From: Croceibacterium selenioxidans
GTDB taxonomy: Bacteria; Pseudomonadota; Alphaproteobacteria; Sphingomonadales; Sphingomonadaceae
Direction of reading: 5' to 3'
Assembly (NCBI RefSeq): GCF_018599195.1
Contig: NZ_JAHFVK010000001.1
Location: 434,001-498,000, forward strand
Length of the DNA stretch: 64,000 bases
Shown: piece by piece, positions 1-64,000 of the stretch
Numbering within the stretch: the stretch's first letter is position 1
Layout of the letters: the number at the start of each line of letters is the position of its first letter
Position numbers and translations under genes: made by a program
The notes under the pieces: generated by a model
Told to the model about the DNA's origin: nothing
The model's input: the letters and a program-made list of their open reading frames with translations, nothing else
The model's database searches: none

Positions 1-498
1 GGCTCGATGATGCGTAACGAGACTTACTACTTCGCCCGCGCCGGCACCTTCCTCGAGCGGGCGGACAACACGGCGCGTATTCTCGACGTGAAGTATTACC
101 TGTTGCTGCCGTCGCTCTCCTACGTCGGTACAGTCCTCGACACCGCGCAGTGGGACAATGTGCTGCGGTCCCTGTCCGGAGAGCGCGCTTATCGCTGGCT
201 TAACGCGGGGCGGATGGATGCGCGCTCGATCGCCCAGTTCGTCGTGCTCGACGACCGTTTTCCGCGCAGCCTGGCGTTTTCCTATGCGACAATGCGCGAG
301 AATCTCGGGGCGTTGGCGCGGCTGCACGGTCACGAGGGGCCGGCCGACGCGCTGATGCGGCAAGTCGATCAGCAGCTGACGGGCAAGACCATCGAAGAGA
401 TCTTCGACCAGGGGCTGCACGAGTTCCTGCTGCAGTTCATCCTTCGCAACCGTTCGGTCGCTACGGCGATTGCCGAGCAATATCGTTTCACCGCCTGA
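1..498 (+). CDS. Alpha-E domain protein, 5' end cut by the window
   Basis: This is the C-terminal 165 residues of an alpha-helical alpha-E protein (COG2307 type); the reading frame is open to base 1, so the N-terminal half lies outside. Family proteins are about 310 residues and nearly all helical. The visible part has the typical YFARAGTFLERADNTARIL helix and the conserved end helices. It is followed after 17 bases by a transglutaminase and then by an Anbu peptidase. These three families, with a circularly permuted ATP-grasp ligase, form a recurrent bacterial operon thought to make and process a peptide tag. The ATP-grasp gene would be expected just upstream, outside the window. The molecular role of alpha-E is unproven. 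Confidence 0.88.
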   Translation, partial: GSMMRNETYYFARAGTFLERADNTARILDVKYYLLLPSLSYVGTVLDTAQWDNVLRSLSGERAYRWLNAGRMDARSIAQFVVLDDRFPRSLAFSYATMRENLGALARLHGHEGPADALMRQVDQQLTGKTIEEIFDQGLHEFLLQFILRNRSVATAIAEQYRFTA

Positions 499-515
499 GG
501 TCGGGACTGACAGCC

Positions 516-1331
516 ATGCGCCTCGCCATTCGCCATACGACACGGTACCGCTTCGCGGAGCCGGTTGCCTACGGGCTCCAGCGGCTGCGGCTCATCCCCA
601 AGGGAACGCAGGGGCAGACCGTTCTCGACTGGACGATGGAATACGAAGGCGCGCGCGAAGAGCTGAGTTACGACGATCAGAATTTCAATCACGTGACGCT
701 GGTGTCGGTGATCGAGGGGGCAACGGAAGTCGTCATCTCCTGTCGGGGTACCGTCGTTACCGAAGATCGGGCCGGTGTCCTTGGACAGCACGCGGGCCAT
801 CTGCCCTTATGGGCCTTTCTCGGCCATACGAAGCTCACTCAACCCGGTCCGCGCATCAAGCAGCTCGTGGCCTCCGTGGGGCACAGCGACGATGGCGTTG
901 TGGCGACGTTGCACAATCTTTCCGCCGCCATCCGCGAGCGTGTAATCTACGATACCGGTCACACGATGGTTGATACCACCGCCGAGGACGCAGTGGCCGC
1001 GGGCCATGGGGTGTGCCAGGATCACGCGCAGATATTCATCGCCGCAGCGCGATGCCTCGAAGTTCCCGCGCGTTATGTCAGCGGCTACCTGATGATGAAC
1101 GACCGCGTGGAGCAGGAAGCGACCCATGCGTGGGCGGAAGCCTGGCTCGATGGCCTCGGCTGGGTTGGCTTCGACGTTTCCAACGGTATCAGCCCCGATC
1201 CGCGCTATGTCCGCCTTGCCACCGGACGCGATTATGCCGATGCGGCTCCCATCTCTGGCATAAACTATGGCGCCGTGACCGCGGACCTGTTTGTCGCACT
1301 GGCAGTGGAACAGCAGACCGTACAACAGTAA
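516..1331 (+). CDS. Transglutaminase-like cysteine protease of the Anbu operon
   Basis: A 271-residue protein with the bacterial transglutaminase N-terminal beta domain (about residues 1-90) and a transglutaminase core (about 140-225). The papain-like triad is visible: Cys167 in GHGVCQDHA, His204 in EATHAWAEAW and Asp220 in GWVGFDVSNG. No signal peptide is seen, so it probably acts in the cytoplasm, either as a peptidase or as an amide-forming enzyme. It lies between the alpha-E gene (17 bases upstream) and the Anbu gene (66 bases downstream), matching the known co-occurrence. Substrate unknown; the family and triad are clear. Confidence 0.9.
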   Translation: MRLAIRHTTRYRFAEPVAYGLQRLRLIPKGTQGQTVLDWTMEYEGAREELSYDDQNFNHVTLVSVIEGATEVVISCRGTVVTEDRAGVLGQHAGHLPLWAFLGHTKLTQPGPRIKQLVASVGHSDDGVVATLHNLSAAIRERVIYDTGHTMVDTTAEDAVAAGHGVCQDHAQIFIAAARCLEVPARYVSGYLMMNDRVEQEATHAWAEAWLDGLGWVGFDVSNGISPDPRYVRLATGRDYADAAPISGINYGAVTADLFVALAVEQQTVQQ

Positions 1332-1397
1332 CAGAGGGCGGCGGCCGATCGGCCGCGCAACTCGGGCCACTCGACAGGGCAGCAACAGGGGCAGGAC

Positions 1398-2162
1398 ATG
1401 ACGTATTGCGTAGGGATGAAGCTCGACGACGGTCTCGTCCTGATGAGCGATACCCGTACCAATTCGGGCGTCGACAACATCTCGGTCTTTCGCAAGATGT
1501 TCCATTGGACGAAACCGGGCGAGCGGCTGATCGCGATGATGACGGCCGGCAATCTCGCGACGACCCAAGCGGTCATCAGCAAGCTCGAAGAGCGATCGAA
1601 AGCGCCGGACGACAGGCAGAACTCCTTGCTCGAACTGCCAACCATGTTCCAGGTCGCCGCCGAAATCGGAAAGCTCCTGCGAGAGACCGTGCGCGAGATT
1701 CAGGACGAAAACGGCATGCAGGGCATGGGGCGCTTCACGGCCTCCATCATCGTGGCCGGGCAGATCAAGGGCATGGAGCCACGGCTGTTCATGATCTATC
1801 CGGAAGGAAACTTCATCGAAGCCAGCTTCGACACGCCCTTCTTCCAGATCGGAGAGACCAAGTACGGTCGCCCGATCCTGGTCCGCGGTTACGACAAGGA
1901 CATGAGCTTCGAGGACGCGGTCAAGCTGCTGTTCCTCAGCTTTGACTCAACGCTCAAGGCGAACCTTTCGGTGGGACTTCCATTCGATCTGCTGGTCGTC
2001 AAACGAGATGAGTTCAAACCGCTGCACGAGCGCCGGATCGAGTACGGCGATCCGTATTTTGACTCGATATCATCGGGCTGGGGCGAAGCGCTGCGGAGCG
2101 CATTCCATGTGCTTCCGGACTACACTTTTTACCAGAACGCGCCAGCCGCGAAAACTAAGTAG
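1398..2162 (+). CDS. Anbu proteasome-type peptidase
   Basis: A 254-residue Ntn-hydrolase of the Anbu (ancestral beta subunit, COG3484) family, related to HslV and the 20S proteasome beta subunit. Removing Met1 exposes Thr as the N-terminal nucleophile (MTYCVG). Asp18 (SDTR) and Lys33 (FRK), counted with Met1, sit where the proteasome Asp17 and Lys33 lie. No propeptide is present, as usual for Anbu. Anbu is known to form open helical or ring assemblies without a dedicated AAA partner. It ends the run alpha-E - transglutaminase - Anbu; an ATP-grasp peptide ligase is the expected fourth partner. Start chosen at the ATG that gives the Thr N-terminus. Confidence 0.93.
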   Translation: MTYCVGMKLDDGLVLMSDTRTNSGVDNISVFRKMFHWTKPGERLIAMMTAGNLATTQAVISKLEERSKAPDDRQNSLLELPTMFQVAAEIGKLLRETVREIQDENGMQGMGRFTASIIVAGQIKGMEPRLFMIYPEGNFIEASFDTPFFQIGETKYGRPILVRGYDKDMSFEDAVKLLFLSFDSTLKANLSVGLPFDLLVVKRDEFKPLHERRIEYGDPYFDSISSGWGEALRSAFHVLPDYTFYQNAPAAKTK

Positions 2163-2235
2163 TTTTACGTATATTGTTGAAAATATTGGGGATAACTCCG
2201 GTAATCTCATCCAGAATGGAGGTATATTTACCTAG

Positions 2236-2254
2236 GGGATAAGCCGTATATCCC
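2236..2254. promoter_or_regulatory. AT-rich intergenic region with a GGGATA/TATCCC inverted repeat
   Basis: Between the Anbu gene and the LuxR-type regulator (2163-2333) the base composition is far more AT-rich than the neighbours. It contains GGGATA (2236-2241) and TATCCC (2249-2254) separated by seven bases, with a third AGGGAT copy at 2266-2271. It could be an operator or autoregulatory site for the regulator that starts at 2334. No clean -35/-10 pair was identified. Confidence 0.3.
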
Positions 2255-2333
2255 TTCGTAACCATAGGGATTCACACCGAAACCGATGGGCCTCCTGATG
2301 CACGAGTGCGTTGTCGGCGGCATCGTGTTGTCC

Positions 2334-3062
2334 ATGAAAAGGACGACCCTTCACATCGTTGGCGGCGACAGCCGCTCCCGCGCCGAGCAGGCCCGTATCG
2401 CTTTCGCGTTGGGCCATCATGCGGAAGTCTATTCAGAGTTCGAGGAACTGGTCGACAGACCGCCGAACGAAGGGATCATCATTGCAGCCGATGACGGTGA
2501 GGCGGGCATGACCGGTTCGCTCATCAAGAAGTTCGGCGAACACGGCATCTGGCTTCCGGTGGTGGTTGCCTCTGACGAGCCGAAGATCGAGCGGGCCGTT
2601 TCCGCGATCAAGGCCGGTGCTATCGACTATCTGACTCTACCGCTGGAGATGGGCAGCTTCGTGCGTCGCCTGGCGGGAATCATCGCAGAGTCCCGCGAAT
2701 ACTCCGAACGTCGCCGGCGCGAAGTCTTCGCCCGCCGTTCGATCGCCATGCTCAGCCGTCGTGAACATGAAGTGCTCGAGCTGCTGAGCGCGGGGCGGTC
2801 CAACCGCGAGATCGGCAGCCTGCTCGACATCAGCCCGCGCACGGTTGAAATCCACCGTGGGAATATGATGACCAAGCTTGCCGCGGGTCACATTGCCGAC
2901 GCGATCCGCCTGTGGCTCGACGCCCAGTTCGAACTGCCTGCGACGCTGCCCGCGAACGCGAACGACGACATCAAGATCGACCAGGCGGTCGTTGCCGGAC
3001 GCATCCGGTCAAAGCGGACCACGGCACGCGCGCTGCGCGAGGCCCATCGTCAGCGGCAGTAG
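2334..3062 (+). CDS. LuxR/FixJ-type response regulator with degenerate receiver
   Basis: A 242-residue two-domain regulator. Residues 1-118 resemble a receiver and residues about 136-195 are a LuxR-type helix-turn-helix (LSRREHEVLELLSAG, then SNREIGSLLDISPRTVEIH). In the receiver, Asp53/Asp54 are near the phosphorylation position, but the N-terminal acidic pair is reduced to GGD and the conserved KP switch is TLPLE, with Leu in place of Lys. Activity may therefore not depend on normal phosphorylation. The ATG at 2334 is preferred because the frame before it lacks domain similarity. The 3' end overlaps the convergent extensin-like gene by 13 bases. No sensor kinase is nearby. Confidence 0.8.
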   Translation: MKRTTLHIVGGDSRSRAEQARIAFALGHHAEVYSEFEELVDRPPNEGIIIAADDGEAGMTGSLIKKFGEHGIWLPVVVASDEPKIERAVSAIKAGAIDYLTLPLEMGSFVRRLAGIIAESREYSERRRREVFARRSIAMLSRREHEVLELLSAGRSNREIGSLLDISPRTVEIHRGNMMTKLAAGHIADAIRLWLDAQFELPATLPANANDDIKIDQAVVAGRIRSKRTTARALREAHRQRQ

Positions 3063-3727
3063 GCCTTGGTCCCAATGACTCCCTCCACGTGGAGGTGGTC
3101 GTTGTGGGCGGAATTGTAGTCGGGCCCCAGCACCGTATCGAACCGTTTGCACGCGCTTTGCTGCACGGTGCGGAGGAATTGCTGTTCCTTCTCGGTACCA
3201 CCGAACCAGCCGCCCTTTACGGTAATCCGCCGTCCATCCTCGAGCACGAAACCCGAGACATCGATCGCCGCGCCGGTGGCGTGACCTGAGCGCCGCCCCG
3301 TGCCGGCGACATTGCGGCATGAATAGCTGCCCATCGTTTCGATCGTCCGAACCGGGGAGCCGAGAATTTGTCTCGCCGCGCGATCGACACCGTAGCGAGC
3401 CCAACCGCTGAACACCTGGCTGACTTCACAAGTCACCGGACCGATGTTCGACAGCCCCAGGTTGGCGCTGTCGGAGGCCAGGCTGCTAAGTTGGACCGAG
3501 CCCAGCAGACTGCAGCCCTGGCCTAGATACTGATCGTCCAGCGGTGTGTAGTGCGCCCCCATCTGCACGAGCCGGGACAGGCATTGTCCTGCCTCCGCGC
3601 TTCGTGGGGCCGGGAGAGCGAGCGGCTTGCTCGAACTCGCGGTGGTCTGCCGCCCACGTTCCTCGGGCACCGCGGAGCAACCCGCGACCAAGGCCGCGCA
3701 AATCAAGGCAAGTCCCGTCCTGACCAT
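3050..3727 (-). CDS. Extensin-like lipoprotein (peptidase M15-like fold)
   Basis: A 225-residue protein with a lipoprotein signal (ALVAGC, lipid Cys16), a low-complexity linker to about residue 40 and an extensin-like C-terminal domain. This domain has a D-Ala-D-Ala carboxypeptidase-like fold, with the metal-site style motifs GRRSGHATGAAIDVSGF and HNDHLHVEG. It probably acts on peptidoglycan in the periplasm. It is convergent and overlapping with the upstream regulator; no operon partner is evident. The exact substrate is not established for this family. Confidence 0.85.
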   Translation of the reverse strand: MVRTGLALICAALVAGCSAVPEERGRQTTASSSKPLALPAPRSAEAGQCLSRLVQMGAHYTPLDDQYLGQGCSLLGSVQLSSLASDSANLGLSNIGPVTCEVSQVFSGWARYGVDRAARQILGSPVRTIETMGSYSCRNVAGTGRRSGHATGAAIDVSGFVLEDGRRITVKGGWFGGTEKEQQFLRTVQQSACKRFDTVLGPDYNSAHNDHLHVEGVIGTKAYCR

Positions 3728-3829
3728 CTAACGCCATGATATCACGGCCTTCGATCCCAAGGAATCCCCTGAGACTACTTTCAGGGCGCGATCAGGGCGC
3801 GTAAGGCTCCGCACGCGCCGCCGGGCGCC

Positions 3830-4339
3830 TCAGGACTTACCGTTGTGAACGGCCTGGCTTTTCAAGGTGGCGCTGTTGGAAGCGAGCGAGTGGAGGTAGT
3901 GATGCCTCTCGTCGGACCCGGAGCGAAGCATTCCCAGATGTTCGCGCTGAGCTTCGGTTAGCCTGAACTTCACGTAGCCGCGTTCGATCAGGCATCGGTC
4001 GACGATCGATTGCAGGGCCTTGCGCAATTCCTCGATCCGTTCGGGAGCGCGGACGCTGTGGTTGATCTGCGCATAGGCATTGGCCTGGGCGAGGTAATCC
4101 GATGAGGTTCTGTCTGCTGTTTCCAGCCGGCGAGTACCCGTGACGAATACCTTCGCCTGCTCAGTGTCGGAAACGTCGGCGTAATAAGCCAGCTCGGCGC
4201 ATTCCACCGAGTCGGCACGATAGGTTTCGAAGTCGACGCCCGCGCGACCCCAGCTCTCTTCAGGCTTGGGGGCTGAGTGGGCAGGGCTCGCAAGGGCAAA
4301 TGCAATTGTTGCGGACAATGCCAGGTGAACGAAGCGCAT
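3830..4339 (-). CDS. Secreted protein of unknown function
   Basis: A 169-residue protein with a clear signal peptide (MRFVHLALSATIAFALASP, cleavage after AHSA). The mature part is helical and charged, with single Cys residues in SVECAELAYY and VDRCLIERGY that could form a disulphide. The start at 4339 is fixed by a perfect AGGAGG ribosome site at 4345-4350; the open frame continues upstream to 4459 but that part has no protein-like signal. It diverges from serC. I do not recognise the family. A hydrolase or envelope-stress role would be speculation. Confidence 0.7.
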   Translation of the reverse strand: MRFVHLALSATIAFALASPAHSAPKPEESWGRAGVDFETYRADSVECAELAYYADVSDTEQAKVFVTGTRRLETADRTSSDYLAQANAYAQINHSVRAPERIEELRKALQSIVDRCLIERGYVKFRLTEAQREHLGMLRSGSDERHHYLHSLASNSATLKSQAVHNGKS

Positions 4340-4401
4340 AGCGTCCTCCTTACCTAGGTTGCCGCAAAGATATTCCATTTCGTCCTTGCGGCCAAGGATG
4401 C

Positions 4402-4470
4402 TCGTCTCTAAGGGCCGCCGCGGGCCACGCGGTCCCAACGCCGCGCGTGCTCTCTGCAAGGAGAGACTAC
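4402..4470 (+). promoter_or_regulatory. serC leader: structured 5' UTR that can sequester the Shine-Dalgarno
   Basis: The serC 5' region contains a strong hairpin at 4412-4436 (GGG / CCGCG-GGCCA-CGCGG / CCC). It is followed by CTCTC (4450-4454) pairing with GAGAG (4461-4465), which covers the AAGGAG ribosome site at 4458-4463. An upstream GTCTCT (4404-4409) can pair alternatively with AGAGAC (4462-4467). A leader family called serC is known upstream of serC in Alphaproteobacteria. Placement and SD involvement fit, but membership was not tested with a covariance model. Confidence 0.5.
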
Positions 4471-5601
4471 ATGTCTGAGATTACGTTGCCGACGCGCAAA
4501 CCCGCGCGTCCGTTCTTTTCTTCCGGTCCCTGCGCGAAGCCGCCGGGATATTCCCCTGACAAGCTCGCCACCGAATCGCTGGGCCGCTCGCACCGCGCCA
4601 AGATCGGCAAGTCGCGCCTTCAATACTGCATCGACCTGATGCGCGAAGTGCTGCAGCTGCCCGATACGCACCGCATCGGTATCGTGCCCGGATCCGACAC
4701 CGGCGCCTTCGAGATGGCCATGTGGACCATGCTCGGCGCTCGCGGTGTGACGGCGCTTGCTTGGGAAAGCTTCGGTGAAGGTTGGGTCACCGATGTCGTC
4801 AAGCAGCTCAAGATCGAAGCGAACGTGATGCGCGCCGATTACGGCCAACTCCCCGACCTCGACAAGGTCGACTGGTCGGATGACGTCCTGTTTACCTGGA
4901 ACGGCACCACGTCCGGCGTTCGCGTTCCCGACGCCGAATGGATCCCGGCCGACCGGCAGGGCCTCAGCTTCGCCGATGCCACCAGCGCCGTGTTCGCCTA
5001 CGACATCCCGTGGGACAAGATCGATGTCGCCACCTTCTCCTGGCAGAAGGTGCTGGGTGGCGAGGGTGGCCATGGCGTGCTGATCCTCGGCCCGCGCGCC
5101 GTCCAGCGGCTGGAGGAATACACCCCCTCCTGGCCGCTGCCGAAGGTGTTCCGCCTCATGTCGAAGGGCAAGCTCGCTGAAGGCGTGTTCAAGGGCGAAA
5201 CCATCAACACTCCCTCGATGTTGGCGGTCGAAGACGCGATTTGGGCCCTCGAATGGGCAAAGGGTCTCGGCGGCCTCAAGGGCCTTCAGGCTCGATCCAA
5301 CGCCAACGCCGCTGCCCTCGACAAGATCGTGGCGGAGCGTGACTGGCTCGGTCACCTCGCGGTCGACCATGGTACCCGTTCCAAGACCTCGGTCTGCCTG
5401 ACTGTCGAGGGCGCCGACGCCGATTTCATCAAGGCCTTCGCCGGCCTGCTTGAGAAGGCCGACGCCGCTTACGACATCGCCGGATACCGCGACGCCCCTC
5501 CGGGCCTGCGCATCTGGTGCGGCGCGACCGTCGACACGGCGGATATCGAAGCGCTCGGTCCCTGGCTCGATTGGGCCTGGGCTTCGCTCAAGGCGGCCTG
5601 A
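4471..5601 (+). CDS. serC: Phosphoserine aminotransferase
   Basis: A 376-residue class V PLP aminotransferase that converts 3-phosphohydroxypyruvate and glutamate to phosphoserine, step two of serine biosynthesis (and an equivalent step in de novo pyridoxal phosphate synthesis). The PLP lysine is Lys193 in SWQKVLGGEGGHG. The N-terminal substrate region RPFFSSGPCAKPPGY is typical of the alphaproteobacterial SerC type. The ATG at 4471 follows AAGGAG with good spacing; an in-frame ATG 24 bases upstream has no ribosome site. serA follows 63 bases downstream, so the two are likely cotranscribed. Confidence 0.95.
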   Translation: MSEITLPTRKPARPFFSSGPCAKPPGYSPDKLATESLGRSHRAKIGKSRLQYCIDLMREVLQLPDTHRIGIVPGSDTGAFEMAMWTMLGARGVTALAWESFGEGWVTDVVKQLKIEANVMRADYGQLPDLDKVDWSDDVLFTWNGTTSGVRVPDAEWIPADRQGLSFADATSAVFAYDIPWDKIDVATFSWQKVLGGEGGHGVLILGPRAVQRLEEYTPSWPLPKVFRLMSKGKLAEGVFKGETINTPSMLAVEDAIWALEWAKGLGGLKGLQARSNANAAALDKIVAERDWLGHLAVDHGTRSKTSVCLTVEGADADFIKAFAGLLEKADAAYDIAGYRDAPPGLRIWCGATVDTADIEALGPWLDWAWASLKAA

Positions 5602-5664
5602 ACCCGTTTCCGGCGGACCTGAGGGTCCGCCGAACCACTCAATTGCTATTTGCAGGAGGCTTTC

Positions 5665-7248
5665 ATGACGAAGCCCAAAGTTCTCATTTCCGACAAAATG
5701 GATCCCAACGCCGCGCGCATTTTCGAAGAGCGGGGCTGCGAAGTGGACGTCATCACCGGCAAGACCCCGGAAGAGCTCAAGGAAATCATCGGCCAGTACG
5801 ACGGCCTGGCGATCCGCAGCTCGACCAAGGTGACCAAGGAAATCATCGACGCGGCCACCAACCTCAAGGTGATCGGCCGCGCCGGCATCGGCGTCGACAA
5901 CGTCGACATCCCCTATGCCAGCTCCAAGGGCATCGTGGTGATGAATACCCCGTTCGGCAACTCGATCACCACCGCCGAGCACGCTATTGCGCTGATGTTC
6001 GCGCTGGCTCGTCAGCTTCCGGAAGCCAATGCCCAGACCCAGGCGGGCCTGTGGCCGAAGAACGGCTTCATGGGCGTCGAAGTCACTGGGAAGACTCTCG
6101 GCCTGATCGGCGCCGGCAACATTGGCTCGATCGTCGCCGACCGGGCCCATGGCCTGCGCATGAAGGTCGTTGCCTACGATCCGTTCCTGTCGCCCGAGCG
6201 TGCGGTTGAGATGGGCGTGGAGAAGGTCGAGCTCGACGACCTGCTGGCCCGTGCCGACTTCATCACGCTGCACACGCCGTTGACCGACCAGACCCGCAAC
6301 ATCCTCAGCCGCGAGAACCTCGCCAAGACCAAGAAGGGCGTGCGCATCGTCAACTGCGCTCGCGGTGGTCTGGTCGACGAGGAAGCGCTCAAGGATTTGC
6401 TCGATTCCGGCCACGTCGCCGGTGCCGCGCTCGACGTGTTCGTGACCGAGCCGGCCAAGGAGCACGCGCTGTTCGGCACGCCGAACTTCGTGGCGACCCC
6501 GCACCTCGGCGCCTCGACTAACGAAGCGCAGGTCAACGTCGCGCTGCAGGTCGCCGAGCAGCTCAGCGACTACCTGGTCAATGGCGGCGTCACCAACGCG
6601 CTCAACGTGCCTTCGCTGAGCGCCGAAGAGGCGCCGAAGCTCAAGCCCTACATGGCGCTGGCCGAAAAGCTGGGCAGCCTGGTCGGCCAGCTGACCACCG
6701 GCTCGGTACCGCGGGTTTCGATCCACACCGAAGGTCATGCCAACGAGCTCAATATCAAGCCGATGGTTGCCGCCGTGCTGGCCGGGTTCCTGCGCGAGCA
6801 GTCGGACACGGTGAACATGGTCAACGCCCCGTTCCTGGCCAAGGAGCGCGGCATCGAGGTGCGTGAAGTGCGGACCGAGAAGGAAGGCGATTACCACACG
6901 CTGCTGCGCGTTTCGGTCAAGACCGATGCGGGTGAACGCTCGGTTGCGGGCACGCTGTTCAGCAACGCCGAGCCGCGCCTTGTCGAACTGTTCGGCATCA
7001 AGGTCGAGGCCGAACTGGCGGGCCACATGATGTACATCGTCAACGAGGACGCTCCGGGCTTCATTGGCCGCATCGGCACGCTCCTGGGTGAAAACGGCAT
7101 CAACATCGGCACTTTCAACCTTGGCCGTCGCGAAGCCGGTGGCGAGGCGGTATTGCTGCTGTCTGTCGACGGCGAAGTTCCGGCCCACGTGCTGGAGAAG
7201 GCCCGCACCCTGCCGGGCGTCAAGCGCGCCATGGCGCTGGCGTTCTGA
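5665..7248 (+). CDS. serA: D-3-phosphoglycerate dehydrogenase
   Basis: A 527-residue enzyme that oxidises 3-phosphoglycerate to phosphohydroxypyruvate with NAD, the committed step to serine. It has the long form: catalytic and Rossmann domains (GLIGAGNIGSIVADRA), the active-site signatures NCARGGLVDEEAL and HLGASTNEAQ, an intervening domain, and a C-terminal ACT domain (about 455-527, HMMYIVNEDAPGFIGRIG) for feedback control by serine. The start at 5665 has AGGAGG five bases upstream. It is the distal gene of serC-serA and ends just before a strong hairpin. Confidence 0.96.
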   Translation: MTKPKVLISDKMDPNAARIFEERGCEVDVITGKTPEELKEIIGQYDGLAIRSSTKVTKEIIDAATNLKVIGRAGIGVDNVDIPYASSKGIVVMNTPFGNSITTAEHAIALMFALARQLPEANAQTQAGLWPKNGFMGVEVTGKTLGLIGAGNIGSIVADRAHGLRMKVVAYDPFLSPERAVEMGVEKVELDDLLARADFITLHTPLTDQTRNILSRENLAKTKKGVRIVNCARGGLVDEEALKDLLDSGHVAGAALDVFVTEPAKEHALFGTPNFVATPHLGASTNEAQVNVALQVAEQLSDYLVNGGVTNALNVPSLSAEEAPKLKPYMALAEKLGSLVGQLTTGSVPRVSIHTEGHANELNIKPMVAAVLAGFLREQSDTVNMVNAPFLAKERGIEVREVRTEKEGDYHTLLRVSVKTDAGERSVAGTLFSNAEPRLVELFGIKVEAELAGHMMYIVNEDAPGFIGRIGTLLGENGINIGTFNLGRREAGGEAVLLLSVDGEVPAHVLEKARTLPGVKRAMALAF

Positions 7249-7259
7249 ACAACCTTGAA

Positions 7260-7291
7260 CCGCTCACCCTTCGCATGAGAAGGGTGAGCGG
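7260..7291 (+). terminator. Perfect 13-bp hairpin after serA
   Basis: The arm at 7260-7272 (CCGCTCACCCTTC) is exactly complementary to 7279-7291, with a six-base loop. It lies 12 bases after the serA stop. There is no T-run, so it may be a 3'-end stabiliser, a processing site or a weak terminator, not a classical intrinsic terminator. Confidence 0.55.
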
Positions 7292-7437
7292 CTAGGGCCT
7301 GCCTTGGGGGGTTGGAAACATCGTGATAGCAGAGGGAAGCTCGCTGGGTAGGAGCGACACGCAGCGCGGGCTTGGTTGCCCGTGCAAGCGGCGCGAACGC
7401 CGTCACGACGCTTCCAACCCTCCAAGGCAGGCTCTAG
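7292..7437 (+). ncRNA. Candidate structured RNA between serA and hisZ
   Basis: Bases 7292-7317 and 7412-7437 form a 26-bp inverted repeat with only two non-Watson-Crick positions, both G-U in RNA on the plus strand. Inside, TCGTGA (7321-7326) pairs with TCACGA (7403-7408). An 8-bp hairpin with loop TTGGTT and a small CGGCG-CGAA-CGCCG hairpin occupy the 3' half. The result is one long interrupted rod of about 146 nt, a size and shape compatible with 6S-type RNA, although identity is not shown. It could instead be an mRNA element of hisZ, whose start lies 10 bases further on. Confidence 0.42.
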
Positions 7438-7446
7438 GGGGCTCCA

Positions 7447-8559
7447 ATGACTGATCCTGCCGCTGACCTTCTCCCTGAAGGGCTTGAAGACCGTCTGCCG
7501 CAAAGCACTGCGGCGGTAGCGCGCATCGAACGCGCGGTGCTCGGCGTCCTCGATGCGCACGGGTATGATCGCGTACGTCCGCCGCTGATCGAATTCATGC
7601 AATCGATGGCTCGGCGCATGGACGGAGTAAAGACCCGTCATCTGTTCCGCTTCGTCGATCCCAAGAGTTTGCGTACGCTGGCTCTGCGATCGGACATGAC
7701 CGTGCAGGTCGGGCGCATCGCCGCGACCGGCCTGGCCAATGCATCGCGCCCCTTGCGGCTGTGCTACGCCGGCCAGGTCGTCAAGATTGCCGGCAGTCAA
7801 CTCGATCCGCGGCGGGAAAATCTCCAACTGGGGGCCGAGCTTATCGGCAGCGATTCTGTCGCTGCCGCCGCCGAGATCGTCGAATTGGCGATTGCCTCGC
7901 TAGAAGCGGCCGGCGCCACGGGAATTTCGGTCGACTTCACCTTGCCGGATCTGGTCGATACCCTCGCGGTGCAGGAATTTCCGCTCACGCCCGAGCAAGT
8001 CGTGGCCGTGCGGCGCGAGCTCGACGCGAAGGACGCGGGTGGATTGAAAGAGGCGGGTGGGGAAGCCTACCTGCCGCTGCTCTACGCTAGCGGACCGTTC
8101 GACGAAGCGATCGAAAAGCTTGCCGGAATCGACACCGTCGGTGTGCTTGCCAGCCGGATCGAAGGGCTGCGGCAGATCGCGCATCGCGTTAGCGGCCGCG
8201 CTCGGTTGACGCTCGATCCCTCCGAACGTCATGGGTTCGAATACCAATCGTGGTTCGGGTTCACGCTTTATGCCGACGGCGTACGCGGCACGCTGGGCCG
8301 GGGCGGCACTTACAGCATCGGCGGCACGGACGAGGCGGCCACCGGCTTTTCGCTTTATCCCGAAGAACTGGTCGAAGCCGTCAAGGCCGAAGAGCCCAGG
8401 CAAAACACTGTGTTCCTGCCGTTGGGTCACGATCCGGCCGCGGGTGCGAAGCTGCGCGCCGAAGGTTGGCGCACGGTTGCGGCGCTGTCTGAGGCCGACG
8501 ATCCAGCGCGGCTCGGTTGCTCGCATCGGCTTGAAGGAACCGCTCCCGTCGCCATCTAA
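7447..8559 (+). CDS. hisZ: ATP phosphoribosyltransferase regulatory subunit
   Basis: A 370-residue paralogue of histidyl-tRNA synthetase that lacks aminoacylation capacity and activates the short form of HisG, the first enzyme of histidine biosynthesis. Class II synthetase-like core features are present (motif-2-like RPLRLCYAGQVVK, and RGGTYSIGGTDEAATGFSLY near the end), while the C-terminal tRNA anticodon domain is missing. hisG is not in this window. The order hisZ - membrane protein - purA is tight, with the next gene 84 bases downstream. Confidence 0.9.
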   Translation: MTDPAADLLPEGLEDRLPQSTAAVARIERAVLGVLDAHGYDRVRPPLIEFMQSMARRMDGVKTRHLFRFVDPKSLRTLALRSDMTVQVGRIAATGLANASRPLRLCYAGQVVKIAGSQLDPRRENLQLGAELIGSDSVAAAAEIVELAIASLEAAGATGISVDFTLPDLVDTLAVQEFPLTPEQVVAVRRELDAKDAGGLKEAGGEAYLPLLYASGPFDEAIEKLAGIDTVGVLASRIEGLRQIAHRVSGRARLTLDPSERHGFEYQSWFGFTLYADGVRGTLGRGGTYSIGGTDEAATGFSLYPEELVEAVKAEEPRQNTVFLPLGHDPAAGAKLRAEGWRTVAALSEADDPARLGCSHRLEGTAPVAI

Positions 8560-8643
8560 CGGCAGTTGAGCCACCGCCACCCGGAGCCTAGTGTTCTTAC
8601 GGGTAATGCACGTTGGAAGGCTGTCGCTAGAGGTCGCACGCAG

Positions 8644-9051
8644 ATGAAAGACCGGATCCTCGCAGAGCCAGCCTTCGGCCTGGGCGTTCTGGTATGGATC
8701 GTGGCGGCTACGCTGTTTCCCTACCAGCTGGGGATGAGCAATGCCCCATTCCTGGCCTTCATCCTCTATCTGACGATAGCCGGCCACTTGCTCGCGGTAG
8801 CCGATGCTCTTTTCAACTCGGCCACCTACCGATCCTTTGGTGACGTCGCTTTCCAGGGACTGTTCTGGGCAATCGGCCTGTCTATTCCGGCATTTGCGGC
8901 GTTCCTGATCGGCGCTTCGACCGCACCTGTGACAGTGGCCTTCGAGGACGACCTTTGCCGCATGGCCGGCTTCTCCCACATCGAGGGTCACCCCGAGGCT
9001 GCCCTTGAAGAAGCGCTCGAGCCTACGGAGGGTTGCGAGACTGAGAGTTGA
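8644..9051 (+). CDS. Small integral membrane protein, unknown function
   Basis: A 135-residue protein with three likely membrane segments (around residues 12-28, 35-58 and 70-95) and an acidic cytoplasmic tail (PEAALEEALEPTEGCETES). The start at 8644 is chosen because the frame upstream of MKDRILAEP is hydrophilic and not conserved-looking. I do not recognise the family. It sits between hisZ and purA on the same strand and could be cotranscribed with hisZ. Confidence 0.65.
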   Translation: MKDRILAEPAFGLGVLVWIVAATLFPYQLGMSNAPFLAFILYLTIAGHLLAVADALFNSATYRSFGDVAFQGLFWAIGLSIPAFAAFLIGASTAPVTVAFEDDLCRMAGFSHIEGHPEAALEEALEPTEGCETES

Positions 9052-9095
9052 ACCGGCCGAAATGTCGGTCTGTGTGCCTTGCCCTTGATCGCCAA

Positions 9096-9120
9096 GCGGC
9101 CTAGGGCCGCGCGGGTTTTT
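9096..9120 (+). terminator. Weak terminator-like hairpin upstream of purA
   Basis: GCGGCC (9096-9101) and GGCCGC (9105-9110) form a short stem. It is followed by five more bases and then TTTTT at 9116-9120. The gap before the T-run makes termination uncertain. It could separate hisZ transcription from purA. Confidence 0.35.
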
Positions 9121-9143
9121 GCACGCAGGAAGGCACGTCTCCT

Positions 9144-10433
9144 TTGGCCAACGTTACCGTGATCGGCGCCCAGTGGGGCGATGAGGGCAAGGGCAAGATC
9201 GTCGACTGGCTGGCAAGCCGGGCAGACGTGGTCGTGCGCTTCCAGGGTGGCCACAATGCCGGGCATACGCTGGTTGTCGGCAATACGACCTACAAGCTCA
9301 GCCTGCTTCCCTCCGGGATCGTCACCGGCACCTTGTCGATAATCGGCAACGGCGTGGTGCTCGATCCTTGGGCGCTCAAGGCGGAGATTGAGCGGCTTGA
9401 AGGGCAGGGCGTGAAGATCACCCCGGCGAACCTCGCGATCGCCGACAACTGCCCGCTGATCCTGCCTGTTCACAGCGAACTCGACGTCATGCGCGAAGCG
9501 GCCGCGGGCAAGGGCAAGATCGGCACTACCGGGCGCGGCATCGGCCCGGCTTACGAAGACAAGGTCGGACGTCGTGCGATTCGCGTGTGCGACCTGGCCC
9601 ACCTTCACGAACTCGAACCGCAGCTCGACCGTCTCTGCGCTCACCACGATGCCTTGCGCGCCGGCTTTGGCGAACCACCGATCGACCGGGCGGCGCTGAA
9701 GGAAAAGCTCCGGGAGATTGCCCCCTTCGTGCAGCAGTACTCGCAGCCGGTGTGGATGCGCCTGCGGGAAGAGCGCAAGAAGGGCTCGCGCATCCTGTTC
9801 GAAGGTGCGCAGGGCGTGCTGCTCGACGTCGACCACGGGACTTATCCGTTCGTCACCAGCTCCAATACGGTCAGCGGTTCGGTCGCCTCGGGTAGTGGCC
9901 TCGGCCCCGGATCGGCCGGCTTCGTGCTCGGCATCGTCAAAGCTTACACCACTCGCGTCGGTTCGGGCCCGTTCCCGACGGAATTGTTCGATGCCGATGG
10001 CCAACGCCTGGGAGAGCGGGGGCACGAGTTCGGTACGGTCACGGGGCGCCAGCGCCGTTGCGGCTGGTTCGATGCGGTCCTGGTGCGGCAGAGTTGCGCC
10101 ATCAGCGGCGTGACCGGCGTCGCGCTGACCAAGCTCGACGTGCTCGATGGCTTCGAAAAGATTCGCATCTGCACCGGCTATCGCCTCAAGGGCGAGGTGA
10201 TCGATTACCTGCCGGCCAATGCCGCCGATCAGGAAGCGCTCGAACCGGTTTACGAGGAAATGGACGGCTGGAGCGAGACCACCGCCGGCGCGCGTCGCTG
10301 GGCGGACCTCCCGGCCCAGGCGATCAAGTACATCCGCCGGATCGAGGAACTGATCGAGTGTCCTGTCGCTTCTGTCTCGACCAGCCCGGAGCGAGACGAT
10401 ACCATCCTGGTGCGCGACCCGTTTGAGGGTTGA
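9144..10433 (+). CDS. purA: Adenylosuccinate synthase
   Basis: A 429-residue enzyme joining IMP and aspartate with GTP, the first committed step to AMP. The N-terminal signature [14 protein letters not shown] carries the P-loop-like glycine motif and catalytic Asp13. The catalytic His lies in GGHNAGHT. The mid motif [14 protein letters not shown] and the C-terminal [14 protein letters not shown] are also intact. Length is normal. The start is TTG at 9144, with AGGAAGG upstream; no ATG or GTG is available before the conserved N-terminus. Confidence 0.96.
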
Positions 10434-10469
10434 GCCTGAAAGCCACTGCGCGGAGAGATTGCTGCCCCA

Positions 10470-11201
10470 ATGACATCCCGCGAAAAGACAAGCTTTCTTC
10501 CGCTGGAGACGATCGGTCCCGATCGTCCCCTGTCGGAAAAGGCCCTCACCATAGCCTGGGGTGCGATCCAGTGGCCGTGGCTGCTGCGGAGCCTGTGGGG
10601 CGGCAAGCTGGCCGACAAGCAGGCGCTGCTCGACAAGCTCGGCTTGCCGCATGACGCGCTGCCTCACCTCGGCAGCTGGAAAGCCGACACCTGGTTCCTT
10701 TGGCGCATGGTCGAAGCGATCGAGAAGCTGCGCCCGCGCGAGGTGGTGGAACTGGGCTGCGGCGCCTCAACGCTGGTGCTGGGCAAGGCGCTGGAGATCA
10801 ACGGCGGCGGGCGCTTGACGAGTTTCGATCAGCACGCCGATTTCGTGGTGTCGACCGGCCAATGGCTGGAAAGCCATGGCGTGCAGGCGAACATGCGCCA
10901 CGCGCCTCTGGTGGAAGATCGGTCGGAATGGTCTCACACCTGGTATGAGCTTGGCTCGGTCCCGCGCGAGATCGACTTGCTGGTTATCGACGGTCCGCCC
11001 TGGTCGCTCAACCCGTTCATCCGCGGACGTGCCGAACTCCTGTTCGACCGCATCGTGCCGGGCGGGATGATCCTGCTCGACGATGCGGCCCGACCCGGAG
11101 AGCGCGTGGTGGCCCAGCGTTGGCGGCGCGACTGGCCCGACTTCCGCTTCACCCTGCTTCCGGGCGCCAAAGGCACGCTGGTCGGCGAACGGCTTCGTTG
11201 A
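10470..11201 (+). CDS. Class I SAM-dependent methyltransferase
   Basis: A 243-residue protein with a Rossmann-type methyltransferase fold. The SAM-binding motif I is VVELGCGASTLVLGKAL at about residue 91. The acidic ribose-binding position follows in RLTSFDQH, and motif IV is IDLLVIDGPPW. It resembles the small-molecule methyltransferase group (Methyltransf_24 type). The substrate cannot be told from sequence. It lies between purA and an L,D-transpeptidase with a 36-base gap on each side, so cotranscription is likely but no shared pathway is implied. Confidence 0.8.
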   Translation: MTSREKTSFLPLETIGPDRPLSEKALTIAWGAIQWPWLLRSLWGGKLADKQALLDKLGLPHDALPHLGSWKADTWFLWRMVEAIEKLRPREVVELGCGASTLVLGKALEINGGGRLTSFDQHADFVVSTGQWLESHGVQANMRHAPLVEDRSEWSHTWYELGSVPREIDLLVIDGPPWSLNPFIRGRAELLFDRIVPGGMILLDDAARPGERVVAQRWRRDWPDFRFTLLPGAKGTLVGERLR

Positions 11202-11237
11202 TTGCGCGGCAGCAGCGGCATCGGGCATAAAGGGCCC

Positions 11238-11735
11238 ATGCGCTGGATCCGGCTGCTTTCACTTTCCCTTGCCCTGGCCGGATGCGGACCGGCCCAGGCC
11301 GAAGTCGAAGACCTGCCGCTGGCCGACTATGTGCGGGTAGACAAGTCGGAGCGGGTCCTGACGCTCTATTCCGGCGGCAAGCCCTACCGCACTTACCAGG
11401 GCTTGCAGCTTGGCGACGCGCCGCAGGGTCACAAGCGATTCGAAGGCGACGAGAAGACGCCCGAGGGTGTCTACTCTATCGATTACCGAAACCCGCAGAG
11501 CGCCTATTACCTGAGCCTGCACATCTCCTATCCCAACGCTACCGACACCCAGTTCGCCCGCTCGCGCGGCCGATCTCCCGGCGGGGCGATCTTCATTCAC
11601 GGACAACCGAACTGGCTTCCCGAGGGCCGGCTTCCGGGGGACTGGACCGATGGCTGCATCGCTCTCGAAAACAACGAGATTGCCGAGCTTTGGCAACTCG
11701 TTCCGGACGGCACGCCGATTGAGATAACGAGCTGA
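11238..11735 (+). CDS. L,D-transpeptidase family lipoprotein
   Basis: A 165-residue YkuD-domain protein with a lipoprotein-like signal (SLALAGCG). The catalytic block is IFIHGQPNWL followed by DWTDGCIALEN, with the nucleophilic Cys and the upstream His. The usual Ser before Gly-Cys is Asp here (TDGC). Family members form 3-3 cross-links in peptidoglycan, attach lipoproteins, or hydrolyse such bonds; the short DpaA/YafK-like subset is often a hydrolase. Start chosen at 11238, where the signal sequence begins. Confidence 0.85.
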   Translation: MRWIRLLSLSLALAGCGPAQAEVEDLPLADYVRVDKSERVLTLYSGGKPYRTYQGLQLGDAPQGHKRFEGDEKTPEGVYSIDYRNPQSAYYLSLHISYPNATDTQFARSRGRSPGGAIFIHGQPNWLPEGRLPGDWTDGCIALENNEIAELWQLVPDGTPIEITS

Positions 11736-11741
11736 AAATAC

Positions 11742-11769
11742 TTGACTTGTTGGATTTTGTTCCTATGAT
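11742..11769 (+). promoter_or_regulatory. Sigma-70-like promoter for the MarR-type gene
   Basis: TTGACT at 11742-11747 and TATGAT at 11764-11769 are separated by 16 bases in a locally AT-rich stretch. A GGAGGA ribosome site follows at 11780-11785 and the start codon is at 11790, giving a leader of only about 14 bases. It is one of the clearest promoters in the window. Confidence 0.6.
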
Positions 11770-11789
11770 GTTCTCATCTGGAGGAACTG

Positions 11790-12782
11790 ATGCCGCAAGC
11801 CGATTTTCCCTACGCCTCCTTAGAGGAGCAGGCCGCCGGACCAGCCGGAATGCGACTTGCCGTGTCGATCTTCGCCGATCGGGAACAGGTCAGGGACCAG
11901 ATTCGTGATGACACCATGGCGGCGGGCATGGCCCTTCGCGAATGTGGGCCCGTGGCGGCTTTGTTCGATGGGGAGGCGCGGCCTATCGGGGAAGTCGTAC
12001 TGGTCGATTGCCCGCGAGCCGATGCGCCGGTTCTGGCGGCCTTGTCGCGGTTGGACTTGCGCGTGCACTCGGCGGCGCATCTGATCGTTTCCACCTCGAT
12101 CGAGGCGCTGGATGACGTGTTTGCCTGTTGTGACCAGTCAGACGCGCAGATTCTGGTGGACCCGAGCCGGGCCGATCGCATCATTGCCCTGGGGCGGGCG
12201 CTCACTCGATTTTCCAATCTCCGCCTCAGAGAACTATCGGAAGAGGACCGCGTCACTTTGCTGCGGCTGATCGAACAGGTCGGCGAAATTGCTCAACGTC
12301 TCGACCAGTTCGGCGTGGGGCACGCTGCGATCTTTGGAGAAGGAAAGGCGTTCCGCGTCGAAAGCCCCGGTTCGGATTTTGCCGCGCAGGGGGGCAAAGG
12401 AAGCAAAAGGCTGGCTTCGGGCGTCAGCCCCACGTTGCCCGACGCACGGACGATCCGGCGGATCATTCGCAACCGTCACGCGCGGACGCGGTTTTTCGAC
12501 GGCGCGCTGTTTGCCGACCCCGCCTGGGACATCCTGCTCGATCTCACGGCGGCCCGGATCGAGAGCGTCCGCGTCTCGGTGACTTCGCTCTGCATCGCGA
12601 GTGGAGTGCCGCCGACCACCGCCCTGCGGTGGATTGGCCAGATGATTCAAGCCGGGCTGTTGCATCGGAACGAAGACGATGCGGACCGCCGGCGCGCCTT
12701 CATCGCCTTGACCGATCGCGCCGCCCACATGATGGCCCGTTATTTCGCCGAGGTTGGGAGAAGTACGGCCAAGTTGACTTAG
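11790..12782 (+). CDS. MarR-type winged-helix regulator with N-terminal extension
   Basis: A 330-residue protein. The C-terminal part (about residues 230-325) reads as a MarR-like winged helix: VSVTSLCIASGVPPTTALRWI for the HTH and RNEDDADRRRAFIALTDRA for the wing. The first about 160 residues are a separate alpha/beta domain with receiver-like strand patterning (VSIFADREQVRD, VVLVDCPRADAP) but no clear phospho-acceptor set. Combined proteins of this kind are frequent in sphingomonads. It has its own promoter and precedes the metal-chelate uptake operon by 86 bases, so it could control that operon; this is inference. Confidence 0.72.
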   Translation: MPQADFPYASLEEQAAGPAGMRLAVSIFADREQVRDQIRDDTMAAGMALRECGPVAALFDGEARPIGEVVLVDCPRADAPVLAALSRLDLRVHSAAHLIVSTSIEALDDVFACCDQSDAQILVDPSRADRIIALGRALTRFSNLRLRELSEEDRVTLLRLIEQVGEIAQRLDQFGVGHAAIFGEGKAFRVESPGSDFAAQGGKGSKRLASGVSPTLPDARTIRRIIRNRHARTRFFDGALFADPAWDILLDLTAARIESVRVSVTSLCIASGVPPTTALRWIGQMIQAGLLHRNEDDADRRRAFIALTDRAAHMMARYFAEVGRSTAKLT

Positions 12783-12868
12783 CCTGCGCTGGACCTTCGC
12801 TGACGGTCGGAGGATAAGCGCCCGCCAATGGATATCCGACGAACTTAGAGACAGGAGCGGCGCAAGGC

Positions 12869-13756
12869 ATGTGTTGGGGGAGGCTTTGGTTCGGCGCCGT
12901 TGCGGCCTGCCTCACGGTGCTCGCTTGCATGACGGCTGCTGCTTCAAGCCGAACGGACGGGCGCCTTCCCGATGGCAAGCCTCAACGCATCATGTCCACG
13001 AACATGTGCAGCGATATTCTGCTTCTGATGCTGGTGCCGAAAGATCGGATAGCCTCGATCACCTACCTCGCGCACGATCAGGTGGAGGTCCTGATGCCGG
13101 GTGCAGACGCCGGTGTCGCGATCAACCACGGTTCGGCCGAGGAGGTCGTTGCACAACACCCCGACTTGATCCTCGCGAGCCCCTGGTCGGCCTCAGCAAT
13201 GCGGCGCCTGGCAGGCAAGGTGCGGGCACCGTTGATCGAAATCGAGGCCGCCAACAGTTTCGACGATATCCGGCGCATCACCCGGCAGGTCGGGAGGGCA
13301 GTTGGGGAACCTGGACGGGCCGAAGTGCTGATCGCCGAAATGGACGCCAAGCTCGCCCTGCTCGATCGGGACCGACCCACGCGTCCGATCGAGGTCGCGG
13401 CCTGGAGCAGTGGCGATACCGTACCCGGTGCGGGCACCCTGACCGATGAGATCATCCGGCGAGCCGGCGCGGTCAACCTCGCGCGGCGCATGCCCGATGC
13501 AAGCTATTCAACCTTCGGTGTCGAGGAGCTTCTGGCCGCGCGACCCGATGCGATAATGCGCGGCGAAGACCGCTACGACGGTCCTGCCCTGCGCGACGCG
13601 GTGTCGGAACACCCGGCGATCCGCAAGGCCTACGCCGGACGGCGAATTTCCTACCCGGCCTCGCTCTATGCCTGCGGCCTGCCGCAATCGGCCGACGCCG
13701 CACTTCAATTGCGCGCGGCGCTGGCCAAAGTCCCACAAGGCGGTGTGAGGTGGTAG
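12869..13756 (+). CDS. Periplasmic binding protein of a metal-chelate/corrinoid ABC transporter
   Basis: A 295-residue helical-backbone (class III, BtuF/FhuD/HutB-like) substrate-binding protein with an N-terminal signal peptide ending near AAASS. The conserved opening (PQRIMSTNMCSDILLLML) and the long linking helix are visible. It heads a run with an FecCD-type permease, an ATPase and a BtuB-like TonB receptor, so it likely hands a TonB-imported chelate (cobamide, haem or siderophore) to the inner membrane. No cobalamin riboswitch is visible upstream. The 3' end overlaps the permease start by seven bases. Confidence 0.85.
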   Translation: MCWGRLWFGAVAACLTVLACMTAAASSRTDGRLPDGKPQRIMSTNMCSDILLLMLVPKDRIASITYLAHDQVEVLMPGADAGVAINHGSAEEVVAQHPDLILASPWSASAMRRLAGKVRAPLIEIEAANSFDDIRRITRQVGRAVGEPGRAEVLIAEMDAKLALLDRDRPTRPIEVAAWSSGDTVPGAGTLTDEIIRRAGAVNLARRMPDASYSTFGVEELLAARPDAIMRGEDRYDGPALRDAVSEHPAIRKAYAGRRISYPASLYACGLPQSADAALQLRAALAKVPQGGVRW

Positions 13757-14736
13757 GCCGCGCGGCCTGGCCGCTGCTGACAGCCGTGCTTCTCGTGGTC
13801 GGCGTGCTGCTCTCGCTTGGCACTGGAAGGGTATGGCTCGACCCTGCGGTACTGGCGGGCAGCCTGTTCGAACCGAAGCCCAATCTGCCCTGGCTGATCC
13901 TGTCCGAACTTCGCATGCCCCGCACCGTCCTTGCGGTCCTCGCGGGAGCTACGCTCGGCCTCGCGGGCGCCGCACTGCAGGGCCTGTTGCGCAATCCGCT
14001 TGCCGAGCCCGGCCTGCTCGGGGTCTCGCCGGGTGCAGCGCTTGGTGCTGTGATTGCAATCTATTTTGGTCTTTCGGGCTCCTTCGCCCTGGCCACGCCC
14101 ATGCTCGGGATTGCCGGCGCCCTGGCTGCCGCCTCGTTGACCTTAATGGCAGGGAGGGGCGGTACCTTGACCATGATCCTCGCCGGTGTGGCAGTCTCGG
14201 GCCTGATGGCAGCGGGGCTCAGCCTCGCCCTTAATTTCGCTCCCAACCCCTATGCGGCCTACGAGATGACGATCTGGCTGCTCGGCTCGCTCGCGGACCG
14301 GGATTGGAGCCAGGTTCTGTTGGCCGCGCCCTTCATCCTTGCCGGCTGGGTCTGCCTGGCATTGACCGCCCGCGACCTCGACGCGCTGACCTTGGGCGAG
14401 GCGCAAGCGCAAAGCCTCGGGATCGATCTCTCGCGCACGCGCTTTTTGGCACTTGCCGGTACGGCGCTCTCTGTAGGAGCGGCCACGGCCGTGACGGGAA
14501 CCATCGGCTTCATCGGTCTGCTGGCGCCGCACCTCGTCCGGCCGTTCGTGGGGCATCAGCCAAGCCGGGTTCTGCTCCCCTCTGCCCTGTTCGGGGCGAT
14601 CCTTCTGCTGTTCGCCGACGTCGCGACGCGGATCATTCCGACGGCCCAGGAAGTGAAGTTGGGCGTGTTGACGAGCCTCGTGGGTACGCCCTTCTTCTTC
14701 TGGCTCGTTGCCCGGCTGAGGCGAATGTCGCCATGA
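13750..14736 (+). CDS. FecCD-family ABC transporter permease
   Basis: A 328-residue integral membrane protein of the BtuC/FecD/FhuB family with about nine or ten membrane helices. The family signatures are clear: LRMPRTVLAVLAGATLGLAG, GLLRNPLAEPGLLGVSPGA and GFIGLLAPHLVRPFVGH (the ATPase-coupling loop). The start is GTG at 13750, inside the end of the binding-protein gene; the stop overlaps the ATPase start as ATGA. The tight coupling implies one polycistronic unit. Confidence 0.9.
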   Translation: MVGRAAWPLLTAVLLVVGVLLSLGTGRVWLDPAVLAGSLFEPKPNLPWLILSELRMPRTVLAVLAGATLGLAGAALQGLLRNPLAEPGLLGVSPGAALGAVIAIYFGLSGSFALATPMLGIAGALAAASLTLMAGRGGTLTMILAGVAVSGLMAAGLSLALNFAPNPYAAYEMTIWLLGSLADRDWSQVLLAAPFILAGWVCLALTARDLDALTLGEAQAQSLGIDLSRTRFLALAGTALSVGAATAVTGTIGFIGLLAPHLVRPFVGHQPSRVLLPSALFGAILLLFADVATRIIPTAQEVKLGVLTSLVGTPFFFWLVARLRRMSP

Positions 14737-15515
14737 GCCGGATCGAAGCCGAGGCGGTCACTGTCGAGCGGGCGGGGCGAGCCATCGTCGACGGTGTGAA
14801 CTTGCAGATCGAAAGCGGTCAGTTGGTCGCCCTTATCGGTCCGAATGGCGCAGGGAAGTCGACGCTGCTGTCGCTCCTCGCAGGATTGCTGCGGCCCGAT
14901 GGCGGCTCGGCGAAGCTCGACGGCGCCGCGCTCACTTCGATCGATCGCCGCAAGCTCGCTCAAGTCCGCGCCTACTTGCCGCAGAATCCCCGCGCCGAAT
15001 GGCCGGTATCGGTCGAACGGCTCGTGGCGCTCGGGCTGCTGCCCCAGCTGCCGGCATTTGGTGGGCTTCCTGCTCACATGCATGCGCGGGTGGCCATGGC
15101 CCTCGAGGCGGCCGACCTGACAAACCATCGCGACCAGCCCGCGACGACGCTATCGGGTGGCGAACTTGGCCGCGCCATGCTCGCGCGCGCGCTGGTGGGC
15201 GATCCAGAGGTTCTCCTGGTCGACGAACCGCTAGCCGGCCTCGACCCGCGACACGCGCTCGATGGGATTATCCGCCTCCGCGCTCTCGCCGATGAGGGGA
15301 AGCTCGTTATCGCCTCGCTTCACGACCTGACGCTGGCCGCCCGCTATGCCACGCACGTGGCGGTGATGAGCGGCGGGAAGCTTGCCGCCTTCGGTCCAAC
15401 GTCCCTGACACTGACCGCCGCGCTTTTGCGCCAGGTGTTCGAGGTGGACGCGTGCGTCACCGGCGCCGGCACCCCCACGGCAACAGTCGATTTCGTCCCG
15501 CAAGCCGCGTTGTAA
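14733..15515 (+). CDS. ABC transporter ATP-binding protein (metal-chelate type)
   Basis: A 260-residue ATPase. Walker A is GPNGAGKST at residues 36-44, the Q-loop is AYLPQNP, the ABC signature is TLSGGELGRAMLARAL, Walker B is EVLLVDEPLAGLD and the switch His is in IASLHDLTLA. It belongs to the BtuD/FecE/HmuV group. The start overlaps the permease stop (ATGA). The final 20 residues extend past the usual domain end. It energises uptake with the two preceding genes. Confidence 0.92.
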   Translation: MSRIEAEAVTVERAGRAIVDGVNLQIESGQLVALIGPNGAGKSTLLSLLAGLLRPDGGSAKLDGAALTSIDRRKLAQVRAYLPQNPRAEWPVSVERLVALGLLPQLPAFGGLPAHMHARVAMALEAADLTNHRDQPATTLSGGELGRAMLARALVGDPEVLLVDEPLAGLDPRHALDGIIRLRALADEGKLVIASLHDLTLAARYATHVAVMSGGKLAAFGPTSLTLTAALLRQVFEVDACVTGAGTPTATVDFVPQAAL

Positions 15516-15607
15516 CGACGGCATTACCGTAAATAACTTTGCAGAGAGGAGCGTTCGGCGGCATCGGCGGCGGCGATCATTGCGGCAAAGCAGAATTCAG
15601 GGGATTC

Positions 15608-17536
15608 ATGGGGGCCATCGTCCGAGCATCGAGCAACCGTAAGCGAGTAGCGCGACTGTTTGCGTTGGTCTTGCTTCCGGCGACCTCACCCGCGTTGGCA
15701 CAGGACGCCAACACGATAGTGGTCACCGGCACCGCCATTCCTGTCGAACGGGTGCAGATCGGCAATACGCTCACCGTCATCGAAGGTGAGACGATCGAAG
15801 CGCGGCACACGGCCTACCTGCAGGATATCCTGCGCGAGGTGCCCGGTGTGGCTGTCAGCCAGGGTGGCTCGTTCGGTTCGCTGACCCAGGTCCGAATCCG
15901 CGGCGCGGAAGCCAATCATGTGTTGGTGCTGATTGACGGCATCGAGGTTGCGCCCGTGGGCTCGGGGGAGTTCGACTTCTCCACTCTCCTCGCGGACAAC
16001 ATCGAGCGTGTGGAAATTCTCCGCGGCCCGCAGAGCGGCCTTTACGGCTCGAACGCCCTGGCCGGCGTGATCAACGTCATCACCAGGGGTGGGGACGGAC
16101 CCGCCTTCGATGCCGCCGCCGAGTACGGCAGTTACGACAGTCTGTTCGGCCGCGCCGGCATGACCGTGGGCGATCGGGACACCTTCGTTTCCGCCGCCGC
16201 AATCTACCGCAAGACCGACGGCTTCAGTTCGGCCGCCATCGGCACCGAGCCAGATGGTGATCGCAACCTGACACTCTATTGGCGCGGTGGAGTGAAGCTT
16301 GCCGATACGGCGCGCGTCGAGGCATCGCTCAGGTTTGTCGACAAGGCCACCGACACGGACGGCTTCGACTTCACGGGCGGACCGCAGCAAGGCCTGGCCA
16401 TCGACGACGACAGCTATTCCGACACTCGCAACTGGTCGGGCGGCGTCGCCTTGACCCTTGAACCCATCGACCGCTGGGAAAACGTCCTGTCCGCCGCCTA
16501 TTCGGGTGATGAGAGCACGGGTGGGTTCGGCACGATCGACAGTTTCGGCAGCGAAGGTGGGCGCCTGACCCTCTCGGCGCGCAGCTCGTTCGGCATCGAT
16601 ACCCCCTCCTTCGCCGGTGCCGTTCACAACGTGACGATCTTCGCGGAACACGAGGAAGAGAGCTTCCGTAACACCTTTCCCTCCGATCCGAGCCAGGTTG
16701 CGCGACAGGAGCGCAGCCTCCTGGGTATCGGCGCGGAGTATCGCCTCGACCTGTTCAGGAACCTGTTCCTGCGCGCAGCCATCCGTCACGACGACAACGA
16801 AGCGTTTGGCGACGCGACGACTTACAGCGTCGCGGGATCGTGGGTGCTCGGCTCGACCCGACTTCATGCGAGCTACGGGACGGGCGTGACAAACCCGACC
16901 TTTTTCGAACAGTTCGGCTTTGTCCCAGGCACTTTCGTGGGCAATCCCGACCTAGTGCCAGAGCGCGCCAAGGGCTTCGACCTTGGGGTCGAGCAGCGCT
17001 TGTTCGACGATCGGGTCCTGATCGACCTGACCTATTTCAACTCGACGCTCGAAAACGAGATCGTCGACCAGTTCCCGAGCATCGGCAATGACCTGGGCGA
17101 GAGTACACGCGAAGGCGTGGAGCTAAGCGCGCGAATCGATCTCGGGCCCGTCAGTATCGGCGGCAGCTACACCCATCTCGACGCCGAAGATGCCGACGGT
17201 AGTCCCGAAGCACTGCGGCCGAAGAATCAGGCAAGCTTCGACGTGAACGGAACCTTCGGCCCAGCGAAGCGAGGCCACTTCAGCGCCAGCCTGATCTACA
17301 ACGGCGAGCGGCTCGACAACGACTTCCGCAACTACTTCACCAACGGCTTCGTGGCGGAGAAGACCGCTCTCGACGCCTACACGCTGGTCCGGATCGCCGC
17401 CGGCTACCGGATAAGTGATAAGCTGGAGCTGTTTGGCCGCTTAGAGAACGCGCTCGATGCGGACTACGAGGAGGTTCTTAGCTACGGAACTGCGGGCCGG
17501 GCCATCTACGCCGGGTTGAAGTTCGTCCTTCCCTAG
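15608..17536 (+). CDS. BtuB-like TonB-dependent outer-membrane receptor
   Basis: A 642-residue receptor with signal peptide (ending SPALA), a TonB-box-like NTIVVTG, a plug domain (about 45-160; IRGAEANHVLVLIDGIEV and VEILRGPQSGLYGSNALAGV) and a 22-strand barrel ending in the aromatic-terminated strand YAGLKFVLP. The plug is closest to the BtuB group, so the cargo is probably a corrinoid, but haem or siderophore receptors look alike. It is the last gene of the uptake run, 93 bases after the ATPase. Confidence 0.88.
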   Translation: MGAIVRASSNRKRVARLFALVLLPATSPALAQDANTIVVTGTAIPVERVQIGNTLTVIEGETIEARHTAYLQDILREVPGVAVSQGGSFGSLTQVRIRGAEANHVLVLIDGIEVAPVGSGEFDFSTLLADNIERVEILRGPQSGLYGSNALAGVINVITRGGDGPAFDAAAEYGSYDSLFGRAGMTVGDRDTFVSAAAIYRKTDGFSSAAIGTEPDGDRNLTLYWRGGVKLADTARVEASLRFVDKATDTDGFDFTGGPQQGLAIDDDSYSDTRNWSGGVALTLEPIDRWENVLSAAYSGDESTGGFGTIDSFGSEGGRLTLSARSSFGIDTPSFAGAVHNVTIFAEHEEESFRNTFPSDPSQVARQERSLLGIGAEYRLDLFRNLFLRAAIRHDDNEAFGDATTYSVAGSWVLGSTRLHASYGTGVTNPTFFEQFGFVPGTFVGNPDLVPERAKGFDLGVEQRLFDDRVLIDLTYFNSTLENEIVDQFPSIGNDLGESTREGVELSARIDLGPVSIGGSYTHLDAEDADGSPEALRPKNQASFDVNGTFGPAKRGHFSASLIYNGERLDNDFRNYFTNGFVAEKTALDAYTLVRIAAGYRISDKLELFGRLENALDADYEEVLSYGTAGRAIYAGLKFVLP

Positions 17537-17547
17537 ACCAACAGGCG

Positions 17548-17575
17548 TTGACCTGCGGCGAAGACGCGCTATCTC
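17548..17575 (+). promoter_or_regulatory. Promoter for tRNA-Val
   Basis: TTGACC at 17548-17553 and TATCTC at 17570-17575 are 16 bases apart, and the tRNA begins 17 bases after the -10 element. The position and the short leader fit a stable-RNA promoter. Confidence 0.45.
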
Positions 17576-17591
17576 GCGGCTTCCGATTTTA

Positions 17592-17667
17592 GGGCGGTTA
17601 GCTCAGTTGGTAGAGCATCTCGTTTACACCGAGAGGGTCGGCGGTTCGAGCCCGTCACCGCCCACCA
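17592..17667 (+). tRNA. tRNA-Val (anticodon TAC)
   Basis: A 76-nt cloverleaf. The acceptor stem GGGCGGT (17592-17598) pairs with ACCGCCC (17657-17663), then comes discriminator A and an encoded CCA. The D arm reads GCTCAGTTGGTAGAGC. The anticodon stem TCTCG/CGAGA encloses TTTACAC, giving anticodon TAC for the valine codon GTA. The T arm contains GGTTCGAGCC. No intron, and no integrase or attachment-site duplication was seen nearby. Confidence 0.97.
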
Positions 17668-17690
17668 TTCGCGATCCAGGCGGCTTCGAT

Positions 17691-18464
17691 CTAACCCAGC
17701 GCCACCTTGGCCACTCCTCGGTACCCGTGTGCCAGATCCCCAGTTAGCACCACAGTCTGTCGTGCCTGCCCGGCGGCATCGGCATCGCCGAAAACGAAAT
17801 CTCGGCCGATGGGCAGTCGCTCTAGGTTGCTCAGCGAGTCGCCATATCGAGCGTCGTTGAGGTAGATTGCGCGGCATTCCGCTTGGGGGAAAGCCAGTTG
17901 CGAGACCAATAGCGGGCGCGCACCGCCAACGGCGGCCTCGGCGCTCTCGAACACTTCGAAGTGGCAATGGGGATAGCGACCGCCGTAGCATCCCGGCACG
18001 ATGCTGGTGAAGCGGACGCGGCCTTTCGCATCGGCAGGCTGCAGACCGCGGAGGTAGTTCGTCTCTGCGTGGGTGTAGAGGGAATAGGCGCCCTTTGCGT
18101 CGTTCTGCCATAAGTAGATTGCGTGGCCCGGAAGGACGCCACAAGTCGCACCGACGATTTCGATCTCCAGTTCGAACGGCACGCCTTCCGCGGTTCCCGA
18201 CATGCCGGCAAACCCTGAGCGAATATCGCGCCTGATCACGCCGTCCAGATCGAGGACGTTGATCGGCCGTTGCGATCCGTTGCTGCCGTCCGCCGGGAAT
18301 GGGCCCTTGGTCTCCGTCGGTGTGGCCATGCAAGCTGTCGCGCCATCCTGGGCTCCCGCCCTGGATCCGCAACCCGCCAGCACGCCACCCAGCCCAAGGG
18401 CGATGCCACCGAGCACGCGCCTGCGGTCCATTCCGGCGGCAAGGTCGCGGCTCAGCTGGGACAT
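17691..18464 (-). CDS. Secreted intradiol ring-cleavage dioxygenase-like protein
   Basis: A 257-residue protein with a Tat-like N-terminus (DRRRVLGG followed by a hydrophobic stretch and AGCGS, possibly a lipobox). The rest matches the intradiol dioxygenase fold. All four expected non-haem Fe(III) ligands are present: Tyr137 (NYLRG), Tyr160 (PGCYGGR), His166 and His168 (PHCHF). The short loop between Tyr160 and His166 is typical of the small exported subgroup, not of catechol or protocatechuate dioxygenases. The substrate is unknown. It lies four bases downstream of a TlpA-like gene and is probably cotranscribed. Confidence 0.8.
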   Translation of the reverse strand: MSQLSRDLAAGMDRRRVLGGIALGLGGVLAGCGSRAGAQDGATACMATPTETKGPFPADGSNGSQRPINVLDLDGVIRRDIRSGFAGMSGTAEGVPFELEIEIVGATCGVLPGHAIYLWQNDAKGAYSLYTHAETNYLRGLQPADAKGRVRFTSIVPGCYGGRYPHCHFEVFESAEAAVGGARPLLVSQLAFPQAECRAIYLNDARYGDSLSNLERLPIGRDFVFGDADAAGQARQTVVLTGDLAHGYRGVAKVALG

Positions 18465-18468
18465 CGTG

Positions 18469-19053
18469 TCATCCCTTTCCTGACGTCGCTTCCGCTACCA
18501 GTCGGTGCGCCTCGGAACTGGACCAGTCGAAGCCGCCCATGATGCGCCAGACTTCCTTGCCTTCGGCATCATAGAGCACGGTCAACGGCAGGGCCGCGCC
18601 GCCGCCGTAAGCGATCGGCAGATCGTTCTTCTGGTCGATCCACTTCGGCAGGTTTGCGAGTTTTCGCTGGGCGAAGAACGGTTCGACCACCTCGGCGCCC
18701 TTCATGTCCTGGCTGATGGTTACGACGCGCACGCTGTCGCCCAGTTCAGCGGCAAGCTTGTCGAGCATCGGCATCTCCGCAACGCAGGGGACGCACCAGG
18801 TGGCCCAGAGGTTCACCAGGGTCGGTTTGCCCTTGAGGTCCGCCATCGCCAGCGTCGTGCCGGAGGGGTCGACCAGCTCCACCGCAGGAAGGGCTTGGCC
18901 GGCAAAGCTGCGGTCTAGGGTGCCGGTGAGCTGGGCATCGTTTTCAGCCGAAGCGTCTTCCTGCGGTTGCGCGGGTTCGGTGCTTTGCCTATCGCAGCCC
19001 GCGACGACGAGGGCGATAACACACGTGAGCAAGAACGACGGCGAACGGGGCAT
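18469..19053 (-). CDS. TlpA-like thioredoxin-fold lipoprotein
   Basis: A 194-residue exported thiol-disulphide protein. A lipoprotein signal (LVVAGCDRQ) is followed by an acidic linker and a thioredoxin fold of the TlpA/ResA type, with the redox motif WATWCVPC and the cis-Pro region LPLTVLY. It likely keeps periplasmic cysteines reduced, as for cytochrome c or oxidase assembly, although the genes next to it are a dioxygenase and argH. The start at 19053 is the first Met giving a signal peptide; longer in-frame extensions have none. It is divergent from argH. Confidence 0.85.
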
Positions 19054-19069
19054 TGCAGGCTCCAACCAG

Positions 19070-20446
19070 ATGTGGGGCGGGCGCTTCGCGGAAGGGCCCA
19101 GCTCGATCATGCGCGAAATTAACGCTTCGATCCCGTTCGACAAGGCATTGTGGCGCCAGGACATCGCGGCGAGCAAGGCTCACGCTGCGATGCTCGGTGC
19201 TTGTGGGATCGTTTCGGCGGAGGACGCCAAGGCGATCGAGGCAGGCCTCGACAGGGTCGCCGCCGAGTACGAGGCGGAAGGGGTTCCGGAGGACTGGTCG
19301 CTCGAAGACATCCACATGACCACCGAGAGCCGGCTGGCCGAGCTGATCGGCGCAGCGGCGGGCCGCCTGCACACGGGGCGCAGCCGCAATGACCAGGTAG
19401 CGACCGACTTCCGCCTTTGGGTCCGCGATGCGATCGACCAGGTCGACGCTGGACTCGAGGCGCTCCAGCGCGCTCTGGTAATGCGCGCTGCCGAACATGC
19501 CGACAGCATCATGCCGGGCTTCACTCACCTGCAGACAGCGCAACCGGTCACGCTGGGTCATCACCTCATGGCCTATTACGAGATGTTCCGGCGCGACCGT
19601 TCGCGGTTCGCCGATGCCCGTAAGCGCGCGAATGAATCGCCGTTGGGGAGCGCGGCGCTGGCGGGGACCGGCTTCCCGATCGACCGCGAGATGACCGCGC
19701 AAGCGCTAGGTTTCGACAAGCCGACCGCGAACAGCCTGGACTCGGTATCCGACCGCGACTTCGCGCTCGATTACCTGATGTCGGCGGCGCAGTGTTCCCT
19801 GCACCTCTCGCGGCTGGCGGAAGAGTTCATCATTTGGGCGAGCCAGCCCTTCGGTTTTGTGCGCTTGCCGGATTCGCTTTCGACCGGCAGTTCGATCATG
19901 CCGCAAAAGAAGAACCCCGACGCGGCGGAATTGGTGCGCGGCCATGCCGGACGCATCGTTGGCAGCGCGGTGTCGTTGATGGTGACGATGAAGGGCCTGC
20001 CGCTCGCCTATTCGAAAGACATGCAGGACGATAAGCCGCCGGTTTTCGAAGCCGCAAGCCTTCTGAGCCTGTCGGTCGCGGCGATGACCGGGATGGTCGC
20101 GGAAGCGCAGTTTCGGACCGATCGGATGCGCCAGGCGGCAGAGCTCGGCTATGCCACCGCGACCGATCTCGCCGACTGGCTAGTGCGCCAGGCGGGCATT
20201 CCCTTCCGTGAGGCGCATCACATCACCGGCGCCGCCGTGAAGCTGGCGGAGAGCCGCGGCATCGCGCTCGAGGCCCTGTCTCTGGCCGACTTGCAGGCCA
20301 TCGACGCCCGAATCGGGGAGGGCGTCTACGCGGCGCTTTCGGTCGAGGCCTCGGTCGCTGTCCGGGCGAGCCACGGCGGCACCGCGCCCGTCGAAGTACG
20401 CAAGCGTATCGCCGAGGCGCGTGAAGCGCTAGGTATGGGTGGATGA
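19070..20446 (+). CDS. argH: Argininosuccinate lyase
   Basis: A 458-residue member of the fumarase/aspartase superfamily that splits argininosuccinate to arginine and fumarate. Signatures: N-terminal [43 protein letters not shown] and the mobile catalytic loop [12 protein letters not shown]. The ATG at 19070 starts right at the conserved N-terminus; a GTG at 19025 would add 15 residues and run into the divergent gene. The stop overlaps the next start as ATGA. Confidence 0.94.
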
Positions 20447-20688
20447 CTCGTCTTCGCGTTCTCGTGCTCCTTGTGGGCTTGGGCCTCGCAGCCTGTGGTA
20501 GCCAGCAGGACCTGAAACAGGCGGCTGGGCAACCCTTGCCGCCCACTCCGTTCGCCCGGAACGAGCCCGAGACTTCAGCCGAGTTGCTGGAGCCCAACAC
20601 ACAGGCCGTCCCCACTCGCAATGTCGAATTGCGACAGCGCTCCGAAGAGCGCGAGGACGACCCGTTCGACCTGCCGCCCGAAGGGTAA
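20443..20688 (+). CDS. Small LptM/YifL-like lipoprotein
   Basis: An 81-residue lipoprotein: a short signal, lipobox LAAC with Cys18, then [19 protein letters not shown], which resembles the glycine/proline-containing start of LptM (formerly YifL) proteins. LptM assists maturation of the LptD outer-membrane LPS translocon. The place between argH and lysA is the usual alphaproteobacterial context for this small lipoprotein. It overlaps argH by four bases and precedes lysA by 13. The acidic tail ([14 protein letters not shown]) is extra. Confidence 0.72.
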
Positions 20689-20701
20689 AGACAGTCTAAT
20701 C

Positions 20702-21958
20702 ATGGATCATTTTCACTTACGCGACGGCGAGCTTTACGCCGAGGACGTTCCGCTGGCCCGCATCGCCGCGGAAGTCGGCACCCCCGTCTACGTTTACTCG
20801 CGCGCGACGCTCGAACGCCATGCGCGCGTGTTCAAGGAGGCGCTGGCTCCGCTCGGAGACCCCCACCTGGCATTCGCCGTGAAAGCCAACCCCAACCTCG
20901 CGGTGCTGCGAGTGATGCAGCGAGAAGGGTTTGGGGCCGACGTCGTCTCGGGCGGCGAACTGGCACGCGCTCTGGCTGCGGGCATGCCTGCAAGCGAAGT
21001 CGTGTTCTCCGGCGTCGGCAAGCAAGAGTACGAACTGATCCGCGGGCTCGATGCCGGACTTGGCCAGTTCAACCTCGAATCGGAAGAAGAGGGCACCGAA
21101 CTTTCAGTGCTCGCCGCTGCACGCGGTGTTCGCGCGCCCTGTGCGCTGCGCGTCAATCCGGACGTCGATGCCGGTACGCATGACAAGATCTCGACCGGCA
21201 AGGCCGACAACAAGTTCGGCGTTCCGATCGGAGAGGCCCCGGCGATCTACGCGCGCCTTGCCGCCTTGCCGGGCCTGGATATGCGCGGTGTCGCTGTACA
21301 TATCGGCAGCCAGCTGTCCGATCTCTCGCCGCTTGAGCGGGCGTTCGAGAAGCTCGGCACGTTGATCGCCACGTTGCGCGCGGTGGGCCTCAAGGTGACC
21401 CATGCCGATCTCGGCGGCGGCTTGGGCGTCCCGTACAAGGCCGGTGACGTCATGCCGAGCCCGGCCGAATATGGCGCGATGGTCGCACGGGTGACCGCGG
21501 GCTGGGACGTTCGTCTGATGTTCGAGCCGGGCCGCGTCATCGCGGGCAACGCCGGGGTTCTGCTCACCAAGGTCGTGCGCGTAAAGCGCGGAATTCGCGA
21601 TCCGTTCGTGATCGTCGACGCCGCCATGAACGACCTGGCGCGTCCTGCGCTCTATGGTTCATGGCATGATTTCGAGGCGGTCCGCCCTTCGAACAAGCGG
21701 ATGACCGCCAACATTGTCGGGCCGATCTGCGAGACCGGCGACACATTTGCCATGGGTCGTAACATCGAGGGCGTCGAAGCCGGTGACCTGGCGGTTTTCC
21801 GCACGGCCGGGGCTTACGGTGCGACGATGGCCTCGAGCTACAACAGCCGGGGCTTCGTGGCCGAGGTTATGGTTGATGGCGACAAGTACGCCATCGTCGC
21901 CGACCGCATCCTCCCGGAAGAAATAACCGCTGCCGAGCGGGTGCCGGACTGGCTCTGA
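20702..21958 (+). CDS. lysA: Diaminopimelate decarboxylase
   Basis: A 418-residue fold-III PLP enzyme that makes lysine from meso-diaminopimelate. The PLP lysine is in LAFAVKANPN. The glycine-rich phosphate loop is ADLGGGLGVPY, and the second-subunit catalytic Cys lies in VGPICETGD. The C-terminal GAYGATMASSYNSR is also diagnostic. Start at 20702 is supported by the conserved MDHFHLRDGELYAEDV opening. It is third in argH-lipoprotein-lysA and overlaps the next gene by one base. Confidence 0.95.
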   Translation: MDHFHLRDGELYAEDVPLARIAAEVGTPVYVYSRATLERHARVFKEALAPLGDPHLAFAVKANPNLAVLRVMQREGFGADVVSGGELARALAAGMPASEVVFSGVGKQEYELIRGLDAGLGQFNLESEEEGTELSVLAAARGVRAPCALRVNPDVDAGTHDKISTGKADNKFGVPIGEAPAIYARLAALPGLDMRGVAVHIGSQLSDLSPLERAFEKLGTLIATLRAVGLKVTHADLGGGLGVPYKAGDVMPSPAEYGAMVARVTAGWDVRLMFEPGRVIAGNAGVLLTKVVRVKRGIRDPFVIVDAAMNDLARPALYGSWHDFEAVRPSNKRMTANIVGPICETGDTFAMGRNIEGVEAGDLAVFRTAGAYGATMASSYNSRGFVAEVMVDGDKYAIVADRILPEEITAAERVPDWL

Positions 21959-22746
21959 TGCGGTCGCTCCCACTCTTCCATCGCGTCGCCGGACAATCGG
22001 TCATCGTGCTGGGGGAGGGAGCCGCCGCCGAGGCGAAAAGGCGCCTCGTCGAAAGGGCTGGAGCTTATACCTCAAGCGAACTTGAGGATGGGCTTTTACG
22101 CGGGGCTCGACTGGCTTTTGTCGCCCATGAAGATGCTGCCGCCTGTGAGGCCGACGCCGCGCGGCTTCGAGCTGCCGGTGTGCTCGTAAACACGGTTGAT
22201 CGGCCGGATTTGTGTGACTTCACCGTGCCGAGTTTGCTCGACCGCGACCCGGTGTTGATTGCAGTCGGCACTTCCGGAGCATCGGCTGGCCTGGCCAAGC
22301 AGCTGCGGTTGCGGCTTGAGGCTTTGCTTCCCGCAGATCTTGGCCGACTGGCCGAGACGTTAAACAGTGCGCGGGCGAAACTGCGCGCCCGCTGGCCGAT
22401 CGCGGCGGACCGTCGCATGGCACTCGACGCAGCGTTGGCCGAGGGCGGCGCGCTCGACCCGTTGAAGGATGGCGCGGCTGTCAGCGTTGACGAGTGGTTG
22501 GCCGAGGCACCGGCACCCGTGACGGTCGAGGCTATCGAACTCACGATCAGCAGCGACGATCCGGATGAGCTGACTCTGAGGCAGGCCCGGTTGCTAGGCA
22601 GTGCGGACGCCATTCTGTTTGAGCCGGAGATTGGCTCCGCGGTACTCGACCGCGCTCGAGCCGACGCGGTGCGGCGGACCTTACCGCATGACGGATCTCT
22701 GCCGCGCGGCTTGGTCTTGGTGCTTCGGCGGGCGCCGAACGCCTAG
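21958..22746 (+). CDS. Siroheme-synthase-like protein with decayed methyltransferase segment
   Basis: A 262-residue protein. Residues 1-150 match the N-terminal half of CysG: an NAD-binding precorrin-2 dehydrogenase (VIVLGEGAAAEAKRRL, VNTVDRPDLCDFTVPSLLDR) with its dimerisation helices. The C-terminal about 75 residues look like the beginning of uroporphyrinogen-III methyltransferase (ISSDDPDELTLRQARLLGSAD against the usual GAGPGDPELLTL), but the glycine motif is lost and the domain stops early. So it may act only as dehydrogenase/ferrochelatase, with the methyltransferase supplied elsewhere. It overlaps lysA and ends tail to tail with ruvX. Confidence 0.78.
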   Translation: MRSLPLFHRVAGQSVIVLGEGAAAEAKRRLVERAGAYTSSELEDGLLRGARLAFVAHEDAAACEADAARLRAAGVLVNTVDRPDLCDFTVPSLLDRDPVLIAVGTSGASAGLAKQLRLRLEALLPADLGRLAETLNSARAKLRARWPIAADRRMALDAALAEGGALDPLKDGAAVSVDEWLAEAPAPVTVEAIELTISSDDPDELTLRQARLLGSADAILFEPEIGSAVLDRARADAVRRTLPHDGSLPRGLVLVLRRAPNA

Positions 22747-23210
22747 AGAATCCCCCCGGCCAGGCGGTCGATCGCCGCTTGCAGGATGACCGCGGCGGCG
22801 TGACTGTCGATACGTTCGGCCCGCTTGGCGCGGCTAAAGTCCTGCGAGATCATGTCCCGCTCTGCGCTCGCGGTCGACCAGCGTTCGTCCCACAGCAGCA
22901 CCGGCAAGCCCAAGGGTGCGAGGTTGCGCGCGAAGGCACGGCTAGCCTGGGCGCGGGGGCCGCCCGTGCCGTCCATGTTGAGGGGCAGCCCTATCACCAC
23001 GCCTTTGACTCGCCGCTCCGTCACGAGGGCTTGTAGCGCTGCCAGGTCGCGCGTGAACTTCCCGCGCGGCAGCGTCTTCCCCGCCGTTGCGAAGCTCCAC
23101 CCGGCGTCGCACAGCGCCGTACCGATGGTCTTTGTACCAAGATCAAGCCCGAGCAAGACCCCGCCATCGGGCAGGGCGGAACGGAACTCGCCTGCCTGCT
23201 CGGTAATCAT
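22743..23210 (-). CDS. ruvX: Holliday junction resolvase-like / pre-16S rRNA nuclease
   Basis: A 155-residue YqgF-type RNase H-fold protein. The first acidic motif is GLDLGTKTIG. Other conserved parts are VVIGLPLNMDG, LWDERWSTASAE and the final RIDSHAAAVILQ carrying a catalytic Asp. Family members mature the 5' end of 16S rRNA and may resolve recombination intermediates. The start overlaps the preceding gene's stop (ATGA), making it the last gene of the minus-strand operon. Confidence 0.92.
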   Translation of the reverse strand: MITEQAGEFRSALPDGGVLLGLDLGTKTIGTALCDAGWSFATAGKTLPRGKFTRDLAALQALVTERRVKGVVIGLPLNMDGTGGPRAQASRAFARNLAPLGLPVLLWDERWSTASAERDMISQDFSRAKRAERIDSHAAAVILQAAIDRLAGGIL

Positions 23211-24328
23211 CGCGGGGCCGACCAGGCACCGATCCGGCGGGTCACGTCTTCCTGCAGGTTCCGCCAGAACAGAGGGATGTCGTAGACGTGATAGTTGTTC
23301 CCCGGCAGCACGTACATGCCGAGCTCAGGCGGATCACCTACCAGCAGAATTCCCCGTGGGTCGCAGCGCGCCGGTACCGCGCCGGGGACCAGTTCGCCGC
23401 TCGTCATGTCCTGGTTCGGGACCAGCGTGCCGAGGTTTGCGGAAGCAGGGGCGGTGCCGTTCAACGTTCCGTTGAGTGGATTGACGCAAAGGATCGGACC
23501 TTCGCCCCGCGGCTGCCCGTCAAAGCCCTTCGAAGCCCGGAAGATCTCGAACCAGGCGTCTGGCTCGGCCGGTTCGGCGAAGCTCGACCAGGTCACGATG
23601 CAGCCGGCCTGATCTGGCGTGGCGCAAGCGGGAAGCCCGAGCGCGGGGAGGTCATGCGCAACAGAGATCGGCCAGCCCACGGGATAGACCATCGCAATAC
23701 GCTGCTGCAGCGGAGTGCCGGCGATCTTCTCTCGCAACAGCCTCAAGATGTGATGGGAGCCCTGGCTGTGCCCCGCAAGCACGATCGGCGTGTCGGGGCC
23801 GACACTGTCGACGAAGTAGTCGAAAGCCTGCGCAACGTCCTGATAAGCAGCGTCGATCGCTTCGTCAGCGCCTGCGGCATCGGTGAGGAACGCGCCGAAC
23901 GTCGCCTGGCGATAACGCGGCGCCCAGATCTCGCTCGCCCGGTTGAAGGGGCTCGCCATGCCACGGAGATATAGCTTGGCGCGCATCTCCGACTGAGGGT
24001 CGTCGAGCGGCGCGTTCCAGTGGACGCTCTCAAGATAGCTGGTCGGATGGACAAAAAAGACCGCGAAGTTAACCGGCGGCTTGGTCGCAGCGGGTACCCC
24101 GGCGGGCTGCCAACGCGACGGATCTGTCGGCGCTCCAATGCCGGGCCGCGAGAACCACATTGCCGGGTCCTGATATGCATTGCTAGCGAGCGGGTCCTGG
24201 ACGACGAACTCCGTCGAGGGCACGAAGGCGATTTCCGCCAGCTTGCTCGACCATAAGCGCAAAGCGAAGGCACCGGCGATCAGGATGACCAGGAAAAAGG
24301 CGACAATGTAGAGAAACTTACGGGCCAT
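23207..24328 (-). CDS. DUF3089 alpha/beta-hydrolase-like protein
   Basis: A 373-residue protein anchored by an N-terminal membrane segment (residues 5-23, YIVAFFLVILIAGAFAL). The rest has an alpha/beta-hydrolase pattern with the nucleophile elbow GHSQGS and a late His (NNYHVYDIPLFW), as in DUF3089. Its natural substrate is unknown; an esterase or lipase-like activity outside the cytoplasm is the reasonable inference. It overlaps its neighbours on both sides, so it is translated with the permease gene and ruvX. Confidence 0.83.
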   Translation of the reverse strand: MARKFLYIVAFFLVILIAGAFALRLWSSKLAEIAFVPSTEFVVQDPLASNAYQDPAMWFSRPGIGAPTDPSRWQPAGVPAATKPPVNFAVFFVHPTSYLESVHWNAPLDDPQSEMRAKLYLRGMASPFNRASEIWAPRYRQATFGAFLTDAAGADEAIDAAYQDVAQAFDYFVDSVGPDTPIVLAGHSQGSHHILRLLREKIAGTPLQQRIAMVYPVGWPISVAHDLPALGLPACATPDQAGCIVTWSSFAEPAEPDAWFEIFRASKGFDGQPRGEGPILCVNPLNGTLNGTAPASANLGTLVPNQDMTSGELVPGAVPARCDPRGILLVGDPPELGMYVLPGNNYHVYDIPLFWRNLQEDVTRRIGAWSAPR

Positions 24329-25418
24329 CGGCCTCCACCTTGAGTTGCGACCCGCCTTGTTCGTTCTGCTCCGCCCGGCGCTCTAGCGCGACCTTGATCA
24401 TCGCCAGCAGGGGATCGGCCAGGAACAGGCCAAGCACTCCGAACAACACCCCCATAATGAGCTGGGCGGCAAGTACCAGCGCCGGGGCAAGATCGACGGT
24501 CTTCCTCGCGATGAGCGGCACCACGATGTAGCCGTCGATGTTCTGGACCAGGAAGTAGACGAAGATCGTGTAGAGCCCCATCTCGAGACCGCCGGAGAAC
24601 CCGACGAGGATCATCAAGATCCCGGATACGATCGCGCCGACGTTCGGAATGAAGGCGAGCATGCCGGTCAGGATGGCGAGCAGCGCCGCCATCGGCACGC
24701 CATAGACCGCCAGCATGATCCAGGTGAACACGCCCTCGAAAACCATGCCGAGCAGGCGTCCGCCCATCAGTCGGCGCATGGTGAAAGCCATGCGGTTCAC
24801 CGTGATGTAGAAATTCCCGCGCCGCTCGGGCGGGAGCATCCAGGCGATGCCCCGTTCGTATAACCGCGGCTCGAGCGCGACGTAGAGGCCGATGATCGCC
24901 ACCAGAAATAAGGTGGTCAGACCGCCCAGAAGACCACCGATCGCCTTGGTCAGCGTTCCGACGCCGCTCATCAGTTGGCCGGCCACGCCCTGAACGTCCT
25001 TAAGCTCGATATCGAAACCCTTCTGGTCGAGCCACACTAAGAATCGATTGGCTTGTTGGGAGACGATCTGCGGAAGTTCGGCCGCCTCGTAAGCGATCTG
25101 GTTGCCCGCGAACTGGACCAGCCAGACGATGAAGCCAGTCGCAAGGAGCAGCACGATCGCCAGCCGCCAACCGCGCCCGATAGGAAGGACCCGCCCGAGC
25201 AGGCGGGCTCCGCCGTCGAGCATCGAGGCGAAGACCATGGCGCCGAAGATCACCAGCAAGGCTTGTGAGATGTAGATCGCCAGGATGGCGAGGCCGACTA
25301 TGGTGACCCAAAGCAGCGCTCGCTTGGCCTCGTAGCGCAGGGCCGGGCTCGTGATGTGGGTCGGGCTCGCCCGGTTGTCGCCCGCAGGACCTTCGCTGGC
25401 GTCAGCCTCTGCCATCAT
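24318..25418 (-). CDS. AI-2E family transporter
   Basis: A 366-residue membrane protein of the AI-2E exporter superfamily (TqsA/YdiK-like), with about seven or eight helices. The conserved segment PNVGAIVSGILMILVGF and the C-terminal PALVLAAQLIMGVLFGVLGL are present. Members export autoinducer-2 or sodium, or function in stress; substrates are rarely known. Two adjacent ATG codons are possible (25418 or 25415) behind GGGAGAGG. The start lies inside the lepB 3' end. Confidence 0.88.
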   Translation of the reverse strand: MMAEADASEGPAGDNRASPTHITSPALRYEAKRALLWVTIVGLAILAIYISQALLVIFGAMVFASMLDGGARLLGRVLPIGRGWRLAIVLLLATGFIVWLVQFAGNQIAYEAAELPQIVSQQANRFLVWLDQKGFDIELKDVQGVAGQLMSGVGTLTKAIGGLLGGLTTLFLVAIIGLYVALEPRLYERGIAWMLPPERRGNFYITVNRMAFTMRRLMGGRLLGMVFEGVFTWIMLAVYGVPMAALLAILTGMLAFIPNVGAIVSGILMILVGFSGGLEMGLYTIFVYFLVQNIDGYIVVPLIARKTVDLAPALVLAAQLIMGVLFGVLGLFLADPLLAMIKVALERRAEQNEQGGSQLKVEADGP

Positions 25419-26307
25419 CCTCTCCCGCCTTGCGCAGTTCAGGGCGAAGAGTGGTCCAAGCGCGGTCCGGGCGCAATGCCCTGAACCAGCTCAGGGGATT
25501 CCAGCCGGCGCTGCCGTCGAGAGAGAAGGTGATGATTTCGGCACGACCGCCGACGCTCGATATGGGCACCGGGCCTCCGAGGCCATTGCCGAACGGCGCG
25601 GCCGGTGCCCGGCTATCCGCCGAGTGATCGCGGTTGTCACCCATCAGGAAAACGTAGCCTTCGGGCACTTCGATCTCGTCGAAATTGTCGAGTTGCTGGT
25701 CGAAGTGGTCGATGATCAGGTAGCTCGCGCCATTGGGAAGTGTTTCCCGATAGGTGGGCGGCTCGTAGAACTCACGCCCATCCGGATCGCGCACGCGGAA
25801 CTGATCGAAATCGGCGAGGCAAGGGTGTCCGTCGCAGAACTGCTGGTCGGCCACGGGAATTCGCACCGGAGGTTCGACGTCCTGCGGAACTTCCTTGCCG
25901 TTGAGAATGATCTGTCCATTGACCATGGCGATGCGATCGCCGGGAAGGGCGACTACGCGCTTGATATAATCTTCTGCCCTGTCCGGCGGGACGGCGATGA
26001 CGATGTCGCCATATTCGGGTGTTGCCGGGGCAATGCGCCAGTCACTCCTCGGGAGCAGGTGGAATGAGGCAGAGACCCAACTCCAGCCAAACGGATACTT
26101 GCTGACAATCAGCCTGTCGCCGACGAGAAGGTTGGGGACCATCGAGGCGCTGGGAATGTAGAACGGCTTGGCGACGAAGGTGTGAAACGCCAGTACTCCC
26201 AGCAGCATCAGCAGCAGGCCGCGGACCTCCGCCAGCCAGTTGACCTTTTTCTTCGGCTTGGCCGGTGATTCCTCGGTACCAATCGGTTCGGAAGGCTGAT
26301 CGTTCAC
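25402..26307 (-). CDS. lepB: Signal peptidase I
   Basis: A 301-residue type I signal peptidase with one N-terminal membrane anchor (about 28-46). The catalytic Ser is Ser55 in IPSASM and the general base Lys is Lys116 in [11 protein letters not shown]. The conserved box E is [11 protein letters not shown]. It removes signal peptides from exported proteins. The start is GTG at 26307, overlapping the acpS stop as GTGA. It is not followed here by the rnc-era pair often seen after lepB. Confidence 0.95.
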
Positions 26308-26708
26308 GGTAGCGGGCGTGCCTCGATTACGACGAAAGCCTGGGCCCAGGGATGGTCGTCGGTAAGGGTAAGATGGATGTGCGCCTCATGGCCATCCGGT
26401 GTCAGTTCCGCAAGCCGCTTCGCCGCGCCATTTTCAAGGTGCAAGGTCGGGGCGCCGGAGGGTAGGTTCACTACTCCGATATCCTTCATGTAGACGCCCT
26501 GGAAGAACCCGGTGCCGACGGCCTTGGAAAAGGCTTCCTTGGCGGCGAAGCGCTTGGCGTACGTTCCAGCCCGAGTGAAGGGTCGCTTGGCCGCCTTCGC
26601 CCGCTCGATCACGGTAAAGCAGCGCAACTCGAATCGATCGCCATGGCGGTCGAGTGCGGCCTGAATGCGCTCGATATTGCACAAGTCTGACCCCATGCCG
26701 ATTATCAT
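26304..26708 (-). CDS. acpS: Holo-[acyl-carrier-protein] synthase
   Basis: A 134-residue phosphopantetheinyl transferase that loads the coenzyme A arm on apo-ACP. Mg-binding signatures are present: [12 protein letters not shown] at the start and [15 protein letters not shown] in the middle. The place in pyrE-pdxJ-acpS-lepB is the usual sphingomonad order. A 133-base palindrome-rich gap separates it from pdxJ. Confidence 0.95.
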
Positions 26709-26712
26709 GATG

Positions 26713-26837
26713 CCCTCTCCGCGCCGAAGAGAGACAGAGTGGCGGAGCCACGGAAGGGTGAGGGCGATTGGGCCCCGTGACCCTCACCCGTCCCGCGCAT
26801 GCGGCACGGGCCTCTTATCTCTCCTAAGGGGAGAGGG
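26713..26837. repeat. Palindromic intergenic element between pdxJ and acpS
   Basis: The gap is bracketed by CCCTCTCC (26713-26720) and GGAGAGGG (26830-26837). Inside are a 9-bp stem GGGTGAGGG/CCCTCACCC (26756-26764 with 26781-26789), a near-perfect hairpin at 26787-26810 around GCAT, and CTCTCC/GGAGAG at 26819-26835. A related CCCTCT...AGAGGG palindrome occurs at about 38171-38190. It looks like a REP-type mosaic. Confidence 0.5.
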
Positions 26838-26841
26838 AGCA

Positions 26842-27600
26842 TCACCGCGCCGCGTCCATCATTTCGCGCATCCGCCGCACCGCATTCTCCAGGCCGACGA
26901 AAACGGCCTCACCGATAAGATAGTGGCCGATGTTGAGTTCGGCGAGTTGCGGGATCGCCGCGATCGGTTGCACGTTCTCGTATGTCAGGCCGTGGCCGGC
27001 GTGGGGTTCAATGCCGTTCTTCGCCGCTAGCGCAGCCATGTCGGCGATCTTCTTGAGCTCGATGGCCACCTGATCGCCTGTGGCGTGCGCGTATTCGCCG
27101 GTATGGAACTCGACGACGGGGGCGCCGAGCCGCAAGGCGGCTTCGAGTTGGCGCTCGTCGGGAGCGATGAAAAGGCTTACCCTGATGCCCGCGTCGACCA
27201 GGCGTGATACGACCGGCTGCAGATGATTGTGCTGACCGGCTGCGTCGAGCCCCCCTTCCGTGGTGCGTTCCTCGCGCTTCTCGGGAACGATGCAGGCTGC
27301 GTGCGGCATGTGGCGCAGCGCGATCTCCACCATTTCGTCGGTGGCGGCCATCTCCAGGTTGAGCGGCAGATCCGTAGCGGCCTGGATTCGGCGGAGGTCC
27401 TCGTCGCGGATGTGGCGCCGGTCTTCGCGAAGGTGCGCGGTGATCCCGTCGCCGCCAACTGTCGCGACGATCTCCGCCGCGCGAACCGGGTCGGGATGCT
27501 CGCCTCCGCGCGCGTTGCGGATCGTGGCGACGTGATCGATGTTGACGCCGAGACGTAAGCGACCCGCGGACCGCCCGCCCCGAGCCTGCTGCAACGCCAC
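26842..27600 (-). CDS. pdxJ: Pyridoxine 5'-phosphate synthase
   Basis: A 252-residue TIM-barrel enzyme that condenses deoxyxylulose-5-phosphate with aminoacetone phosphate to pyridoxine phosphate. Signatures: [19 protein letters not shown] at the start, then [11 protein letters not shown] and [10 protein letters not shown]. The start is GTG at 27600, overlapping the pyrE stop as TAGTG; this leaves about 14 residues before the conserved region, so a later start is possible. serC in this window serves the same B6 pathway. Confidence 0.94.
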
Positions 27601-28178
27601 TATTTGCGGCTCCCCGGCTTCATCGCCGGAATGGCGGCCAGCTCGGGCGGAACTTCGCTTTCCTCGTAGGTCGGGAAATTGATTGTCACGAGAGCATGAA
27701 ACGGCACGCCGAGGTCGACTTCGCCTCCGGTCCGGTCGACCAGAGCCGCCGCTGCGATGACGTCTCCTCCCAGGGCCACAATCTCCTTCATCGCCTCGCG
27801 GCTGGAGAGCCCGGTGGTGATGACGTCTTCCACCAGAAGGATCTTCTCGCCTTCCGCGATATCGAACCCGCGGCGCAGCTCGAACACGCCGGTTGGGCGC
27901 TCTAGAAAGATCGCATCAACATCGAGCGCTCGACCGACTTCGTGCCCGATAATGACCCCTCCCATCGCCGGGGATACTACCTTGCGAATTTGGCTGCGCA
28001 GTTCGCGCGGGAGCTTTTGCACGAGCGCGCGGGCGAGTTTGCCGCCGCGTTCGGGATTCATCAGCACGCGGGCGCATTGCAGATAATAACCGCTGTGCCG
28101 GCCGGAGGAGAGCAGGAAGTGACCCTCCAGCAGGGCGTGGCTGGCCCGGAACTCTGCAAGTACCTCGTCTTCTGTCAT
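27600..28178 (-). CDS. pyrE: Orotate phosphoribosyltransferase
   Basis: A 192-residue type I phosphoribosyltransferase forming OMP from orotate and PRPP in pyrimidine synthesis. The PRPP motif is [18 protein letters not shown]. The conserved N-terminal part includes [17 protein letters not shown]. It heads the minus-strand operon; the divergent oxidase operon starts about 200 bases away. pyrC is also in this window, but 22 kb distant. Confidence 0.94.
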
Positions 28179-28272
28179 GAGGGGAGCGGCCTTTCGGTGT
28201 ACCAGTTCCAGTTGCCGAGGGCGGCGTTCATACCCCCCTGACGATCCATGCGAAAAATCTCCCTAGAAGCGC

Positions 28273-28301
28273 TTGAGGCATGGGGCAAGCGGGCGTATAG
28301 G
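28273..28301 (+). promoter_or_regulatory. Candidate promoter of the cytochrome oxidase cluster
   Basis: TTGAGG (28273-28278) and TATAGG (28296-28301) are separated by 17 bases in the region between pyrE and coxB. The predicted leader to the coxB start would be about 70 bases. No Fnr-type box was found in this intergenic region. Confidence 0.4.
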
Positions 28302-28376
28302 CCCGCCAAAACCGGCCCTGCCCGGGGTCGGGCGAGCCTTAGCGCGCGTCAATCGAGAACGGAAAGCGTCAGTAAA

Positions 28377-29480
28377 ATGAACTTCGGCGATATCGCCCGC
28401 AAGCGGTTGCACACCCTCATCCTGGCCTCACTCTTCGCCGTCGCCGCGACGCCGCAGGTGAGCCTCGCACAGGAGGCTGCGGTTGCCACGCCGCCCGCCG
28501 AATCGACTGTCGCGGCTCCTGCTGCTGCCGTTGCTGCCCCCGTCGCGGCCGAAGCCCCTGCGGCCACGCCGGCCGAGGCTACCGCGATCGGCGAGGTCGT
28601 TTTGGATAACACCTACAAGCCGCTCGGTCCGGAATGGATCAAGGGCGCCCCGACGCCCGGCGCGATCAACTTCCAGACCCAGCACACCGACGATGGCCGT
28701 TTCGCTTATGGCATGCACACCTTCGTGCTGCTGCCGATCATCACTGCCATCAGCCTGTTTGTCCTGGCGCTGCTGCTGTGGGTGGTGGTGCGCTACAATC
28801 GCAAGCGCAACGAAGTGCCGTCGAAGACCAGCCACAACACCCTGATCGAAGTGATCTGGACTGTGGTGCCGGTGCTGATCCTGGTTGTGATCGCCGTTCC
28901 CTCGATCACCCTGTTGGCCCGCCAATACGAAAGCGCGCCGAAGGACGCCCTGACGATCAAGGCGACGGGCTACCAGTGGTATTGGGGCTACACCTATCCC
29001 GACAACGGCGGGTTCGAAGTCATCTCGAACATGCTGAGCGAGGAAGAGGCCGACAAGCGTGGCGAGCCGCGCCACCTAGCCGCCGACAACCGCATGGTCG
29101 TGCCGGTCGGTGAAACGATTCGCATCCAGGTCGTCGGTGCCGATGTGATCCACTCGTTCGGCGTGCCGTCGCTGTGGTTCAAGATCGACGCTGTCCCCGG
29201 CCGAATCAACGAGCGCACGCTCAAGATCAACGAGCCGGGCATCTATTACGGGCAGTGCATGGAACTGTGTGGTGCTCGCCACGGCTACATGCCGATCGCG
29301 ATCGAGGCTCTGCCGCGGCCGCAGTTCGAAGCCTGGGTTCGCTCGCAGGGTGGCACGGTTCCCGGTGACGCGCCTGCCGCGGCACCTGCGGCTGCTCCGG
29401 CTGCCGCTCCGGCAGCCACGCCCGCGGCCGCGGTTCCCGCCGCTGACGCTTCGCCCGCCGCGACGGCTCCCGCCGCCTGA
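28377..29480 (+). CDS. coxB: Cytochrome c oxidase subunit II
   Basis: A 367-residue CuA-bearing subunit. It has a signal peptide, an Ala/Pro-rich spacer of about 40 residues, two membrane helices, and a cupredoxin domain. The CuA ligands are in DVIHSFGVPS and GQCMELCGARHGYM (His, two Cys, Glu, His, Met). It takes electrons from cytochrome c. The C-terminus carries another Ala/Pro-rich tail of about 45 residues after the fold ends, unlike the compact homologues. Start chosen at 28377, where the signal sequence begins. First gene of the cluster. Confidence 0.95.
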   Translation: MNFGDIARKRLHTLILASLFAVAATPQVSLAQEAAVATPPAESTVAAPAAAVAAPVAAEAPAATPAEATAIGEVVLDNTYKPLGPEWIKGAPTPGAINFQTQHTDDGRFAYGMHTFVLLPIITAISLFVLALLLWVVVRYNRKRNEVPSKTSHNTLIEVIWTVVPVLILVVIAVPSITLLARQYESAPKDALTIKATGYQWYWGYTYPDNGGFEVISNMLSEEEADKRGEPRHLAADNRMVVPVGETIRIQVVGADVIHSFGVPSLWFKIDAVPGRINERTLKINEPGIYYGQCMELCGARHGYMPIAIEALPRPQFEAWVRSQGGTVPGDAPAAAPAAAPAAAPAATPAAAVPAADASPAATAPAA

Positions 29481-29517
29481 ATTTCGCTGAACGATAGATT
29501 TTAAGGTAACGCTGACG

Positions 29518-31242
<1,725 letters not shown>

Positions 31243-31276
31243 CGCGGTGGCCCAAACGGGCCGCAGGGAATAAGGA

Positions 31277-31308
31277 GGGGGCGTGCCGGTAACGGTGCGC
31301 CCCCTTTT
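31277..31308 (+). terminator. Intrinsic terminator between coxA and ctaB
   Basis: GGGGGCG (31277-31283) pairs with CGCCCCC (31298-31304). An inner CCG-GTAA-CGG extends the structure, and TTTT follows at 31305-31308. It lies 34 bases after the coxA stop and 12 before ctaB, so it probably lowers assembly-gene expression relative to coxB-coxA. Confidence 0.75.
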
Positions 31309-31319
31309 CAGGTAAGACC

Positions 31320-32240
31320 ATGACAGCAACTGCCCAGACCCAGACGCTCCCGGCCGAATGGCGCGACTTCTTCGCGCTGACCAAGCCGCGCGTGATGAGC
31401 CTGGTGGTATTCACCGGGCTCTGCGGGTTGCTTGCCGCGCCTGGCCACATCCACCCCGTGATCGCCTTCACCGCGGTGCTGTGCATTGCGGTCGGCGCCG
31501 GGGGCGCGGCCGCGCTCAACATGTGGTGGGAAGCGGACATCGACGCCAAGATGAAGCGCACCGCCCAGCGGCCGCTTCCACAAGGCCGCATGAGGCCCAA
31601 TGACGCCCGCGACTTCGGCGTGGCGATCTCGGTTGCTTCTGTCCTGGTGATGGGGCTGGTGGTGAACTGGCTGGCAGGGCTGATCCTGGCCGCCTCGATC
31701 CTCTATTACGCGGTGATCTACACCATATGGCTCAAGCCGCGCACGCCGCAGAACATCGTCATCGGCGGTGGGGCGGGGGCTTTCCCGCCGCTGATCGGAT
31801 GGGTCGCGGTGACGGGCCACATCACGTTGATGCCGGTGCTGCTGTTCGTGATCATCTTCATGTGGACCCCGCCGCACTTCTGGGCCCTCGCGCTGTTCGT
31901 GAAGTCGGACTACGCCAAGGCCGGTATTCCGATGCTGCCGGTAGTGGCCGGTGAGGGCGCGACACGGCGGCAGATACTGATCTATTCGGTCATCCTCTTT
32001 GCCGTGAGCCTGGCGCCCTGGTGGATTGGCGGCACTGGCGCGATCTACGGAATGGCCGCGCTGGTTCTGTCCGGCCTGTTCGTGATCCTCGCGCTCCCGG
32101 TCGCGTTCCGAAGCCGTCAGGAGGAGGACAAAATGAAGCCGGAAAAGCGCCTGTTCGGCTTTTCGGTTCTATATCTTTTCGCCCTGTTCGCCGCGCTGGT
32201 TGCGGACCGGCTGATACTGGGGCAGGGGATTGCGTCATGA
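31320..32240 (+). CDS. ctaB: Protoheme IX farnesyltransferase (haem O synthase)
   Basis: A 306-residue UbiA-family prenyltransferase with about eight or nine helices that attaches farnesyl to haem b for the oxidase. The prenyl-diphosphate motifs are [20 protein letters not shown] (first Asp-rich motif) and a second loop around [15 protein letters not shown]. It lies in the oxidase cluster and overlaps the next small gene as ATGA. Confidence 0.95.
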
Positions 32241-32368
32241 CTCCGGAAGAAGAAGCGCAGTTCAAGAAGGCCCGCCGTGGGCGCAACATCGCCCTGGCGC
32301 TGGTCCTCGCGGCCTTTGTGGCCTTGTTCTATGCGATCACTATCGTGAAGGTAGGAAGCGGCGGATGA
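32237..32368 (+). CDS. CoxF-like small membrane protein of the oxidase cluster
   Basis: A 43-residue protein with a charged N-terminus ([17 protein letters not shown]) and one membrane helix ([19 protein letters not shown]). It overlaps ctaB upstream and ctaG downstream (ATGA on both sides), so it is translationally coupled. Alphaproteobacterial oxidase operons carry a comparable small gene, often called coxF, between ctaB and ctaG. A role in oxidase assembly is inferred from that position only. Confidence 0.8.
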
Positions 32369-32925
32369 GTACGGCCTCGATCGAACGGAAGAATCGCCGC
32401 GTCGGTCTTATCGCCCTGATCGTGGCGTTAGCCATGCTCGGACTGGGTTATGCCGCGGTACCGCTCTACGACCTGTTTTGCCGCGTGACCGGCTTCGGCG
32501 GCACCACTCAGCGCGCGACGATGGCGGAGGCTGTCGAGGCGCAGAAGCAGGCCCAGAACGCCGGGGTGCGGACGATCTCCATCCGCTTCGACGCCAACAC
32601 GGCTGCGGACATGCCCTGGACCTTCCGTCCGCGCCACGTAACCGACACGGTGCAGTTCGGCGAACGCGACATGGCGATCTTCGAGGCGAAGAATCTCAGC
32701 GCGGTTCCGATTACGGGCACGGCCAGCTTCAACGTCGAGCCCGAGCAGGCGGGCAAGTACTTCAACAAGATCCAGTGCTTCTGCTTCACAGAGCAGACGC
32801 TCAAGCCGGGCGAGGAAGTCGCGATGCCGGTGCTGTTCTACGTCGATCCCAAGGCGCTCGACGATCCCAACATGAAGCATGTTGAGCAGATTACCCTCAG
32901 CTACACGTTCCATCGCACAAGGTAG
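32365..32925 (+). CDS. ctaG: Cytochrome c oxidase assembly protein CtaG/Cox11
   Basis: A 186-residue copper chaperone that inserts CuB in subunit I. One N-terminal membrane anchor (about 13-30) is followed by a periplasmic immunoglobulin-like domain with the copper motif FNKIQCFCFTEQ. The start at 32365 overlaps the preceding small gene (ATGA). The placement between coxF-like and coxC is the standard alphaproteobacterial order. Confidence 0.95.
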   Translation: MSTASIERKNRRVGLIALIVALAMLGLGYAAVPLYDLFCRVTGFGGTTQRATMAEAVEAQKQAQNAGVRTISIRFDANTAADMPWTFRPRHVTDTVQFGERDMAIFEAKNLSAVPITGTASFNVEPEQAGKYFNKIQCFCFTEQTLKPGEEVAMPVLFYVDPKALDDPNMKHVEQITLSYTFHRTR

Positions 32926-32950
32926 CTAGCAAACCTCTAGACCGGCCCGC

Positions 32951-32980
32951 GCCACCGCATTAAGGGCCACCGCATCAAGG
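32951..32980 (+). repeat. Tandem 15-bp repeat before coxC
   Basis: GCCACCGCATTAAGG (32951-32965) is followed directly by GCCACCGCATCAAGG (32966-32980), differing at one base. It lies 16 bases before the coxC start, in the ctaG-coxC gap, and the second copy runs up to the ribosome site. It may be a recent slippage duplication. Confidence 0.7.
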
Positions 32981-32995
32981 ATCAGGAAAGTTCAC

Positions 32996-33817
32996 ATGGC
33001 CGGCGCCAAGAACCACGATTATCACATTCTGCCACCCGACATCTGGCCGATTGCCGGTGCCGCTTCGGCAGTGACGTTTACCACGGGCATGGTGCTGTTC
33101 ATGCACGACCTGCCCGGCCATTGGCTGGTCCTGGGTCTCGGCATCGCCGGCCTGATCGCCACTTTCTTCAGCTGGTTTTCGAACATCGTGAAGGAAGCCC
33201 AGGCGGGCGACCACACACCGGTCGTGCAGCTGCACCTGCGCTATGGCATGATCCTGTTCATCGCTTCGGAAGTGATGTTCTTCGTCGGCTGGTTCTGGGC
33301 CTGGTTCAACTTCGCCCTTTTCCCGAGCGAGATCGCCGAGGTAATCGGCGGACAGTTCCCGCCCAAGGCGATCGAAGCGGTCATGGACCCCTTCGCCCTT
33401 CCGCTGCTCAACACGCTGATCCTGCTGTGCTCCGGCACCACCGTCACCTGGGCACACCACTGCCTTATTCACGGTGATCGTGACGGCCTCAAGAAGGGCC
33501 TGTGGCTGACGATCCTGCTGGGCCTCCTGTTCACCAGCATCCAGGCCTACGAGTACATCCACGCGCCGTTCCCGTTCGGCGAGAACACCTATGGTTCGGC
33601 GTTCTACATGGCGACCGGGTTCCACGGCTTCCACGTGATCGTCGGCACGATCTTCCTGATCGTCTGCCTGCGTCGCGCCTACCTGGGTCACTTCACCCCG
33701 AAGCAGCACTTCGGCTTCGAAGCAGCTGCCTGGTACTGGCACTTCGTCGACGTGGTGTGGCTGTTCCTGTTCGTCGTCGTCTACGTCTGGGGTGGCTGGG
33801 GTGCGGCTTACCACTGA
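32996..33817 (+). CDS. coxC: Cytochrome c oxidase subunit III
   Basis: A 273-residue subunit with seven predicted helices. It shows family motifs such as LRYGMILFIASEVMFFVGWFW and the His-rich YWHFVDVVWLFLFVVVY ending. It stabilises the aa3 core and aids proton uptake. A GGAAAG ribosome site precedes ATG 32996. A terminator-like hairpin follows the stop. Confidence 0.96.
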   Translation: MAGAKNHDYHILPPDIWPIAGAASAVTFTTGMVLFMHDLPGHWLVLGLGIAGLIATFFSWFSNIVKEAQAGDHTPVVQLHLRYGMILFIASEVMFFVGWFWAWFNFALFPSEIAEVIGGQFPPKAIEAVMDPFALPLLNTLILLCSGTTVTWAHHCLIHGDRDGLKKGLWLTILLGLLFTSIQAYEYIHAPFPFGENTYGSAFYMATGFHGFHVIVGTIFLIVCLRRAYLGHFTPKQHFGFEAAAWYWHFVDVVWLFLFVVVYVWGGWGAAYH

Positions 33818-33850
33818 GGTTGAGTGACCCACGTATTTGAAACGACAAAG

Positions 33851-33882
33851 GGGCAGCCCGGCTTGGCCGTGGCTGCCCTTTT
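33851..33882 (+). terminator. Intrinsic terminator between coxC and surf1
   Basis: GGGCAGCC (33851-33858) pairs with GGCTGCCC (33871-33878), with an inner CGG/CCG, and TTTT follows at 33879-33882. It lies 33 bases after the coxC stop; the next gene starts 15 bases later, so read-through must supply surf1. Confidence 0.72.
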
Positions 33883-33896
33883 GATTTGAGCGCCCG

Positions 33897-34466
33897 ATGA
33901 CCCGCAAGCTGCCTGTTCTTCCCACGATCATCGTCGCCGCCGCGATCGCGGCGATGATCGGCCTTGGCGTATGGCAGCTTCGCCGTGCGGAATGGAAAGA
34001 GGGTTTGATCGCGCAGTACAGCCAGGCCCAGGCCCTGTCCTCCGCGGTCGCTTGGCCGCGGACGGAAGCCGAGCTTGAGCACTCGCTATTTCGCTGGAGT
34101 CAGTTCGATTGCCAGCGCGTCATCGGAATGCGCACCACCGCCGCGACGGCGGTCGATGGTTCGAAGGGCGTCGCCCAGATCGCCCGTTGCGCGCTCGATG
34201 GCGGAGGGGAAGCCGAGGTAGCTCTTGGCTGGTCGCTGCCGACGCAGCCGTTCACCTGGACGGGTGGAGAGGTCAGCGGGGTCATCGCCCCGCACGGCAT
34301 CCTCCACGTCGCCAAGCCCGCAGTGGGTCTGAAGCCGCTCGCCGCGCCCGACCCCAAGGACCTTCCCAATAACCACTTGATGTACGCGGGCCAGTGGTTC
34401 TTCTTCGCGGTCACGGCGCTGGTGATATACGTCCTCGCGCTCCGACGGCGCAGACGGGAGCCGTAG
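33897..34466 (+). CDS. SURF1-family oxidase assembly protein
   Basis: A 189-residue, rather short SURF1 protein. It has an N-terminal helix ending in the conserved GVWQLRRAEWK motif and a C-terminal helix preceded by NNHLMYAGQWFFFAVTALV, both diagnostic. SURF1 aids haem a insertion in subunit I. The central periplasmic domain is about 40-50 residues shorter than in many homologues. It follows coxC on the same strand behind a terminator-like hairpin. Confidence 0.88.
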   Translation: MTRKLPVLPTIIVAAAIAAMIGLGVWQLRRAEWKEGLIAQYSQAQALSSAVAWPRTEAELEHSLFRWSQFDCQRVIGMRTTAATAVDGSKGVAQIARCALDGGGEAEVALGWSLPTQPFTWTGGEVSGVIAPHGILHVAKPAVGLKPLAAPDPKDLPNNHLMYAGQWFFFAVTALVIYVLALRRRRREP

Positions 34467-34554
34467 TGCGAGTTTACCCCAGGCAAGCCAATGCTGGTGG
34501 CAAACGGCGGTCGTGGGCCTATCTCCAAATCATGGCCAGCAGAAGGAGTGCCCA

Positions 34555-34974
34555 GTGATCACCCTCAAGGAAGGTGAAGCCCTGCCGTGGATACTCAAGG
34601 CTGGTTGGAAAGGTGTCTGTCCGCGTTGCGGGAAGGGACACATGTTCAAGTCCTGGCTCAAGCTCGTCGATCGCTGTGAGTCCTGCGGACTGGACTATCG
34701 CTTTGCCTCACCCGATGACGGCCCCGCGTTCTTCTCGCTCTGCATCGTGGCGCTGCCGCTGATTTTCATCGTCGTCTGGCTCGAGGTCGCATTCACTCCA
34801 CCGATCTGGGTCCACCTGTTGACGTCGGTGCCGTTGATGGTGGCGGGCTGTGTGCTGCCGCTGCGGCCGATCAAGGGTTGGCTCGTCGCTTCGCAATATG
34901 TGAACAAGAGCCGTGAAGCCGGGACCGACGCCTTGTGGGCCCAACTCCACGGTGATGAGCGGAAGCCGGACTAG
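34555..34974 (+). CDS. DUF983 zinc-ribbon membrane protein
   Basis: A 139-residue DUF983 protein. An N-terminal zinc ribbon with two Cys pairs (CPRCGKGH and CESCGLDY) is followed by two membrane helices. DUF983 genes are regular members of alphaproteobacterial oxidase clusters, but their task is not known. GTG at 34555 is preferred as start because AAGGAG (34543-34548) lies at good distance; ATG 34513 would add 14 residues without similarity. Confidence 0.86.
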   Translation: MITLKEGEALPWILKAGWKGVCPRCGKGHMFKSWLKLVDRCESCGLDYRFASPDDGPAFFSLCIVALPLIFIVVWLEVAFTPPIWVHLLTSVPLMVAGCVLPLRPIKGWLVASQYVNKSREAGTDALWAQLHGDERKPD

Positions 34975-34980
34975 CTCCCC

Positions 34981-35463
34981 CTATTTGTACATCCCCTCGC
35001 GCAAGTTGATGCCGTGCTCGAGCCAGGCCTTGAGTGCGCAAAGCATCTGCGACCAGCCCTGGCAGTTTCCGTAGGAGGCGCCGAGTGCGCCCTGGTTGAA
35101 TCGCCAGCCTTCCTCGGCGATTTCTACCAGGGTCCGGCCGTCGTCGAGCGACTTGAAGTTCATGGTGACCGTGGTCTCGTAATCGGCATCGGTTAACTCG
35201 CCGCCTTCGACATTGGGCGCTTCGCCTTCGTTCGCCTGCCAGCGAAGCACGATCCGTTGGTTGGGTACGACTTCGACAACGTGGACCGGGAAGGCGCCGG
35301 GGAAGTCGTGGAAATCCCACGTTACCGTGGCTCCCGTCTCCAACCGGCCCTTGGCGCCGCCGGTGGTGAAGTATTCCGATAACTGCTTCGGGTCTGCGAC
35401 AGCCTCAAACACCTCGTGCACTGGCTTGGCTACGCGGGCGGCGACCCTGAATTTGAGTTCCAT
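34981..35463 (-). CDS. SRPBCC (AHSA1-like) domain protein
   Basis: A 160-residue START/AHSA1-type fold. It starts with the typical VAARVAKPVHEVFEAVADP strand-helix pattern and ends with GWSQMLCALKAWLEHGINL. Proteins of this kind bind hydrophobic ligands or act as small stress factors. It is divergent from an ArsR-type regulator (50 bases between starts). This pairing is very common, and the regulator usually represses the pair. Substrate unknown. Confidence 0.85.
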   Translation of the reverse strand: MELKFRVAARVAKPVHEVFEAVADPKQLSEYFTTGGAKGRLETGATVTWDFHDFPGAFPVHVVEVVPNQRIVLRWQANEGEAPNVEGGELTDADYETTVTMNFKSLDDGRTLVEIAEEGWRFNQGALGASYGNCQGWSQMLCALKAWLEHGINLREGMYK

Positions 35464-35495
35464 AACGGTCTTCCTCGCTTGAGTCGCAGGAAATT

Positions 35496-35515
35496 ATGTT
35501 ATAAAAAGATAACAT
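35496..35515. promoter_or_regulatory. Operator-like 7-bp inverted repeat between SRPBCC and ArsR-type genes
   Basis: ATGTTAT (35496-35502) and ATAACAT (35509-35515) are perfect inverted copies separated by AAAAAG. The 3' arm overlaps the regulator start codon at 35514. AT-rich dyads are typical ArsR-family sites, so autorepression of both divergent genes is likely. Confidence 0.6.
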
Positions 35516-35867
35516 GTCAACCGAAGACGATCTGGATGCGGTTTTCAAGGCGCTGGCCAATCCCGTGCGGCGACGTATTTGCGACGTGCTCAAGCTGCGG
35601 CCGCTGACCACCAAGCAGCTCTGCGCCTGCTTTCCCGAACTCGACCGCTGCACCGTCATGCTCCACCTCGGCGCTCTCGAGCGCGCGGGTCTGGTCGTGG
35701 CGGTGCGGAAAGGGCGGGAGCGGTTCAATTATCTCGACGCGATGCCGATCCAGGCGATCCACGAGCGCTGGATCGGGCCGCTCGCTGCGCAGGCGGTGGG
35801 GCGGCTTCATCGTCTGAAGATTGATCTGGAGCAGGAAACTCTTTCCACGCCAGCGGCCCGCCGCTAA
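35514..35867 (+). CDS. ArsR-family transcriptional regulator
   Basis: A 117-residue winged-helix protein (ALANPVRRRICDVLKLRPLTTKQLC, then VMLHLGALERAGLV for the recognition part). No Cys cluster of the arsenic or cadmium type is present, so the inducer is not a classical metal; such SRPBCC-paired ArsR proteins have unknown signals. The only Cys residues are Cys21 and those around CACFPELDRC. The ATG lies inside the inverted repeat, and no good ribosome site is visible. Confidence 0.87.
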   Translation: MSTEDDLDAVFKALANPVRRRICDVLKLRPLTTKQLCACFPELDRCTVMLHLGALERAGLVVAVRKGRERFNYLDAMPIQAIHERWIGPLAAQAVGRLHRLKIDLEQETLSTPAARR

Positions 35868-35879
35868 CCGCTGCGCACG

Positions 35880-37280
35880 ATGGAATACGTCTCTACCCGC
35901 GGCAACGCGCCTGCGCTCGACTTCGAAGGTGTCACCCTGGCCGGACTGGCGTCCGACGGCGGCCTCTATGTGCCGCGCGAATGGCCGCGGTTCACGCCCG
36001 AGCAGATCGCCGACATGGCCGGGTTGTCTTATGCCGAATTGGCCGTGCGCGTCATGTTGCCTTTCGTCGGCACGAGCTTGACCGAAGAGCGCCTGCGCGA
36101 GCTGTGCAGCGAGGCTTACGGTCGCTTCGCCCACGCCGCCGTCACACCGCTCAAGCAACTCGACGAGCAGCAGTGGCTGCTGGAGCTGTTCCATGGACCC
36201 ACCCTGGCGTTCAAGGACGTGGCGCTGCAGCTGCTTGGCCGGCTGTTCGAGGAATTCCTTTCCCGCAGCGACGACCGCCTGACCATCGTTGGAGCCACCA
36301 GCGGCGACACCGGCTCTGCTGCGATCGACGCGGTTGCCGGGCGCGAGCGGATCGACATCTTCATGCTGCACCCGAAGGGCCGGGTGAGCGAGGTCCAGCG
36401 GCGGCAAATGACCACGGTCAAGGCGCCCAACGTCCATAACATCGCCATCGAAGGCAGCTTCGACGATGCCCAGGCGATGGTGAAGCGCATGTTTGGCGAC
36501 ACCGTCATGACGACCCGCTTCCACATCAGCGCGGTCAACTCGATCAACTGGGCCCGGCTGATGGCGCAAGTCGTCTACTACTTCGCCTCGGCGCTCCAGC
36601 TCGGCGCGCCCGAGCGCAAGGTTGCGTTCAGCGTGCCGACCGGCAACTTCGGGGACGTTTTCGCCGGCTACGTCGCGGCGCAGATGGGGCTGCCGATCGA
36701 GCGGCTGATCGTCGCCACCAACGTCAACGACATCCTTCACCGCGCGCTTTCGGCGGGCGACTACTCGGCCGGAACGGTCACACCGACCGCGGCGCCTTCG
36801 ATGGACATCCAGGTCAGCTCCAACTTCGAGCGGCTGTTGTTCGATTGCGGCGGACGTGACGGCCTTGCCCTGGCTGAACAAATGCGGGGCTTTGAGGCGA
36901 GCAAGGCCATGCGGCTCACCAACTCGCAGCGGGAAGGCGCCGCGGCGCTGATCACCAGCGCTCGTGCCGACGCGACCGAGATGACGCAGGCGATGGCCTG
37001 GGCAGCGCGTGAGTGTGGAGAGGTGATCGATCCGCACACTGCCATCGGCCTTCACGCTGCCCGCGCCGCCGGCCTCCCGCGCGAGATTCCCGTCGTCACC
37101 TTGGCGACGGCGCACCCGGCGAAGTTCCCCGACGCTGTCGAGCGCGCTACCGGCCAACGTCCCCCGCTTCCTACGCGGGTCGGCGACCTGTTCGACCGCG
37201 AGGAGCGCTACACCGAGCTTCCGGGCACTTACGAGGCGGTCGCCGCTTACGTCGCGGAGCACGCGACCCCTTCGGCCTGA
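35880..37280 (+). CDS. thrC: Threonine synthase
   Basis: A 466-residue PLP enzyme converting O-phosphohomoserine to threonine. It is the long (class II-like, fungal/gamma-type) form. The PLP lysine is in GPTLAFKDVALQ and the phosphate-binding loop follows in GATSGDTGSAAID. The N-terminal YVSTRGNAPALDFEGVTLAGL is typical. It starts 13 bases after the ArsR gene and overlaps the following methyltransferase by one base (TGATG), so the two are cotranslated. Confidence 0.95.
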   Translation: MEYVSTRGNAPALDFEGVTLAGLASDGGLYVPREWPRFTPEQIADMAGLSYAELAVRVMLPFVGTSLTEERLRELCSEAYGRFAHAAVTPLKQLDEQQWLLELFHGPTLAFKDVALQLLGRLFEEFLSRSDDRLTIVGATSGDTGSAAIDAVAGRERIDIFMLHPKGRVSEVQRRQMTTVKAPNVHNIAIEGSFDDAQAMVKRMFGDTVMTTRFHISAVNSINWARLMAQVVYYFASALQLGAPERKVAFSVPTGNFGDVFAGYVAAQMGLPIERLIVATNVNDILHRALSAGDYSAGTVTPTAAPSMDIQVSSNFERLLFDCGGRDGLALAEQMRGFEASKAMRLTNSQREGAAALITSARADATEMTQAMAWAARECGEVIDPHTAIGLHAARAAGLPREIPVVTLATAHPAKFPDAVERATGQRPPLPTRVGDLFDREERYTELPGTYEAVAAYVAEHATPSA

Positions 37281-38167
37281 TGGCAGAGTTCGTCGAACAG
37301 CCGCTGGTGATCGAAGGCAGCGGTTGGGCCGACTATGGCCTGATCGACAGCGGCTTCGGGCGCAAGTTCGAGCGCTATGGTGCCTATCGCTTTATCCGAC
37401 CCGAGCCACAGGCGCTGTGGTCGGCGCGTCTCGACGACTGGGATGCGGAAGGCGAGTTCGTCCCCGGCTCCGACGAGGATGGCGGGGGGCGTTGGGGGTT
37501 CGCCCGCGCCGTTCCGCAAGAAGGTTGGCCGCTGATGTGGAACGAGGTCCGCTTCACCGCGCACTGCACTCCGTTCCGGCACCTCGGGTTCTTCCCCGAT
37601 ATGGCGCCCGTGTGGGACTGGATGCGCGGCCGACTGGCGGGGAAGGCCGATGTGCAAACGCTTAACCTGTTCGGCTACACCGGCGTCGGCACCTTGGCCC
37701 TGAGTGAGTGCGGTCCCGTCACTCATGTCGATGCGAGCAAGAAGTCGGTTGCACAGGCGCGCGAGAACGCAGCTCTTTCCGGCATGGCGGAGCGTCCGGT
37801 CCGCTGGTTGATCGATGACGCGGCCAAGTTCACCGCGCGCGAGGTGCGCCGGGGCAAGCGTTACGATGGAATCATTCTCGACCCGCCGAAATTCGGCCGC
37901 GGTCCCGAAGGAGAGGTCTGGCGGATCGAGGAAGGCCTGCCGCCGCTGATCGCCGACTGCCGCCGCCTTCTCGATCAGGACAGCCGTTTCCTGTTCCTGA
38001 CGGTCTACGCCGTGCGCATGAGCAGCCTGGCGCTGGCCGGGCTGCTGGCGGAGCATTTCGCCGATCTTCCAGGCCGGATTGAGCACGGCGATCTCGCCGT
38101 ACGAGAGGACGGGGAAGGTGGCCGCCTGCTGCCGACCGCGATCTTCGCCCGCTGGAGCAACGACTAG
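37280..38167 (+). CDS. RlmI-like class I SAM-dependent methyltransferase
   Basis: A 295-residue enzyme of the Methyltrans_SAM (RlmI/RlmK) type. Motif I is LNLFGYTGVGTLAL and motif IV is YDGIILDPPKFGRG, the DPP-type motif used by rRNA and tRNA methyltransferases. The N-terminal PUA domain of true RlmI is absent or much reduced. It is coupled to thrC by TGATG. An RNA substrate is likely but not proven. Confidence 0.82.
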   Translation: MAEFVEQPLVIEGSGWADYGLIDSGFGRKFERYGAYRFIRPEPQALWSARLDDWDAEGEFVPGSDEDGGGRWGFARAVPQEGWPLMWNEVRFTAHCTPFRHLGFFPDMAPVWDWMRGRLAGKADVQTLNLFGYTGVGTLALSECGPVTHVDASKKSVAQARENAALSGMAERPVRWLIDDAAKFTAREVRRGKRYDGIILDPPKFGRGPEGEVWRIEEGLPPLIADCRRLLDQDSRFLFLTVYAVRMSSLALAGLLAEHFADLPGRIEHGDLAVREDGEGGRLLPTAIFARWSND

Positions 38168-38400
38168 AAACCCTCTGTCCCAGGGAGAGGGGTGGGCGAG
38201 CGCGCCGAGCGCGGCATTAAGACAATACCCTCCGCGACTTAGGGTGTTCCTCGTTTTCCCGGGGCCCGGGGCATGGTTAATTTTTCGCTGCGCTTACGCC
38301 TTGGCGTTAAGCATTATCCGAAGCCCTGCTGGGTAAGGCGCTGGAACCCATTCGTCGCCAAAATAGCGCCATGTCGCGCGAAGATTTACGGAGACGAAAG

Positions 38401-38547
38401 ATGCCTGGTCAGGCCCTACATCAGCCACAAGGCTTCGAGCTGAGGCGCCGCCCTCTTCAGCGCCGCCGCTTTTACCCCGAGTACTGGTTGACCGCCCTCA
38501 TTCTGGTGACCAGTCTCGGCATCGCGTTGTCGACGCTCGTCGCCTAA
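38401..38547 (+). CDS. Small single-pass membrane protein
   Basis: A 48-residue frame (MPGQALHQPQGFELRRRPL...) with an Arg-rich N-terminus and one C-terminal helix (LTALILVTSLGIALSTLVA), giving a cytoplasmic-basic, tail-anchored layout. GGAG at 38390-38393 supports ATG 38401; ATG 38371 would add 10 residues. A hairpin follows two bases after the stop. No family recognised. Length, ribosome site and following hairpin argue for a real gene. Confidence 0.5.
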   Translation: MPGQALHQPQGFELRRRPLQRRRFYPEYWLTALILVTSLGIALSTLVA

Positions 38548-38548
38548 T

Positions 38549-38572
38549 CATCCCCGAGCACGTTCGGGGATG
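38549..38572 (+). terminator. 9-bp hairpin after the small membrane gene
   Basis: CATCCCCGA (38549-38557) pairs with TCGGGGATG (38564-38572) around GCACGT. There is no T-run. Its CCCCGA/TCGGGG core recurs at 46199-46224 and 52644-52666, so it may be a member of a dispersed palindrome family. Confidence 0.45.
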
Positions 38573-38617
38573 GCGGAGGGGTGAGCGTTCGACCTGCTCA
38601 TCCCTCCGTCACTCACC

Positions 38618-39724
38618 TCAGTGGCCGCCACCCTCGGCGGCAAGATCGTCGGCCGAGGCCGCTTCCAGCCGCCCGGCGCGCGAGGCGGTAATGTAGTTGC
38701 GCACCTGCACGTTTCCTTCGTGGCAGGCATATTCGAAGAACTCATAGGAATCGTCGCGCGTCCAGTCGAAGCGGACCGTCCACGGTGCGGTGAACACCTG
38801 CGCGTCGGAGTAGGTCATCTCGTAGGTGATCGTGTTCTCGCCGGTCATGGTCAGGCGCTCGACCACTTTGGCCTGCTGGCTCGTCGGGATCGTGTTCCAT
38901 GGCGGCACCCCACGAGTGGCCATGTTCAGCGGCGAACCGTTACGGGCGAACATGTCGCGGGTGGCGCTGTCCCCTGACTTCAGGTTGGTGGTCTCGATGA
39001 CAAGCGTGTTGCCCTCCCAGTGGCCGACGCTGTTGCCGAGATACGCCTCGACGCCTTCCGGCCAATGGTCGGCGCTGCGCACGGGAATGACACGTGTGCC
39101 GAGCATCTCGAGCGCAATGGTTACGTAGCCTGGTGCCTGGTAGATGCGGATGCCGTTATTGTAGCGGAACGGCAGCATCGAGGCCGGAAACCCGCGGCTG
39201 ATGCAGCGATCCCACGAATCGAAGTCCGTCACCCAGTCGAAGCTGGTGTTGGGCGTCCAGCTCGAACGGCCCGCGCGGTGCAGCGCCTCGGCTTGCGGAG
39301 TCATGGCCGGGAGCTTGCCGTCGACTGGGTCGATCACCATCGAAGTGCGGCGGGCGCCGGCCAGGTATTCGATCCAGTGCCCGGTGCCGATGGTCTCTTC
39401 CTTCTCTTCCTTGGCGTAGCGAGTCTCGAGCTCGGTTGCGCGGGCCTGCTCGGCGGCGAGTTCCTCTTCGGTTTTGAAGAAGCGGTTGCCGTATTGCTCC
39501 GGCCGGTTGACCGGCAGTTCGGCCACGTCGTTGATCGGCCAGGTGCCGCGGAAGTCGGGGTCTCCCCACGAGGTCTTCTTCGGTTGGAAGTCAGTCGATA
39601 CCGGCGGCATCACGGTGAGGTCCGCGCCGGCCTGCTGGGCGAATGCCGCTCCGGGCACAACGAGGCTTGCGGCAAGTGCAGCGGCGGCACCGGCAAGGCG
39701 AAGGTTGAGAGCAAGCTTGTTCAT
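38618..39724 (-). CDS. Large secreted protein of unknown function
   Basis: A 368-residue protein with a signal peptide (cleaved after GAAFA). The mature part has motifs such as WGDPDFRGTWPINDVAEL and MVIDPVDGKLPAMTPQAEA, which are characteristic of a widespread but uncharacterised family of secreted proteins. Those proteins often begin with a DLSG.W-like motif and contain a DP.DGK.P.(L/M)TP segment. Later strands (EGNTLVIETTNLK, ERLTMTGENTITYEMTYSD) look like a beta-sandwich. It stands alone between two divergent genes. Function unknown. Confidence 0.75.
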   Translation of the reverse strand: MNKLALNLRLAGAAAALAASLVVPGAAFAQQAGADLTVMPPVSTDFQPKKTSWGDPDFRGTWPINDVAELPVNRPEQYGNRFFKTEEELAAEQARATELETRYAKEEKEETIGTGHWIEYLAGARRTSMVIDPVDGKLPAMTPQAEALHRAGRSSWTPNTSFDWVTDFDSWDRCISRGFPASMLPFRYNNGIRIYQAPGYVTIALEMLGTRVIPVRSADHWPEGVEAYLGNSVGHWEGNTLVIETTNLKSGDSATRDMFARNGSPLNMATRGVPPWNTIPTSQQAKVVERLTMTGENTITYEMTYSDAQVFTAPWTVRFDWTRDDSYEFFEYACHEGNVQVRNYITASRAGRLEAASADDLAAEGGGH

Positions 39725-39913
39725 GGCGATCCCCTGGCGTTCTCAAGTGCGCTCCGGCGTCGGCGGCCGGGCGAAAGTCGTGGGGCTATAACCGCGGTCC
39801 CCAAGGGTGATAAGTCGCGAATTGTCGCACGGGTGGGGCCTCGATCGCGGCCGATGGACTTTCGCCCTTCTTGGTGCCATCGGCGGCGCCAAGCCAAGGA
39901 AGACTCTCCCCGA

Positions 39914-40285
39914 ATGCAAGACAGCCTGATCCTCGAGATCGCCGACTTCGAGCACATGGTCCACACCGGGATCTACTCCGAAGAGACGGGCAAGCCGCAG
40001 CCGCTGCGCTTCGCCGTGCAAGTGCGGATGAAGCCCATCGAGCACTACGATCCCGACACCTCGCTCGACGCGAGCAAGAACTACATGGACCTGAAGTTCG
40101 CGTGTTCCGAAGCGCTCGACGGGGGTACGCATTTCAAGCTGATCGAGGCAGTGGCCGACCACGTGTGCGAGACATTGTTCCTGCAAGACAAGCGGGTCGA
40201 GGCGGTGACGGTCAAGATCGTCAAGCTGGCGCTGAGCGAAGCGGACGAGAAGATAGGCATCACCCTGCATCGCGAGCGGCGTTGA
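39914..40285 (+). CDS. folB: Dihydroneopterin aldolase
   Basis: A 123-residue FolB/tunnelling-fold protein in the folate pathway, splitting dihydroneopterin to hydroxymethyl-dihydropterin and glycolaldehyde. Family features include a short Glu-containing strand (HTGIYSEETGKPQPLRF), ASKNYMDLKFACSEAL and the C-terminal Lys (VTVKIVKLALSEADEKIG). Start at 39914 is the first Met of the conserved region. Its stop and the next start overlap as TGATG. Confidence 0.87.
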   Translation: MQDSLILEIADFEHMVHTGIYSEETGKPQPLRFAVQVRMKPIEHYDPDTSLDASKNYMDLKFACSEALDGGTHFKLIEAVADHVCETLFLQDKRVEAVTVKIVKLALSEADEKIGITLHRERR

Positions 40286-40629
40286 TGGCGGTCATCCGCG
40301 TCGGACCGTTACCCGAAGGTGCGCTCGACGCGGCGGCCGTGTTTCATGCGGACGTGCTGCCCCGAATTCGAGCGGAGTTAGGCCAGCTCGATCCTTCCCA
40401 GGATGGGGAGGGCTTGGTTATCGTGTTCCCATCCGCCCCTCATGATCATCGAGCCTGGAGGCTTGCCGCGATCCAGGACCTGGCCCGCGCCGCTACACCG
40501 TTGCGAGTGAACGGCATCGGGGGAGAGGACGAGGCGGCAATCACTCGATCGCTCGCATTCCTGGCCACCGCTCCCGGCATCACGGGCCAAATCCTCACCG
40601 TGGATGGCAAATCCGGCGAAAACGACTAG
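40285..40629 (+). CDS. Short Rossmann-like protein, possibly an SDR remnant
   Basis: A 114-residue protein coupled to folB. Its C-terminus (FLATAPGITGQILTVDGKSG) matches the end of short-chain dehydrogenases of the FabG or pteridine-reductase group, but the NAD-binding N-terminus and the catalytic YxxxK are absent. The middle (LVIVFPSAPHDHRAWRLAAIQDLARAATPLRVNGI) keeps SDR-like helix/strand spacing. A shrunken SDR derived from a folM-like gene is the simplest view, yet the frame is open and well placed, so it may have a new role. Confidence 0.65.
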   Translation: MAVIRVGPLPEGALDAAAVFHADVLPRIRAELGQLDPSQDGEGLVIVFPSAPHDHRAWRLAAIQDLARAATPLRVNGIGGEDEAAITRSLAFLATAPGITGQILTVDGKSGEND

Positions 40630-40640
40630 ATACGATCTGG

Positions 40641-41642
40641 ATGAGTTGCTCTGCCCCTCTAGTTGACGCGTTCAATCGGCGTATCACCTACCTCCGCCTG
40701 TCGGTGACCGACCGGTGCGATTTGCGCTGCAGCTATTGCATGCCGGAGCAGATGCAGTTCCTTCCGCGCAAGGAAGTGCTCAGCCTTGAAGAGTTGCACA
40801 AGCTCGCGCTGGCCTTCATCGATCGCGGCATCAGCAAGATCCGCCTGACTGGGGGCGAGCCTCTCGTCCGGCGTGACATGATCCAGCTTGTCCAGGCTCT
40901 CGGTCGCAAGCTCGGGGACGGGTTGGAAGAGCTGACCCTCACCACCAACGGGACACAACTGGCGCAGCACGCGGACGATTTGGCGGCGGCTGGTATTCGC
41001 CGGATCAACGTCTCGCTCGACACGATGGACAATAGCCTGTTCCAGACGCTCAGCCGCCGCGATCGGCTTGGCCAGGTGCTGCAGGGCATTGCCGCCGCCA
41101 AGGAAGCGGGGCTCAAGGTCAAGCTCAACACCGTGGCGCTCAAGAATCTCAATGAGGCGGAGATTCCGTTCCTGGTCGAATGGGCCCACGCCCAGGGCCA
41201 TGACATGACGCTGATTGAAGTCATGCCGCTGGGCGAGGTCGAGGGCGAACGGGTCGATCACTACCTCCCGCTGACCGTGGTGCAGGATGCGCTTGAAGCC
41301 CGTTGGACGCTGGTCCCGAGCGAATACCGCTCCGGCGGCCCTGCGCGCTACTTCGACGTGGTCGAGACCGGCGGGCGACTGGGTCTGATCACACCGCTGA
41401 CGAACAACTTCTGTGCCGGGTGCAACCGCATCCGGGTGACGGCGACCGGGCAGCTCTATGCGTGCCTCGGCGGGGCGGAGCAGGTCGACTTGCGGGCCGC
41501 GCTGCGGTCCGACTCGCCGGATGCGAACCTTGCCGCTGCGCTCGACGAAGCGATGCGGATCAAGCCAGAGCGCCACCACTTCCGCATCGAACGCGGCCAG
41601 GAACCGGCACAGCCGCGTCACATGTCGCTCACCGGCGGCTGA
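40641..41642 (+). CDS. moaA: GTP 3',8-cyclase (MoaA)
   Basis: A 333-residue radical-SAM enzyme for the first step of molybdenum cofactor synthesis. The N-terminal cluster ligands are in DRCDLRCSYCMPEQ. The C-terminal second Fe-S site is CAGCNRIRVTATGQLYACL, and the functional GG tail is the final LTGG. It is followed by moaD and moaE; moaC, moaB, mogA and moeA are not in the window. Confidence 0.96.
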   Translation: MSCSAPLVDAFNRRITYLRLSVTDRCDLRCSYCMPEQMQFLPRKEVLSLEELHKLALAFIDRGISKIRLTGGEPLVRRDMIQLVQALGRKLGDGLEELTLTTNGTQLAQHADDLAAAGIRRINVSLDTMDNSLFQTLSRRDRLGQVLQGIAAAKEAGLKVKLNTVALKNLNEAEIPFLVEWAHAQGHDMTLIEVMPLGEVEGERVDHYLPLTVVQDALEARWTLVPSEYRSGGPARYFDVVETGGRLGLITPLTNNFCAGCNRIRVTATGQLYACLGGAEQVDLRAALRSDSPDANLAAALDEAMRIKPERHHFRIERGQEPAQPRHMSLTGG

Positions 41643-41644
41643 CG

Positions 41645-41887
41645 ATGTCCGTAAAGCTGGTCTTCCTGGGCAAGCTGGCCGACCTTTCGGGCGCCCCCGA
41701 GACGCTCGTGCCCGGCCCTCTGGATTGGGAAGGTTTGCTGACGGCGCTTCCCGGGCCTTTGGGAGAAGGGGCTCGCGGCGACAAGGTCAAGCTGGCCGTG
41801 AACGGCAAGCTCCTGTCCGACAAGACGGCGCTTTCGGCCGCAGATGGCGACGAAGTTGCGCTGCTTCCTCCCGTCAGCGGGGGCTGA
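41645..41887 (+). CDS. moaD: Molybdopterin synthase small subunit
   Basis: An 80-residue ubiquitin-fold protein ending in the functional Gly-Gly (LLPPVSGG), which carries the thiocarboxylate sulfur. Conserved KLVFLGKLADLSGAPE and KLAVNGKLLSDKTALSAADGDEV are visible. The start follows the moaA stop by two bases. It forms the synthase with MoaE, encoded next. Confidence 0.92.
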   Translation: MSVKLVFLGKLADLSGAPETLVPGPLDWEGLLTALPGPLGEGARGDKVKLAVNGKLLSDKTALSAADGDEVALLPPVSGG

Positions 41888-41888
41888 C

Positions 41889-42335
41889 ATGGCGCGGGAC
41901 GTTCGGCTGCTCGATCATGCTCTGGTTCCGGAGGCCGAGCTGGCGGCCTTCTCGGCAACCCATCCGGCGGCAGGCGGTATCGCCAGCTTCGTCGGCAAAG
42001 TGCGCCCCGACGAAGGGGTCGAGGCGCTCGAGCTCAGCCATTACGAGCCGCTGACGCAGCCCGGCATGGAAGCGCTCGCGGAAGAGGCGCTGGCCCGCTG
42101 GCCTCTGGACGGCTTGCTCCTGATCCACCGCACCGGCCTGATGCGAGCGGGCGAGCCCATCGTGCTGGTTGCCGCGGCTGCACGCCACCGGCGCGACGCT
42201 TTCGAAGCCGCGGACTTTGCGATGGATCACCTCAAGAGCAACGCCTGGTTCTGGAAGCGCGAGAAACGTGCTGACGGCTGGCACTGGATCGAACCTCGCC
42301 AGCAGGATCATTCCGACCTTAAGCGCTGGGGGTAA
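41889..42335 (+). CDS. moaE: Molybdopterin synthase catalytic subunit
   Basis: A 148-residue MoaE. Conserved motifs include GGIASFVGKVR, LELSHYEP, the active-site RTG (IHRTGLMRAGEPIVLV), and the Lys-rich KSNAWFWKREKRADGWHWIE that binds cPMP. Start at 41889, one base after moaD; in-frame codons upstream lie inside moaD. It transfers sulfur to precursor Z. Confidence 0.94.
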   Translation: MARDVRLLDHALVPEAELAAFSATHPAAGGIASFVGKVRPDEGVEALELSHYEPLTQPGMEALAEEALARWPLDGLLLIHRTGLMRAGEPIVLVAAAARHRRDAFEAADFAMDHLKSNAWFWKREKRADGWHWIEPRQQDHSDLKRWG

Positions 42336-42369
42336 TCCTCGATCCTCCCTGTCGCGTAGCGTTGAGGAT

Positions 42370-42383
42370 TTGATCGCCATCAA
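42370..42383. promoter_or_regulatory. Perfect Fnr-type box
   Basis: TTGAT-CGCC-ATCAA at 42370-42383 matches the palindromic consensus TTGATNNNNATCAA exactly. It is centred 60 bases before the next start codon. If it acts at -41.5, transcription would start about 17 bases before that codon. An Fnr-type regulator with the matching recognition helix is encoded at 43312-44010. Confidence 0.75.
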
Positions 42384-42435
42384 AGCGCTTCTGGCCGATT
42401 CGGCGCATGCCTGTTCTCACAGACAGGAGTGAACC

Positions 42436-42867
42436 ATGGCCGAAAGACTGACTCGCCAAGTTGTCGCCGAGAAGGCGATCGTTCTGGATGAACCCGCGCT
42501 GAGCCTGCCGACTTCGGTCGACCGCACGTTCGAACTTCCGGCTGGTCTCTACGTCGGGACCGCGGCGTCCTACTTCGGCTTCCTGGGCGTGATGGCCGTG
42601 GGCTTTGGTAATCCTGGCCTGATCGTACCGATGGCGATTTTCATCGTGTTCGTCGCGATGTTCTTCGCTGTGCCGGCGATGTGGATGAAAATGGGGCCGC
42701 TCAACCCGCAACAGCTGACCAGCTGGAGCCGCTTCCAACAGCGCGGGGTGATGACCCCGTATGGCCGCAGCACTGCTGGGGCAGCCGCCGTGCAGGTTCT
42801 GATCCTCCCGGTTCTGATCCTGCTGTGGGGCCTTGCTGCGGTGATTATCGCCGCGGTGGTCCGCTAA
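42436..42867 (+). CDS. Membrane protein, probable Fnr target
   Basis: A 143-residue integral membrane protein with about three helices (around residues 40-58, 62-82 and 118-142). The N-terminal 35 residues are cytoplasmic and charged. No domain is recognised. A perfect Fnr box lies 53-66 bases upstream, which argues for control by oxygen or redox state. A GACAGGAG ribosome site precedes ATG 42436. Confidence 0.7.
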   Translation: MAERLTRQVVAEKAIVLDEPALSLPTSVDRTFELPAGLYVGTAASYFGFLGVMAVGFGNPGLIVPMAIFIVFVAMFFAVPAMWMKMGPLNPQQLTSWSRFQQRGVMTPYGRSTAGAAAVQVLILPVLILLWGLAAVIIAAVVR

Positions 42868-43005
42868 CCGCGCCTTCCACACCCTGGCCCAGCCGCGCGG
42901 GGTCGAGCCAATCGATCCCGCGCACCAGGCTTCCCGAGCCGATCATCCGCCCGCTTGCAAAAACCGATCCAAGGAGCGATTGTATCGAATGAAACTTGGG
43001 GGCTG

Positions 43006-43299
43006 ATGATTTCAATGTCGCTTACTAAACTGACAGGCCTTTCGCTGGTGCTGGCTGTATCGATTTTGCCGACGGCGATGCCGGCTCGTGCCCAGGATCG
43101 GACTGCCGACCCGGTCACGGTGACCAACGCCGATGGGTCGACTGAAAAGTTGACCTGCCGCAGGCTGACGCCGGTCGGCTCGCGCGTGCGAGGCCCCAAG
43201 GTCTGCCGCACGCCCGAGCAATGGCAGCAGGAAGAACGGGAGGCGCGTGACAAGACTCGGGAACTGCAGCGCACCAGGAACGCCACCAACGGCAACTGA
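43006..43299 (+). CDS. Small secreted protein
   Basis: A 97-residue protein with a signal peptide (LTKLTGLSLVLAVSILPTAM, cleavage after ARA). The mature part has two Cys (LTCRRL and KVCRTP) and a charged C-terminal helix (QQEEREARDKTRELQR). It resembles short periplasmic proteins common in sphingomonads but has no assigned role. The start could be 43006 or 43015; the earlier is reported. It converges on the Fnr gene. Confidence 0.6.
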   Translation: MISMSLTKLTGLSLVLAVSILPTAMPARAQDRTADPVTVTNADGSTEKLTCRRLTPVGSRVRGPKVCRTPEQWQQEEREARDKTRELQRTRNATNGN

Positions 43300-43311
43300 G
43301 CCAGGTCGGGT

Positions 43312-44010
43312 CTAGAGTTCCGCGCCCTCTGCGACCCAACCCAGTTGTGCCGGGTCGAGCAACTCGATTCCGCGCGCTCCCCTTCGTCGGATGACCCCGT
43401 CGCGCTCGAACTTCGTCAGCGCGCGACTGACAGTTTCGATCGTCAGTCCGAGCATTCCCGCGATCTCGCCGCGAGTCAGCGGAAGCTCGAATTCGCGCGC
43501 CGCGTGGCACGACGAATCGCTCGCCCCTTCGGCGATACCCATCACGAGACCCGCGACCTTAGACGGCGCGCTGCGGCGGCCGCTGAGGGCGAGGAGTTCG
43601 CGGCTTTGGAGCAAGTCTTCCTGAGAGCGCCGCAGCAAGGCCTGGCTCAACCTGGGATTGAGGTCGATCGCCCGGCCCATCTCGCTACGGGGGAACACGC
43701 ACAGCTCACTGTCGGTGAGGGCGACCACGTCATGGTGAGCGAAAGGCGCAAACAGTTCGCCGATAAAGCCCGAGGGGTGAACGATGGCGAGGATTCGCTC
43801 GGTGCCCTGTTCGTCGACGCTGGTCACCTTGAGCGCGCCCTTGAGCAGAGTGGCGCAGGCGGTGTTTTCGTCACCCGCGGCGAACAGAACTTCACCACGC
43901 CTGAGCTTGCGCGAGCGGCCCGAGCGAGCCAGCGCTTCGCGCTCGCCATCGGTCAGCACCGAACAGGCCGCCCGATCTCTGACGGGGCAGGTGGAACAGT
44001 TGAGCCCCAT
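43312..44010 (-). CDS. Fnr-type Crp family regulator
   Basis: A 232-residue Crp/Fnr protein. N-terminal Cys5, Cys8 and Cys16 (CSTCPVRDRAAC, spacing C-x2-C-x7-C) plus Cys104 (ELCVFPRSE) match the four ligands of an oxygen-sensing [4Fe-4S] Fnr of the alphaproteobacterial FnrL/FnrN kind. The HTH recognition helix TIETVSRALTKF has the Glu192, Ser195, Arg196 pattern that reads TTGAT half sites. A perfect such site lies at 42370-42383. It overlaps the upstream lipoprotein gene as ATGA. It likely controls the switch to low oxygen. Confidence 0.9.
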   Translation of the reverse strand: MGLNCSTCPVRDRAACSVLTDGEREALARSGRSRKLRRGEVLFAAGDENTACATLLKGALKVTSVDEQGTERILAIVHPSGFIGELFAPFAHHDVVALTDSELCVFPRSEMGRAIDLNPRLSQALLRRSQEDLLQSRELLALSGRRSAPSKVAGLVMGIAEGASDSSCHAAREFELPLTRGEIAGMLGLTIETVSRALTKFERDGVIRRRGARGIELLDPAQLGWVAEGAEL

Positions 44011-44513
44011 CAGCGCAAGCTCCCCGCCAATTCCTCAAGCACGGCGTCCTGCTGTTCGACCAGCGACATGACGCTCTCTCGGGCGGAAGCGATTCGCTCA
44101 ATCTCGGTGCCCGCGACTCCGGCATCGACGTAGAGCCGGTCGAGGTCGGCGAGCGCGGTCATGGCCTTGCTGCGTTCGGCCTCGAGCCCGGCCAGCGCGA
44201 CTTGCGCCACTGACCAGTTCTCACTGCCGATGTCCTGCCCGCGAGCCGCGCCGACCACTCGGCGCGCGGCCGGAGTCGCCGACATGAAGGCCTGGTTGGC
44301 GCTGGAGGCCTCGGCTTCCAGCTGGTCCACGCGGCTGAGCACACCGGCGGGCGCGGCAGGCCGAATGACGGGAGGGATGACGGGCGTCATCGTCCCTTCG
44401 ACCCTCTCCCCCTCGCGGATCGCCAGGCTCGGATAAGCGTCGGACGCGCTGGCGCAGGCGGTCAGCGGTAATGCCAGGATGAGCAAGGGGAGGGCAGTGG
44501 GCTTGAAACGCAT
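44010..44513 (-). CDS. Lipoprotein of unknown function
   Basis: A 167-residue lipoprotein (lipobox LTAC in ALPLTACASASD), with a Pro-rich stretch (PVIPPVIRPAAPAG) and then a helical, probably coiled-coil body (VDQLEAEASSANQAF, LAGLEAERSKAMTALADLDRL). The start at 44513 is the first Met with a signal; further upstream lies the rplU leader of the opposite strand. It is coupled to the Fnr gene by ATGA, suggesting coexpression, but no function is known. Confidence 0.72.
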   Translation of the reverse strand: MRFKPTALPLLILALPLTACASASDAYPSLAIREGERVEGTMTPVIPPVIRPAAPAGVLSRVDQLEAEASSANQAFMSATPAARRVVGAARGQDIGSENWSVAQVALAGLEAERSKAMTALADLDRLYVDAGVAGTEIERIASARESVMSLVEQQDAVLEELAGSLR

Positions 44514-44582
44514 CGGGACGGCCTTAGCTGTGCACTGAAGCGGTTTCCAGCGTTGCCGAGCCGAAAATGCTCCGGCGGAGCG

Positions 44583-44648
44583 TTGACAGAGACAGGCTGT
44601 TGGCCTAACGGCGGCGCACTTTCCGGTGCCCCACTGGGCGCCTTTTTT
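44583..44648 (+). promoter_or_regulatory. rplU promoter and terminator-like leader (attenuator candidate)
   Basis: TTGACA (44583-44588) with a weak TAACGG -10 (44606-44611) would start transcription near 44618. The leader then folds GGTGCCC (44625-44631), CACT, GGGCGCC (44636-44642) followed by TTTTTT (44643-44648), a textbook terminator. GCAC (44616-44619) can instead pair with GTGC (44626-44629). No plus-strand gene lies upstream to be terminated, so attenuation of rplU-rpmA is plausible. Confidence 0.5.
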
Positions 44649-44706
44649 GTCGTTTACACGGGATATCCCGGGAAAGCGGCAGTCGTAACGAACGGATTTG
44701 AAGACC

Positions 44707-45192
44707 ATGTTCGCAGTAGTGCGCACGGGCGGCAAGCAGTATCGCGTCGCCCCCGGAGACAAGATCGCGGTCGAGAAGCTGGCGGGTGAAGCCGGCGACA
44801 CGATCACGCTGGGTGACGTTTTGCTCGCCGGCGAAGGTGGCGACCTCAAGGATGCCGCCAAGGTCAAGGTTTCGGCCGAGATCATTGCCCAGGCGAAGAG
44901 CGAGAAAGTCGTCGTCTTCAAGAAGCGCCGCCGGCACAACTACCGCCGCAAGGCCGGTCATCGCCAGCAGATGACCCTGCTGCGAATCGTCGCAGTCGGC
45001 GATGCGAAGTCGGAAGCCCCGAAGAAGGCTGCTGCTGAGAAGGCCGAAGCGCCGAAGGCTGAAGCCGCTCCGGCCGCTGTGAAGGAAACCAAGGCTGCGA
45101 AGCCGGCTCCGAAGACGGAAGCCGCTGCCGAGAAGCCCGTCGCCGCCAAGAAGGCACCGGCCAAGAAGCCGGCTGCCAAGAAGGCCGACTAA
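44707..45192 (+). CDS. rplU: 50S ribosomal protein L21 with long Lys/Ala tail
   Basis: A 161-residue L21. The core (1-102, [18 protein letters not shown] to [10 protein letters not shown]) is normal and binds 23S rRNA. It is followed by about 55 residues of low-complexity Lys/Ala/Glu/Pro sequence ([19 protein letters not shown]...), a common alphaproteobacterial extension. Start at 44707 matches the conserved MFAVVRTGG; three in-frame codons upstream (MKT) are possible but less likely. rpmA follows after 24 bases. Confidence 0.96.
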
Positions 45193-45216
45193 GAGAAGTC
45201 CGAGGAGTAGTTCGAG

Positions 45217-45486
45217 ATGGCACATAAAAAAGCAGGCGGTAGCTCGCGCAACGGTCGCGATTCGGCTGGCCGTCGCCTCGGCGTGAAGAAGTTCGGCGGC
45301 CAGGAAGTGGTCGGCGGCAACATTATCATCCGTCAGCGCGGCACCCGCGTCTATCCGGGCGTGAACGTCGGCATTGGCAAGGATCACACCCTCTTTGCGC
45401 TCACCGCAGGCAAGGTGCGATTCCACGATGGCAAGCAGAGCCGCAAGTACGTGTCCGTGGACGCTATGGCAGAAGCCGCCGAATAA
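45217..45486 (+). CDS. rpmA: 50S ribosomal protein L27
   Basis: An 89-residue L27 with the conserved [17 protein letters not shown]-terminus that reaches the peptidyl-transferase centre, then [24 protein letters not shown]. No N-terminal propeptide of the Firmicute type. It is cotranscribed with rplU and ends before a strong terminator. Confidence 0.98.
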
Positions 45487-45549
45487 TCGGATGACTCGCT
45501 AAAGGGGTCATCCTCAGGGATGGCCCGGCCGGATCAATCCGGCTCAAGA

Positions 45550-45580
45550 GGGAGACGGGCCAACCCGTCTCCCTTTTTGT
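45550..45580 (+). terminator. Intrinsic terminator of rplU-rpmA
   Basis: GGGAGACGGG (45550-45559) pairs perfectly with CCCGTCTCCC (45564-45573) around CCAA, followed by TTTTTGTTTTT. It lies 63 bases after the rpmA stop. Confidence 0.92.
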
Positions 45581-45650
45581 TTTTCTCCCTCGCAATCACA
45601 CTGTCACGCGCTCTTCCTAAGGCGCGCGGCGGAGCAAGGGAGTACGTTGG

Positions 45651-46190
45651 ATGTTCATTCGCACCGAGAGGCTGTTCCTGCGGCCTGGCTGGATAGAGGA
45701 CGCGCCGGAACTGGCGCGCGCCATCGGCGACGAATCGATCGTGCGCAACCTTGCTCGCGTTCCCTGGCCCTACCACATGGACCATGCCCGCCAGTGGCTG
45801 ACCACGCCCAAGCCGGACAAATTGCCGAGCTTTCTCATCACCGTACCTGACGAAGGCGGGCGGATCATCGGCGTCTGCGGCTTCCACGAAGAGCAGGGCG
45901 AGCCGGCCATCGGTTATTGGATCGCTCGCTCGCACCAGGGGCAGGGCTATGCCACCGAAGCGAACCAAGCGATCCTCAAGCTCGCCCAGGCGATCGGATA
46001 CCGCCGTGTGCGGGCCGACCACTTTGCCGACAATCCGGCCTCGGGCCGGGTGTTGCGCAAGGTCGGCTTCGTGCCCACCGGTCGCACCAGCAAGCGCCCA
46101 AGCCTGGCGCGGGGAACGACTTCGCTGTCGGTCGAATATTCGGCCGAATTGAGCGAGGATTGCTCTGCTCGAATGCCGGTAGCGGCTTGA
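45651..46190 (+). CDS. GNAT family N-acetyltransferase
   Basis: A 179-residue GNAT enzyme of the RimJ/RimL-like group (FIRTERLFLRPGWIED opening; acetyl-CoA loop ARSHQGQGYATEANQAILK; GRVLRKVGFVPTG). It acetylates an amine or protein N-terminus; substrate unknown. AGGGAG lies 11 bases before the start. It is preceded by the rpmA terminator and ends at a strong bidirectional hairpin. Confidence 0.88.
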   Translation: MFIRTERLFLRPGWIEDAPELARAIGDESIVRNLARVPWPYHMDHARQWLTTPKPDKLPSFLITVPDEGGRIIGVCGFHEEQGEPAIGYWIARSHQGQGYATEANQAILKLAQAIGYRRVRADHFADNPASGRVLRKVGFVPTGRTSKRPSLARGTTSLSVEYSAELSEDCSARMPVAA

Positions 46191-46198
46191 GCCAATAG

Positions 46199-46224
46199 TC
46201 CTCCCCGAGATGGCTCGGGGAGGA
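46199..46224. terminator. Bidirectional hairpin between convergent genes
   Basis: TCCTCCCCGAG (46199-46209) and CTCGGGGAGGA (46214-46224) form a perfect 11-bp stem with loop ATGG, extendable by CCAA/TTGG. It separates the GNAT gene from the convergent haem-barrel gene. The same CTCCCCGAG/CTCGGGGAG core recurs at 52644-52666. Confidence 0.65.
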
Positions 46225-46233
46225 TTGGTTCAT

Positions 46234-46875
46234 TTACTTAGCCCGCAAAATCTTCGACCACGGGTTGAGGTCTGGCTCTACAATCTTGCTCAAGCGATTG
46301 CGGTCACGATGCTGGAAAAGCGTGTCCTGGCCGCGAACCATCAGCATCGTGTCCTGGACATAACTCCACGAGCCGTCTTCGTGGAAGTCGACCTCGATAC
46401 GATAGGAATCGGTGCGGAAGGCCAGCTCGAGGAAGGTCGTCGAGCAGATGCCGTACTCGGTTTGCCCCCGTTCGGCGGACAGCACCAGCTTGGTTGCGTC
46501 AGGGTTGGCGTGGCCCGCCGCAATCGCCACCTGCCCGCGCGGGATCGCGATCGTCTGCAGGACAAGACCGGTCGCAGGCTCCCACAGCCAGTATCCGACC
46601 TGGTCGTGGAAGGTAATGTCCTCTTCAGGCGTGTTGATATGGACGTGGTAACGCAGGCCATAGAACAGCTGCGGCCCGTTGGCCTGGGGGTCGATCGGGA
46701 CCATCTCGATTCGTTCGCGGAAGTCGCGCTGCTCGGGACCGTCGGCCTTCGGATTGACGTCCACGCCGCGCAAACCTTCCCAGGTGCCCGCGAGGCGGCG
46801 CAAGGGGCCGAGGTTGTGCAAGGTTTCCGGATCGACGTTCTCCGGTTCGGTGAAGATGTCTTCAGGTAATTCCAC
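46234..46875 (-). CDS. Nitrobindin-like haem-binding beta-barrel protein
   Basis: A 213-residue beta-barrel of the haem-binding (DUF1794/nitrobindin, FABP-like) type. The fold marker is RLAGTWEGLRG near the start; later strands include FYGLRYHVHI and VGYWLWEPATG. Known members bind Fe(III) haem and react with NO or peroxynitrite; the axial His was not assigned here. The start is GTG at 46875, with no ATG before the conserved part. No operon partner is clear. Confidence 0.78.
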   Translation of the reverse strand: MELPEDIFTEPENVDPETLHNLGPLRRLAGTWEGLRGVDVNPKADGPEQRDFRERIEMVPIDPQANGPQLFYGLRYHVHINTPEEDITFHDQVGYWLWEPATGLVLQTIAIPRGQVAIAAGHANPDATKLVLSAERGQTEYGICSTTFLELAFRTDSYRIEVDFHEDGSWSYVQDTMLMVRGQDTLFQHRDRNRLSKIVEPDLNPWSKILRAK

Positions 46876-46929
46876 GCGACGATGCCCCCTTGTTGCCGGA
46901 TGCCCTCATAACGTCTGCCGGAAAAGTGG

Positions 46930-47250
46930 CTAGCCGTGCATCTCCCGGGGTTCGCAGCTCGCCTTCTGGGCGCGAAAATACCACTGCTGCGAGCCGGTGC
47001 TCACGTGGCCGATTGCGCAGTCAGCGCGGTCTCCGTCGCGGTATGCCAAGTGGATCTGGCCGCTACCCTCACACGTGATCGGAACACCGGCGAAGAAGTA
47101 CTTCCCGTGCTGGAGCATCGGAGTCTCGGTACCGCAGAGCTGCACATGGGCCGCTCGGACCCTTCCGTCCGGATCATAGACGTGGAAGGTATCGACACTC
47201 TCCGAGCAACCGCTCAGTGCGGCCAGCAGCAGAAGCGGGCTCCATCGCAT
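46930..47250 (-). CDS. Small Cys-containing lipoprotein
   Basis: A 106-residue lipoprotein (lipobox LSGC, Cys15). Four further Cys (QLCGTE, ITCEGSG, ADCAIG, KASCEP) suggest two disulphides in the periplasm. The family is not recognised. It lies 54 bases before the haem-barrel gene on the same strand. Confidence 0.62.
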   Translation of the reverse strand: MRWSPLLLLAALSGCSESVDTFHVYDPDGRVRAAHVQLCGTETPMLQHGKYFFAGVPITCEGSGQIHLAYRDGDRADCAIGHVSTGSQQWYFRAQKASCEPREMHG

Positions 47251-47288
47251 CGCGCGATTATGAGCCGCGAGGCGACCCTCCGCAATGG

Positions 47289-48167
47289 CTACTCGGCCGG
47301 CATTACCGCCGCGGCGTACTCGCTATCGTAGCGCTGGATCAGCGCCCGGTCGTCCTGGTTCCACGGATGGAAGCCGGGCACGAAATAGGCGCACCATTCG
47401 GGAAACACCCGCCGCAGGATGCCCGGCTGCCCAGCGAGGTACCAGCCGAGCCGCGCCTTCGCCCGCCAGCCGGTGATGCCGTCCTGCGCCAGCAGGTCGA
47501 GCGCATCGCGCGAGCGGTTGGTCACGAAACGCTTGGTGATCACCAGCATGAGCAGGCTCTTCACCTTCCATCGCTTCCATCGGCTCCAGTCCTTGGTCGC
47601 GTGGAGCCATGTGTCGTAGGCGACGCCCTTGTGTTCGATCTCTTCAACCGCATGCCAGCGCCACAGCTCGGCCTGGTCGGGCTTGGCTCCGGCGAAGTGC
47701 TGCGGATGCCGCAGGAACTGGTGAGCGAACATGGCGGTGAAATGTTCGAGTGCAATGGTGACCGCGAGCCAGCCATGTTTTGGCCGCGCATAGACAAGCT
47801 CGATCAGCCGCCCAACCCGATCGTTGATGCGGCTCATGTCGTAACCCGCTTCCTCCGCCGCGCGGTTGAAGGCCAGGTGCTCGCGGGTGTGGTTGATCTC
47901 CTGCTTGATGAAGGCGCGGATCTCGGCTTCGAGTTCGGGGGAGGCGCCCTCACGGAAAGCCCGCACCGAGTCGATGAACAGCGCCTCCCCGCGAGGGAAT
48001 GTCGCGGACAAGGCGTTGAACCAGGCCGTCGCGACGGGATCGCCGCCCAGCCACCAGCGTTCTTGCCTTGAACTCCGGCCAAACCGGCGATCGCGTACGG
48101 TTAAGGTGTGGGATGCCGGCGCGGCGGCGCTTGCCGCATCCTCGCCGAAGTGGGAAGGTGCGTTCAT
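47289..48167 (-). CDS. Predicted metal-dependent hydrolase (PF10118-like)
   Basis: A 292-residue all-helical protein with His/Glu motifs for a di-metal site: EINHTREHLAFN, FTAMFAHQFL and WHAVEEIEHKGVAYD. It belongs to the COG3687 predicted metal-dependent hydrolases; the helical four-ligand arrangement also resembles diiron ferritin-like enzymes. Substrate unknown. It is divergent from a TetR regulator (28 bases between starts) with a palindrome between them, so it is the likely target of that repressor. Confidence 0.82.
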   Translation of the reverse strand: MNAPSHFGEDAASAAAPASHTLTVRDRRFGRSSRQERWWLGGDPVATAWFNALSATFPRGEALFIDSVRAFREGASPELEAEIRAFIKQEINHTREHLAFNRAAEEAGYDMSRINDRVGRLIELVYARPKHGWLAVTIALEHFTAMFAHQFLRHPQHFAGAKPDQAELWRWHAVEEIEHKGVAYDTWLHATKDWSRWKRWKVKSLLMLVITKRFVTNRSRDALDLLAQDGITGWRAKARLGWYLAGQPGILRRVFPEWCAYFVPGFHPWNQDDRALIQRYDSEYAAAVMPAE

Positions 48168-48187
48168 GGAAGCAGGGTGGGATTAAC

Positions 48188-48201
48188 TGACAAACATGTC
48201 A
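48188..48201. promoter_or_regulatory. Operator-like TGACA-AACA-TGTCA
   Basis: A perfect 5-bp dyad, TGACA (48188-48192) and TGTCA (48197-48201), lies between the divergent hydrolase and TetR genes and covers the TetR start codon (48196). It is a natural candidate for autorepression. Confidence 0.5.
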
Positions 48202-48795
48202 ATAAGAAAGCGCCTGACCCCGGATGAGAGCCGCCGCGTGGCTCTCGAAGCCGCGCGAGCCTTGCTGATCGAAGCCGGTCCGCAGGCGGTGACGTTGAAG
48301 GCCGTGGCCTCTCGGGTCGATCGGACACACGCCAACCTGCTGCACCACTTCGGCTCCGCGTCCGGTTTGCAGCAGGCCCTGGCCGAGCATCTCGCCGCCA
48401 CCGTCTGCGCCTCGATCGCCGAGGCGGCGGTCGCCACGCGTGCCGGTCTGGGTACGCCCGGTGAGATCGTCGAGCTGACTTTCGACATCATGGATCGCGA
48501 AGGCGGTGGGGCGCTCGCGACCTGGATGATCCTGACCGGCAACGAGAATGCACTCGATCCGATCATCGACATGATTCACAGCTTGGTGGACGAGTTGCAT
48601 CCTCAGGAGCTGACACCGGGCGCGGAGCGCACGATGCACGAGGCGACGCTGGCGCTGGTGCTGATGGCACTGGGTGATGCGATGATGGGCGAACGCCTCG
48701 CCCATTCGCTGCAGGTCCCACGAGACACGACGCGCGATCATGCCGAGGCCATGCTGACAGCGGCCTATGTGAAGAGCGGCTACATCGCGGGCTAG
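48196..48795 (+). CDS. TetR-family transcriptional regulator
   Basis: A 199-residue repressor. The N-terminal HTH (AARALLIEAGPQAVTLKAVASRVDRTHANLLHHFGSASGLQQAL) is typical, followed by a variable ligand-binding domain. It diverges from the metal-hydrolase gene and likely controls it. Ligand unknown. ATG 48196 sits within the palindromic site. Confidence 0.86.
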   Translation: MSIRKRLTPDESRRVALEAARALLIEAGPQAVTLKAVASRVDRTHANLLHHFGSASGLQQALAEHLAATVCASIAEAAVATRAGLGTPGEIVELTFDIMDREGGGALATWMILTGNENALDPIIDMIHSLVDELHPQELTPGAERTMHEATLALVLMALGDAMMGERLAHSLQVPRDTTRDHAEAMLTAAYVKSGYIAG

Positions 48796-48875
48796 GTCTG
48801 CGACTGCGGACGGCCCACTAGAGCATCTAAGCGCGGGCAGTGAGGCCCCAATCTGCGCCGCCCGTGCACAGGCCC

Positions 48876-49622
48876 TTAGCCTGCGTCGTCAGAGGGTTCC
48901 GCCAGCTCCAGCCAATGCGGCAGCAGCGCCGGGGCGATGTCCTCCACCCGCCAGTGATCGATGGCCAGCCCGAGCTCAGGATAGGCGGCCTTGCGCCGCT
49001 TCTCTTCCGACTGGTCGAGCGGCACGACCAGCAAACGCCGGTTGATCTTTTGCCGCCAGTTCATCCGCGCAGTGTTCTCCTGTCCGATGTAGCAGCCCTT
49101 GGAGAATGACACCCCGCCGAGTTCCATGGCGTTGGTTTCCAGCCACAAGACGTCGCCAAGTTCGGCTCGGCCCTCGGGCACGCCCAGTGTGAGGCGGTGC
49201 CGCTGCCATTCGGCGTCGACTGATTGATCCTCATCGGAAACGGCAGCGATCCAGCGCTGGCCGAGCCCCGGCAGGCGCGGATCGGGGGCGCCGCCATCTC
49301 CTACTTCCGCCTGCCAGTACACACCGAGCGAGGGGTCGACCGCGATCCCGATCTTGCGCCGCAAGCGGTAGAGCGAAAGTCGCCGCACGAGGTCCTCGGC
49401 CGCCTCGGCCTCGCAGTCGAGCAACAGGGCCCCATGGCTGCCAGGCCAGACGATGAAATCGAACAGGGCCTTGCCCTGCGGGGTCAGCAATCCGGCGTAG
49501 ACCGGCAGTTCGCCGGTTACGTCATTGGTGACGAGAGCCTGGAGGAAGCGGGCTGCATCCTCGGCCGGATCTTCAGGGGTGATGCGTATTACCGCGCGGG
49601 AGAACAAGCGTTCGTGGGCCAT
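48876..49622 (-). CDS. ygfZ: YgfZ-type folate-binding iron-sulfur protein
   Basis: A 248-residue member of the GcvT-like YgfZ/IBA57 family, which uses folate to help maintain Fe-S enzymes. The diagnostic motif is FSKGCYIGQENTARM with its essential Cys; the preceding ETNAMELGGV fits. The start at 49622 matches the family N-terminus; the open frame continues upstream without similarity. Useful to radical-SAM proteins such as MoaA. Confidence 0.9.
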   Translation of the reverse strand: MAHERLFSRAVIRITPEDPAEDAARFLQALVTNDVTGELPVYAGLLTPQGKALFDFIVWPGSHGALLLDCEAEAAEDLVRRLSLYRLRRKIGIAVDPSLGVYWQAEVGDGGAPDPRLPGLGQRWIAAVSDEDQSVDAEWQRHRLTLGVPEGRAELGDVLWLETNAMELGGVSFSKGCYIGQENTARMNWRQKINRRLLVVPLDQSEEKRRKAAYPELGLAIDHWRVEDIAPALLPHWLELAEPSDDAG

Positions 49623-49779
49623 GGACCGCAAGTTGGGCGGGGCGCGACGATAGTCAAGCAAGCAGGTCTGTCCTACTCCGCGCCAGTGTGCCATGGGCTT
49701 GGAAATGAGCCCTGATCACCCTGTCTTCCAGCGACCGAATTTCGCCGCTTTACGGGCAAGGGTGACACTTTCCGGCGCC

Positions 49780-49830
49780 AAGTTGACACATTCAGAACAG
49801 TGTCACCCCTGTCACCCCTCGTCACTTTCG
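49780..49830 (+). repeat. AAGTTGACAC / TGTCACCCC composite repeat, copy 1
   Basis: In the ygfZ-pyrC gap, AAGTTGACAC (49780-49789) is followed by GTGTCACCCCTGTCACCCC (49800-49818). A GGTGACACTT motif stands at 49761-49770. The same components, in other order and orientation, occur at 52521-52627. Confidence 0.6.
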
Positions 49831-49850
49831 CTAGCCACGAGAGACCCGGC

Positions 49851-50885
49851 ATGACCGATTCGCTGACCATCCGTCGACCCGACGACTGGCATGTCCATTT
49901 GCGCGATGGGGAGATCCTTCGCGGTCTCGCTCCATGGACGGCCCGGCAGTTCGCCCGCGCCATCGTCATGCCCAATCTCGTGCCGCCCGTGACGAAAGCC
50001 GCCGGGGCGGCCGCATACCGCCAGCGCATCCTCTCGGCCCTGCCGCCCGGGACGGACTTCGAGCCGCTCATGACCTGTTATCTGACCGACGCGACCGATC
50101 CCGATGACCTCGCCGAAGGGTTCGAAGAGGGCGCGTTCACGGCGGCAAAGCTCTACCCGGCGGGCGCCACGACCAACTCCGACAACGGCGTGACGGACGT
50201 GGCCAACATCCGCCCGGTGCTGGAGCGGATGCAGGAGATCGGCATGGTCCTGTGCGTCCATGGGGAGGTGACCGACCCGCAGATCGACGTGTTCGACCGG
50301 GAAGCGGTGTTCATCGAGCGCATCCTCGCACCACTGCTCTATGACCTGCCCGAGCTCAAAGTGGTGTTCGAGCACGCCACGACCGAAGACGCGGTCGACT
50401 TCGTCGAAGCCGCCGGACCCAAGGTCGCAGCGACGATCACGCCGCAGCATCTTCACATCAACCGCAACGCCATGCTCGTGGGCGGCATCCGGCCTCACGC
50501 CTACTGCCTGCCGGTGGCCAAGCGGGAGAAGCATCGGTTGGCGCTGCGCCGCGCGGCGACCTCGGGGTCGCCCAAGTTCTTCCTCGGCACCGACACGGCA
50601 CCCCATGCCCGGGAGGCCAAGGAATCGGCATGCGGCTGCGCGGGCATCTTCAACGCGCCTTTCGCGCTCGAGAGCTACCTGACCGTGTTCGACGACGAGG
50701 GTGCGATCGAAAGGTTCGAGGCCTTCGCCAGTGAGAACGGGCCGCGCTTCTATGGACTGCCGCTCAACGAGGGTACGGTGACCCTGAAGCGGACGGAAGT
50801 GCAAGTGCCGGACGTGATCGACGTGAATGGCACTGATGTCGTGCCGTTCCATGCGGGGCAGACCCTGCGCTGGCAGCTAGCGTAG
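49851..50885 (+). CDS. pyrC: Dihydroorotase (class II)
   Basis: A 344-residue dihydroorotase that cyclises carbamoyl-aspartate in pyrimidine synthesis. Zinc ligands: [10 protein letters not shown], the carboxylated Lys in [31 protein letters not shown] and the final FLGTDTAPH Asp. The length is that of the compact E. coli-type enzyme, not the longer aspartate-transcarbamoylase-associated form. Start at 49851 is next to the conserved N-terminus. It converges on amn with a 9-base overlap. Confidence 0.95.
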
Positions 50886-52331
50886 CGGTGGCTCGTCGAA
50901 GCTGCGCAGCTTGCGGCTGTGCAAGGCCTCGACGTCCTGCTTCAAGATGCCGAGCGCCTCGATCCCCACGCGCAAGTGCTGGTGGGTGGCGAACTGGTAG
51001 AAGGCGTTGGCCTGGCCCGGAAGCTTGAGCTCTCCGTGCAGGGGTTTGTCGGAGACGCAGAGCAAGGTCCCGTAGGGGACGCGGTGGCGATAGCCCTGCG
51101 CAGCGACCGTGGCCGACTCCATGTCGATCGCGACCGCGCGGCTCTGATTGAAACGCAGCGCGGAGCGGGTGTACCGAAGCTCCCAGTTGCGGTCATCGGT
51201 TGTCACCACGGTACCCGTACGCAGGCGCGTCTTGACTGCGTCCTCGTCCTCGCCGGTGACCGCTAGCGTCGCCTGGAAAAGCGCTTGCTGGACCTCTGCA
51301 ATGGCAGGAAGGGGGATCTCGGGCGGCAGCAGGTCGTCGAGCAGGTGGTCGTCGCGCAGGTAGGCGTGGGCCAGGACATAGTCGCCAATCTTCTGGCTCT
51401 CACGCAACCCGCCGCAGTGGCCGATCATCAGCCAGACGTGCGGGCGAAGCACGGCCAGGTGGTCGCAGATGGTCTTGGCGTTCGATGGGCCGACGCCGAT
51501 GTTGACCAAGGTGATGCCGCGCTTCCCTTCAGCGACCAAGTGGTAGGCGGGCATCTGGTACTTGCGCCAGGATCCGGCTGCGACTTGCGCCTGCGGGTCT
51601 ACCAGGCCGTCGCGAGTGTAGCTTCCGCGCGGCACGGCGAGCCGGCTGTAATCGCTGCCGGGCTCCCTCAATGCCGCGGTGGCAAACTCGATGAACTCGT
51701 CGACATAGCGCGCATAGTTGGTGAACAGCACGAAGTGCTGGAAGTCCTCGGGCGGGGTGCCGGTGTAGTGTTTGAGGCGCGCGAGGCTGAAGTCTGTCCT
51801 GGGCCCATCGAACAGCGAGAGCGGTCGCGGCTTACCAGGTTGGTGCTGGTAGAGGCCATCGGCGATTTCGTCCCCGATGTGGACCAACTCGGTCGAGGGA
51901 AAGTGTCTTGCGAGGTCCGCCGCGCTGATCGTGCCGAGTTCGATCCCCGAACCATCGAGTACGTAGGGGAAGGGTATCTCGCTCGCCGAACGCCCTACCG
52001 AGACCGTGGCCCCGAAATCGCCGACCAGCTGGTCGAGTTGTTCGGTAAGGCTGTCGGCGAAGAGGTCGGGGCGAGTAATGCTGGTCGAATAGAGCCCCGG
52101 CTGGTTAAGGCGGGCGTACGACCGCGAAAGCGGTGGCGGGGTGCCCCCAGGTTCGTATGCCACGCAAAGCTCGGGATAGGCGAAGGCCCCTTGACGGCGC
52201 GCTTCGAGCGCCGGAGGCGTGCCTTGCTCCGCGTAGAGCTGGAGCGCATCCCGCAGGTTCCCCACCGAGGCATCGTAGAGGGCGCGGAGCTCGTCCAGCG
52301 CGGCGCGGACTTCCGGGAATCGTGTCGGCAT
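50877..52331 (-). CDS. amn: AMP nucleosidase
   Basis: A 484-residue enzyme hydrolysing AMP to adenine and ribose-5-phosphate, important for adenylate balance. It has an N-terminal Amn-specific domain (about 1-170) and a C-terminal PNP/UDP-phosphorylase fold ([27 protein letters not shown], and [17 protein letters not shown] with the catalytic Glu). A long non-coding repeat region precedes it. Confidence 0.93.
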
Positions 52332-52520
52332 CCGAAGTACCTATCCTGTCCCGGCCAGCAGGTCACCGGGCCCCTGCAAAACGGGCTAGCGCGCCTACCG
52401 CGGGCCGCGCCGCCATTCGATCGGGCCATCCCAACACGCGCGGTGTGGCGTGATCATTACAGAGGTCTGGAGCGAGGGCCATCACTTCGATCCGGGTTGG
52501 GGGGAGCAGGGTATCGGGCC

Positions 52521-52627
52521 AAGTTGACACTTTAGGGGTGACGGGGTGACACCGTCGCGGGGCTAGTTCACAAGAGTGTCAACTTGCGTGTTTTTCCCGG
52601 GGATCTGCGGAAAAAAAGTGTCAACTT
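52521..52627. repeat. AAGTTGACAC composite repeat, copies 2-4
   Basis: AAGTTGACACT (52521-52531) is the exact inverse of AGTGTCAACTT at 52575-52585 and 52617-52627. Between them is GGGGTGACGGGGTGACAC (52536-52553), the inverse of the TGTCACCCC repeats near pyrC. The rest of the 446-base gap (52332-52777) holds no gene I can support. Confidence 0.65.
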
Positions 52628-52643
52628 GGAGGGGCCCACCACC

Positions 52644-52666
52644 CTCCCCGAGACAAGCTCGGGGAG
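52644..52666. repeat. CTCCCCGAG palindrome
   Basis: CTCCCCGAG (52644-52652) and CTCGGGGAG (52658-52666) with loop ACAAG. The arms are identical to the inner arms of the hairpin at 46199-46224. It is not next to a gene end, so it behaves as a dispersed palindrome and not as a terminator. Confidence 0.6.
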
Positions 52667-52777
52667 TCGGCGCGCGCCACAAACGCCAATCCAACGATAC
52701 GAAAGAGCCACTGCCGCCCTGGACCAGGCGAGCGTCTGTAGGAAAGCAGTTTTTGTTAATTCAAGGGCTTGTGCGGG

Positions 52778-54361
52778 TCATTCCCCTCGCTGAAGGATGA
52801 TGGCGAGTTCCTCGATATCCAGGTCATGCTCCAGATCGTGCAGGACCTCGTCTTCGATCAGGCCCGCGCGATGAATGCGCAGAAGTTCGGCGCGTCCTGC
52901 GGCAAGGGTGCGCTGCTGCACCTCGAAATGCAGCCGAAAGCCTTCCGCATAACCCTCTTCGTCGGCCGCATAGCGTTGGACGATCTCAAGGCGTTTGCGG
53001 GATTCGTCGAGCAGGTTCGGGTGGATCAGGGTGCCGTCTGGAGCATAGGCGTGAACCTCCATCGCCTCCGCCCGCGCGCGCTCGATGGCCGCTTCGGTTT
53101 CGGCCATGCTCATTTGCGCTGGGGGATCCCGGTCCACCGGCTTCAGCATTCGGATCAGCCAGCCCAGAGTGGCGCCTTGCAGCACGATCGTGGCGAAGAT
53201 CACCGCGAAGGCCGTCACCAACATCAGGTCCCGCCCAGGCATCGCCGCGGGCAAGGACAGCGCCACCGCCAGGGTTACCACTCCACGCATGCCGGTCCAG
53301 GACAGCACGGTGGCCTTTCTTGGGCCCAGCGGGCGGGGGTAGGTCATGCCCATCGCACAGAGCGCGTATTGAACGAGATCGGTGCCGAAGACCCACACGA
53401 AGCGCGCCACCGTCACCGCCAGTACCACGCCGATGATGGGAACCGCCATGGTCTGCGTGACGGCTTCGATGCCGCCGACGCGATCCAGCACGCCGCGCAG
53501 TGAGAAGCCGATGAGGATGAAGACCAGCGCTTCCAGCGTAAACACCAGCGTCTGCCATACGACCGCGCCGCGAAGACGGATGCGCGCCGGGAGGATGATG
53601 TGCTGGTACCAGCCCAGCACCAATCCCGCGATGACCGTGGCGATGACGCCGGAGACGTGAAGGGTCTCGGCGGCGATATAGGCGACCCAGCACATCAGGG
53701 TGTTGGCCATGATGATCAGGGTCGAGTCCCGCAGATGGCGCACCGCGAAGATCCAGAGCGCCGATACCGCCAGTCCCGCGGCCACGCCGCCGAACGCGTG
53801 CACGATGAAAGTCGAAAGGGCGGCGCCTGCATCGAAGACCCCGCTCAGGGCGGCGGCCACTGCGAAACGGAACAGCACCAGGCCGGTCGCGTCGTTCAGA
53901 AGGCTTTCCCCTTCAAGCAGGGCCGATAGCCGACGGGGCAGCGTTACGCGGTGCAGCACGGCGCGAGCCGAAATTGCATCGGGCGGAGAAACGATAGCCC
54001 CGAGCGCGAAACAAGCAGCCCACGGGAGACCGGGCACGAGCCAGTGCACCACGAGGCCCACCGCAAGCGTCGTGAAGATGACGGCGCCGATCGCGAGCGA
54101 CAATATCCCCGGCAAATGGCGCCGAAAACGCCCCAAGGCCGTGTAGTAAGCGCCGTCCATAACCAGCGGCGGGAGAAACAGGACCAGCGCTAGCTCCGGG
54201 TCGAGTTCAACCGGCGGCAGGCCTGAAATAAAGGCCATCGCACCACCCCCGATGAGCAAGGCAATCGAGGGTGGAAAGCCCGCGCGTTGCGCGGCCCAAT
54301 GCAGCGCGACCACGACAGCGAGAAGCGACAGAACGAGTTCGAAAGTATCGACGGGATGCAT
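52778..54361 (-). CDS. CPA1-family Na+/H+ antiporter
   Basis: A 527-residue antiporter with about 12 helices (residues 1-415). The ion-binding helices are present: ALGAIVSPPDAISARAVL (the Asp motif) and ALLEGESLLNDATGLVLF. The C-terminal about 110 residues form a cytoplasmic helical tail rich in Glu and Arg, probably regulatory (ETEAAIERARAEAMEVH). It uses the proton gradient to expel Na+ or K+ and helps pH control. The start is the first Met, at 54361. No operon partner. Confidence 0.92.
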   Translation of the reverse strand: MHPVDTFELVLSLLAVVVALHWAAQRAGFPPSIALLIGGGAMAFISGLPPVELDPELALVLFLPPLVMDGAYYTALGRFRRHLPGILSLAIGAVIFTTLAVGLVVHWLVPGLPWAACFALGAIVSPPDAISARAVLHRVTLPRRLSALLEGESLLNDATGLVLFRFAVAAALSGVFDAGAALSTFIVHAFGGVAAGLAVSALWIFAVRHLRDSTLIIMANTLMCWVAYIAAETLHVSGVIATVIAGLVLGWYQHIILPARIRLRGAVVWQTLVFTLEALVFILIGFSLRGVLDRVGGIEAVTQTMAVPIIGVVLAVTVARFVWVFGTDLVQYALCAMGMTYPRPLGPRKATVLSWTGMRGVVTLAVALSLPAAMPGRDLMLVTAFAVIFATIVLQGATLGWLIRMLKPVDRDPPAQMSMAETEAAIERARAEAMEVHAYAPDGTLIHPNLLDESRKRLEIVQRYAADEEGYAEGFRLHFEVQQRTLAAGRAELLRIHRAGLIEDEVLHDLEHDLDIEELAIILQRGE

Positions 54362-54527
54362 GAGCCCCCCTGTTCAGCTTTGGCCGGCTCTCACCCGGTT
54401 CTGTTCTGGCAAGCGTCGGCGTGACGGCTGCCTTTGCCGCCAGGCCGCTCACCCGGAAAAAGTTCTACAGACCCGGCTACTGCATCTACAGAAATGTTAA
54501 GATTGTTAAGGGTTTGCTTGCATAGGG

Positions 54528-54548
54528 AAAAACCCGCAGTGCGCGGGT
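54528..54548 (-). terminator. Minus-strand intrinsic terminator
   Basis: On the minus strand, ACCCGC (54548-54543) and GCGGGT (54537-54532) form a hairpin followed by a short U-run (54531-54528). It would end transcripts coming from the SMP-30-like gene and pass through the SDR remnant. The stretch 54362-54527 shows nothing else. Confidence 0.55.
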
Positions 54549-54599
54549 CGTCTACCCTACAGCGCTTCGCGATGGATTTGGGCTTTCAACCAGCCCCGG

Positions 54600-54831
54600 T
54601 CTCAACTCAGGCGCGGTCGCCTCGCGCTGCTTGTCCTCTTCCAGCGCGCAGGATAGCGGCCTGGCGTTTGGGGCGTGGCGCCTCGGAGCCGCGGGTATTC
54701 TTGGGGATGCGATCCTCGCGGATGTCGGCCGGGACCCCGTCATCCCTGCCCCGGCAAAGACCTTCGCCATGTCGAGCCGATCGGCTCGTTCCACCAGTGA
54801 CGAAGGCGGTCTTGCCTTCGACTGCCTTCAC
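54600..54831 (-). pseudogene. Short-chain dehydrogenase remnant, frameshifted
   Basis: Minus-strand reading from 54831 gives KAVEGKTAFVTGGTS, the NAD-binding start of an SDR. The adjacent frame gives MAKVFAGAG, and the first frame then gives ADIREDRI. Together these spell the usual order of an SDR N-terminus (G-x3-G-x-G region, helix, ADI acidic strand) broken by small indels. Nothing recognisable follows after about 54640. It is a decayed gene fragment that abuts the end of the SMP-30-like gene. Confidence 0.6.
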
Positions 54832-55769
54832 TGGCCGCTGAGCGGGAAGCTGCGGATGAAGAAGGGGTCTGGGCTCTTCTCCTTCAGGGCCGGGTCGAAC
54901 AGGTAGTTGATCTTGCCCTCGGTGGCGTAGCCAGTGTTGCCAATGTGGGTGACGCCGGGTGAGGAATCGAGGCCGGTCTTGATCGGGGTGATGATCGCCC
55001 GGTCGCCTTCGATATCGACGTAGGTTACGCGATTGCCGGGGCCCTCTGCCTGGAGGAAGCGGTTGCCGCTGACGGGCCGCAGCGCGTCCGGGCCGTTCAC
55101 GGGCTCGGAGAGGGTGAGGGTTGTCAGGCCTTCATAGGCGCCGCCGCCCTTGCGGTTGACCCGCTGGACCGTGTTCTTGCGCACGTTGTTGATGTACATC
55201 GCGCCGTCTGCGGCGAAGGCGATACCGTCAATTCCGACCAGTTCTGGATCGGCTGCGAAGACCGTCAGCTCGCTGCCACCCGGTGCCAGCGCGAAGATGC
55301 GCCCGCCCGAGGTGTCCGTTGCGAAAGTCGTCCCGCCGCGGTCGACGGCGATGTCATTGCAGATGATCGGCCCGCCGGTCGGAAAGTCATGGCTCGCCTT
55401 GAGTTCGCCGGTCTTGAGGTCGAACGCCTTGAGGCTCGACTTCGCGCCGGACTGAGGCGGACCGCCGAAGGGCGGGTTGTTGCAGACCAGGAGCACCCCG
55501 CGCGCATCGTCCACCAGCACGCCCAGCTGCGAGGTCAGTCCGTTCGCCGCGCTCGGCACGATCCACGGTTCGGCGGTGTCGCTTCCGGGCTTGGCGCGGT
55601 AGATCGTCCCCGGCACGCTGCCGGTGTAGATGTTGCCTGCCGCGTCGGCGGTAATGCTCTCGGGGTGGATGCGGCTGCCGTTGACGCGGATGTCGGCACT
55701 GGCCGACGACAGCGGGAGAATGACGCATCCCGCCGCCAACAGGGCCCCAAGCATCGCGCCGTTCTTCAT
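54828..55769 (-). CDS. Exported SMP-30/gluconolactonase-like beta-propeller protein
   Basis: A 313-residue protein with a signal peptide (GALLAAGCVILPLSSASA) and a six-bladed propeller pattern (HPESITADAAGNIYTGSV, NDIAVDRGGTTFATDTSGG, GIDGIAFAADGAMYINNV). SMP-30 relatives are Ca- or Zn-dependent lactonases; the metal ligands Glu and Asn/Asp are consistent but not fully assigned. A GGGAGAG ribosome site precedes the start at 55769. It diverges from a PQQ dehydrogenase, so it may open lactones made by it; this link is inference. Confidence 0.8.
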   Translation of the reverse strand: MKNGAMLGALLAAGCVILPLSSASADIRVNGSRIHPESITADAAGNIYTGSVPGTIYRAKPGSDTAEPWIVPSAANGLTSQLGVLVDDARGVLLVCNNPPFGGPPQSGAKSSLKAFDLKTGELKASHDFPTGGPIICNDIAVDRGGTTFATDTSGGRIFALAPGGSELTVFAADPELVGIDGIAFAADGAMYINNVRKNTVQRVNRKGGGAYEGLTTLTLSEPVNGPDALRPVSGNRFLQAEGPGNRVTYVDIEGDRAIITPIKTGLDSSPGVTHIGNTGYATEGKINYLFDPALKEKSPDPFFIRSFPLSGQ

Positions 55770-55920
55770 GATCTCTCCCTCTCGCTTTTCTAGTCTTGGC
55801 AGCATCATAGAGCGCAGCGGACGGGTTGGAAGGGTGATTGCCGCAGAAAGTTCGCTTGAGGCTTCACAGGAGCGCTCGCGCCCGGCAAAGAACGGCAAAA
55901 CAAGGGTATCGGGATTGGGG

Positions 55921-58056
55921 ATGGGACGGGTGACGGACTTCACCGCTTCGAGGATGAGTGCGCGGGCGATTGCGGCCATCGCGTCGCTGGGACTCCTGGC
56001 CAACGGCATGGCGTTGAGCGCCGGGCCGGCCGAAGTGACCGGCGACACCATGCGCAATACCGATGCACCGGCCAGCGTGGGTGACTGGCAGTCCTACAGC
56101 CGCACCTGGGACGAACAGCGCTTCAGCCCGCTCAACCAGATCAACGATAGCAATGTCGGGCGCCTCGGCCTCGCCTGGTACGACGACCTCGAGACCTTCC
56201 GCGGCGTTCAGGCGAGCCCGCTGGTGATCGACGGGGTGCTCTACAACGTCAGCATCTACAACATCGTCACCGCCTATGACGGCAAAACGGGTCGAAAGTT
56301 ATGGACTTATGATCCCAAGGTTGGCGCTGAGTGGGCGCGGCTGGCCTGCTGCGGTCCATCGGCTCGCGGAATCGCGGCGTGGAACGGCAAGATCTACATC
56401 GGCGCGCTCGATGGGCGTCTGATCGCGGTCGATGCCAAGACGGGCAAGGAAGTCTGGTCCGAGCAGACCTTCGACGACAAGGACGCCTATTCGATTACCG
56501 GCGCTCCGCGGGTCTATGACGGCAAGGTCGTGATCGGAAACGGCGGCGCGGACTACGGCGTGCGCGGGTTCGTGGTCGCTTACGACGCGGAGACCGGCAA
56601 GCAGCTGTGGAAGTTCTACACGGTGCCCGGCAACCCGGCGGACGGACCCGATGGCGAAGCTTCGGACTCGGCGATGAAGATCGCGCTGCCGACCTGGCAT
56701 GGTGAATGGTGGAAGTACGGCGGCGGCGGCACAGCGTGGGACAGCTTCGCTTACGATCCCAAGCTCAACCTGGTCTACATCGGCACGGGCAACGGCTCGC
56801 CGCACATGTGGCACTTCCGCAGCGAGGGGAAGGGCGACAACCTGTTCCTCTGCTCGATCGTCGCGGTCGATGCGACCACGGGTGCGTACAAGTGGCACTA
56901 CCAGATGGTCCCCGAAGAGGAGTGGGACTACACCTGCACTCAACCGATGGTGCTGGCCGACATGGAGATCGCCGGGAAGCCGCGCCAGGTCATCATGCAG
57001 GCGCCGAAGAACGGCTTCTTCTACGTCCTCGACCGGGCGACGGGTAAGCTGATCTCTGCCGAGACCTATGTGTCGGAGAACACCTGGGCGAGCCGCATCG
57101 ACCTCGAGACGGGGCGCCCGGTGCTCCAGCCCGGCGCGCACAACACCACGACGCCGCACCTGATGAGCCCGAGCTGGCTCGCCGCGCATACCTGGCATCC
57201 GATGGCCTACAGCCCGCTGACGGGCCTCATGTACCTGAGCGCGCAGGAGCAGCCTTCGATCTATGCCCGCGCGGAGGATGGCGCGTTCAACTTCGTGCAC
57301 CACCGCTCGAATAGCGGGCAGGGCTACGGCAACATGCCGGAACTGCGCGCCAAGCTGCAACAAGAGGCAAACGCCAAGGAGAAGGGCTATCTGCTGGCCT
57401 GGAACCCGGTGACGCAGAGCGAGGCCTGGCGCGTGCCCTATGCCCATCCGGGCTCGGGCGGCGTGCTGGCGACGGCGGGCAACCTCCTGATCCAGGGGAC
57501 GATCGACAAGACGCTGGCGATCTATCGGGCCGACACCGGGGCCAAGCTCTGGGAGATGAACATCGACCAGGCGCCCGTGGCGGGGGCGATCACCTACATG
57601 ATCGACGGCGAGCAATATATTGCGATCAACGCGGGGTGGGGCGGATCACCGGTCTACAACCTCGGGCCGTTCCAGACCTCGACGGCGAAACTGCTGGTCT
57701 TCAAGCTCGACGCCAAGGGCGTGTCGCTCCCGCCTCTGCCACCGCCCTCGGCGCTCCCACGCCCGCCGATGCTGCGGGCCTCCGAGGCGCAAGTGGGTGA
57801 AGGCCGGGCGCTGTTCGGGCAGACCTGCAATCGCTGCCACGGCGACAATGCTGTGGGCGGGGTCAAGGACTTGCGGTTCATGACCGCGGACACTCATGCG
57901 AAGTTCAACGACATCGTCCTCAAGGGGCTCTACGCCGACAAGGGCATGGCGAGCTTTGCGGACGTGCTCTCGCCATCAGATGTCGAGGCGATCCACGCCT
58001 ATTTGATCGCACGGGGCAACGAGGATTACGCGGACGCGTCCGCCAAGGCACAATAG
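55921..58056 (+). CDS. PQQ-dependent alcohol dehydrogenase with C-terminal cytochrome c
   Basis: A 711-residue periplasmic quinohaemoprotein. An eight-bladed propeller (about 50-600) carries the vicinal disulphide ACCGPSARG (Cys143-Cys144) and catalytic Asp279 in SFAYDP. Ala277 two residues before it marks a Ca-type, not lanthanide-type, enzyme. The usual Ca-ligand Glu in GGAEYG is Asp211 here (GGADYGVRG). A c-type haem domain follows with CNRCH from residue 636 and an axial Met region (DKGMASF). It oxidises alcohols or sugars and passes electrons to cytochrome. Start 55921 or 55954. Confidence 0.9.
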   Translation: MGRVTDFTASRMSARAIAAIASLGLLANGMALSAGPAEVTGDTMRNTDAPASVGDWQSYSRTWDEQRFSPLNQINDSNVGRLGLAWYDDLETFRGVQASPLVIDGVLYNVSIYNIVTAYDGKTGRKLWTYDPKVGAEWARLACCGPSARGIAAWNGKIYIGALDGRLIAVDAKTGKEVWSEQTFDDKDAYSITGAPRVYDGKVVIGNGGADYGVRGFVVAYDAETGKQLWKFYTVPGNPADGPDGEASDSAMKIALPTWHGEWWKYGGGGTAWDSFAYDPKLNLVYIGTGNGSPHMWHFRSEGKGDNLFLCSIVAVDATTGAYKWHYQMVPEEEWDYTCTQPMVLADMEIAGKPRQVIMQAPKNGFFYVLDRATGKLISAETYVSENTWASRIDLETGRPVLQPGAHNTTTPHLMSPSWLAAHTWHPMAYSPLTGLMYLSAQEQPSIYARAEDGAFNFVHHRSNSGQGYGNMPELRAKLQQEANAKEKGYLLAWNPVTQSEAWRVPYAHPGSGGVLATAGNLLIQGTIDKTLAIYRADTGAKLWEMNIDQAPVAGAITYMIDGEQYIAINAGWGGSPVYNLGPFQTSTAKLLVFKLDAKGVSLPPLPPPSALPRPPMLRASEAQVGEGRALFGQTCNRCHGDNAVGGVKDLRFMTADTHAKFNDIVLKGLYADKGMASFADVLSPSDVEAIHAYLIARGNEDYADASAKAQ

Positions 58057-58063
58057 GGGGATA

Positions 58064-59833
58064 ATGAGGATGCGTGCGATTACTCGACTGGTGGCGGGCT
58101 GCCTCGTGCTCGCCGCGACGCCGCTGGCCGCCCAGGCTCCGGGCGAGGATAGCGCGGTGCGCATTCCCGCCTGTGACCGCGAATGCCTTATCGGGTTGCT
58201 CAAGGCTCACATGAAGGCGCTGGAAGCGCGCGATCCCTCGAGTCTCCCGCTCGCCGCCAATGTGCGCTTCGCCGAGAACAACGTGTTCATCCCGGTGGGC
58301 GAGGGGCTGTGGAACACGGTGACCGGCGTCGATGCGGTCGGCCTGGAAACCGCCGACCCCACCACTGGCAATGCCGCGTGGTTCGGCTCGGTCAAGGAGA
58401 ACGGTGTGCCCGCGATCTACGCGGTCCGCATCCATGTGGCCGACGGGAAGATCGACGAGATCGAGAGCGTGGTCCACCGCAAGACCTCGCTCCCCGCGCC
58501 GTTCGGTGACGTGAGCAAGATGGTCCATGACCCGGAGTTCAATCAGGTCCTCCCCCCCGAGCAGCGCCGCAGCCGCGAGCGGATGCACGCGATTGCGGAC
58601 TCCTACTTCGACACGGTCGAGGTCAACGACGGCCAGGTCTTCGCGCCATTCTCCGAGGACTGCGCGCGGCTGGAAAACGGCATCTCCACCACCGCCCCGC
58701 CTCCGGGCGGCGGGGGTGGCAACGCGGCGGCGATCGCCTCGGGCTGCCGGGCGCAGTTCGAACTTGGACTCTATCGCATCAACAAACGCATCCGCCGCGA
58801 CTTCTTCATCATCGACGAAGAACGCGGCGTGGCCGTGGGCCGGGGCTTCTTCGATCACGCCAACGAGTGGGACCGTTACCTGCTGACCAATGGGCGAGAG
58901 ATGAAGACGGCGCTCAAGTGGCCGAACTCGATCACGTTGCTCGAAGCGTTCCGGATCAAGGATGCGGAGATCCAGCGGATCGAGGCGGTGTTCACCTACG
59001 TGCCTTACTTCAAGCAGAACCCGTTCTGGGGCCCGGCCGTGGCGCCGTCCCACCAGCCTGACCCGGCCGCCTGCGACACGGCTTGTGTCGCGGCGAACAC
59101 CAACGCGGTCATGCAGGCCTATCCCGTGCGCGGGCAGTGGCAGCAGCTGCCCTGGGCGGACAAAGTCGCCTATGCTGAAAACAGCGTCGGTATCCGCGTC
59201 AACGAGGGCATCTGGCAGGGCATCACCGCCATCGACGCCAAGCCGCTGGTCGTCGCCGATGCCCAGACCGGCAAGGGCGTGTGGATCGGCCGGGTGGAGG
59301 AGCACGGCCAGCCGGCCTGGGCCGCGATCACGGTTACCAGCGCAGGCCGCCAGATCGGCGGTATCGACGCTTTGATCCGGCGTAAGGAATACGGCACGCC
59401 CTACGTCGAGCCGCTTGCGGGACCGACGTTCGCCGTCGTCCCGCAAGGCAGGCGTACTTCGCGCGCGGCGATGATTGCGGGCGCCGAGGCGTTCCAGACT
59501 GCCATGACCGCCAAGGACGGCAAGGCTCCCGCCGGGCTGGCCGACAACTGCCGGTGGGTAGTGAACGGCCAGGACGTGGCTGCCTGCGCTCCAGCGTTCG
59601 GCTCGGCCCCGCTCGCGGCGATCGAGCGGATACGCGACAAGGAACTGCTCGCGGCCGACGAAAGCCGTGGCTTGATCGCCTACCGCCTGTTCGAAGATCT
59701 GCCCGCCAGCGGGGGAAGCGGATATCCGTTGACCTACCAGGTCGTGGTCCTGCTGCGCTTCGTCGACGGCAAGATTGAGCGCGTCGAGGCGTTCACGTCA
59801 GAGCTGCCCTACGGGATGAAGCCGCACGACTAG
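58064..59833 (+). CDS. Secreted protein made of two tandem DUF8021/NTF2-like repeats
   Basis: A 589-residue exported protein (signal ends ATPLAAQA) starting seven bases after the PQQ dehydrogenase. Residues about 36-330 and 336-589 are homologous copies. Each begins with a Cys pair (ACDRECL at 36, ACDTACV at 336), then FAENNVFIPVGEGLW against YAENSVGIRVNEGIW, and each ends with a matching IDEIES/IERVEAF-type strand. The fold looks NTF2-like, in the DUF8021 style. Function unknown; by position it may bind or process the dehydrogenase substrate or product. Confidence 0.75.
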   Translation: MRMRAITRLVAGCLVLAATPLAAQAPGEDSAVRIPACDRECLIGLLKAHMKALEARDPSSLPLAANVRFAENNVFIPVGEGLWNTVTGVDAVGLETADPTTGNAAWFGSVKENGVPAIYAVRIHVADGKIDEIESVVHRKTSLPAPFGDVSKMVHDPEFNQVLPPEQRRSRERMHAIADSYFDTVEVNDGQVFAPFSEDCARLENGISTTAPPPGGGGGNAAAIASGCRAQFELGLYRINKRIRRDFFIIDEERGVAVGRGFFDHANEWDRYLLTNGREMKTALKWPNSITLLEAFRIKDAEIQRIEAVFTYVPYFKQNPFWGPAVAPSHQPDPAACDTACVAANTNAVMQAYPVRGQWQQLPWADKVAYAENSVGIRVNEGIWQGITAIDAKPLVVADAQTGKGVWIGRVEEHGQPAWAAITVTSAGRQIGGIDALIRRKEYGTPYVEPLAGPTFAVVPQGRRTSRAAMIAGAEAFQTAMTAKDGKAPAGLADNCRWVVNGQDVAACAPAFGSAPLAAIERIRDKELLAADESRGLIAYRLFEDLPASGGSGYPLTYQVVVLLRFVDGKIERVEAFTSELPYGMKPHD

Positions 59834-59868
59834 TCGGATGACCGTTCCGTGACGATCGGACAGAATAA

Positions 59869-59902
59869 GGGCCCGGGTGGTGCTTCCCCCGGGCCCTCTT
59901 TT
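59869..59902 (+). terminator. Intrinsic terminator of the PQQ module
   Basis: GGGCCCGGG (59869-59877) pairs with CCCGGGCCC (59888-59896), followed by TCTTTT. It lies 36 bases after the duplicated-protein gene. Confidence 0.85.
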
Positions 59903-59936
59903 GCGACCTTGGGCTCTTGACCCAATGAGCTGCGCG

Positions 59937-60311
59937 TCAGCGCATTGCGAGCGAGGTGGTCCCGAGGCTGCGCAACCCCCGACGGGCGGCCGAGCGCGAG
60001 TCGGTCCAGCGGCCATCCGAGAGTTCGAGCTGATACCCGACCCTGCTGGCCATCGCGGCCTTGTAGGCCGCTTCGGCCTTGGCCCACTGGCCGGTCTTCG
60101 CATAGGCGGTGCCGAGATTGATCAGCACAGCTGGATCGTTAGGCTCGTTGGCTCGCTGAGCTTCGAGAGTGACGATAGCCTCTTCGGCCCGACCCTCGAT
60201 CAGAGATTCAAAGGCGACTTCCTTGACTTCGGTGACCACGGGTTCTGGACCCGGCACCGAAGTAACTGAATGCACGGCGATCACCGCCGATAGCACAAAC
60301 ATTGCAGCCAT
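59937..60311 (-). CDS. Exported TPR-type protein
   Basis: A 124-residue protein with a hydrophobic N-terminus (MAAMFVLSAVIAVHSV) and about one and a half tetratricopeptide repeats (AVLINLGTAYAKTGQWAKAEAAYKAAM). The C-terminus is basic. It is divergent from the beta-helix gene across an AT-rich regulatory stretch. It may help assemble or regulate the neighbouring outer-membrane system; no direct evidence. Confidence 0.72.
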   Translation of the reverse strand: MAAMFVLSAVIAVHSVTSVPGPEPVVTEVKEVAFESLIEGRAEEAIVTLEAQRANEPNDPAVLINLGTAYAKTGQWAKAEAAYKAAMASRVGYQLELSDGRWTDSRSAARRGLRSLGTTSLAMR

Positions 60312-60373
60312 GGCTTTTCTCCCCGCTTGCTACCTGGCGATAGTGCGCCGGCTCAAATCCATCTGCAATGAAA

Positions 60374-60489
60374 ATGTAATACTGTCATAAAAGTGAAATC
60401 ATGAAAAAATGAATGAACATCAAGAGTCGTCATAAATGTAATATTTCGGACATATATCTATTTGGAGAAGTTTGAAAAAAAACTGTCAC
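60374..60489. promoter_or_regulatory. AT-rich intergenic region with repeated GTCATAAA and TGTAATA motifs
   Basis: Unusually AT-rich DNA between the divergent TPR and beta-helix genes. TGTAATA stands at 60375-60381 and 60437-60443. GTCATAAA occurs at 60384-60391 and 60429-60436, the first as CTGTCATAAA. Another CTGTCAC lies at 60483-60489. The CTGTCA half sites resemble the Pho box of PhoB, but the 11-base spacing of a proper tandem pair is not met cleanly. Confidence 0.35.
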
Positions 60490-60566
60490 CTCCCGGTCCT
60501 AACTGGCGAGTCGCGAATTTCGAATCGCGCCATCCGCATTCCCGGATTTTTGAGGGGGACCGCTTC

Positions 60567-62189
60567 GTGACTAATATTTCTCGCTCGCTCGTTCTTGGCT
60601 GCAGTGTCCTGGCGCTGGCCGCCTGCGGTCCCGAGGACATCGCTTCACCGGGTACCGGTGGCAACGTCATCATCAACCCACCGGCTCCGGCGCCCAGCCC
60701 GTCGCCGACGCCCACGCCAACGGCGCCAGCCCTGGTGACTCCGGCCTCGGGTTGCCCGACCATCACCGATCCGCAGGGGCTTACCGACGCAGGCACGATT
60801 TCCGGGCCGACTGGCGAATGGCGCGTTTGCGACTTGCCCCACGTTATCCGCGCGTCGAGCACTCTGCCGCGCCTTCCCGGCGTCCTCTACCGCCTGAACG
60901 GCCGCGTGGACGTGGGTTGCGACGGCGGCTTCTCGGCCCCGACTGCCGGAGCGCCCTTCGCCACCTCCACCGTCGGATGCCCCACTGCCACGCTGACCAG
61001 CGACACCAACGTCAAGCTTACCATCGAGCCGGGCGTGATCCTCTTCGGCGGTACGGGCCAGTCCTGGCTCGCGGTCAACCGGGGCAATACGATCAGCGCC
61101 GTCGGTACGGCCACCCAGCCGATCATCTTCACCAGCCGCGACAACGTCCTTGGCCTCAACACGGACAACTCGCAGGGCCAGTGGGGTGGGGTCGTGCTGA
61201 TGGGCCGCGCCCGTACAACGGATTGCACGACGGGTTCGGTCGCCGCGGGAACCTGCGAACGTCAGACTGAAGGTGCACCGGATCCGGCCCGCTTCGGCGG
61301 TGCGGACGACACCTACAATGCCGGCTCGCTGCGCTACGTGCAGATCCGTTATTCGGGCTTCGTCCTGGGTCAGAACGTGGAGCTCCAGGCTCTCACCGCG
61401 GAAGGCGTCGGCAGCGGTACGACCATCGATCACATCCACAGCCACAACAGCTCGGACGACGGTGCTGAGTTCTTCGGCGGCCAGTTCAACATGAAGTACT
61501 ACATCGCGACCGGCGCCGACGACGACAGCCTCGACGTCGACACGGGGGCGCGCGTCAACGTTCAATATGCCCTGCTCCTTCAGCGCGACGGGATCGGTGA
61601 CGCCCTGTTCGAAATCGACAGCAACGGCAACGAAGCCGACACACCGCGTACGAACCTCAAGGTGGCGAACTTCACTGCCATCCAGCGCCAGGCCAGCGTC
61701 AATAACGACAACAACGACCAGGCGTCGGCGCTCTTCCGCGGCAACTCGGACATCACTCTCGTCAACGGCATGATCATTTCGCCGAACAACGAGTGCGTCC
61801 GTCGTCACGGAACGGGATCGACTGCGCTGCGCAACACGCTGCTGGCTCGCTCGGTGGCACTGGAGTGCAACGCCACCAAGTTCATCGGCAGCGGCAGCAC
61901 CGGCGTCGCCTTCACCGCGGCTGACGTTGCGGCGGTCTTTACCGGCAATAACAACAAGGACGCCTTCACCAACACTCTGACCGGCCTGTTCATCAATGGC
62001 GCCAATGAGACGGCACTGGTGGCGACCGATCCGAAGACCATCTCTTCGTTCTTCGACTCGACCACTTATGTTGGCGCGGTGAAGGATGCCGCGGACACCT
62101 GGTACGCCGGGTGGACCTGCAACAGCGCGCTGGCGAACTTCGGAACCGACAACTCGGGCAACTGCACCAGCCTGCCTACCATCTCGTAA
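60567..62189 (+). CDS. Outer-membrane beta-helix lipoprotein paired with a TonB receptor
   Basis: A 540-residue lipoprotein (lipobox ALAAC, Cys20), a Pro-rich linker (PPAPAPSPSPTPTPTAP) and a right-handed parallel beta-helix-like body with repeating strands (LTIEPGVILFGG, QGQWGGVVLMGRA, HIHSHNSSDDGAEFFGG). The start is GTG at 60567 with GAGGGGG eight bases upstream; frames before it are hydrophilic and lack a signal. Such proteins regularly precede TonB receptors in sphingomonads and Caulobacter and are thought to be surface binding partners. Substrate unknown. Confidence 0.82.
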   Translation: MTNISRSLVLGCSVLALAACGPEDIASPGTGGNVIINPPAPAPSPSPTPTPTAPALVTPASGCPTITDPQGLTDAGTISGPTGEWRVCDLPHVIRASSTLPRLPGVLYRLNGRVDVGCDGGFSAPTAGAPFATSTVGCPTATLTSDTNVKLTIEPGVILFGGTGQSWLAVNRGNTISAVGTATQPIIFTSRDNVLGLNTDNSQGQWGGVVLMGRARTTDCTTGSVAAGTCERQTEGAPDPARFGGADDTYNAGSLRYVQIRYSGFVLGQNVELQALTAEGVGSGTTIDHIHSHNSSDDGAEFFGGQFNMKYYIATGADDDSLDVDTGARVNVQYALLLQRDGIGDALFEIDSNGNEADTPRTNLKVANFTAIQRQASVNNDNNDQASALFRGNSDITLVNGMIISPNNECVRRHGTGSTALRNTLLARSVALECNATKFIGSGSTGVAFTAADVAAVFTGNNNKDAFTNTLTGLFINGANETALVATDPKTISSFFDSTTYVGAVKDAADTWYAGWTCNSALANFGTDNSGNCTSLPTIS

Positions 62190-62198
62190 TGAACTGGA

Positions 62199-62266
62199 GG
62201 GGCGTGCCTCGGAGACATTCCGGGGCCGCCCCTTCGTCGTATCCGGGCCCGGCCCGGTCTTGTTTT
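62199..62266 (+). terminator. Hairpins between the beta-helix gene and the TonB receptor gene
   Basis: A long stem at 62199-62232 (GGGGCG and CCTCGG pairing with CCGGGG and CGCCCC) is followed by CCGGG-CCCGG-CCCGG (62243-62257) and a T-rich run (TCTTGTTTTTTG). It lies only 10 bases after the stop and 61 before the receptor start, so it probably sets the ratio of the two products. Confidence 0.6.
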
Positions 62267-62292
62267 TTGTTTTACCCATGGGGGTCCAGGTT

Positions 62293-64000
62293 ATGACCAC
62301 TGGCAAGAAGCTGGCGGGGCTGCTTCTTCTAACCACCGCGCTTACGTGCCCGATATCGGCATGGGCGCAGGATGCCGTTCCAGCGGCCGCATCCGAGGAA
62401 GCAGCCACTCCGGACGACGGCACAGCGTCTGCTCCCGCGGACCAGCCGGTCGAGGATACCGACATCTCGATCCCCGGCGGTGCGATCATCGTCACCGGGC
62501 GCATCAACCGCGATCCGACCCAGGGTGCGTCACAGGTTCTCTCGGTTCTCACGACCGAGCAGATCGCCCGCACCGGCGAAGGCAACATCGCCGGCGCGCT
62601 TGGCCGCGTGACCGGCCTGAGCGTGGTCGGATCGGGCTTTGTCTACGTGCGCGGCCTGGGTGACCGTTACTCGCTGGCCCTGCTCAACGGCTCGCCCCTG
62701 CCGAGCCCCGAACCGCTGCGGCGCGTGGTGCCGCTCGACCTGTTCCCGACTGGCGTCATCGCTTCCTCGCTCGTGCAGAAGAGCTACTCGGCGAACTATC
62801 CGGGCGAGTTCGGCGGCGGGGTCATCAACCTGACTACCAAGGCAATTCCGGCCGAAGCGTTCCTTACCGTCGGGGTCGGCGGGCAGTGGGACACCGAGAC
62901 GACCAACCAGCTCGGCTACGACTTCTACGGCAGCTCGTCCGACTGGACCGGCTTCGACAACGGCCAGCGCGACATTCCGCCGGCCCTGCAGGCCTTCTTC
63001 GACAGTGGCGCCCGCATCAGCGACGGCACGGTCGATACGCAGGCAATCGCCCGCGAGCTGGTCAACGGCCGGAATGCGATCGTCCAGCGCTGGAAGCACC
63101 TTCCGCCCAACTACTCGATGTCGCTTTCGGGCGGCGACTCCTGGGAGGTGGGCGACGGGGAGCTCGGCCTCATCGTGGGCGGTGGATTCAGCAGCAAGTG
63201 GCTCAACCGCGATGCGATCCAGCAGACCTCGCTCAGCGCCGATCTCTCTACACTCGACAGCGATTTCCGCCGCGTGACGACCGACCAGCGCATGGTTACC
63301 AACGCGCTCATTGGCCTGGGCTACGAGTTCGGCGAACACACCATCCGCTGGACCAACCTGTTCATTCGCGACACGATCAAACAGGCGCGCCTGGCCCAGG
63401 GCAAGAAGGACGAAGGCGTCGCCGATTTCCTGCAGCAGGATACGGCCTGGTACGAACGGCAGCTGATCGACACCCAGATCGTCGGCGAGTTCCAAATCGC
63501 CGATCGCGTCGGGCTGGACGTTCGTGCGGGCTACGCGAACTCGCAGCGCGAAGCCCCGTACGAGCTCTCGTTCGAATATGTACGTTCGAATTCGGCGACC
63601 GATCCGCTCGGCGCCTACTTCGTCAACCGCCTGAACCGCAACAGCGGCTCGGCCGACATTGCGTTCTCGGACCTCAACGAGGACCTGTGGTCCGGCGGAC
63701 TCGACCTGAGCTACGAGGTCATTCCCGAGGTGACCGTCACCGTCGGGGGCGCCTATCAGGATACCGCTCGTACCCAATCGCGCCGGGGCTTCCTGTTTGA
63801 CGCTCCATCCACGTTCGAGCCGGGCGTTGGGCTGTTCCGCCCGGACCTGCTGCTGCAACCCTCGGTCATCGATTACTACGACATCGGCCTGATCGAGGAA
63901 GACGAAAGCACCCCGGAATTCCTCGCAGAGCTGACGACTTACGCCGCCTACGGCAAGGCCACGATCGAGTTTGCCGAAGGGGTCAGCCTCGACGCGGGCG
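62293..64000 (+). CDS. TonB-dependent receptor, 3' end cut by the window
   Basis: The first 569 residues of a large outer-membrane receptor; the frame is open to the window end. A signal peptide (LLLLTTALTCPISAWA), an acidic linker, a TonB-box-like GGAIIVTGR, and the plug (GNIAGALGRVTGLSVVGSG, RGLGDRYSLALLNGSPLPSPEP, SYSANYPGEFGGGVINL) are present, followed by the first barrel strands. The plug with FVYVRGLGDRY is of the subgroup found with beta-helix lipoproteins. ATG 62278 is an alternative start five codons upstream. The cargo is unknown; phosphate-related compounds would fit if the upstream motifs are Pho sites. Confidence 0.9.
   Translation, partial: MTTGKKLAGLLLLTTALTCPISAWAQDAVPAAASEEAATPDDGTASAPADQPVEDTDISIPGGAIIVTGRINRDPTQGASQVLSVLTTEQIARTGEGNIAGALGRVTGLSVVGSGFVYVRGLGDRYSLALLNGSPLPSPEPLRRVVPLDLFPTGVIASSLVQKSYSANYPGEFGGGVINLTTKAIPAEAFLTVGVGGQWDTETTNQLGYDFYGSSSDWTGFDNGQRDIPPALQAFFDSGARISDGTVDTQAIARELVNGRNAIVQRWKHLPPNYSMSLSGGDSWEVGDGELGLIVGGGFSSKWLNRDAIQQTSLSADLSTLDSDFRRVTTDQRMVTNALIGLGYEFGEHTIRWTNLFIRDTIKQARLAQGKKDEGVADFLQQDTAWYERQLIDTQIVGEFQIADRVGLDVRAGYANSQREAPYELSFEYVRSNSATDPLGAYFVNRLNRNSGSADIAFSDLNEDLWSGGLDLSYEVIPEVTVTVGGAYQDTARTQSRRGFLFDAPSTFEPGVGLFRPDLLLQPSVIDYYDIGLIEEDESTPEFLAELTTYAAYGKATIEFAEGVSLDAG

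Follow-up and report, generated by a model that had tools for sequence, protein, structure and literature searches.

An Anbu operon of Croceibacterium selenioxidans and the retention of its four genes among relatives

The first 2,162 nucleotides of the window, the 64,000-nucleotide stretch of C. selenioxidans DNA analysed here (G000:C1:434001-498000), form the 3′ part of a complete four-gene Anbu operon coding for an ATP-grasp protein, an Alpha-E protein, a transglutaminase-like protein and the proteasome-like hydrolase Anbu. Comparison among relatives showed that the first three genes (the trio) most likely constitute an all-or-none unit and that intact Anbu genes occur in genomes without it. 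We therefore favour, with a probability of about 60%, an operon that combines two separable functions, one exerted by the ligase/Alpha-E/transglutaminase unit and the other by Anbu, an Ntn hydrolase that would act on substrates of its own.

The four-gene operon and its proteins

The sequence-only reading had placed an Alpha-E, a transglutaminase and an Anbu gene in one run belonging to a known operon, with the ligase gene expected upstream of base 1. The same-strand open frames (1–498, 516–1331 and 1398–2162) and the Pfam matches of the three proteins, all exceeding the Pfam cut-offs, agree with this arrangement, and a search for the ligase found a circularly permuted ATP-grasp gene at the predicted place: the match to PF14403 (CP_ATPgrasp_2; C1:432314-433447, 547 bits, profile positions 1–374 of 374) lies just upstream of the window and is the only one in the genome by profile search. 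The features are as follows (window coordinates, except for the two genes given in coordinates of the extended locus L002):

L002 6092–7522: circularly permuted ATP-grasp protein, 476 aa; the full Alpha-E gene comes next
L002 7554–8498: full Alpha-E gene, 314 aa, starting upstream of the window
1–498, + strand: Alpha-E, C-terminal half (residues 150–314 of 314 aa; 165 residues in the window)
516–1331, + strand: transglutaminase-like protein, 271 aa, Bact_transglu_N and Transglut_core domains
1014–1016, + strand: catalytic Cys167 codon; 20 of 168 operon homologues lack this Cys
1125–1127, + strand: codon of catalytic His204, present in 133/133
1173–1175, + strand: codon of catalytic Asp220, present in 133/133
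1398–2162, + strand: Anbu, proteasome-like Ntn hydrolase, 254 aa; PF00227 (Proteasome), 56 bits
1401–1403, + strand: Thr1 codon, right after the start Met; T1 in 69/69 Anbu proteins
1449–1451, + strand: Asp17 codon, 69/69 Anbu proteins
1494–1496, + strand: Lys32 codon, 69/69 Anbu proteins
2286–3062, + strand: FixJ/LuxR-type regulator, neighbour 3′ of Anbu and outside the operon proper

The locus is an ordinary member of the known four-gene Anbu operon: the order ATP-grasp, Alpha-E, transglutaminase, Anbu, with intergenic gaps of 31, 17 and 66 bp, is that of Pseudomonas aeruginosa and Yersinia bercovieri, from which it differs in its lineage-specific neighbours, an alpha/beta hydrolase upstream and the FixJ-like regulator downstream. 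This regulator lies 3′ of Anbu in the lineage whether the trio is there or not (L055, L068, L069). Within L002 5900–10500, pattern scans for promoter-like sites (1 versus 1.2 in shuffled sequences) and terminator-like sites (3 versus 3.6) stayed at shuffle level.

The ATP-grasp protein matched 3n6x, a circularly permuted ATP-grasp structure deposited as a putative glutathionylspermidine synthase, over residues 4–476 of 476 (654.7 bits, E = 6.4e-196). The source of 3n6x is presumably Methylobacillus, and we know of no activity for it. Alpha-E (PF04168, 145 bits, profile positions 140–293 of 294) is a member of a family predicted to be all-helical with two homologous halves, and an internal repeat was seen. 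An AlphaFold2 model of the homologue from Croceibacterium salegens had a mean pLDDT of 90.2; compared with the PDB by Foldseek, this fold gave no match at E ≤ 0.001, and a search by sequence for a solved Alpha-E gave one row, at E = 0.33. When VIA-align 2 was run on Foldseek's own top 1000, the best row was 4akk (NasR; Z = 9.0, rmsd 5.9 over 233 residues). The tool itself cautions that such a match may be no more than a shared helical arrangement, and 4akk was not adopted as a known fold for Alpha-E.

The N-terminus of Anbu reads M-T-Y-C, so that, as the sequence-only reading had it, the Thr nucleophile stands next to the start Met, from which it is predicted to be freed by Met removal. Thr1, Asp17 and Lys32 (numbering as used, with Lys32/33, in PMC6376114 and PMC5666114) as well as Gly50 were found in 69/69 Anbu proteins, nine of them trio-less, a set to which 40 later-added loci do not belong. 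The best PDB sequences were the designed Anbu 5loy (E = 1.3e-82) and Anbu 5nyj (E = 6.7e-72); the five top matches (E = 1.3e-82 to 2.6e-61) were all Anbu, two of them, 5nyw and 5lox, being deposited as Peptidase. The first match outside Anbu was an archaeal proteasome subunit (E = 1.8e-07), and no HslV was among the matches at E ≤ 0.001. The closest known Anbu structures are 5lox, 5nyw, 5nyj, 5nyf and the designed 5loy. The M-T start, T1/D17/K32 and the pocket residues T20, F30, T48 and L52 are common to the window protein and known Anbu, and residue 55 is Thr in the window protein, whereas P. aeruginosa Anbu has Ser at this position. As the S1 pocket of Anbu-1 is given as T20-F30-T48-L52-S55 in PMC5666114, the window protein is classed, by its pocket residues, as Anbu-1. 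The same source places Anbu, a relative of the proteasome, very early in evolution.

In the transglutaminase-like protein (Transglut_core 79.1 bits, Bact_transglu_N 64.5 bits), the alignment to the nearest solved sequence, 3isr (E = 2.1e-14), spans Cys167, His204 and Asp220. The complete Cys-His-Asp triad claimed from the sequence is there in the window protein but is no constant of the operon: the Cys was missing in 12 of 133 aligned sequences, all of which kept His and Asp, and in 20 of 168 loci, corresponding to seven changes on the best tree. The 168 loci include one identical Alpha-E pair (L049/L209, probably one genome met twice) and L079, which is gapped in their alignment and was counted as Pro from the 133-sequence alignment; L082, a second, probably fused copy of G217, was dropped, and L265, L081 and L241, at which no transglutaminase was found after Alpha-E, were left uncounted. 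Cys was missing in nine of ten Anbu-less loci versus 11 of 158 loci with Anbu, and since there are only three Anbu changes on the tree and three independent pairs, we do not claim that loss of Anbu is tied to loss of Cys. The window genome also codes for two transglutaminase paralogues, one adjoining sugar-catabolism-like genes; none of the neighbours of the two names a substrate.

Distribution of the trio and of Anbu among relatives

Of 298 genomes of the family, 238 carried Anbu together with ATP-grasp, 10 had Anbu alone, 14 had ATP-grasp alone and 36 lacked both, giving an odds ratio of 61 with kinship ignored; ATP-grasp was thus present in 238 of 248 Anbu genomes. In a second sample, 73 of 80 loci showed the full four-gene order. 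On both counts Anbu normally travels with the trio. Alpha-E tracked ATP-grasp in all 32 genomes tested (13/13 with ATP-grasp only, 0/10 with Anbu only, 0/9 with neither), the 14th ATP-grasp-only genome, G159 (84% complete), being left out. Strong Transglut_core matches (E < 1e-13, a line set after the values were seen) occurred in 35/35 genomes with ATP-grasp and in 1/24 without it (G049), that is, 58 of 59 genomes were concordant. Searched with the transglutaminase protein, 8/8 trio-positive and 0/10 Anbu-only genomes gave a match. Total loss of transglutaminases with the trio was nevertheless rejected, because six of the ten Anbu-only genomes have weak Transglut_core profile matches (best 2.7e-11); it is the strong class alone that was lost.

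Anbu without ligase, Alpha-E and strong transglutaminase was represented by nine intact genes and one 3′ remnant (G106), the latter entering neither the residue and dN/dS counts nor those of the tree. Six of the trio-less genes sit where relatives carry the trio, at two kinds of site:

L055, L068, L069: hydrolase–Anbu–FixJ, a site at which relatives have the trio
L072, L073, L075: CtrA–Anbu–Bpt, a site at which relatives have the trio

Four pairs of trio-less Anbu genes had dN/dS values of 0.11–0.31, compared with 0.02–0.47 for operon pairs. On a tree built from Anbu itself by a quick method, on which loss and gain are not separable, the trio-less state changed six times, with at least five changes forced by starred branches. 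Since the trio-less genes include the clades G191+G268 (starred) and G053+G129+G229 (94), it seems that Anbu persisted across speciation events after the trio had gone. In genomes that do have ATP-grasp, a further nine Anbu genes lie apart from the trio; four of these are second copies beside another Anbu. In a narrow literature base we found no published trio-less Anbu or Cys-less operon transglutaminase, and both may be known.

Explanations for the operon

The sequence-only reading rightly attributed to comparative genomics the proposal that the operon makes and removes a peptide tag, as it is cited in PMC5666114 and PMC6376114. In such a cycle, the ATP-grasp protein, together with Alpha-E, would tag proteins with a peptide or an amino acid, and the transglutaminase-like enzyme and Anbu would remove the tag or degrade the carrier. 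The joint occurrence of Anbu and ligase (238/298 genomes) and the conserved order (73/80 loci) agree with it, as does the release of phosphate from ATP by the Y. bercovieri ATP-grasp protein (PMC6376114). However, ten genomes have Anbu without ATP-grasp and 14 the reverse, and trio-less Anbu keeps its residues and a low dN/dS. In pull-downs the operon proteins did not interact specifically with one another (PMC6376114), co-expression yielded no different form of Anbu (PMC5666114), and the authors of PMC5666114 regard their own results as making a role of Anbu in peptide synthesis less likely. The association of Anbu with the ligase stands, whereas its role within a tag system is weakened by the nine intact trio-less genes, six of them at relatives' trio sites; the retention of intact Anbu without the trio argues against a role limited to taking off a trio-made tag. 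The distribution among genomes tells against Anbu depending strictly on the tag-making enzyme, and we consider the tag cycle rather unlikely. That trio-less Anbu is a transient relic, uninformative on function, would fit the remnant in G106 and the minority status of the trio-less genomes (10/248), but the catalytic residues are present in 9/9 intact trio-less proteins, dN/dS is low where both members of a pair lack the trio, and two clades hold the state; we consider this reading quite improbable.

A role of the trio in nitrogen metabolism, in which a nitrogen-rich amide compound would be built and broken down when nitrogen is short and Anbu would add protein turnover in the same situation, is compatible with two separable functions and not exclusive of them, though we find it quite improbable in itself. 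It draws on literature concerning other bacteria: Burkholderia cenocepacia I35_5080-83 is under NtrC and σ54 (PMC5491218), the same domains accompany urea-metabolism domains in marine metagenomes (PMC3597751), and Anbu levels rise in Pseudomonas putida under nitrogen limitation (as cited in PMC5666114). As described in PMC5491218, the I35_5080-83 cluster unites ATP-grasp (DUF404/DUF407), Alpha-E (DUF403) and transglutaminase-like genes, as here, but differs in a large transglutaminase-domain protein and in that Anbu is not named. Against the nitrogen reading, upstream of 125 ATP-grasp genes no clear σ54 signal emerged from a scan with a −24/−12 consensus: matches of at least 8/10 occurred in 9 regions versus 13.4 expected from shuffles, though 9/10 matches occurred in 4 of 125 regions, compared with 1.3 expected and with 2 on the reverse strand. 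The best site upstream of the ATP-grasp gene of the window genome reached 6/10, so that σ54 control, which applies to I35_5080-83, is not clearly seen at this locus. The Rim and Rlo systems of Pseudomonas, too, pair an ATP-grasp protein with a peptidase, and the transglutaminase domain of Rlo is described as inactive; they differ in that the protease is an aspartic one and that the transglutaminase domain of Rlo is membrane-bound (PMC12239564), and the likeness may be taken as an analogy only.

Under the favoured explanation of two separable functions, the trio would most likely form an amide bond, and partly undo it, with a small molecule, a peptide or a protein as substrate. The ATP-grasp protein would activate a carboxylate as acyl phosphate, with Alpha-E as its putative inseparable, two-repeat helical partner; in most lineages the transglutaminase-like protein may act as a Cys-dependent hydrolase or transferase, and elsewhere as a partner lacking the Cys; and Anbu would be an N-terminal-threonine hydrolase with its own substrates, usually but not necessarily beside the trio. 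Several considerations run against this: Anbu normally travels with the trio, four of the nine Anbu genes lying apart from it in ATP-grasp genomes are second copies, a cell without the trio could form the same tag by another enzyme, and Anbu genes without the trio may be in slow decay, G106 being a remnant already. A bolder version, in which Anbu does not remove a tag but is an autonomous hydrolase hitchhiking with a separate, all-or-none amide-forming module whose transglutaminase can work without Cys, its invariant His and Asp having a Cys-independent role, is tentative, and we put it at somewhat less than even odds.

The loss of the Cys in several lineages cautions against taking the transglutaminase subunit as always an enzyme. 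The function of Anbu has so far been argued from guilt by association within the operon; as this association splits, with Anbu left intact and the trio lost together, the substrates of Anbu should be sought outside the ligase pathway, and the trio-less and Anbu-less genomes provide natural knock-outs and control strains for proving the proposed autonomy of Anbu.

The four-gene operon of the window genome

The window corresponds to G000:C1:434001-498000. Open frames and Pfam matches, together with the stretch upstream of the window (L002), gave the following features:

L002 6092-7522: circularly permuted ATP-grasp gene, 476 aa (PF14403, 547 bits)
L002 7554-8498: full Alpha-E gene, the sole Alpha-E match in the window genome
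Window 1-498, + strand: Alpha-E gene, 3' part (open frame and Pfam)
Window 516-1331, + strand: transglutaminase-like gene (open frame and Pfam)
Window 1398-2162, + strand: Anbu gene (open frame and Pfam)

The sequence-only reading had described the genes and catalytic residues of window 1-2162 correctly: Cys167, His204 and Asp220 are all present in the transglutaminase, and the Anbu protein begins with Met-Thr-Tyr-Cys and carries Asp17 and Lys32. The ATP-grasp ligase it expected just upstream was found there, as the only PF14403 match in a genome-wide profile search. With this gene and a full Alpha-E gene upstream, and intergenic gaps of 31, 17 and 66 bp, the locus is therefore an ordinary member of the known four-gene Anbu operon. 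Judged by its S1 pocket, as defined in PMC5666114, the window Anbu is type 1; elsewhere in the genome, a different contig carries a further proteasome-family gene, presumably HslV. Sequence searches for solved relatives returned 5loy, 5nyj, 5nyf, 5nyw and 5lox for Anbu, 3n6x for ATP-grasp, 3isr for the transglutaminase core, and for Alpha-E a single row at E 0.33. Alpha-E (L002 7554-8498) is internally duplicated, with the motif ER...NTAR in each repeat (YLERAENTAR and FLERADNTAR); its halves are homologous (local score 73 vs 29.8 +/- 5.2 in 1000 shuffles, none of which reached 73; half-against-half profile comparison, probability 96.8%, E 2.4e-10). The Croceibacterium salegens Alpha-E, modelled with AlphaFold2 from 47 sequences (mean pLDDT 90.2), was helical throughout, and no solved structure stood out as a known fold when it was compared with structures.

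Behind Anbu, a FixJ-like regulator (window 2286-3062) matched a LuxR-type DNA-binding domain in Pfam and no receiver domain at E 0.001, so that its receiver part looks atypical. Two more strong transglutaminase-like genes lie off the operon (L255, G000:C1:302000-315000; L254, G000:C1:252000-265000), one of them adjoining genes that we take, from their sequences, to be sugar-catabolism-like and YjbQ-like.

Co-occurrence and separation of Anbu and the other three genes

Among the 298 genomes of the family sample, for which two presence lists were compared and the sums checked by script, Anbu was found in 248 and ATP-grasp in 252: 238 genomes had both, 10 Anbu only (G052, G053, G075, G106, G107, G129, G191, G199, G229 and G268), 14 ATP-grasp only and 36 neither, a strong overall association (odds ratio 61, uncorrected for kinship). 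Nine of the Anbu-only genomes are at least 97% complete, and G268 73%. In 32 genomes picked from the discordant and negative classes, including 13 of the 14 with ATP-grasp only, Alpha-E was present in 13/13 ATP-grasp-only, 0/10 Anbu-only and 0/9 negative genomes. Strong Transglut_core matches (59 genomes searched; E < 1e-13, a line set post hoc on the observed values) occurred in 13/13 genomes with ATP-grasp only, 22/22 with both, 0/10 with Anbu only and 1/14 with neither (G049), and weak matches to proteins of the transglutaminase fold persist in 6/10 Anbu-only genomes. Given this parallel presence and absence, ATP-grasp, Alpha-E and the strong-class transglutaminase (the trio) act as a single, all-or-none unit from which Anbu is separable. 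A second Alpha-E match, mostly in an open frame of ~850 aa, was seen in 12 of the 13 ATP-grasp-only genomes tested; this copy (e.g. L082, G217:C1:179939-188853) is probably fused to ATP-grasp, and in several genomes it lies near a transglutaminase-domain protein of >1100 aa.

Gene context was read in hand-chosen loci; we assigned the labels CtrA, Bpt, threonine dehydratase, UvrB and hydrolase by reading the sequences ourselves. The order in the window lineage is UvrB (other strand), alpha/beta hydrolase, the four genes and the FixJ-like regulator. Three genomes lack the trio at this site: G199, a member of the window's genus, G191 and G268 (L055, L068, L069). There Anbu lies no more than about 150 bp behind the hydrolase gene, and at all three loci the FixJ-like regulator remains next to Anbu. 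Within part of the Sphingomonas-like branch, the complete operon is flanked by a CtrA-like cell-cycle regulator on one side and Bpt, then threonine dehydratase, on the other (L114, L116, L120, L129, L135, L136, L147); no trio separates CtrA from Anbu in G107, G053 and G229 (L072, L073, L075), and in G129 (L074) Anbu adjoins Bpt, with no CtrA within reach. Bpt is a transferase family of the N-degron pathway. Assembly is unbroken across the trio-less sites, which means that no contig gap accounts for the missing genes. Anbu lies in other surroundings in G075 and G052, and G106 has only a 3' remnant. Nine further loci carry Anbu away from the trio in genomes with ATP-grasp (remote; L117-L119, L123-L125, L131, L142, L149): four (L117-L119, L149) are second copies besides another Anbu, and five, from one genus (g32), are the genome's only Anbu match.

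Across 69 Anbu proteins (51 operon, 9 trio-less, 9 remote), T1, D17, K32, G50 and L52 were kept in all and T20 in 68. Pairwise dN/dS (Nei-Gojobori, Jukes-Cantor) was 0.114 (G191-G268), 0.136 (G053-G129), 0.299 and 0.307 in trio-less pairs, compared with 0.019 to 0.470 in operon and 0.057 to 0.253 in remote pairs; from these sequences, Anbu seems still to be useful once the trio is gone. A quick maximum-likelihood tree (LG+G4) of these proteins required six changes of the trio-less state, of which starred branches force at least five, and three of the remote state; G191 and G268 formed a starred clade, and G053, G129 and G229 a clade at 94. As the tree was built from Anbu itself, transfer is possible, and on it trio loss is indistinguishable from trio gain. 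Loss is the straightforward interpretation, since the flanking genes agree with those in trio-bearing relatives.

Genome contigs were also scanned with a 10-sequence Anbu alignment. The 80 best-scoring of the 572 confirmed stretches, by record title mostly Alphaproteobacteria, form a selected rather than random set and share at least one genome with the family sample; 73 of them showed the full four-gene order. Of the rest, three are truncated at contig ends (L222, L235, L252) and two are rearranged (L241, L248); in L223 a lone Anbu follows pyruvate-dehydrogenase-like genes, and L195, from a metagenome bin, has neither ATP-grasp nor Alpha-E. At L195 4844-5916 the hydrolase gene continues directly into that of the transglutaminase, a junction reflecting either deletion or misassembly.

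Catalytic cysteine of the operon transglutaminase

In the 133 transglutaminases initially in hand, the catalytic Cys was replaced in 12, and His204 and Asp220 were present in all. After 40 loci were added (L082 left out; L079, gapped in the alignment, scored as Pro from the 133-sequence set), Cys was absent from 20/168: 11/158 loci with trio plus Anbu (present in 147) and 9/10 with the trio without Anbu (present in 1). Pro, Ala, Gly, Thr, Tyr, Val or Ser stood in its place. On the best quick Alpha-E tree Cys changed seven times and Anbu three times; the apparent link between Anbu loss and Cys loss has only three independent pairs behind it. Some losses look recent, since G094 (Pro) is closely related to G156 (Cys). 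Transglutaminase dN/dS was 0.06-0.58 in six Cys-less pairs vs 0.05-0.31 in five Cys-bearing pairs; these values indicate that Cys-less transglutaminases are retained, possibly with somewhat relaxed constraint. The simplest reading is that they act in a non-catalytic capacity and leave catalysis to paralogues.

Regulation and function

NtrC and sigma54 control the ATP-grasp/Alpha-E/transglutaminase cluster of Burkholderia cenocepacia (PMC5491218), and in marine metagenomes these domains accompany urea metabolism (PMC3597751). The Burkholderia cluster resembles the second Alpha-E copy that relatives carry near the >1100-aa protein. A sigma54 scan of 125 upstream regions gave at least 8/10 matches in 9 vs 13.4 expected from shuffles, and 9/10 matches in 4 (2 on the reverse strand) vs 1.3 expected; the best site of the window genome had 6/10. 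The trio may have a nitrogen role in the window lineage.

In PMC6376114 and PMC5666114, ATP-grasp enzymes are described as activating carboxylates and forming amide bonds, the Yersinia ATP-grasp liberates phosphate from ATP, epoxomicin and MG132 both bind to P. aeruginosa Anbu, and the proteasome substrates offered were cleaved by none of the tested Anbu proteins. The trio may make or edit an amide-linked product, and Anbu would hydrolyse something other than that product. The functional picture in the sequence-only reading, a tag synthesis and removal system, is half right: the known operon with its ligase holds, and the functional tie of Anbu to the trio is weakened by the 10 Anbu-only genomes, nine of which keep Anbu with its catalytic residues intact. 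What is most useful here is the comparison between genomes: an argument from guilt by association becomes a separation that can be tested.
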